Positions 1 to 20,554 of a stretch of 20,554 bases of DNA are shown here, in pieces. The notes beneath the pieces are model-generated. The model was not told the DNA's origin. It made no database searches and saw only the letters and a list, made by a program, of their open reading frames with translations. Made by a program: the position numbers and the translations under genes. Within the stretch, counting starts at the first letter, position 1; every line of letters begins with the position of its first letter. The DNA is from a virus, in the IMG/VR virus record IMGVR_UViG_3300042691_027845, positions 1 through 20,554 of that record, one strand, 5' to 3'.

Positions 1-588
1 AAAAATTTCCTGATTAGTTAATGTGCCAAAAGAACCGCCAATTAAAATCACTAATTCAATTCCAGTATAATCAATTAATGAATTTATATCATTTTCTAAA
101 ACAACAATCTTTCTATTAACAGGTTCTATGTTTTTATTAAAATTAGCTTGTGCAATTGCTTCCGCTGCTTCTGGGGTAATACCACCTTTATCTACCCAAG
201 CAATAGCACCATTTACCACGCCCAACACTTTACCATTTTGATCTAAAATATCTGGCAATAATGCCAGTAAAGCATCTTCACGATTTGTTTTCCCAGTTCC
301 GCCTTGCTCAATGGTAATAGGAAAATTTACTCCGCTTTTAGCTACAAAGATTTCACCAGTTTCTGGGTCAATTTCTACTGCATTCTCTGGGACATCTTTT
401 CTTTTTACACCGCCAATATGGTCGTCTCTGGGGGGTAATAAACTAATTACTTTGACTGTTTTTGTGCCACTAACATAAATACCCTCACCTTCTAAGATAT
501 CAGTAATACAATCTGTAGACGGAGTTTCCCCAACGCCTTTTACAAGCCATACGGAGCAAGGTTTTTTTGAAGTGTAAGAGTTACCCAT
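1..588 (-). CDS. Distal tail fibre protein, partial (C-terminus outside window)
   Basis: The reading frame opens at an ATG at 588 and runs off the left edge after 196 codons without a stop. Residues 95-99 read QGGTG followed by KTNREDALLALL. This matches the common phage fibre motif QGGTGATTAAEAR...L, usually found where a fibre passes from its virion-binding part to its repeats, so I infer a receptor-binding tail fibre or collar-type fibre. Residues 136-170 look helical. No clear Shine-Dalgarno precedes the ATG; the leader is almost pure A/T. The gene is the last of the visible cluster and lies behind its own strong promoter (658-686) and the lipoprotein gene. The chain would trimerise at the baseplate edge if the assignment is right. 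The family is fairly sure, the exact role is not. Confidence 0.72.
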   Translation of the reverse strand, partial: MGNSYTSKKPCSVWLVKGVGETPSTDCITDILEGEGIYVSGTKTVKVISLLPPRDDHIGGVKRKDVPENAVEIDPETGEIFVAKSGVNFPITIEQGGTGKTNREDALLALLPDILDQNGKVLGVVNGAIAWVDKGGITPEAAEAIAQANFNKNIEPVNRKIVVLENDINSLIDYTGIELVILIGGSFGTLTNQEIF

Positions 589-657
589 ATAGTAATAAAT
601 ATTATAAAAATATTAAAAATTATGTATATGGGTGAAATGATACATTGTTGATACGAT

Positions 658-686
658 ATTCTATATTTATTATCGCACTTTGTCAA
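658..686 (-). promoter_or_regulatory. Sigma70-type promoter for the distal fibre gene
   Basis: Reading the minus strand, a perfect -35 box TTGACA (681-686) is followed after exactly 17 bases by TAGAAT (658-663), one mismatch from the -10 consensus. It starts seven bases beyond the lipoprotein stop codon and points at the fibre gene. Transcription should start near 651, giving an A/T-rich leader of about 60 bases. That leader contains a weak inverted repeat, ATGTAT (622-627) with ATACAT (640-645). An AT-rich genome offers chance boxes, but a full -35 with optimal spacing in an intergenic gap is unlikely to be accidental. Confidence 0.7.
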
Positions 687-692
687 GAATAT

Positions 693-1286
693 TTAATGAC
701 CAATAGCACCACAACCTTTAGTTAATTTTGTTGCACTAAAAATATCTGCTGGACTTTCATAACCACAACCACTAGAAACATCTTCAAAATAGACATAACA
801 AAATTTAGTGTTCCTAGAAGCGGGGCTTATTGATATATAACAATAGTTTTTATCACATTTAAAACTAGGAACTCCCGCATATTCACCGCTTACGGATTTT
901 TTCAGCATATCCATTTCAAAATTTTGTAACCATGCCATAAATCCGCCAAGTCTAATTACGTCTTGTGACCTTAATCTTTCTCCATCATTTACAGATACTT
1001 GCTGTCCATTATTTAGCCAACATCCTCCATGAACTCCTAAATAAAAAGAATCACCACCTTTCTCTTTTTGAATGATTTTATCTAACATTGCATCATCAAA
1101 TTCTTGTGTTGTAGAAAAATTTAAATTTCCCCCTGCGACATATTTATATTGCCCTTCACTTGTTAAAGTCTGAGATTTTATTGTTAACGGATTTGTTGAT
1201 AGATTTTCTTGATCTTGATGTCCCACACACGAGACTAACGATGATGCCATTATAATACTTATGGCTACTTTTTGATGTAACTGCAT
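693..1286 (-). CDS. Lipoprotein inserted between two fibre genes (probable moron)
   Basis: I take the ATG at 1286 because it has a good ribosome site, TAGGAG at 1292-1297, five bases upstream; the longer reading to 1319 has none. The 197-residue product begins MQLHQKVAISIIMASSLVSC. This is a short basic start, a hydrophobic core and a lipobox LVSC with the lipidated Cys at 20. Residue +2 after the Cys is Val rather than Asp, so the Lol rule predicts the outer membrane, with the chain in the periplasm or on the surface. Six further Cys suggest up to three disulfides. I recognise no family. Its place between fibre genes and its private promoter suggest a conversion or superinfection-exclusion gene, as with the T5 lipoprotein Llp, which masks the receptor FhuA. 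That function is an inference; a host-derived or virion-linked lipoprotein is possible. Confidence 0.75.
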   Translation of the reverse strand: MQLHQKVAISIIMASSLVSCVGHQDQENLSTNPLTIKSQTLTSEGQYKYVAGGNLNFSTTQEFDDAMLDKIIQKEKGGDSFYLGVHGGCWLNNGQQVSVNDGERLRSQDVIRLGGFMAWLQNFEMDMLKKSVSGEYAGVPSFKCDKNYCYISISPASRNTKFCYVYFEDVSSGCGYESPADIFSATKLTKGCGAIGH

Positions 1287-1304
1287 ATATACTCCTAAAT
1301 ATTG

Positions 1305-1328
1305 CTGACAGACAAACAATAGTCTGTC
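1305..1328. repeat. Perfect inverted repeat at the start of the lipoprotein message (candidate operator)
   Basis: GACAGAC at 1307-1313 (plus strand) and GTCTGTC at 1322-1328 form a perfect 7-base dyad around 8 bases. On the outer left it is extended by CT (1305-1306), which recurs nearby at 1332-1335 as part of TCAG. On the minus strand it lies about +2 to +25 relative to the predicted start of the lipoprotein promoter and just before the ribosome site. No T-run follows, so it is not a terminator. It could be a repressor site or a leader hairpin. Confidence 0.5.
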
Positions 1329-1336
1329 TAGTCAGT

Positions 1337-1366
1337 AATATAACATATATATGATGTTAAAGTCAA
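1337..1366 (-). promoter_or_regulatory. Sigma70-type promoter for the lipoprotein gene
   Basis: On the minus strand TTGACT (1361-1366) is followed after 18 bases by TATATT (1337-1342); each box has one mismatch to consensus. The -35 overlaps the edge of the preceding fibre gene stop and the -10 lies in the gap. The predicted start, near 1330, leaves a leader of about 44 bases holding the inverted repeat 1305-1328 and the TAGGAG site. This gives the lipoprotein expression independent of the late operon, as expected of a moron. Confidence 0.58.
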
Positions 1367-2557
1367 TTATGTAAGTTCTTTACCATCTAGCTCCGCTTCT
1401 AGCCATGCTGGTGCAGTTACCTTTGTTAAATCTTTTGTTTCATCAAGACCAACATAATATTGATCTAATTCTTGTTTTTGATTTTTAGTTAATTTATTGT
1501 AATATGGAGTAACTTTATATGCTCTAATTTTAGCAAGTTCATCTCCAACATATCCTACTAAAGTCCCTATAGCTAAAACAGATACTTCAAATTTGTAATC
1601 TGCGGGTAACGAACTAGCTAATTCTACCGTTATATGACCAGTAGTGATTTCTACTACACGCCAATAGCCTATCCCTTGATTAGATACTGGCAAAAATACA
1701 ACAAAAGGAATTTCTTTAAACATTAAAAGAGACCCAGTGTTTCCCGCATACCCTATAGTTATTACAGAATTTGCTGTAATTTGGTAGTTCTGCATTGAAA
1801 CAACAGTGCCATTTGCCAAAGTTAATATTCTATTTTTAATCCAATTTGCCCCTGTATCTTGTCCATATCTTGTAATATTACCAATCGCTTTACTCATATT
1901 AACGTCTATAAAATATCCACCAGTATAATGTGCACACAATGAACCATTTGATGCCAAATAAGCTATACTTTGACCTTGATCATTAAATATTTCGACACCG
2001 TGTCCATCAACTATATTAAAATATTTTTTACCGTCAAAAATAGAACCTGCAGTAATAGAATGAATGTCATGAATTTCTGTACCATCTGCAGTATTTTTAT
2101 AACTGTATATTATAAACCACCCAACATGAGATGCTAATGTAGGCTTAGGGTTTATATTATTATCTACCAATGATTGATAATATACCCAATAACCTGTTGT
2201 ATCATATTCTCTAATTACAAAATCTTTAGGATAACCACCGTTGTTGTCTATTACAGATTGCGACCATTCTGGGATTGCTCCCATTGACAACAATGCTACA
2301 GGTTGAGAAATAGTATTATACATATCTAATATCATTTTTAATGTAGTAGCCACTGCGTTGACATTAACCGTACCATCTTCATTATAATATGGTATTCCTT
2401 GATTTGCACACAAACCCTCAGCGACAGATTGCCCTTTTTCTACTGGTTGAAAAGGTAAAGTTGTAGGCGGTGTTGCATTTGCAAAACCTATTGGAGCGTT
2501 TAAGGGAATTATTTTTTTCCCAGTTAAATTATATGTTACGTTGTTGCTGTCTTTCAT
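1367..2557 (-). CDS. Tail fibre protein with an assembly-protein-like C-terminus
   Basis: A 396-residue protein starting at ATG 2557, with AGGA about ten bases upstream. It comes directly after the DUF2612/gpI-like baseplate gene, the usual place of the fibre. Residues about 95-160 contain SVIDNNGGYPKDFVI...YYQSLVDNNINPKP...GW. This resembles the GYPKGAVV...SLVDNNT.NP...GW pattern of many fibre N-terminal and shaft segments. The middle is rich in Gly, Thr, Asn and short beta-type stretches. The last 50 residues (NKLTKNQKQELDQYYVGL...APAWLEAEL) recall the closing part of fibre assembly proteins, which are normally a separate gene; no separate assembly gene is visible here. The fibre call is sound. 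The meaning of the C-terminus is uncertain. Confidence 0.72.
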   Translation of the reverse strand: MKDSNNVTYNLTGKKIIPLNAPIGFANATPPTTLPFQPVEKGQSVAEGLCANQGIPYYNEDGTVNVNAVATTLKMILDMYNTISQPVALLSMGAIPEWSQSVIDNNGGYPKDFVIREYDTTGYWVYYQSLVDNNINPKPTLASHVGWFIIYSYKNTADGTEIHDIHSITAGSIFDGKKYFNIVDGHGVEIFNDQGQSIAYLASNGSLCAHYTGGYFIDVNMSKAIGNITRYGQDTGANWIKNRILTLANGTVVSMQNYQITANSVITIGYAGNTGSLLMFKEIPFVVFLPVSNQGIGYWRVVEITTGHITVELASSLPADYKFEVSVLAIGTLVGYVGDELAKIRAYKVTPYYNKLTKNQKQELDQYYVGLDETKDLTKVTAPAWLEAELDGKELT

Positions 2558-2569
2558 TATTTTTTAATC

Positions 2570-3292
2570 CTAAAAATCTTCTTGTTTAATTTCCCATTGC
2601 ACATTTACAGGTAAAGGCATTATTCTATTACCCCCATATCCTGTTTTTGTACTAAATAATAAATACCAATTTTGATTATCTAATCCCATCTCATTGATAA
2701 ATGGTAAGTCATGCACTATTTCCCATATTTCACGACCGTTAGGCTTTGTAATTATATTTACTTTCCATTTCATGTTTTTATTTGGATTGTCGCCAACTAA
2801 TTTTTCTTTAAAAAAATTATTAAGATAGTCTAATAATCTTCCTAATGTACATGCGGTATATTGCAATTTATACGCATTAATCAATAAAATACGATATTCT
2901 TTTAATGTAAATGCAGTTCTTGTGACTTGATTGTTATAATATGTTCCAACTCCATCATACGATCTATTAACTATATTTAAAGGTAAAATACTTGTTTTTG
3001 GTGGTAATAATCTTACTGGTTTCTCATTATAACCTATAATATTATTCACATAAGGAGAATAGTTATATTGAGATTGATTTAATAAACTTCCCCACCAATC
3101 AAGTCTAATCTGCGTAATATCATCAGGCGTATCAGTTACTGGAGTCATCAAATTATAATAATCATTAAAAAATTTATTTCTATCAATAAAGCATTTACTT
3201 ACAATAATATTAATGAATTTTGACAAACATTCAGCTTGTCCATATTGTGCATATAATGGAATATCAGCAGTTATATCTTGATCTTGTATCAT
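2570..3292 (-). CDS. Baseplate periphery protein, DUF2612 / P2 gpI-like
   Basis: The start is the ATG at 3292, which overlaps the TGA of the baseplate J gene as ATGA; the longer open frame to 3361 would overlap that gene by 73 bases and is rejected. The 240-residue product begins MIQDQDITADIPLYAQYGQ. It has features of DUF2612 and P2 gpI tail proteins: a WWGSLL segment near the end of the N-terminal third, corresponding to the family W-G block, then a FTLKEYRILLINAYKLQYTACTLGRLLDYLN stretch, the family LxxxEYRxLLxxxA helix. In P2-type tails this protein sits at the tip of the wedge and joins baseplate J to the fibre network. Its place between J and the fibre gene agrees. Confidence 0.78.
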   Translation of the reverse strand: MIQDQDITADIPLYAQYGQAECLSKFINIIVSKCFIDRNKFFNDYYNLMTPVTDTPDDITQIRLDWWGSLLNQSQYNYSPYVNNIIGYNEKPVRLLPPKTSILPLNIVNRSYDGVGTYYNNQVTRTAFTLKEYRILLINAYKLQYTACTLGRLLDYLNNFFKEKLVGDNPNKNMKWKVNIITKPNGREIWEIVHDLPFINEMGLDNQNWYLLFSTKTGYGGNRIMPLPVNVQWEIKQEDF

Positions 3293-4653
3293 GATTGTGC
3301 AGTCCATTGAATAGCAATTGTAGCATCTTCTACTGTAGGTAATTCCCATATTGGCGAACATAAAATAGTTTTATTGATTTTATCTACAAAGCTCATTGAG
3401 ATATCATAACTAGGTAACCCTAAAGTTGATAATGCTTGATTGAACCATTGTAAATAAAATGGAATACCCTGTACAACTTTGTTATGATCGTATCCGCCAT
3501 GTTGAAATTGATTTTTTATGGCGTTTTTTATTGTTTGATCGTTAATCGCATAATTGCTATGAGATTCTTTAATATTAACATTAAAATATACTTTAATTGG
3601 CGTAGTTTGTACCCATGGAAATATATAATCTATATTGGTAGCGGTATCAGTATGTGTGGCAGTTTTTTGATAAATAGAGGGCATATTTACTGGATACTTG
3701 TACGGCATAGCTCTATTATAGTATAATGTTTTTGCAATTGCGTTTCTATTATCTAAATTATCTTCACAAGATAAAGAACATACTATTGAATTGCTATATA
3801 ATGTTGTCGCTCCTTGACTATTAGGAAACACTCCGATATTATCTGTATTATTAATCATAGTAACAATAGCAGTTGCATTTGGTAAATTAGCTATTAATTC
3901 ACTTTCTAACACAGAATAACCATTTTTAGCTTCTTGATTAATGGTGATAAAAGTTCTATTTTTTAACTCTTCATCCGTATCTTCTTCTTGACCAATATCA
4001 ACTGTCGAGCTTTGTGAGGCATTAAAAACTACTTCATTTACTCCTGTTACTTGACTGATAATTGTATATACATTACTTGCCTCTATAATTACACTACCCC
4101 ATTGCTGAGATACAAAATCTGCCATTGCCGACCCTGTATTATCTAAAGTAATTGTATCTAAATTATATAACTGTATCTTTAATTCAGGATTTGAGGTATC
4201 TGGAGTGCTGATTAATAAAGCCAGAGGTGCAACAACAGTATTTGCATCACCTTTGACCTGTAATTTAACTATTGTGGGTCTTGCTCCTTCTATTGGCACA
4301 TTCATTATTTGACATATCATTCTACGCCCTGCACCTGTAGCCGTATTGGGATTTAATGAATTCCTTAACCATATCGGCAAATTCTGATTCATTAAATACA
4401 TAGGAGCTAACGCCATAACAAGCTGATCCATAACTGTACCACCAACCGCTAAACCGTTTACACTTTTTAAATCTTGATTAAATGAGGATTCTATCCAATT
4501 TAAAACTTCTTGATAAGATTCAGGCAATGTTTCTGATGGAATCCCTGAAGCCGAATTACCTGCATCAAACTTTTTATGCAGTTCAGTTAATATTAAATCA
4601 TTTTCTGTTTTTATTTTTGCAATTCTTTTTGTATTTACATCTTCTTGGAGCAT
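3289..4653 (-). CDS. Baseplate assembly protein J (gp47/P2 gpJ family)
   Basis: A 454-residue protein whose ATG at 4653 shares a base with the upstream stop (TAATG), with AGGA before it. The family mark is GQEEDTDEELKNR at 221-233, the usual GxExDTDEELRxR block of baseplate J proteins, followed by the QEAKNGYSVLESEL segment and the NATAIVTMINN strand. The N-terminal part (residues 45-120) carries the usual helical region ending in the LRNSLNPNTATGAGRRMI stretch. J-type proteins form the wedge ring around the hub and trigger sheath contraction. The gene is preceded by the gp25-like gene and followed by the gpI-like gene, the W-J-I order of P2-type phages. Confidence 0.9.
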   Translation of the reverse strand: MLQEDVNTKRIAKIKTENDLILTELHKKFDAGNSASGIPSETLPESYQEVLNWIESSFNQDLKSVNGLAVGGTVMDQLVMALAPMYLMNQNLPIWLRNSLNPNTATGAGRRMICQIMNVPIEGARPTIVKLQVKGDANTVVAPLALLISTPDTSNPELKIQLYNLDTITLDNTGSAMADFVSQQWGSVIIEASNVYTIISQVTGVNEVVFNASQSSTVDIGQEEDTDEELKNRTFITINQEAKNGYSVLESELIANLPNATAIVTMINNTDNIGVFPNSQGATTLYSNSIVCSLSCEDNLDNRNAIAKTLYYNRAMPYKYPVNMPSIYQKTATHTDTATNIDYIFPWVQTTPIKVYFNVNIKESHSNYAINDQTIKNAIKNQFQHGGYDHNKVVQGIPFYLQWFNQALSTLGLPSYDISMSFVDKINKTILCSPIWELPTVEDATIAIQWTAQS

Positions 4654-5432
4654 TATACTATTCCTATTATTTCTATTGAGCTATTAATTGGACACATTAT
4701 TATTGGTTCTAAATATATATCACTTGCCTCTAGATCATCTTGCCATTTCTTCAATGTAACTGCATTGTCTTTTAAACTATCAGGATAAATAATGCTATTA
4801 TTTGTAAACCATATTTTTAAATAAAAAGGATTTGTAGGGTACACATATCTTATTATAATTGACCCGATGGGTAATGGATCACTTGTTCCTGTAAATAATT
4901 TTATTTGTAAAAGAGGATTATTTATATCTACACTTAAACTTCCAACAATCTCTGGTATTGTCGTTTTATTTGGCAATGAATTATTATTATTTGCAGAATC
5001 TATCTGTAATGTTGTAACCAAGCCATTACCATATCTTACCGTAACGTCAGCTGTAAGTTTATAATCTTTATACGCAATAATAATATCTTGTACATTGACT
5101 TGATAAGCATTATAGATATCTTCACTAAAGTTATTCTTTAAATAAGCATTCCAATTACCATGTGAATTAAACCAATTTACCGAACCTTGATAAGGTGCTA
5201 ATATCTTTCTAATACTAAACTCAAATAGATTAAACTCATTTATATTGCCAGTTGGGGATAATAACTGCGGATAATTCATACCTACTTGCTTATTAAAAGC
5301 CCATTCTCTAATCCATAACTGTAACATATTACTAATAGCTTGGTTACTAGCATCTGTCCCAGTCTTAATTGCTATACATTTATTGATTAGATACCAATCA
5401 TTGTTTTTATTAGTAGCTATGCAAGAAATCAT
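4653..5432 (-). CDS. Baseplate wedge protein, gp25/gpW-like candidate
   Basis: A 259-residue protein with an ATG that overlaps the spike stop (ATGA). Residues 30-60 (SNMLQLWIREWAFNKQVGMNYPQLLSP) fit the pattern of the gp25-like proteins in DUF3383-type phages, where a block such as LLLFKGEWFLDTRAGVPYFQEIL is followed by an alpha/beta core. The region FSIRKILAPYQ...VQDIIIAYKDYKLTADVTVRYGNGLVTTLQI agrees with the rest of that fold. It is longer than usual, with a C-terminal beta extension of about 100 residues (SVDINNPLLQIKLF onward) that I cannot assign. The place between spike and J is that of gpW/gp25, which seeds sheath polymerisation. The assignment rests on position and this weak likeness. 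Confidence 0.6.
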   Translation of the reverse strand: MISCIATNKNNDWYLINKCIAIKTGTDASNQAISNMLQLWIREWAFNKQVGMNYPQLLSPTGNINEFNLFEFSIRKILAPYQGSVNWFNSHGNWNAYLKNNFSEDIYNAYQVNVQDIIIAYKDYKLTADVTVRYGNGLVTTLQIDSANNNNSLPNKTTIPEIVGSLSVDINNPLLQIKLFTGTSDPLPIGSIIIRYVYPTNPFYLKIWFTNNSIIYPDSLKDNAVTLKKWQDDLEASDIYLEPIIMCPINSSIEIIGIV

Positions 5433-6148
5433 ACACTAGCCTTTACTGACAATGAACCGTTAGCAAATGTCATCGTTCCACTCATAGCTCCAGTTACACC
5501 ATTAAAAGTTACATTAGCATTCAATAAAGTCAATATCATATTGGATATTAATACTCCATTTATTGCATTGCTCCCTAAAGATACTGCTGTTGTATTTAAT
5601 GATGTTGATAATCCTGATACTTTTAATTGTTGTGTTTTTATATCAGTCTCTTTATTTTCTATAGTTAATTTTTCTAGATTATGAATTGTCATGCTTTTAT
5701 CATCAGTAAAATCAATATAGTTAAGAGGCGGTGTTTTTTCTAAATACCCAAATATAAAAGCTGATGATAACTCATGGAATACGTTACCTTGAGTATTACC
5801 AACTTCCCAAGATTCTTTTATTAGATTCCAGTCTCTATCAGATACCCCAACAATAACTTTATCACCTTTCTTATACTTCAACAACAGACCTGTATTTCCA
5901 CATCTTATATTTGTAGCAGGTACATCTAACATTATAGATGCTTTCTCCCATTTGCCTGACGTTGTTTGTCTATTCAATAATGGTTGTACTTTATACCAAT
6001 ATATACCGCCTTTATCTTTTCCATCTTCCGCTATCTCACTAGGTAGCATCGTTCTAGCAGACATCATAGCATTATTGATAACTTCTTGTATTGCGTCTGT
6101 AAGGGATTGTGCCTGTTGTGCCGTAAAAGATGATTTTAGAGATTCCAT
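5429..6148 (-). CDS. Central spike / tail puncturing protein, Gp138 N-terminal domain type
   Basis: A 239-residue protein. Residues 30-60 (ARTMLPSEIA...YWYKVQPLLNR), 78-110 (ATNIRCGNTGLLLKYKKGDKVIVGVSDRDWNLI) and 125-134 (HELSSAFIFG) reproduce the order of the Gp138 N-terminal OB-fold: Q-P-L strand, proline/valine strand, P-KPGDEGLVIFSERDID-type strand, then H-x-LSDAFF. The C-terminal third (residues 170-239) is repetitive, small-residue and beta-rich (NTTAVSLGSN, NVTFNGVTGAMSGTM), as in a trimeric needle, but has no HxH iron-binding motif. The protein would cap the tail tube and pierce the outer membrane. It follows the hub gene after a four-base gap and lacks an obvious Shine-Dalgarno, so it probably relies on coupling. 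Confidence 0.83.
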   Translation of the reverse strand: MESLKSSFTAQQAQSLTDAIQEVINNAMMSARTMLPSEIAEDGKDKGGIYWYKVQPLLNRQTTSGKWEKASIMLDVPATNIRCGNTGLLLKYKKGDKVIVGVSDRDWNLIKESWEVGNTQGNVFHELSSAFIFGYLEKTPPLNYIDFTDDKSMTIHNLEKLTIENKETDIKTQQLKVSGLSTSLNTTAVSLGSNAINGVLISNMILTLLNANVTFNGVTGAMSGTMTFANGSLSVKASV

Positions 6149-6152
6149 GTAC

Positions 6153-7067
6153 TTATGTTTGTATAGTTGGTTTAGTTAACTGGAGTACATTATACCATTT
6201 ATCTGTATTGTTAGATAGCATAATGTGCATACCTATTATATTGTATTCACCCTCCCACCTTGTTACGCTAGTTGCTAACTGTATCCGCTGTCCAAATATA
6301 ATTGTTTGATCGTACCATGTACTCACTTCTAAGCCGTAAGGTAATGCATGAGGGTATTTGAATTTTACATTATCATCACTTATAATAGCAATTCCTTTTT
6401 TATTTATCAATGCTTTATTCTGTGGAGCTATATAAACAGTCCGACCTATTATTCTCCACTGATAACCAAATTTAACACATGCTTTTGCTAGTTGAGCTTC
6501 CCAGTTCCCCTCTAAATGAATTCCTATAAAATTTCCTGTAACTTGGCTAACATCTGGAGTTAATCCTGCATCTTGGCTTTTTGCAATGATAGATAAAAAC
6601 AGAAACTGTAATGATTGCGGTTTTTCACTTCCTATAATAGTAGCTTGTGATGTTTGATTTTTAGTCACACCGCCCTGGAATCCTTGTATTACTAAAGCTC
6701 TATTACTTTGTGACGGATTATCGCATTCTATTGTTGCCATAACAACTTGAGCTTCCACCAATAACGGCGGTTTATCACCATTAATTAGCTCGTTACCTGC
6801 ATACACTCTAGCTTTATTGATTGCTAGATTCCAGTTATTCTCAAATTGGGCTACTAAATATTGCATAATATCGTCCCACTTTTGACCGTACAATACAATG
6901 TTTGTTTCTATTGCAGAAAATCCGCTACCTTGCATTACTACTTCAATATCAGCAACAGCATTACCGTAACCACTATTACATACTATAGTTTTTATTCCAT
7001 TTTTACCTTGGAAATATCTACCTTTCTCAAGCTCTAATTCTACAGTGATGTATCTAGTTTTCAGCAT
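6153..7067 (-). CDS. Baseplate hub protein (gp27-like by position)
   Basis: A 304-residue protein starting right after the preceding stop (TAA then ATG). It has the shape of tail hub proteins: an N-terminal beta domain with DIEVVMQGSGFSAIETNIVLYGQ, a middle part with SQSNRALVIQGFQGG, and a helix-plus-strand segment LEGNWEAQLAKACVKFGYQWRIIGRTVYIAPQNKA. That last segment corresponds to the step in hub proteins where a small domain ends in WR.xGxxxYIAP, followed by the GLEVSTWYDQTIIFGQRIQL strand domain. Size (about 300) and position just ahead of the spike gene support the role: it forms the trimeric ring under the tube that carries the spike. No direct family signature is decisive from reading alone. 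Confidence 0.7.
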   Translation of the reverse strand: MLKTRYITVELELEKGRYFQGKNGIKTIVCNSGYGNAVADIEVVMQGSGFSAIETNIVLYGQKWDDIMQYLVAQFENNWNLAINKARVYAGNELINGDKPPLLVEAQVVMATIECDNPSQSNRALVIQGFQGGVTKNQTSQATIIGSEKPQSLQFLFLSIIAKSQDAGLTPDVSQVTGNFIGIHLEGNWEAQLAKACVKFGYQWRIIGRTVYIAPQNKALINKKGIAIISDDNVKFKYPHALPYGLEVSTWYDQTIIFGQRIQLATSVTRWEGEYNIIGMHIMLSNNTDKWYNVLQLTKPTIQT

Positions 7068-7496
7068 TTAAAAGTAGCTTTTTAATAATTTAATGAATTC
7101 TGAATCAGTAAAATCTAAATCTTGAGAATCTCGATAATCCCCAAAAAATACATAAAACATTTTATAAATTCCGTTTTTACCAAAATCTTCATATCTAGGT
7201 TGTTTAGTGTTATATGGACTATATACAAAAAAATAACCCCTTAGTTTTATTAATTGTACGGCTGGTGTTACAAACCTATTAATATTTGTCATTGGCATAA
7301 CTTCACAACCGCCAACCGCTAATTGATCGCCAAGCCATAAACTACAAGTCATGGTATCGCCAATGTAAGCATTTGTATTTTTATCGTAATTAACATCTGT
7401 ATTAATTTGTATAGTTACTATCTGATTGTTTAGATTCAAATTAGTGATTCTTTGATTAGCTTCCGTGTTATCAATTAATATTTCTTCAATTATCAT
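7068..7496 (-). CDS. Baseplate plug-like protein
   Basis: A 142-residue protein whose ATG overlaps the upstream TGA (ATGA). It consists mainly of beta strands: RITNLNLNNQIVTIQINTDVNYD, then TMTCSLWLGDQLAVGGCEVMPMTNINRFV. This resembles the small plug proteins of Pam3-type minimal contractile tails, with a W-x-L-x-L...dG..L..G..L..G.dLL pattern. A C-terminal aromatic stretch (YKMFYVFFGDYRDSQDLDF) is less usual. Plug proteins fill the hub channel just below the tape measure. Position between the first baseplate gene and the hub gene fits. The assignment is by pattern and order and is tentative. Confidence 0.5.
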   Translation of the reverse strand: MIIEEILIDNTEANQRITNLNLNNQIVTIQINTDVNYDKNTNAYIGDTMTCSLWLGDQLAVGGCEVMPMTNINRFVTPAVQLIKLRGYFFVYSPYNTKQPRYEDFGKNGIYKMFYVFFGDYRDSQDLDFTDSEFIKLLKSYF

Positions 7497-8038
7497 TTTG
7501 ACACTACCCCTGAATTAGTTGGCTTGGTTGCCGTATTACTTGAAATAGCACCGTATTGCGTTTGAAATGGTATTATTTCTTGTAGTCTTAGTATGTATTG
7601 TAATCTACCCCTTGTTTTTTGATTAACCACTTTATGGGCTTTTACTATCTTTAAATTAGTGTATAAATGGTTGTTAGGATAATTCTGTTTAATAACAACC
7701 GTTCTTTTATTTCTCAAATACTCTTCTACCTTATTTTGTATTTCGTCCATATTAGATAAGTAGGTAAGCATATCACTTGGAGGGGGTACAAAAAATGCTT
7801 CAAATTCTACAATTCTTGGTAATAAGTTTTGATCACAAGCCCTAAATTCCCCATTTTCTAGCGGCTGTTGTATTATTTGAGATTCTAATATGTCGTTAAA
7901 ATTATCGCTTAATGCAGTGAATGCTATTGCTATTTTTCTATCTACATCTTCTAATAATTCATCTTGATCGTATAATACAAACGGTGGGTGAAAAGGAGCT
8001 GAATTAAATAAGTTAGTAATGTCATTAATGATATTCAA
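7493..8038 (-). CDS. Baseplate protein of unassigned family, first gene after the tape measure
   Basis: A 181-residue protein. The only reasonable start is a TTG at 8038 overlapping the tape-measure stop (TTGA), with GGGAG about eleven bases upstream; the first in-frame ATG would remove half the protein. Residues 55-90 are mixed, and 92-130 form a charged helical segment (MLTYLSNMDEIQNKVEEYLRNKRTVVIK) followed by strands (TNLKIVKAHKVVN, LQYILRLQEII). This VVIKxx...LVIxxxxxxxxxxxxxLxFxLxLxEI layout is common in Dit-like baseplate proteins that join tube to hub, and the place directly after the tape measure agrees. I do not recognise a named family. Confidence 0.6.
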   Translation of the reverse strand: MNIINDITNLFNSAPFHPPFVLYDQDELLEDVDRKIAIAFTALSDNFNDILESQIIQQPLENGEFRACDQNLLPRIVEFEAFFVPPPSDMLTYLSNMDEIQNKVEEYLRNKRTVVIKQNYPNNHLYTNLKIVKAHKVVNQKTRGRLQYILRLQEIIPFQTQYGAISSNTATKPTNSGVVSK

Positions 8039-9762
8039 TTTTTGTAAGCTCCCACATTATTAAGTTGTAAACTTAGCCAATCTTTTTTATTCACACTTTT
8101 TACTGCAGACACTATTTTCCCTGCATCTTTAGTATCTACACCATTAATAGTAATATTCTGCGTTAAGTTAACGTTTGCTTTTTGCATAATATCTTCTGCG
8201 TATCCGTTATAACTGCCCCCAGTCTGCATATAATGTTTCATTCCACCATAGCCACCATTATAATAAGCAAGTCCAGACCCTACTAACTGTTCTTGAGATA
8301 ATTGCATGTGATTTTTATTAGCATATTGTAAAGCTCTTTCCATACCCTGCCGTAAGTATTTATCTCTTAGCATTTTGTTAGTATCATAATCAAATAATTC
8401 ATCAGCCGTATATTGCTTACCACCTATCTCATTGGCAGTTTTTGGCATTAATTGAAATGCACCAAGTTCTCCACTACTGCCAACAGCATAATTATACCCA
8501 CCGCTTTCTTTCATTCGTTGAGCGTTTGTCAATTGAGGGTTATTAATTAAAGCAGATAATAGATCATTTCCAGTCTTGCTGATGTTACTATTTCCCAATA
8601 AATGATTGATTTGTGGGGTAAGATCATCTCTTCCGCTTTTAACATCTAAATCTGGGATAGTACCTTTTATTAGATCATATAGCCAAGTCTGCTTGTAAGC
8701 TTTGTAAGCATCTTGCCCAAATTTTGATTGATTTTTTGTTGTACCGCCCCACATCGACCAATTTGAACCGTGAAAAGATTCTTTCAATACTTCTTTAAAA
8801 TCATGCCCGACATCAAATAAAGTATCAGCATAAGTTAAAGTTTTTGCAAACGTCTTCTTTGCTTTATTTTTCCATGTTTGAAGTTCTGCATCAGCTTTCA
8901 TAGCTTCTTCAGCTTCTTTATCTGTAGTCGCAGTTGTTGTTTCTGCTTTGTTTATTGCAGGTAGTAAATTTGGTTGTAGCAATTGATGAGCAGTTACTGT
9001 ACTTACACCCAATGCTTTTTGTAACATACCCTCTTGAGCTAATGGCGTCAGTGTTCTTAATGATTGAGATTGTAATATATCTAATATGTATTTGTTTGTT
9101 TGCTTTTCTGAGCCATCTGCATTTTTATTAGATATACCTAACAATGTGTTTACTCTTGTTAAGTATTGCATTGCTTGAGAAGCTACAACTGCATCAGGAG
9201 AGAATTGATCTGTTTGCATTTGTGCAATTCTGGCAAATAATTGATCTGTTTCTCCTGCATCAATACCTACCTGTCTTGCACCTTGTTGAAAAGCTGATAG
9301 TTTATTAGGGGTTGTATGTAAACCACCAGACTTATAACCCAATTGTGCATTATCACTTATAGCATTTACAAACGCACGACCAGTTAATCCTATACCTAAA
9401 GCACCTGCCATTGAAGATAGTCCACCAAATGAATTTTTAACAAACCCATTTATCTGATTGCTATTTTCATTAAAGAAGTTTTTAAATCGTTGCGTTGAAC
9501 CTGTTAAAAACTCAGCAAAGCTATTTGTGGCTTTCTTGGTGTTTTGTTGTACTTGTTCAGTAGCATCTTGTGCGGTCTTAGCATTATCTTGAAAAGTTTC
9601 TTTTACCTTTTCTTTATGACCTTTTAAGTGCTTATCAAAGGTTTCACCCATCTTAGAAGATGTTGACTTAGCTTTTTGCTCTATTTTATTTAAGCTACTA
9701 TCAAGCTCGTCAGTATCGACATCTACGCCAATGGTAAAATCTAAATCTTTATCGTCAGACAT
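8035..9762 (-). CDS. Tape-measure protein with a lytic transglycosylase (SLT) domain
   Basis: A 575-residue protein. The N-terminal 100 residues are a Gln/Lys/Thr-rich helix typical of tape measures, followed by a Gly/Ala hydrophobic stretch at 111-136. Residues about 400-530 are an SLT goose-lysozyme-like domain: RMKESGGYNYAVGSSGELGAFQLMPKTA (catalytic Glu 419; GAFQLMP 434-440), then VGSGLAYYNGGYGG near 494-507, the AYNGG motif. This domain cuts peptidoglycan glycan strands during DNA entry. The ATG at 9762 overlaps the frameshift extension of the chaperone and has GAGG nine bases upstream. At about 1.5 Å per residue the helix predicts a short tail, below 90 nm. Placement of the enzyme near the C-terminus is common for tape measures. 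Confidence 0.9.
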   Translation of the reverse strand: MSDDKDLDFTIGVDVDTDELDSSLNKIEQKAKSTSSKMGETFDKHLKGHKEKVKETFQDNAKTAQDATEQVQQNTKKATNSFAEFLTGSTQRFKNFFNENSNQINGFVKNSFGGLSSMAGALGIGLTGRAFVNAISDNAQLGYKSGGLHTTPNKLSAFQQGARQVGIDAGETDQLFARIAQMQTDQFSPDAVVASQAMQYLTRVNTLLGISNKNADGSEKQTNKYILDILQSQSLRTLTPLAQEGMLQKALGVSTVTAHQLLQPNLLPAINKAETTTATTDKEAEEAMKADAELQTWKNKAKKTFAKTLTYADTLFDVGHDFKEVLKESFHGSNWSMWGGTTKNQSKFGQDAYKAYKQTWLYDLIKGTIPDLDVKSGRDDLTPQINHLLGNSNISKTGNDLLSALINNPQLTNAQRMKESGGYNYAVGSSGELGAFQLMPKTANEIGGKQYTADELFDYDTNKMLRDKYLRQGMERALQYANKNHMQLSQEQLVGSGLAYYNGGYGGMKHYMQTGGSYNGYAEDIMQKANVNLTQNITINGVDTKDAGKIVSAVKSVNKKDWLSLQLNNVGAYKN

Positions 9763-9985
9763 TATTATTTGCCTCTGTTTCTTTGTCTATTATATATTGA
9801 TTGTATGATGAGATTTCTAATTCATGCAACATCATTACATAATCTTCTAGCCTGTATGCTTTTATATCTCGCACCAGAATATACTTATTGATTAATAACT
9901 TTATCGTAGGTAAGCTAAACATCTTATAGACAGCTAATTTATTCAATGATTCTTCTGATAAATCATTACTGCTGTCTCTTGCTAC
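9755..9985 (-). CDS. -1 frame extension of the tail assembly chaperone (GT-type)
   Basis: This frame has no plausible start of its own. Its first start-like codon is a TTG at 9946 inside the inner stem of the frameshift hairpin, with no Shine-Dalgarno. In contrast, the -1 frame is fully open from the slippery site at 9985-9991 to its stop at 9755. After the shift the chain continues VARDSSNDLSEESLNKLAV and ends 76 residues later, so the fused product has 278 residues. The stop overlaps the tape-measure ATG. In known tails (lambda G/GT, Mu gp41/gp42) the longer product is made rarely and helps wrap or recruit the tape measure before tube assembly. The 63-76 residue length is typical of the T part of small tails. 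Confidence 0.85.
   Translation of the reverse strand, partial: VARDSSNDLSEESLNKLAVYKMFSLPTIKLLINKYILVRDIKAYRLEDYVMMLHELEISSYNQYIIDKETEANNNV
9928..9977 (-). promoter_or_regulatory. Frameshift-stimulating two-stem RNA structure
   Basis: On the minus strand AGACAGC (9971-9977) pairs with GCTGTCT (9928-9934), and inside this AATGATT (9961-9967) pairs with AATCATT (9945-9951) around a nine-base loop. Internal bulges are three and ten bases. The outer stem begins exactly seven bases after the slippery heptamer, the usual spacing for a stimulatory structure that pauses the ribosome. Confidence 0.78.
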
Positions 9986-10590
9986 TTTTTTACTTGCAAT
10001 GACCCAATGATCTTTTTAACTGCACTGCCATATCTTTTTTGTAATATTTGATAAGCTAGTGTGTAAATCTCAATCTTATTAAACAATCCTTGCAATACTT
10101 GAATATTCTCTAAACTATACTTAGCATCACCCTCATATACAGTAACACCAGTAAATACCACTTTTAAAGTTGAATTGATAATATTATTAAAGTATCTTTC
10201 TTTCGCTATATCATATTCTTGTTGAGATAAATTGTTGTTAATATCGCAACTATAATTACCTATGATTGCATTGTTCATAATAGTATTAATAAAATACTCT
10301 ATACTGAATTTTGATGCCATATCTTTTAATGATTCTATGATCTCTTCATTATCAATAAAGCCACCAGATAAAAAAGAATTGAACATAGTCAACAATATTA
10401 AATGCCATATTTTTAATTCACACTCATTAAAGTTTTTATTTACATTGCAAAAACTTAATAACACTGGGTATATATCCATCAAACTATCCTCTGCATTTAT
10501 ATCAGCAATAGTTATTGTTTTACCTTTATATACGATTTGTTCTGGTAATTTCTCATTCATTAATTTATCATAAGACGTTTGGTTGCTCAT
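9982..10590 (-). CDS. Tail assembly chaperone, short (zero-frame) product
   Basis: I place the start at ATG 10590 (MSNQTSYDKLMNEKLPEQ), with AAAAGGA about eight bases upstream; a TTG six codons earlier has no ribosome site. The 202-residue protein is mostly helical and lies between the tube gene and the tape measure, where tail assembly chaperones of contractile and long non-contractile phages are always encoded. Sequence likeness between such chaperones is poor, so the assignment rests on position and on the frameshift signal at its 3' end, which is the hallmark of the class. The short form would be made at a large excess over the 278-residue form. It is an assembly factor and should not be in the finished virion. 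Confidence 0.85.
   Translation of the reverse strand: MSNQTSYDKLMNEKLPEQIVYKGKTITIADINAEDSLMDIYPVLLSFCNVNKNFNECELKIWHLILLTMFNSFLSGGFIDNEEIIESLKDMASKFSIEYFINTIMNNAIIGNYSCDINNNLSQQEYDIAKERYFNNIINSTLKVVFTGVTVYEGDAKYSLENIQVLQGLFNKIEIYTLAYQILQKRYGSAVKKIIGSLQVKK
9985..9991 (-). promoter_or_regulatory. Slippery heptamer A AAA AAG for -1 ribosomal frameshifting
   Basis: The zero-frame codons are GTA AAA AAG TAG, so the heptamer is A AAA AAG, the most efficient type in enteric bacteria (as in dnaX). The UAG stop at 9982-9984 follows immediately. Tandem slippage re-pairs both lysine tRNAs on AAA AAA, and the next codon is GTA in the -1 frame. A stem-loop follows after seven bases. Confidence 0.88.
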
Positions 10591-10613
10591 TGTTTTATTC
10601 CTTTTCAATTAAG

Positions 10614-11429
10614 TTATTTAATTTTATTCTCTTTCTTAGCCTGTTTCACCATAGCTTCTTGGATTTCTGGAGAATTGCTTAATTTACCAATTGGCAAATC
10701 GTTAACAACCTCTTTAGTTATTTGCTCATCTTTCAACCCTTGGGCTTTTGCAATATCATAACTTTGTTGTGCTACTTTAGATACTGTTTGTCCTATTGTA
10801 GCATTTAAATTAGCATACTGTCTTGTTATTTGCTCTTGTTGCATTGCCACGTCTGAGTAATTACGAGCTAATTTTAGATCAACTTGTTTCTGCATTAATT
10901 CAGAATTAGTTTGACTTAATAATCCTTGTACCACATCAAAAGCAGTTTTAAATACACCATAACTAGCATTTGACAAATTAGTAGCATCAAAACTTAAAGT
11001 AACCTCTTGAATCTTACGATCTGCATTTAAAGCCCAACCATTAGTTGAGTTTAGAAAAGCTACTCCAGTAAAATGTTGTACTAAACTTGTACTAGCTGAA
11101 TATAACCAAATTGACCCATTTTGATCTGTCAATGATGGGAATTGTTGTTGTTGATTAAAAACTTTCAAGCACTCACTAAATAATAATGAAGTCCTTTTTA
11201 CTGTTATTTGTACACCATGTGTAGCCGTTGCAACAGTTAAAACTCTGTAACCATCAATTGTTGTTGCTGATGTTGTACCGCCATTTACACTGCTACCTAT
11301 CCAGTTATTTTCACCTGATTGAGTAACTCTTAAAACCCCTTTAGGGAAATTCTTTAAAAATACTATTACCTCTAAATCTTTTGCGGTATCAAATATTGAT
11401 GGAGCTAATCCTACATTTTCTATTGCCAT
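10614..11429 (-). CDS. Tail tube protein candidate with a helical C-terminal extension
   Basis: A 271-residue protein with a strong ribosome site (GAGGTGAG) before the ATG. The N-terminal 155 residues alternate beta strands and turns (LEVIVFLKNFPKGVLRV, GYRVLTVATATHGVQITVK, GWALNADRKIQEVTLSFDATNL), as in tube proteins of the sheath-tube gene pair. Residues 160-271 are instead a long Gln/Lys-rich helical region (LMQKQVDLKLARNYSDVAMQQEQITRQYANL...). The place directly after the sheath gene is that of the tube. The related DUF3277 tube proteins are only about 145 residues long, so the extra 110 residues are unusual. The tube call is by position and fold pattern. Confidence 0.65.
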   Translation of the reverse strand: MAIENVGLAPSIFDTAKDLEVIVFLKNFPKGVLRVTQSGENNWIGSSVNGGTTSATTIDGYRVLTVATATHGVQITVKRTSLLFSECLKVFNQQQQFPSLTDQNGSIWLYSASTSLVQHFTGVAFLNSTNGWALNADRKIQEVTLSFDATNLSNASYGVFKTAFDVVQGLLSQTNSELMQKQVDLKLARNYSDVAMQQEQITRQYANLNATIGQTVSKVAQQSYDIAKAQGLKDEQITKEVVNDLPIGKLSNSPEIQEAMVKQAKKENKIK

Positions 11430-11439
11430 ATCTCACCTC

Positions 11440-13092
11440 TTAATAGTTAACAGCGTTTAAATTAATATCTACAGTCAATACTGCACCTTGAGAGATATAT
11501 GCTATAAAATATCTCATAGTCTCTACATCTGAAATATATTCACCTTGTGATACCCAATAACCAGTATTCGTCAATGCTTCTTGTATCTCCCCTTGATCAA
11601 CTTCTAAATTTCTAGATAGTTGTCTTAATGTTTCTTGATCTTGTAATGAAGTCCAAGTTTTACCTGTTGCAATCCAACCTCTAGTTACCTCTAATTCTAA
11701 AATTGATACAATTAAATTTTTAACAGCAGTACCGCCAGTATTCGTATCTGCACCAATACTTTCACCGCTAACAATCATTCTGTAGCTAACTGAATCTTGT
11801 ATGTCTTTTCTAATTCTATTTTGTCCATAGAATTTATCAATAGAGTTTTGAGATCCATATAAACCTACATTAGCTCCAGTATCTCCACAACGACCTATTC
11901 TATATGTATTTAATGGAGTTGTTCCTTTGAATCTACAATATACGTTACAAGCATAAGATAAATAATCTTGATAATCTTGATCTGTCATATTTTCACCAAT
12001 TAATATACCTGTTGTTTTATTCATTGGATAATGATAATCAACACCCACAGCCATAGCCCCAAACATCCAAGCATTTAACATTTCACCATTTTTATAAGTG
12101 TTATTAATGATTAATGGTGTGTTTAAGTCATAAGTTGGCGATCCATCACTTAATGTAATTGAATGAGCGTAATTATTATTTTTTAATGTTGTAATTAATG
12201 ATAATGCTTCCACTTTTCCATTTACCCCTACAGCACAAATGTATTGATCGTTTTGATTGGCTAGATAGTTGGCTACTTCTAAAATCAAAGTGGTATTTAA
12301 TGACTTGTCGCTATTTCTAAAGCCATCTTTAAACCAGAATCCTACAAACGGAGTATCATTGTAAGTAATTTTGTCAAAATTATTTGCAAAAGTTTCAACA
12401 TCTGCACCTTGAGAAGTAACCGCAAGACCGTTACCAAAGCCCATAGCTATAGCAAACGCATCAGCATTGGTAGCTGGAGGCGTAAGAGTATTAGGGGAAG
12501 TACATGGTAATACTGTATGAGATGCCCCAGTCATATTAGAGTTTACTAATATACTAAAATCATTTTGCACAATTGCAGTAGCTCCTGCCATATATGGAGT
12601 TGTTTCTCCTGATTTAACAAATGTTGTCAATGCTGTTTGTATTTTTGTTGCTAATGTTGTTGCAGAAGCTAAATCAGCAGGAACTATAATAACTGGAATT
12701 ACTAAACCGTCAAATAAAAAGTTTAATGTTCCACCTGTTGGGTACGCGGTTTTTATATCTGTAAGAGAATTTACTGTAAAAGATATACCACTTCTTATCC
12801 ATGGAGAGACAGCATCACCCATTATTAATCTACCAAACCACATAAAATCAGGTGCTTCATTTACACCTTGATATCCACTAAAGTATGCTTCGGCTTGTTT
12901 ATATTCATCTGAAGTAATCCCAAAATACTCACCAACCTTGTTTGCATTTTGAAACCCAATTAAATACCCCTCATCACCAATTGGCACTAATGCGTTTGGC
13001 GTTAAACAACACCCATTCTGATTTTGTTCTATGGCTAGAGTTTCGCTTGAAGATACCTTTACTCTAACTATTTCACTTATTGGCACAGCCAT
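11440..13092 (-). CDS. Tail sheath protein, DUF3383 family
   Basis: A 550-residue protein with AAGAGGT before the ATG, suggesting strong translation. Its start, MAVPISEIVRVKVSSS, and the blocks NALVPIG...VGEYFGITSDEYKQAEAYFSGYQGVNEAPDFMWFGR (residues 33-88) fit the DUF3383 pattern, in which a V..YFG.TS.E...A..YF.G...S...P..L.I.R block marks the N-terminal domain. The rest shows the mix of alpha/beta and beta segments of contractile sheaths, and the C-terminus ends in the usual strand TVDINLNAVNY. DUF3383 proteins are the sheath-like subunits of this tail type. Genes for terminator upstream and tube downstream agree. This is the main evidence that the tail contracts. Confidence 0.85.
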   Translation of the reverse strand: MAVPISEIVRVKVSSSETLAIEQNQNGCCLTPNALVPIGDEGYLIGFQNANKVGEYFGITSDEYKQAEAYFSGYQGVNEAPDFMWFGRLIMGDAVSPWIRSGISFTVNSLTDIKTAYPTGGTLNFLFDGLVIPVIIVPADLASATTLATKIQTALTTFVKSGETTPYMAGATAIVQNDFSILVNSNMTGASHTVLPCTSPNTLTPPATNADAFAIAMGFGNGLAVTSQGADVETFANNFDKITYNDTPFVGFWFKDGFRNSDKSLNTTLILEVANYLANQNDQYICAVGVNGKVEALSLITTLKNNNYAHSITLSDGSPTYDLNTPLIINNTYKNGEMLNAWMFGAMAVGVDYHYPMNKTTGILIGENMTDQDYQDYLSYACNVYCRFKGTTPLNTYRIGRCGDTGANVGLYGSQNSIDKFYGQNRIRKDIQDSVSYRMIVSGESIGADTNTGGTAVKNLIVSILELEVTRGWIATGKTWTSLQDQETLRQLSRNLEVDQGEIQEALTNTGYWVSQGEYISDVETMRYFIAYISQGAVLTVDINLNAVNY

Positions 13093-13105
13093 AATTTTCT
13101 ACCTC

Positions 13106-13651
13106 TTAATAATTAATAGGAAATAACCCAATTCCAACCTCTTGAAATTTCTCAAGAGGCATAACCACAATCTCACAACCTTGTAACTTTAACTGCACTG
13201 GAAATTTAGTTACATAAGCTCTTTGATCTATATCTTGTGTTTGATTATTTACCAATCGGCAATCTTCAACCACTAATCCATACTTACGTAAAAGCCAATC
13301 ACAACCTACACGAGTATTTATACAGTTTCTAAACTTATTAGCAGTTGCATAAGCATCTTGCCCAACAAAATCTATTTGTAATGTATAATCTACTTTTTGT
13401 TTGTATAGCTGTTCAAATTGCTTTAATTCTTCATTTACTCTAGTATAATTTTCAGATTGAATAATAGGTTGATCCGTATATAATAAATTCATCAAAATGA
13501 AATTATTATCACCACTTAATGGAGCATAATTCTGATAACCGCTTACTATTCTATCTTGTGTATATTTGGTCTCAGAGTTATATAAGACCATACCAAGAAT
13601 GAATTGTTTTATAGATAAAAACAACACGCTATCTATTGGTAGATCATTCAC
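13106..13651 (-). CDS. Tail terminator / neck protein, LIC_12616-like
   Basis: A 181-residue protein starting with an ATG that overlaps the collar stop (ATGA). It has the features of LIC_12616 proteins: IVSGYQNYAPLSGDNNFILMNLL (a Q-N-x-x-P-x-G...V strand) at about 36-60, VDYTLQIDFVGQDAYATANKFRNCINTRVGCDWL (the QVDcyG-x-xAxxxA helix block) at 92-125, and the LQ-x-x-x-V strand near the C-terminus ending FPINY. Proteins of this group close the top of the tail tube, as gpU does in lambda. The place between the collar and sheath genes agrees. Confidence 0.75.
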   Translation of the reverse strand: MNDLPIDSVLFLSIKQFILGMVLYNSETKYTQDRIVSGYQNYAPLSGDNNFILMNLLYTDQPIIQSENYTRVNEELKQFEQLYKQKVDYTLQIDFVGQDAYATANKFRNCINTRVGCDWLLRKYGLVVEDCRLVNNQTQDIDQRAYVTKFPVQLKLQGCEIVVMPLEKFQEVGIGLFPINY

Positions 13652-14094
13652 TTAAGTATCTCCCTACTAACAACAGGATTCAATACTTGATAACGATTAT
13701 TTATGCCAGGAGCATCTTTTTGCTCTATACCCCATACAATAACGTCATCGCCTAAATTCTCTTGATCTATCATATATACTGAATAATATAAATCATTCCA
13801 TTCTATATAATCCTGACCTCTATCCAAGTTTCTATTTAATGCTCTAACAGATACCTCATCAAATAAAAACTTCCTTTTTACACCTGCAATATTTACAAAT
13901 TGAGCTTGTTCTAATTCTTGTACTGTCGGTATTTGAATGGTAGCCATGCTATCTTCTAATTCATAATATCCAATTTGTCCACCGTTATCATCTACAGTTT
14001 GACCTACATATTTCCAGATCGTAACACCACGTTTAGGATTTACTGCTACATGATAAAATGAAGTAGAGCTACCTACTTTATAAAATGGATTCAT
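13648..14094 (-). CDS. Collar or head-completion protein
   Basis: A 148-residue protein whose ATG overlaps the stop of the gp10-like gene (ATGA). Visible marks are WKYVGQTVDDNGGQIGYYELEDSMATIQIPTVQELEQAQ and YIEWNDLYYSVYMIDQ...VIVWGI. These recall collar-type connector proteins, with a W-x-x-x..D-x-x-G..SIQP segment and a later G-D-x-x-x-x-x-G-x-x-Y-x-V barrel strand. It belongs to the head-tail joining set by gene order (adaptor, gp10-like, this, terminator). I am sure of the context and less of the exact part. Confidence 0.6.
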   Translation of the reverse strand: MNPFYKVGSSTSFYHVAVNPKRGVTIWKYVGQTVDDNGGQIGYYELEDSMATIQIPTVQELEQAQFVNIAGVKRKFLFDEVSVRALNRNLDRGQDYIEWNDLYYSVYMIDQENLGDDVIVWGIEQKDAPGINNRYQVLNPVVSREILK

Positions 14095-14582
14095 TCTACT
14101 TTATACTCCACGGATTTCTGCATTTGCCCAGTCCACATTAGCGGAGTGTCTTTTCCTTTTAATGCAATAGTTAATGGAGCATTAGGAGTCCAGCCACCCT
14201 CACTTATACTAGCCTGAATATCTTGCATGATACTCACGCCTAGTACATCAATAGCTTTATCAGCATCTTTAGTGGCTTTTAACCCAAACTTTAATCTTTT
14301 AGCATAATCTTTTTTATTCTTTTCAAAAGCTAAGTTCATAAATGGTCTGGGTGGTATAATAATATTAGTCTTATCTTTGCCTATAGCATGATGAAAATTG
14401 TAAATAAAGAACCATCTCATTTTTTCTGTAACTGGTATTATTACTCCGTAATTATTCCATCTCGCTATTTGAGCTATCCCTTTTTCAAAAAAACCAACAC
14501 GCAATTTCTTGTATCTTAATTTTTGAAGTTTAGCTATTTTTTCTTTAGCCTTAGATGAATTAATGGTTACGTTATATCCCAC
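14091..14582 (-). CDS. HK97 gp10-like head-tail joining protein
   Basis: The frame is open to 14753, but that part overlaps the adaptor gene by 170 bases and looks random, so I use the GTG at 14582 just after the adaptor stop (a GTG at 14591 is possible). The resulting 163-residue protein begins MGYNVTINSSKAKEKIAKLQKLRYKKLRVGFFEKGIAQIARWNNYG. This is the usual start of gp10-like proteins: a helix, then L-x-VGF, then a helix with the E-x-G-type end. Next come IPPRPFMNLAFEKN, the P-x-RPFMR segment, and GWTPNAPLTIALKGKDTPLMWTGQMQKSVEYKV, the G-x-x-x-PN-x-x-T...KG-x-x-x-PL-x-x-TG-x-L family signature. It joins head to tail as a neck component. Confidence 0.82.
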   Translation of the reverse strand: MGYNVTINSSKAKEKIAKLQKLRYKKLRVGFFEKGIAQIARWNNYGVIIPVTEKMRWFFIYNFHHAIGKDKTNIIIPPRPFMNLAFEKNKKDYAKRLKFGLKATKDADKAIDVLGVSIMQDIQASISEGGWTPNAPLTIALKGKDTPLMWTGQMQKSVEYKVE

Positions 14583-14583
14583 T

Positions 14584-15024
14584 TTATCCACCCAAGAAAC
14601 AAAACATATTATCCGATGTATAACCATAAGTTGAACCATTGTTTTCCATAATGGCATACACAAGACCTCCATGGGTAGTCTTACCCCACCAGGTCTTATC
14701 TTTTGGTAAATCAAAAAACGATGTACCCTCTTGCCCTTTATGTGAAGATGCAATATTACCTCCTACAAGATTATATTGCACACCATATAATATATGAGCC
14801 AGAACACAATTAGCTATATAGCTTAATGTCATACCTTGATATAACCCGTCAGAATTAGTTTTATCTTTAGCAATCTGTAGAGCATTTTGCCCATAAAGAA
14901 TCACATTAGAAACATACAAACCAATTAATTCTTCATCTGTATATTGTGTTAGTACCAATCCATGTATTCTATAAAATGGATTATCTCTAAATTCTTGAGG
15001 ATTAAATTCTGGTATAATGTTCAT
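14584..15024 (-). CDS. Head-tail adaptor, DUF4054-like
   Basis: A 146-residue protein starting at ATG 15024, which overlaps the upstream stop (TAATG). It is helical in the first 85 residues (EELIGLYVSNVILYGQNALQI..., MTLSYIANCVLAHILYG), then has a glycine-rich loop and a GTSFFDLPKDKTWWGKTTHGGLVYAIMENN segment. This is the pattern of DUF4054 proteins: helices, the AH-x-L helix, the glycine turn with G-x-x-x-S-x-S-Y, and a T-x-YG-x-x-x-x-x-L ending. These are portal-proximal adaptors. Gene order (capsid, unknown, this, gp10-like) agrees. Confidence 0.72.
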   Translation of the reverse strand: MNIIPEFNPQEFRDNPFYRIHGLVLTQYTDEELIGLYVSNVILYGQNALQIAKDKTNSDGLYQGMTLSYIANCVLAHILYGVQYNLVGGNIASSHKGQEGTSFFDLPKDKTWWGKTTHGGLVYAIMENNGSTYGYTSDNMFCFLGG

Positions 15025-15755
15025 TATTCGCTTACCGCTCCGCCTTTTTCTTTCTCTTCTTTTAATCTCTTGCGATGCTTTAATTCGTTAGTGTACCCTC
15101 TTTCTGCATAGTCAGCATCAGCAGTCACTTGCACAGATCCTTTTCTGCCCCTTGATTCACCCTCAAATACATCTTTAACTTTTATTGTTTCATTCCCTTT
15201 TTCAGACTTTATTCGCTTTTCTTTTTCTTTTGCAGGGTCAAGACCGTCTGCTGTTACATATTCTCTATCTTTAATTACTGCACTGGCTTCTTTTGTAACT
15301 TTGCTATTGGAATCACTGTAAACGGCTTTAATCCAACCTAAACCACCATCAATAGCTTCTATCATATCAGGTCTATAGTTAGGTTTCATGATTACCATTC
15401 CGTTTATAGCTACGCCATGCTTAAATCTATCAAGCATTTCTGGATAATATTTATCTTTCCACTCTTGAGCTGTTACAGGTCTTCTTTCTTTCTCAATCCC
15501 CATTCCTGCTTCATCATAAATAATTACAGTAGGAGCTATTGCGATATATTCACCTTTCGCACGATGAGCTTCTATGTTTTTCTCAATTCCATCAATGATA
15601 ATTTCCCACTCTTTATGAACTTTAGTGATTAATGTTGTTACCAATTCTTCTTGTTCTAATCTAGTAACCCTTCTTAAGTCTGGGATATCTTGCTCATAAT
15701 TGTATTTTGTATAACTTAATGTGTTATGTGTGTTTATTACTTTAAAATCGCTCAT
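15024..15755 (-). CDS. Charged protein of unknown function after the major capsid gene
   Basis: A 243-residue protein that I do not recognise. The ATG at 15755 has AAAAGGA about eight bases upstream. Residues 1-70 are helical, with RLEQEELVTTLITKVHKEWEIIIDGIEKNIEAHR. Residues 75-145 have mixed strands (YIAIAPTVIIYDEAGMGIEKERRPVTAQEWKD; GVAINGMVIMKPNYRPDMIEAIDGG). The last 100 residues are a highly charged Lys/Glu/Arg-rich tail ending LKEEKEKGGAVSE. There is no signal peptide or membrane helix. Its place between the capsid and adaptor genes suggests a head protein or an assembly factor; the charged tail could bind DNA or capsid. No function is claimed. Confidence 0.6.
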   Translation of the reverse strand: MSDFKVINTHNTLSYTKYNYEQDIPDLRRVTRLEQEELVTTLITKVHKEWEIIIDGIEKNIEAHRAKGEYIAIAPTVIIYDEAGMGIEKERRPVTAQEWKDKYYPEMLDRFKHGVAINGMVIMKPNYRPDMIEAIDGGLGWIKAVYSDSNSKVTKEASAVIKDREYVTADGLDPAKEKEKRIKSEKGNETIKVKDVFEGESRGRKGSVQVTADADYAERGYTNELKHRKRLKEEKEKGGAVSE

Positions 15756-15783
15756 TGTTTTAATCCTTTTAATAAAATTTAAA

Positions 15784-17157
15784 TTAATTTGCCAAATTAT
15801 ATATTTTCACGTATTGAGAAAATGGTATAAACAACCCTGTGTATTGAGTCATATATACATAAGTTTGTACAGTTCCTTGCGTTTGTGGAGTTCCAATTGG
15901 TGATAACTCACGAGAAAATATTTCCATAGCTGGGTTATTTTGACGATCTTTCACAAAAGCTGTAGCAATCATAACGTCATTAGGTAATCCAGTCATGTTA
16001 GCTTCTAATGTAGATGATGCTTCAAAGCTAAAATTAAGATTTGAAGATATTACATTTTTAACAGCCAACGGAAATTGACTAAATAATCGTAAAAACATTG
16101 TTAATTTAGCGGGTGGCATTATAAATTTAACTTCTAATGTTAAATCCGCATGACCCTTTAAAATAAACAAATAATCATTTAATATAGCAACAAAGTTATT
16201 ATATACGTTGTAAGCATTCGATAAATCAGGAAGTGGTAAATCTTGTCTAGCAATACCCCAGCTTAAATAACCTTTTATCCCTGCAGGAGCATAACCCAAC
16301 GCTATCATCAAGTCTTTTTTGTTTCTATCAGACATCATTGCTAGTTCTGTTTTATCAGCAAACAAATCAATACCAGCTCTACCCATTTCACCTTGTTCTT
16401 CAATACCAATTGATACTGTTTCTTGGAATCTAGCAACGGGTAATAAGTCAGCCATGATGTTCATGTTTGTATAACCCTCATATTGACCATCAGCATACAT
16501 TGTAATGTCTTCAAGACCATTCATTGTGTAATCTTTGAACATAACTTGTAATGCTTTAATCCATAGCGAACCTGCTTGAATAGTTTCACCAACATATTCA
16601 CGCATTGTTAACTTACGCATCATGTAAGAAAACATACGATTTCTTGGCAATACTTCAACTAACATAGAATAAGGAACACCCTGCACAGTTGGGTTGTTGC
16701 TATCCATTACTGCATTTACTTCATGCTTGTTTTGTTCGTCAATATAAAGCATTGGACGAGCAGACCCATCTTCTGCAACATGACTTAACCCTTTGTTAAC
16801 AGTACATCTATAGTTAGATTCCATGTTATCCACAGCAATACTAGAATACATTTCTTTCTTAGTATCCATAGATACCTGTACACCTAACATTGATTGAAAA
16901 GATTTTGCAGTGGCTTTATTGTCTAACCCTAATTCTTTTCTAATACAAACTTTTGTACCATCTGATTTAACATAATTATCCCAAGCTAAATTTTTATAAC
17001 TATCCTCAGTCAACATCTCAGTATTTTCTTGAGCCATGTCTAAAGCATATTGCTGTCTTGCTTGAAAAGTTTCTTTTAATGCACTGTTTCCCATCTTCTT
17101 AGAAATAGAATCAGATGCCGAAGTATTGAATTTTTGTTTTTTATATATGTTTAACAT
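15784..17157 (-). CDS. Major capsid protein (DUF2184-type, HK97 fold expected)
   Basis: A 457-residue protein starting just after the decoration stop, with GGGGG as a possible ribosome site before the ATG. Position after protease/scaffold and decoration genes, size, and the absence of membrane or enzyme motifs support the capsid call. Residues about 195-225 (MREYVGETIQAGSLWIKALQVMF) and 250-290 (ARFQETVSIGIEEQGEMGRAGIDLFADKTELAMMSDRNK) fit the pattern of DUF2184 capsid subunits. There the latter block is an E-loop and A-domain step ending in the helix LMIALG. The C-terminus forms strands (QTYVYMTQYTGLFIPFSQYVKIYNLAN). The N-terminal 60-100 residues may be a delta region cut by the nested protease, but I see no decisive cleavage site. 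Confidence 0.85.
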   Translation of the reverse strand: MLNIYKKQKFNTSASDSISKKMGNSALKETFQARQQYALDMAQENTEMLTEDSYKNLAWDNYVKSDGTKVCIRKELGLDNKATAKSFQSMLGVQVSMDTKKEMYSSIAVDNMESNYRCTVNKGLSHVAEDGSARPMLYIDEQNKHEVNAVMDSNNPTVQGVPYSMLVEVLPRNRMFSYMMRKLTMREYVGETIQAGSLWIKALQVMFKDYTMNGLEDITMYADGQYEGYTNMNIMADLLPVARFQETVSIGIEEQGEMGRAGIDLFADKTELAMMSDRNKKDLMIALGYAPAGIKGYLSWGIARQDLPLPDLSNAYNVYNNFVAILNDYLFILKGHADLTLEVKFIMPPAKLTMFLRLFSQFPLAVKNVISSNLNFSFEASSTLEANMTGLPNDVMIATAFVKDRQNNPAMEIFSRELSPIGTPQTQGTVQTYVYMTQYTGLFIPFSQYVKIYNLAN

Positions 17158-17160
17158 TTA

Positions 17161-17790
17161 TTAAACCCCCATTTGATATTTAATACGGCATAAAGATAAC
17201 CCTGTACCGCTGTAAAGAAAAGAATCATTTTGCTTTTGTAACCCAATAGCCATAACAATATAAGGCAACCCAATATAACCTGCTGGAATTTCTGTACCTG
17301 GCAAATAAGCATAGTAGGTCAAAGCGTCTAATGCTGTAGAATTTGCAGTAGGTATTTTCACTGCTACTTTAGCACCTAAAATCAATCCACCTGATTCACC
17401 TGCTTTAATAGCAACTAAATCTGATGCTAGTTGGTTAAGTGGCTGAATAGTAAATTGAACATTTGCTTGATACGATAGAATCTGATCTTGTGGCGTTCTA
17501 AAAGCATCTGCCGTTAATTGTGTTGAGGAATTATCAAATATCGCCATACCTGCAATACCTGCTAAACTATAATCCACATTTGTTGCTTTGTACACTCCGG
17601 TAACGTATAACAATTCTTTGTTATCATACGGACTATTAGAAACAACTGGTGTTGTATCATAATACAATATTTGCGATCCATAATGAATCTCCCCAGAAAT
17701 TGCAGATTGAGTTTGCAAAGCAAGATTACGATTTGTAATCATACCAGGAAAACCTGCTGGGAATTGTTGATTAATTTGAGTTGTTCTCAT
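17161..17790 (-). CDS. Head decoration / structural protein candidate
   Basis: A 209-residue protein whose ATG shares one base with the scaffold stop (TAATG), with GAGGG upstream. It starts MRTTQINQQFPAGFPGMITNRN, followed by beta-rich stretches (EIHYGSQILYYDTT, LLYVTGVYKATNVDYSLAGIAGMAIFD, AKVAVKIPT, YIGLPYIVMAIGLQ). The pattern of short strands with Gly/Ala/Pro turns and the position between protease/scaffold and capsid genes match cement or spike-type decoration proteins, as gpD in lambda. No family signature is visible. It could instead be another head coat component. Confidence 0.58.
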   Translation of the reverse strand: MRTTQINQQFPAGFPGMITNRNLALQTQSAISGEIHYGSQILYYDTTPVVSNSPYDNKELLYVTGVYKATNVDYSLAGIAGMAIFDNSSTQLTADAFRTPQDQILSYQANVQFTIQPLNQLASDLVAIKAGESGGLILGAKVAVKIPTANSTALDALTYYAYLPGTEIPAGYIGLPYIVMAIGLQKQNDSFLYSGTGLSLCRIKYQMGV

Positions 17791-18437
17791 TATCTTTTAC
17801 CCTCATAAGATTTTTTATTATTTTCTACTGAATCATGTGCAACAAAAGAATCAACAGTAATGTGTTCATTGTGCCTTACATAAGCATGAACAGCATCTAA
17901 AGCTACTTTTTTGCTTCTACGATCTAGTTTTTTAGAATCAATACCCAGTGTTGACAATGCTTTGTCCATAGCTAAACTTGGATTAATATTGTCTAATGCT
18001 AAAGTAGAACACCCCATTAACTCGCTGATCTTATGCTTAATTTCAACTTGTTCTTGAGAATCCATAGCTTGTTGAGCCATTTCTTCTTTTACTTGAGCCA
18101 TGATTTCTTTCTTTAATTGAGCTTTCATAGAATCTAAAGAAATAGAATCTTTTGCTTCGGATTTTTTCTTTTCTAACTCTTCCTCTTTTTCAGAATCCTC
18201 AGCCTTTTTGTCCTCATCAGCATCTTTCGCTTCTTCCTCAGCGTCATTTGCTTTTTCTTCTTCCTTTTCAGAATCTTCAACTTTATCTTTTTCTTCACTA
18301 TCTAAAGTAGCCTTTTTCTCTACTTCTTCAATAGTGCTTACAAGAGCTTGTAAATTCCCATTATCCGCAGGTAATCCGTTACTATCGTTAGCAATAGATT
18401 CTGAGAAAACCTGTTTTTGTTGGTTTGTGATAGCCAT
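17790..18437 (-). CDS. Nested scaffold protein from an internal start
   Basis: Inside the protease gene, residue Met 235 (MAITNQQKQVFS) is preceded by AGAGGGG (18444-18450) six bases upstream, stronger than the site at the gene's own start. This gives a separate 215-residue C-terminal product, as Nu3 in lambda comes from gpC. It holds an acidic, Glu/Lys/Asp-rich stretch of about 70 residues that should be extended or coiled, followed by helices (MKAQLKKEIMAQVKEEMAQQAM) and a basic C-terminal part (KKLDRRSKKVALDAVHAYVRHNE). This is a typical scaffold layout. The product would fill the prohead core and be removed by the protease. Confidence 0.68.
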   Translation of the reverse strand: MAITNQQKQVFSESIANDSNGLPADNGNLQALVSTIEEVEKKATLDSEEKDKVEDSEKEEEKANDAEEEAKDADEDKKAEDSEKEEELEKKKSEAKDSISLDSMKAQLKKEIMAQVKEEMAQQAMDSQEQVEIKHKISELMGCSTLALDNINPSLAMDKALSTLGIDSKKLDRRSKKVALDAVHAYVRHNEHITVDSFVAHDSVENNKKSYEGKR

Positions 18438-19139
18438 GCTATTCCCCTCTCTATCAGTTTTATTTAAAATTGGTAATGAATCGGCAACACATGCTGACTC
18501 ACACCGTCCCTCATAGCAGATAGTAACGTGATTACATCTGATATTCGTTTGTTTGAAATCATAGGATTGACCTTTAAATGTACCTTGTTCTGCAACATAA
18601 TCAACTAAATATCCAACAGATAAGCTATCTTTGCCCCCATTCAATACTAAGTCTTTTGCAGAATCAGTCCATACAGCCAGGCTATTGTATAAAGTATCGC
18701 CCATTACGTTTACTTTATCTCCAATTGTTCCTATGACTTCAAAATTTAGATCTAATAATTCTTGATCTCTGTTTTGTGAATTGTTATTAATAACATTATA
18801 TGCTTGTTGAGTTCTATTGAATTTTACATCAATTGATTCTGAATCTACCATTACATGATCTTGTAGTAATGGCAATAAACGATAATATGGTTGGGCTTTT
18901 TTAATTTCAGAAAGTGGTCTGTATACTTGGACTTTGTCCCCATAAGCAAAACCCGCACTTGTGCCAGTTTCTAATGGAAAGTCAACACCGACAGTATATT
19001 CTACTATTTCTTCTTTAGTAAGTACGCAATTATCAACTATAAGACTGCCGTTAGCCTCATTAATGACTCTATTGCTTTTTTTGTCGAATGTAGCATAAGA
19101 TACTACAAAATTTTGATTCACCCCAGTTTGCGTTTGCAT
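17790..19139 (-). CDS. Prohead protease with C-terminal scaffold (DUF2213-like)
   Basis: A 449-residue protein. Residues 13-220 follow the DUF2213 pattern of phage prohead proteases: SYATFDKKSNRVINEANGSLIVDNCVLTKEEIVEY, then LLPLLQDHVMV (His 95), NFEVIGTIGDK (the VG step), and DSLSVGYLVDYVAEQGTFKGQSYDFKQTNIRCNHVTI. The last has Ser 174 in the S-x-GY motif and an NHV strand. His 95 and Ser 174 are the expected catalytic pair; I do not identify the third residue. Residues 270-340 are acidic and the remainder is the scaffold (see internal start). The ATG at 19139 has only an A-rich stretch upstream and lies behind the structured gap 19140-19311. It should cleave itself, the scaffold and possibly the capsid protein. 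Confidence 0.8.
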   Translation of the reverse strand: MQTQTGVNQNFVVSYATFDKKSNRVINEANGSLIVDNCVLTKEEIVEYTVGVDFPLETGTSAGFAYGDKVQVYRPLSEIKKAQPYYRLLPLLQDHVMVDSESIDVKFNRTQQAYNVINNNSQNRDQELLDLNFEVIGTIGDKVNVMGDTLYNSLAVWTDSAKDLVLNGGKDSLSVGYLVDYVAEQGTFKGQSYDFKQTNIRCNHVTICYEGRCESACVADSLPILNKTDREGNSMAITNQQKQVFSESIANDSNGLPADNGNLQALVSTIEEVEKKATLDSEEKDKVEDSEKEEEKANDAEEEAKDADEDKKAEDSEKEEELEKKKSEAKDSISLDSMKAQLKKEIMAQVKEEMAQQAMDSQEQVEIKHKISELMGCSTLALDNINPSLAMDKALSTLGIDSKKLDRRSKKVALDAVHAYVRHNEHITVDSFVAHDSVENNKKSYEGKR

Positions 19140-19152
19140 AATTCTTTTTTTT

Positions 19153-19278
19153 ATATTATACTTGCCTTGGTCTCAGTTCCTTGATTTGCTCATTGTGCTG
19201 AGACCGGCCTTAGAGGGGGTGAGACTCTAAGGATTAATTGCTCTAGAGGTTTATCTTATATTACTCTAGAGCTTTTTT
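19153..19278 (+). ncRNA. Candidate small structured RNA ending in an intrinsic terminator (plus strand)
   Basis: On the plus strand a -10-like TATACT begins at 19157, with a weak TTGCAT 17 bases upstream. Three perfect-stem hairpins follow in 105 bases. Stem 1 is GGTCTCAG (19169-19176) with CTGAGACC (19198-19205), extendable by GCC/GGC across a two-base bulge. Stem 2 is CCTTAGAG (19208-19215) with CTCTAAGG (19225-19232). Stem 3 is GCTCTAGAG (19240-19248) with CTCTAGAGC (19264-19272), and six T follow at 19273-19278. The region is richer in G+C than its surroundings. A plus-strand RNA would be the only one in the window. On the minus strand the same bases are a structured leader of the protease gene. 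Which strand matters is not settled. Confidence 0.4.
19240..19278 (+). terminator. Intrinsic terminator, plus-strand orientation
   Basis: The nine-base perfect stem GCTCTAGAG / CTCTAGAGC with a 15-base loop is followed directly by TTTTTT. On the minus strand the A-run comes before the stem and AATTAATCC follows, so it should not stop the head operon. A terminator facing against all visible genes could end a plus-strand small RNA or insulate the late operon from antisense transcription. Confidence 0.6.
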
Positions 19279-19285
19279 ACTTTCT

Positions 19286-19302
19286 GGCTTGGGTGAAAAG
19301 CC
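19286..19302. repeat. Fourth small hairpin of the intergenic cluster
   Basis: GGCTT (19286-19290) and AAGCC (19298-19302) form a perfect five-base stem with a seven-base loop, 13 bases past the T-run and just after the stop of the upstream gene. No T-run follows on either strand. It is short and could be chance, but it lies in line with three stronger hairpins. Confidence 0.35.
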
Positions 19303-19311
19303 AATTACTTA

Positions 19312-20016
19312 CTATTTATTATTATCAATGATTTTATCTAATTCATTCTTTATTTCTTTTAATATTTCATTTTTAAGAAATTGATTATTTAATTTTAATA
19401 CATCATCAAAAATGTTTTCTTTTGTAGACGTCTGCTTTTTATCAAAAGTCATTCTTCTTATTAAGGTATCTAACAATTCATCTTTAAAAGAATTGGGTAA
19501 TTGCTTGACTATACTAAAAATAGCCAATAAAGTATAATGATTCCAATCATTGATTTCATCAACTAAATTATATATAAAATCTTGATTATCTCGTGATTTT
19601 TCAACAAGACTAAGACCAAGATCTTCGCCTATTTCTTTAAATTTTAATTCACATGGTTTAAAAGGTCTAAAAGCATAATTTTCTTTATTTGTAGAAAAAC
19701 ACATTTTAGTAAAACTCTTATTGCTTAATTGTTCTTGTACTTTCTCTAAATCGGTATCATCATGCCCGCATTTAATTGGAGACAAATAAGCATTATATAA
19801 AGTAAATACTGTGTTTTTATCTTTAAGCTTTTTTAGTTTTATGTCCATGGGTACATTTGATTGTTTTTTTAAATCTATATCACAATCTTCTTCTTGTGCA
19901 TGTCGATTTTTTTCTCTTTCAAGAATATCGGTAGCAAAATCTTTTATTTCTTCAATCGACATATTACACAAACCTTCAAGATACTCTCTCTCTGGATTAT
20001 ATTCTTTTTTGCTCAT
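19312..20016 (-). CDS. Unrecognised 234-residue protein inserted in the head module
   Basis: I do not recognise this gene. The ATG at 20016 has AAAAGGA about seven bases upstream, and the upstream stop lies 12 bases before. The product is hydrophilic and mainly helical: residues 15-45 (LCNMSIEEIKDFATDILEREKNRH), a middle part with several Cys (LSPIKCGHDD, FTKMCFST, FKPCELKF), and a Lys/Asn/Glu-rich C-terminal helix region (ENIFDDVLKLNNQFLKNEILKEIKNELDKIIDNNK). There is no signal peptide and no membrane segment. It sits between a minor head gene and the protease, with a hairpin-rich gap after it, which is more like an inserted cargo gene than a core virion part. Function is unknown; an injected or conversion protein is one guess. 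Confidence 0.6.
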   Translation of the reverse strand: MSKKEYNPEREYLEGLCNMSIEEIKDFATDILEREKNRHAQEEDCDIDLKKQSNVPMDIKLKKLKDKNTVFTLYNAYLSPIKCGHDDTDLEKVQEQLSNKSFTKMCFSTNKENYAFRPFKPCELKFKEIGEDLGLSLVEKSRDNQDFIYNLVDEINDWNHYTLLAIFSIVKQLPNSFKDELLDTLIRRMTFDKKQTSTKENIFDDVLKLNNQFLKNEILKEIKNELDKIIDNNK

Positions 20017-20028
20017 TGTATTGTCCTT

Positions 20029-20554
20029 TTAATCTAATTTTAAAACCATAACACTATAACACGTACAATTTATTTTTTCAGCTGGAAATATGTATTCCCC
20101 ATCTATTAAACAACCTTTGTCAAGTTCAAACATTTTATTATTTGCCTCTAAGTGAGATTTTCTAGGTTGTTTATCTCCAAAGCTATGCTTCCACATATTA
20201 TACTTAATACCTAAATCCTTTTGCCTTGCTGTGCTTATTGCACTTGTGGCTTTGTTGATTTGATCGTATGCAATGCGTTTAGCTCGTGCTTTTGTGATAT
20301 TTTCGTACTTAATCAACTGCTCTGTCAAGTATTTTTTATCTCTACCACGCATTGATGCTTCCATTACGTCTCTTAATATGCTCTTTTGTACATCTTGCGG
20401 TATGTTTCTAATTAGTGCTACATTCTGAGCAATCAACGCTTCTTGGGATATTAGAGCATTCTCAGCATTCTCACTAAATGGCACGTACCAGTTACTTTCT
20501 TTTAACCCTCTTTTAGTAGCCTGAGTAACTAGCACAACATGCTTATCAACTTTA
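20029..20554 (-). CDS. Minor head protein, Mu gpF-like, partial (N-terminus outside window)
   Basis: The frame is open to the right edge, so a GTG at 20535 is not a real start and the N-terminal part is missing. The visible 175 residues match the C-terminal domain of Mu gpF-type head morphogenesis proteins: a helix YLTEQLIKYENITKARAKRIAYDQINKATSAISTARQKDLGI, then MWKHSFGDKQPRKSHLEANNKMFELD and a closing FPAEKINCTCYSVMVL. The pattern is R-A-x-x-I-A..Q...N, W-x-x-x-x-D-x-x-PR-x-SH, and P-x-E-x-x-NC-x-C. Members are a few copies per head, near the portal, and serve in prohead assembly. It marks the start of the head module; portal and terminase genes should lie just to the right. Confidence 0.85.
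   Translation of the reverse strand, partial: KVDKHVVLVTQATKRGLKESNWYVPFSENAENALISQEALIAQNVALIRNIPQDVQKSILRDVMEASMRGRDKKYLTEQLIKYENITKARAKRIAYDQINKATSAISTARQKDLGIKYNMWKHSFGDKQPRKSHLEANNKMFELDKGCLIDGEYIFPAEKINCTCYSVMVLKLD

Follow-up and report, generated by a model that had tools for sequence, protein, structure and literature searches.

We have found that an uncultured virus, an AT-rich contractile-tailed phage by its genes, very probably relies on -1 programmed ribosomal frameshifting to express the gene pair for its tail assembly chaperone. Several lines agree in support of this reading: where the gene lies, the frame of its extension, the slippery heptamer, the extension's homology with those of relatives, and the recurrence of this layout in 112 related loci. 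The stretch of DNA that was analysed, here called the window, is a 20.5-kb uncultured-virus record (IMG/VR IMGVR_UViG_3300042691_027845) with 32% G+C that is coding mainly on the minus strand, where all features given below are located.

The window contains the gene set of a contractile-tailed phage, with a Mu-F-like head protein, DUF2213, a DUF3383 sheath, a tape measure with a transglycosylase domain and a baseplate hub, and there is also a weak baseplate-J-like match. The chaperone gene lies between tail tube and tape measure, as in systems of the lambda G/GT type. A tail sheath of 550 aa (13092-11440; DUF3383, Pfam PF11863 E 2e-29, phrog_205 E 2e-26) is followed by a putative tail tube of 271 aa (11429-10614), a putative tail assembly chaperone of 202 aa (10590-9982) and a tape measure or lytic tail protein of 575 aa with a transglycosylase SLT domain (9762-8035; phrog_2013 E 1e-12, Pfam SLT E 1e-5). 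The presumed tube gene lies between sheath and chaperone, as it does in the relatives described below, and gave no meaningful family match in the PHROG and Pfam searches; its product is much longer than the approximately 150 aa found in the relatives, and has a Gln/Lys-rich C-terminal part. The chaperone gene, also placed as in the relatives, starts with ATG at 10590 and ends with TAG at 9984-9982, and the AAAGGA upstream of it is a ribosome-binding site. Elsewhere in the window, the 457-aa protein at the major-capsid position (15784-17157, minus strand) was matched neither in Pfam nor, by tblastn, in phage records, and an ORF downstream of the tail genes (693-1319, minus strand) has a signal-peptide and lipobox-like start (SIIMASSLVSC) and is possibly a lipoprotein.

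The zero-frame gene ends with GTA AAA AAG TAG, so that a slippery heptamer A_AAA_AAG in the X_XXY_YYZ phase (9991-9985) directly precedes the stop codon, and it is the sole canonical heptamer within the overlap of the zero and -1 frames (10015-9982). Of the heptamers tested in E. coli, this one shifts most readily, and it is the site used in dnaX (PMC5009743). The -1 frame is open from 10015, the nearest upstream stop being a TAA 24 nt before the heptamer, and the extension of 76 codons (9985-9755, VARDSS...NNNV) ends with a TGA at 9757-9755 that overlaps the tape-measure ATG at 9762 (ATGTCTGA). The +1 frame closes 23 nt after the heptamer start, and no frame other than -1 reaches the tape measure without a stop. 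The initial annotation of this DNA had described the gene end with the heptamer abutting the stop, the open -1 frame up to the tape-measure start, and products of 202 and 278 residues; the gene end proved exact to the base, the frame runs as described, and both sizes are right (202 + 76 = 278). An imperfect second site, T_AAA_AAG (10018-10012), is found about 20 nt before the heptamer, exactly at the point where the -1 frame becomes open behind the TAA; a low level of slippage at this site would alter the junction slightly. A Shine-Dalgarno-like stimulator was also looked for, and only a GGG about 11 nt upstream of the heptamer was seen, with no GGAG or AGGA.

In-phase A_AAA_AAG is not rare across a window as AT-rich as this one, occurring at two of the 6257 in-phase positions of its genes where codon shuffles give an expectation of 1.9, and one of the two falls in the zero/-1 overlap of about 10 codons. 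In the gene at 19312-20016 (minus strand), an early in-phase run gives both A_AAA_AAA and A_AAA_AAG. A canonical XXXYYYZ of any kind occurs at 0.77% of positions, which corresponds to a probability of about 8% for finding one in the overlap by chance. An open -1 frame of 76 codons has a probability of about 0.001 from the base composition. The codon usage of the extension is weaker than in typical genes of the window, yet within range, as 11% of the true codon windows were as low and 6% of the off-frame ones as high. No single signal is decisive, but position, frame, heptamer and spacing all point the same way, and taken together they make a strong case.

Close relatives were not found by direct scans of viral_contigs, phages and plasmids with the chaperone, sheath and capsid proteins, and tblastn gave no matches for the capsid and tape measure in phages or for the sheath in plasmids. 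The DUF3383 sheath was the query that led to relatives: 80 viral loci were reached by aligning distant sheath proteins, and 32 loci in bacterial genomes by another alignment. These 112 contractile-tailed phage or prophage loci with a DUF3383 sheath (113 with the window) share the order of tube, chaperone, -1 extension and tape measure; in them a chaperone-sized gene is followed by a -1 extension whose end coincides with the tape-measure start and which is recognised by the extension profile, and isolate genomes are included. The profile was built from 26 of the 112 loci and without the window, and those 26 match it by construction. That the -1 frame is open, that it closes at the tape measure and that heptamers are present does not depend on the profile. 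In three relatives taken as representative (L007, L011 and L063), the zero-frame gene matches phrog_1932, "tail assembly chaperone", with E 1e-44 to 1e-52. After dereplication 47 relatives are left, and 40 of them have a canonical heptamer in the overlap (T_TTT_TTN, G_GGT_TTT, A_AAT_TTN or A_AAA_AAG). With the window included, heptamers are 12 times as dense in the overlap (45 in 1837 positions) as elsewhere in the gene (11 in 5410). The shared arrangement indicates that -1 frameshifting of the chaperone is the rule among these phages. Seven dereplicated relatives (L009, L022, L027, L081, L086, L099 and L108) have kept the -1 extension and have no canonical heptamer in the overlap; several of them have T_TTT_TC where others have T_TTT_TTN, which suggests a weaker site. 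Concerning annotation, phrog_3976, which is listed as of unknown function, corresponds to the -1 extension (T-like part) of the phrog_1932 chaperone in DUF3383-sheath phages, with the extension at L007:8314-8541 and its homologues split off as a separate gene.

The recurrence in relatives bears on two other explanations of the broken frame. A sequencing or assembly indel in the run of six A could have split one in-frame gene, since homopolymers are error-prone and the window is a single uncultured-virus record for which close relatives were not found. The same -1 break is, however, seen at the same gene position in 112 independent loci, isolate genomes among them, and we consider such an error exceedingly improbable. 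RNA polymerase could also add one A at the same run, so that a part of the mRNA would encode the 278-aa protein, and adding one base does reach the -1 frame. Efficient polymerase slippage usually needs about 8-9 A or T, though, and six is short; the phased sites of the relatives have no long homopolymer (GGGTTTT, AAATTTC), and the codon phase of the heptamer together with the stem downstream of it fits ribosomal slippage, which makes slippage by the polymerase very unlikely.

The candidate stimulatory stem-loop is located at 9977-9928, beginning 7 nt after the heptamer. Nested stems had been proposed here from the outset, and all their elements were confirmed: an outer 7-bp stem AGACAGC/GCTGTCT (9977-9971/9934-9928), an inner stem AATGATT/AATCATT (9967-9961/9951-9945), which reaches 9 bp via two G-U pairs, and a 7-nt spacer (TAGCAAG). 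The 60-nt fold has -14.7 kcal/mol and a z of -3.1, and 2.6% of the 60-mers of the window are equally stable; among its 20504 50-mers, only 46 combine an initial stem of 5 bp or more with a fold this stable. When 101 nt are folded, the result is nothing unusual (z -1.5). By these different tests the probability that the stem-loop has arisen by chance is about 0.2-3%, that is, fairly unlikely. Stimulatory structures usually begin 5-8 nt downstream (PMC4066793), and the spacer of 7 nt is within this range for a signal of A_AAA_AAG plus a stem-loop of the dnaX or IS911 type. An Rfam scan and a terminator scan of the region were without match, so the stem-loop belongs to no recognised RNA family and is no intrinsic terminator.

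The stem also matters for a rival reading, in which ribosomes that have terminated at the TAG reinitiate at an internal start (TTG 9946 or ATG 9922) and translate the extension as a small gene of its own. ORF-listing tools do list a 63-aa ORF at the extension, a weak AGAAG-like purine stretch precedes TTG 9946, and the annotation of Pantoea phage PA-1 lists the homologous extension as a "hypothetical" gene in its own right. On the other hand, TTG 9946 sits in the 3' arm of the inner stem and ATG 9922, six bases past the stem, is without a Shine-Dalgarno sequence, and a separate start would leave unexplained why a phased heptamer falls exactly into the overlap, both in the window and in 40 of the 47 relatives; we therefore hold a separate gene to be highly improbable. 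On these grounds we rejected all three, the separate gene, the transcriptional slippage and the assembly indel.

The stem is not characteristic of the family, and most of the relatives score near shuffled sequence. Those with T_TTT_TTN mostly have z between -1.7 and +1.8, with a few exceptions that include L115 and L098, and among the relatives with other heptamers L019 and L004 are exceptions. The other AT-rich relative (L018), which is the only other user of A_AAA_AAG, has no stem. As the stem is absent as a general feature in the relatives, that of the window is a plausible local addition to the frameshift signal. Certain tailed phages shift without stimulators (PMC5009743).

Whether the window belongs with these phages was judged separately for the extension and for the body of the protein. 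When the profile of the relatives' extensions was used, the extension of the window was the best of the 341 six-frame segments of the window (E 0.05), and it came 12th of 5001 when ranked with its own shuffles (11 of 5000 score higher, p about 0.002). With hhalign, the comparison of the window's extension with the same profile gave P 1.5e-4 and 2.6e-4. The shared core aligns AYRLEDYVMMLHELEISSYNQYIID of the window with vYgxEDlxxLlEIIxVdxyNxxvi of the relatives (core EDxxxxL...xxxxxN). We take the homology of the extensions to be significant but modest, and the similarity is distant, since a direct PHROGs scan of the window's extension gave no match. Modelled with its alignment, from which rows from the phage collection were left out, the extension is predicted to be mostly helical with moderate confidence (pLDDT 69, pTM 0.48). 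The 202-aa body did not match phrog_1932 at E 0.1 or better or any family at a useful score in the PHROG and Pfam searches, and was negative against the TAC profile and the chaperones of the relatives by hmmsearch, hhalign and BLAST. Its single-sequence AlphaFold model is unusable (mean pLDDT 37); it shows a beta hairpin and then helices, which would suit a chaperone but proves nothing. Because the extension is shared and the body unmatched, we call the gene a frameshifted chaperone and leave its body outside phrog_1932. We infer from the gene order and the extension, not from its own sequence, that the zero-frame protein is a chaperone, and the window is an ordinary, if highly diverged, member of the lambda G/GT-type system.

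Most long-tailed phages are known to use a frameshifted tail-chaperone pair. The -1 frameshift of the lambda G/GT tail assembly chaperone was reportedly described by Xu, Hendrix and Duda in 2004, 2013 and 2014. It has been reviewed (PMC5009743): both products, the short and the extended one at about 30:1, attach to the tape measure, and the tube protein is bound by the extension. The window is like lambda in having the gene before the tape measure, predicted short and -1-extended products, a canonical heptamer, and an extension that ends at the tape-measure start. It differs in that A_AAA_AAG touches the stop, in its predicted downstream stem-loop and contractile-tail gene set, and in a body without detectable sequence similarity to known TAC bodies. 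The initial annotation had held that lambda G/GT and Mu gp41/42 use the same strategy in the same place. For lambda this stands, and Mu, a contractile-tailed phage, does have a chaperone frameshift in the same place, but it shifts by -2 and not by -1 as would the window (PMC5009743). The phages with a DUF3383 sheath (phrog_1932 plus phrog_3976), such as Pantoea phage PA-1 and the Photorhabdus and Xenorhabdus prophages, agree with the window in gene order, -1 direction and extension length, and their extension core is homologous. In most of them the heptamer is T_TTT_TTN or G_GGT_TTT, at a distance of 18-21 nt or more from the end of the stop codon, and notable downstream structure is mostly lacking, and the body in the window is too diverged to match theirs. 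E. coli dnaX and elements of the IS911/IS3 type share A_AAA_AAG and a stem-loop at 5-8 nt with the window, in which no convincing upstream Shine-Dalgarno-like stimulator is visible; in addition, dnaX shifts to a near stop, while the shift in the window would bypass one.

If ribosomes do slip in this way, most of them would stop at the TAG and give the 202-aa chaperone. A minority would slip back one base on A_AAA_AAG, with lysyl-tRNA re-pairing from AAA/AAG to AAA/AAA, pass the TAG out of frame and add 76 residues, giving a fusion of 278 aa. The stem-loop 7 nt downstream would probably make slipping more frequent, as it would hold the ribosome at the heptamer. If the products act as in lambda G/GT, the short form would coat the tape-measure protein and the fusion would recruit the tail tube subunit, so that the slip rate would set the ratio between them.

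The distance from the heptamer to the end of the stop codon is 3 nt in the window, which means contact, whereas the last heptamer of the relatives is most often at 18-21 nt and their smallest value is 6 nt, at an alternative site in L004. A stop abutting the -1 heptamer is thus extreme for these relatives but already known elsewhere: Rous sarcoma virus and barley yellow dwarf virus also have the zero-frame stop directly after the slippery heptamer, although they are eukaryotic viruses with other heptamers and structures, and no relationship is implied. The earlier remark that release and slippage compete in this tight arrangement is sound, if not new, and a stop in this place may lower the yield via release. 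It is conceivable, although we think it rather unlikely, that the TAG is a part of the control, with the UAG (a release factor 1 stop) entering the A site before or during slippage, the chaperone ratio being set by competition between termination and slipping, and the stem-loop offsetting the loss. This would be an unusual tuning for a tail chaperone. Competition between release and slippage has so far been studied mainly in engineered HIV-1 constructs, and the contact between heptamer and stop is a compact natural test of it in bacteria.

Our analysis would add to the phages with a frameshifted tail chaperone a highly diverged, AT-rich one, in which the body of the chaperone is unrecognisable by sequence. 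A slippery site and its extension can identify the chaperone gene where homology fails.

Follow-up and report, generated by a model that had tools for sequence, protein, structure and literature searches.

Results

The window, by which we mean the whole 20.5-kb virus record that was analyzed, carries head, neck, sheath, baseplate, and tail-fiber genes of a contractile-tailed phage. Adjoining the tail-fiber genes, a minus-strand gene at positions 693 to 1319 has a lipoprotein-like signal (SLVSCVGH) and gave no Pfam match. In the head operon a noncoding gap at positions 19140 to 19311 separates the head maturation protease gene from an orphan gene, P0001, which lies next to a MuF-like gene. We call the space between the MuF-like and protease genes the slot.

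17790 to 19139, minus strand: head maturation protease gene (phrog_2229, E-value of 1e-34; PF09979), the right border of the slot
19312 to 20016, minus strand: P0001, an orphan cargo gene (234 amino acids), convergent with the RNA predicted below and its possible target
20029 to 20535, minus strand: MuF-like head morphogenesis gene (phrog_324, E-value of 6e-44; PF04233), the left border of the slot

P0001 found no match in Pfam, PHROGs, PADLOC, the PDB, phages, or plasmids, and its structure model, with a pLDDT of 35, was too poor to be of use. Its G+C content of 25% is the lowest in the window.

The space between the two border genes varied widely in 62 relatives, from an overlap of 83 bp to a distance of 4043 bp. 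The slot measured at most 132 bp in 36 of the 62, many of them with overlapping genes; the other 26 had slots of 179 to 4043 bp that contained a variety of open frames. Cargo in relatives includes HNH endonucleases and unknown genes, on either strand. Aeromonas phages 4_D05 and 2_D05 carry opposite-strand cargo genes in the slot, as does L046, and matches to phrog_26870 and phrog_9174 were obtained for the genes of 4_D05 and L046. The opposite-strand cargo of L005 (1986 to 2882) and L046 (3513 to 4496), two distant phages, falls into the same PHROG families (26870, 9174, and 16943), and we therefore regard a reversed cargo gene as a recurring arrangement in the slot. A sense-strand terminator closes the cargo before the protease gene in Acinetobacter phage Acjo_20 (L004) and in L053, and an antisense terminator adjoins the MuF-like gene in 4_D05. 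Judged from these genomes, the MuF-protease junction is a variable cargo slot in many contractile-tailed phages, a point that is new relative to the initial annotation of this DNA. Given this variability, the gap and P0001 together are best seen as cargo of the slot, a view with which the low G+C content of P0001 agrees. The initial annotation had stated that nothing known at this locus explains the gap; the recurrent cargo slot, with opposite-strand genes in 4_D05 and 2_D05, now explains it in part.

The gap holds the following hairpins.

19169 to 19205, plus strand: hairpin 1, a perfect inverted repeat of 8 bp (19169-19176/19198-19205) with a 21-nt loop
19208 to 19232, plus strand: hairpin 2, a perfect inverted repeat of 8 bp (19208-19215/19225-19232) with a 9-nt G-rich loop
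19240 to 19272, plus strand: stem 3, 9 bp (19240-19248/19264-19272) with a 15-nt loop
19286 to 19302, no strand assigned: hairpin 4, of 5 bp, which the predicted RNA does not include

All the elements described earlier, namely, three perfect hairpins (8, 8, and 9 pairs) and one shorter hairpin, were found between 19140 and 19311. The gap, 172 nt long, is the largest intergenic space in the window; the next are about 104 nt (589 to 692) and 47 nt (1320 to 1366). Its sequence is single copy within its own contig. When the gap was shuffled with its dinucleotides preserved, stems of at least 8 bp were absent from 2,895 of 3,000 sequences, occurred singly in 101 and in pairs in 4, and never numbered three (0/3,000). 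Length alone is not rare, as the AT-rich window has 18 stems of at least 8 bp in total versus 4 to 18 in shuffles. The stems of the gap are richer in G/C, with 5, 4, and 5 per arm compared with 0 to 4 in the other 15 stems of the window (0 to 3 in 14 of the 15). The predicted fold is unambiguous, all 25 stem pairs having a pair probability above 0.98. These results together, the absence of three stems from the shuffles, the G/C-richer arms, the unambiguous fold, and the length of the gap, confirm the hairpin observation.

Each stem is more stable as plus-strand RNA. Hairpin 1 has an energy of −16.5 kcal/mol on the plus strand versus −14.4 on the minus strand, hairpin 2 has −10.3 versus −8.8, and the three stems sum to −40.3 versus −35.2 kcal/mol. 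The z-score of the minimum free energy is −4.3 on the plus strand (positions 19160 to 19285) and −5.8 on the minus strand (entire gap).

Around the hairpins lie further elements that bear on the direction of transcription.

19133 to 19162, plus strand: promoter-like site from a consensus scan (TTTGCA, 18-nt spacer, TATACT)
19155 to 19160, minus strand: TATAAT, overlapping the plus-strand −10 element, a possible shared bidirectional promoter before the protease gene
19240 to 19278, plus strand: intrinsic terminator-like site, hairpin 3 followed by TTTTTT
19169 to 19279, plus strand: predicted small RNA of about 111 nt (3′ end approximate), its hairpins being in register with both the promoter-like site and the T-run

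The TATACT that had been noticed ahead of the first stem is present at 19157 to 19162, and the start predicted from it, 19169, falls exactly where stem 1 begins. The promoter-like site agrees with the consensus at 9 of 12 positions and its −35 element is poor (4/6). The six T's reported behind stem 3 on the plus strand only are likewise there (19273 to 19278), and a scan of both strands of the whole 20.5-kb window turned up no second candidate with nine pairs and six T's. As a sequence, hairpin 3 with its T-run qualifies as an intrinsic terminator of a short structured RNA; a standard terminator scan missed it because of its unusually long loop (15 nt). We also asked how often a promoter-like site stands 5 to 8 nt upstream of a 104-nt block with a T-run directly behind it. 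This layout occurred at 7 of 20,364 plus-strand positions (0.03%) and at none of 20,364 minus-strand positions, which is supportive rather than proof because the A-rich coding strand makes T-runs four times as frequent on the plus strand as on the minus strand, and because the test was designed after the feature had been seen.

The overlapping −10 elements allow a different reading, in which the minus-strand TATAAT (19160 to 19155) and the plus-strand TATACT form a symmetrical promoter for the protease gene, with the plus-strand terminator doing no more than stopping divergent transcription before the cargo gene. In E. coli, bidirectional promoters that share a −10 element are common and give rise to 19% of the RNAs detected (PMC12825309), and the terminator ahead of the protease gene in Acjo_20 (L004) and L053 suggests a fresh promoter at that gene. 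However, the minus-strand element has no acceptable −35 element, the promoter scan having missed it even at 8/12, and hairpins 1 and 2 would have no explanation. We consider this arrangement improbable.

Alternatively, the stems could act in the minus-strand transcript of the head operon, either as a processing or stability barrier between P0001 and the protease gene or as an antitermination element of the put type. The gap does sit between two genes of one operon, the stems fold on the minus strand too and with the stronger z-score (−5.8), and the put RNA of phage HK022 consists of two stem-loops in about 70 nt (PMC9378689). On the other hand, such a role would explain neither why the T6 lies on the opposite strand nor why the promoter-like site of the plus strand is in register, no sequence or Rfam match was found, and put works near an early promoter, whereas the hairpins of the gap are inside the head operon. 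The hairpins also leave access to the protease start unchanged. We consider an element of the sense strand possible but unlikely.

The last of these observations bears as well on the structured leader that had been proposed to control the protease gene. The ribosome site of this gene is indeed weak, its A-rich leader having no Shine-Dalgarno sequence. Yet pairing around the protease ATG is weak and does not depend on whether the hairpin region is available; since the hairpins do not occlude the start, the idea of leader control has no structural support.

The RNA had been called antisense to nothing visible, a description that no longer holds. In any head-operon transcript that reads through, the spacer is exactly complementary to the predicted RNA, whose first loop also matches the start region of the adjoining cargo gene.

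19185 to 19197, plus strand: loop-1 complementary stretch, TTTGCTCATTGTG (12 bp and one G-U)

This stretch is complementary to ACAATGAGCAAA around the P0001 start codon at 20016, with further loop 1 matches of 11 nt at the ATG at 10590 and of 9 nt at 15755. Loop 1 matches three starts because the three minus-strand genes concerned (20016, 15755, and 10590) have a common start context, AAAAGGA-spacer-ACAATGAGC. For the gene at 9982 to 10608 the true start is probably not the listed TTG but the ATG at 10590, which has a better ribosome site. Inside hairpin 1, the minus strand holds a six-codon frame, ATGAGCAAATCAAGGAACTGA (MSKSRN; 19176 to 19193), without a Shine-Dalgarno sequence, which we take as a consequence of the start-like repeat.

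Among 1,500 shuffled RNAs, 2 matched any start by 12 nt and 4 matched three starts by at least 9 nt. Of real minus-strand segments, 6 of 547 (1.1%) contain a 12-mer that matches across the start codon of another gene, and exact 11- to 13-nt matches of the gap to meaningless places are also present. Other loop and spacer segments compared with gene starts on both strands gave a few matches at a background of 0.5 to 3%, as expected from many comparisons. A cofold calculation did not favor an RNA-mRNA duplex, loop-loop pairing being beyond that method. The complementarity of loop 1 to P0001, at a chance level of about 1% that is uncorrected for the number of ideas tried, is suggestive.

The same repeats could be read at the level of DNA, as palindromes used by a protein or as a mobile-insertion remnant or scar of gene swaps at the end of the cargo. 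Foreign genes enter the slot, HNH endonucleases included; the window has just two copies of the palindromic CTCTAGAG, 23 bp apart and both within stem 3; and the direct repeat ACAATGAGCAAA bounds P0001. But two other genes have ACAATGAGC as their start context as well, so that the direct repeat needs no insertion scar. Moreover, the three stem sequences are unrelated rather than repeats of one site, and the collections searched held no other copy of the element. We find a DNA site or remnant hard to favor and give it a small chance.

In searches with the gap DNA, phages gave only chance-level matches of 32 to 35 nt, in Xenohaliotis phages (E-value of 0.8), and plasmids gave no match. A two-stem-arm pattern matched 44 viral contigs, none of which had the hairpins (0/44). 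No Rfam family reached gathering; the best was FtrB, on the minus strand, with 17.4 bits versus the 66 required (E-value of 2.4), and a put-type RNA gave no match to the candidate within Rfam. A tRNA or tmRNA was ruled out by search, and a hidden protein was ruled out by the frames that overlap the gap, which have only 22 to 31 codons and all start from TTG. Among the matches listed, no close relatives of the window were found in IMG/VR, GTDB contigs, or phage and plasmid records. These collection scans used the window proteins and one protease alignment and listed only distant protease relatives; as the single-protein scans require exact 8-residue words, closer relatives could be missed. Distant relatives are common for both the protease (about 24 to 46% identity over the best segment) and the MuF-like protein (about 30 to 43% identity).

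Discussion

Phages are known to encode small antisense and intergenic RNAs, such as sar and sas of P22 and OOP of lambda (PMC5415839, PMC12197685). Intergenic RNAs of P22 also lie directly upstream of head genes (PMC13397905), and pairing of sar blocks the initiation of ant translation (PMC12197685). A small-RNA gene is the best-supported reading of the hairpin cluster, and its product would probably be a regulatory RNA belonging to a broad class already known. The promoter-like site, the first stem, and the terminator combine into a single plus-strand unit of about 111 nt; the initial annotation had suggested an RNA of about 105 bases. The small-RNA reading is also favored because its sense-strand rivals leave unexplained a terminator that faces against every gene. 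That the cluster is a stand-alone plus-strand small-RNA gene carried as cargo of the variable slot is a proposal to which we give about an even chance.

Under this small-RNA proposal, transcription would be driven by the TATACT site, would begin with the first base of hairpin 1 (about 19169), and would end at about 19279, past hairpin 3 acting as an intrinsic terminator; both events we infer from the DNA. The product would probably be an antisense or small RNA that resembles P22 sar in its logic and acts on the neighboring gene. Like sar and OOP it would be short (68/69 and 77 nt there and about 111 nt predicted here), with a terminator-like site and a promoter-like site of its own on the strand opposite to the phage operon. 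Unlike the candidate, which sits in a cargo slot of the head operon, sar and OOP lie in regulatory regions and overlap their targets. The start of the possible target is 0.8 kb away from the candidate RNA.

As an antisense regulator, the RNA might pair through loop 1 with the P0001 start codon (12 bp and one G-U), and the whole RNA could also pair with the read-through spacer of the head-operon transcript. We infer that in the presence of the RNA P0001 would be translated little or its transcript would be cut. Taken alone, the proposal that P0001 is the target is doubtful.

The convergent layout recalls the par/fst locus of pAD1 (RNA I/RNA II), where a small RNA also lies beside a gene and direct repeats complement the translation start (PMC7472228). 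In contrast to the small hydrophobic peptide of par/fst, however, P0001 is a charged protein of 234 amino acids with no family match. The terminator, its T-run being confined to the plus strand, points one way rather than being shared and bidirectional, and there is a single 12-nt repeat (ACAATGAGCAAA) in place of DRa and DRb, with no known toxicity. A par/fst type I toxin-antitoxin locus as such is ruled out by the protein type and the one-directional terminator. A looser version would have the head operon of a phage carry, as cargo, a convergent RNA/gene pair that resembles par, with the RNA silencing P0001, and possibly two more phage genes with a ACAATGAGC start, through one loop that reads the shared start sequence; this we regard as very unlikely. 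If it were true, the RNA would recognize a translation-start motif that recurs in its own phage.

Three other systems share single traits with the candidate. STnc6030 of prophage BTP1 is also an antisense RNA in a region of phage structural genes, with a proposed role in superinfection exclusion (PMC12197685), but it is 786 nt long and antisense to a tailspike gene, and there is no sign of a prophage or of exclusion here. The cargo of 4_D05 and 2_D05 likewise occupies the MuF-protease slot and is transcribed against the head operon from beside the protease start; it encodes proteins (with matches to phrog_26870 and phrog_9174 in 4_D05), whereas the candidate is an RNA. Adjacent stem-loops in a phage transcript are also found in HK022 put, which differs in its size of about 70 nt, its two stem-loops, and its place on the sense strand of early operons (PMC9378689).

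In summary, the element is a well-formed candidate RNA rather than a demonstrated one. Should it prove to be transcribed, a late head operon would be carrying a phage small RNA as cargo. Accessory genes recur at the MuF-protease position in many phages, and RNAs are easily overlooked there. The MuF-protease slot of other phages is therefore worth checking for noncoding cargo.
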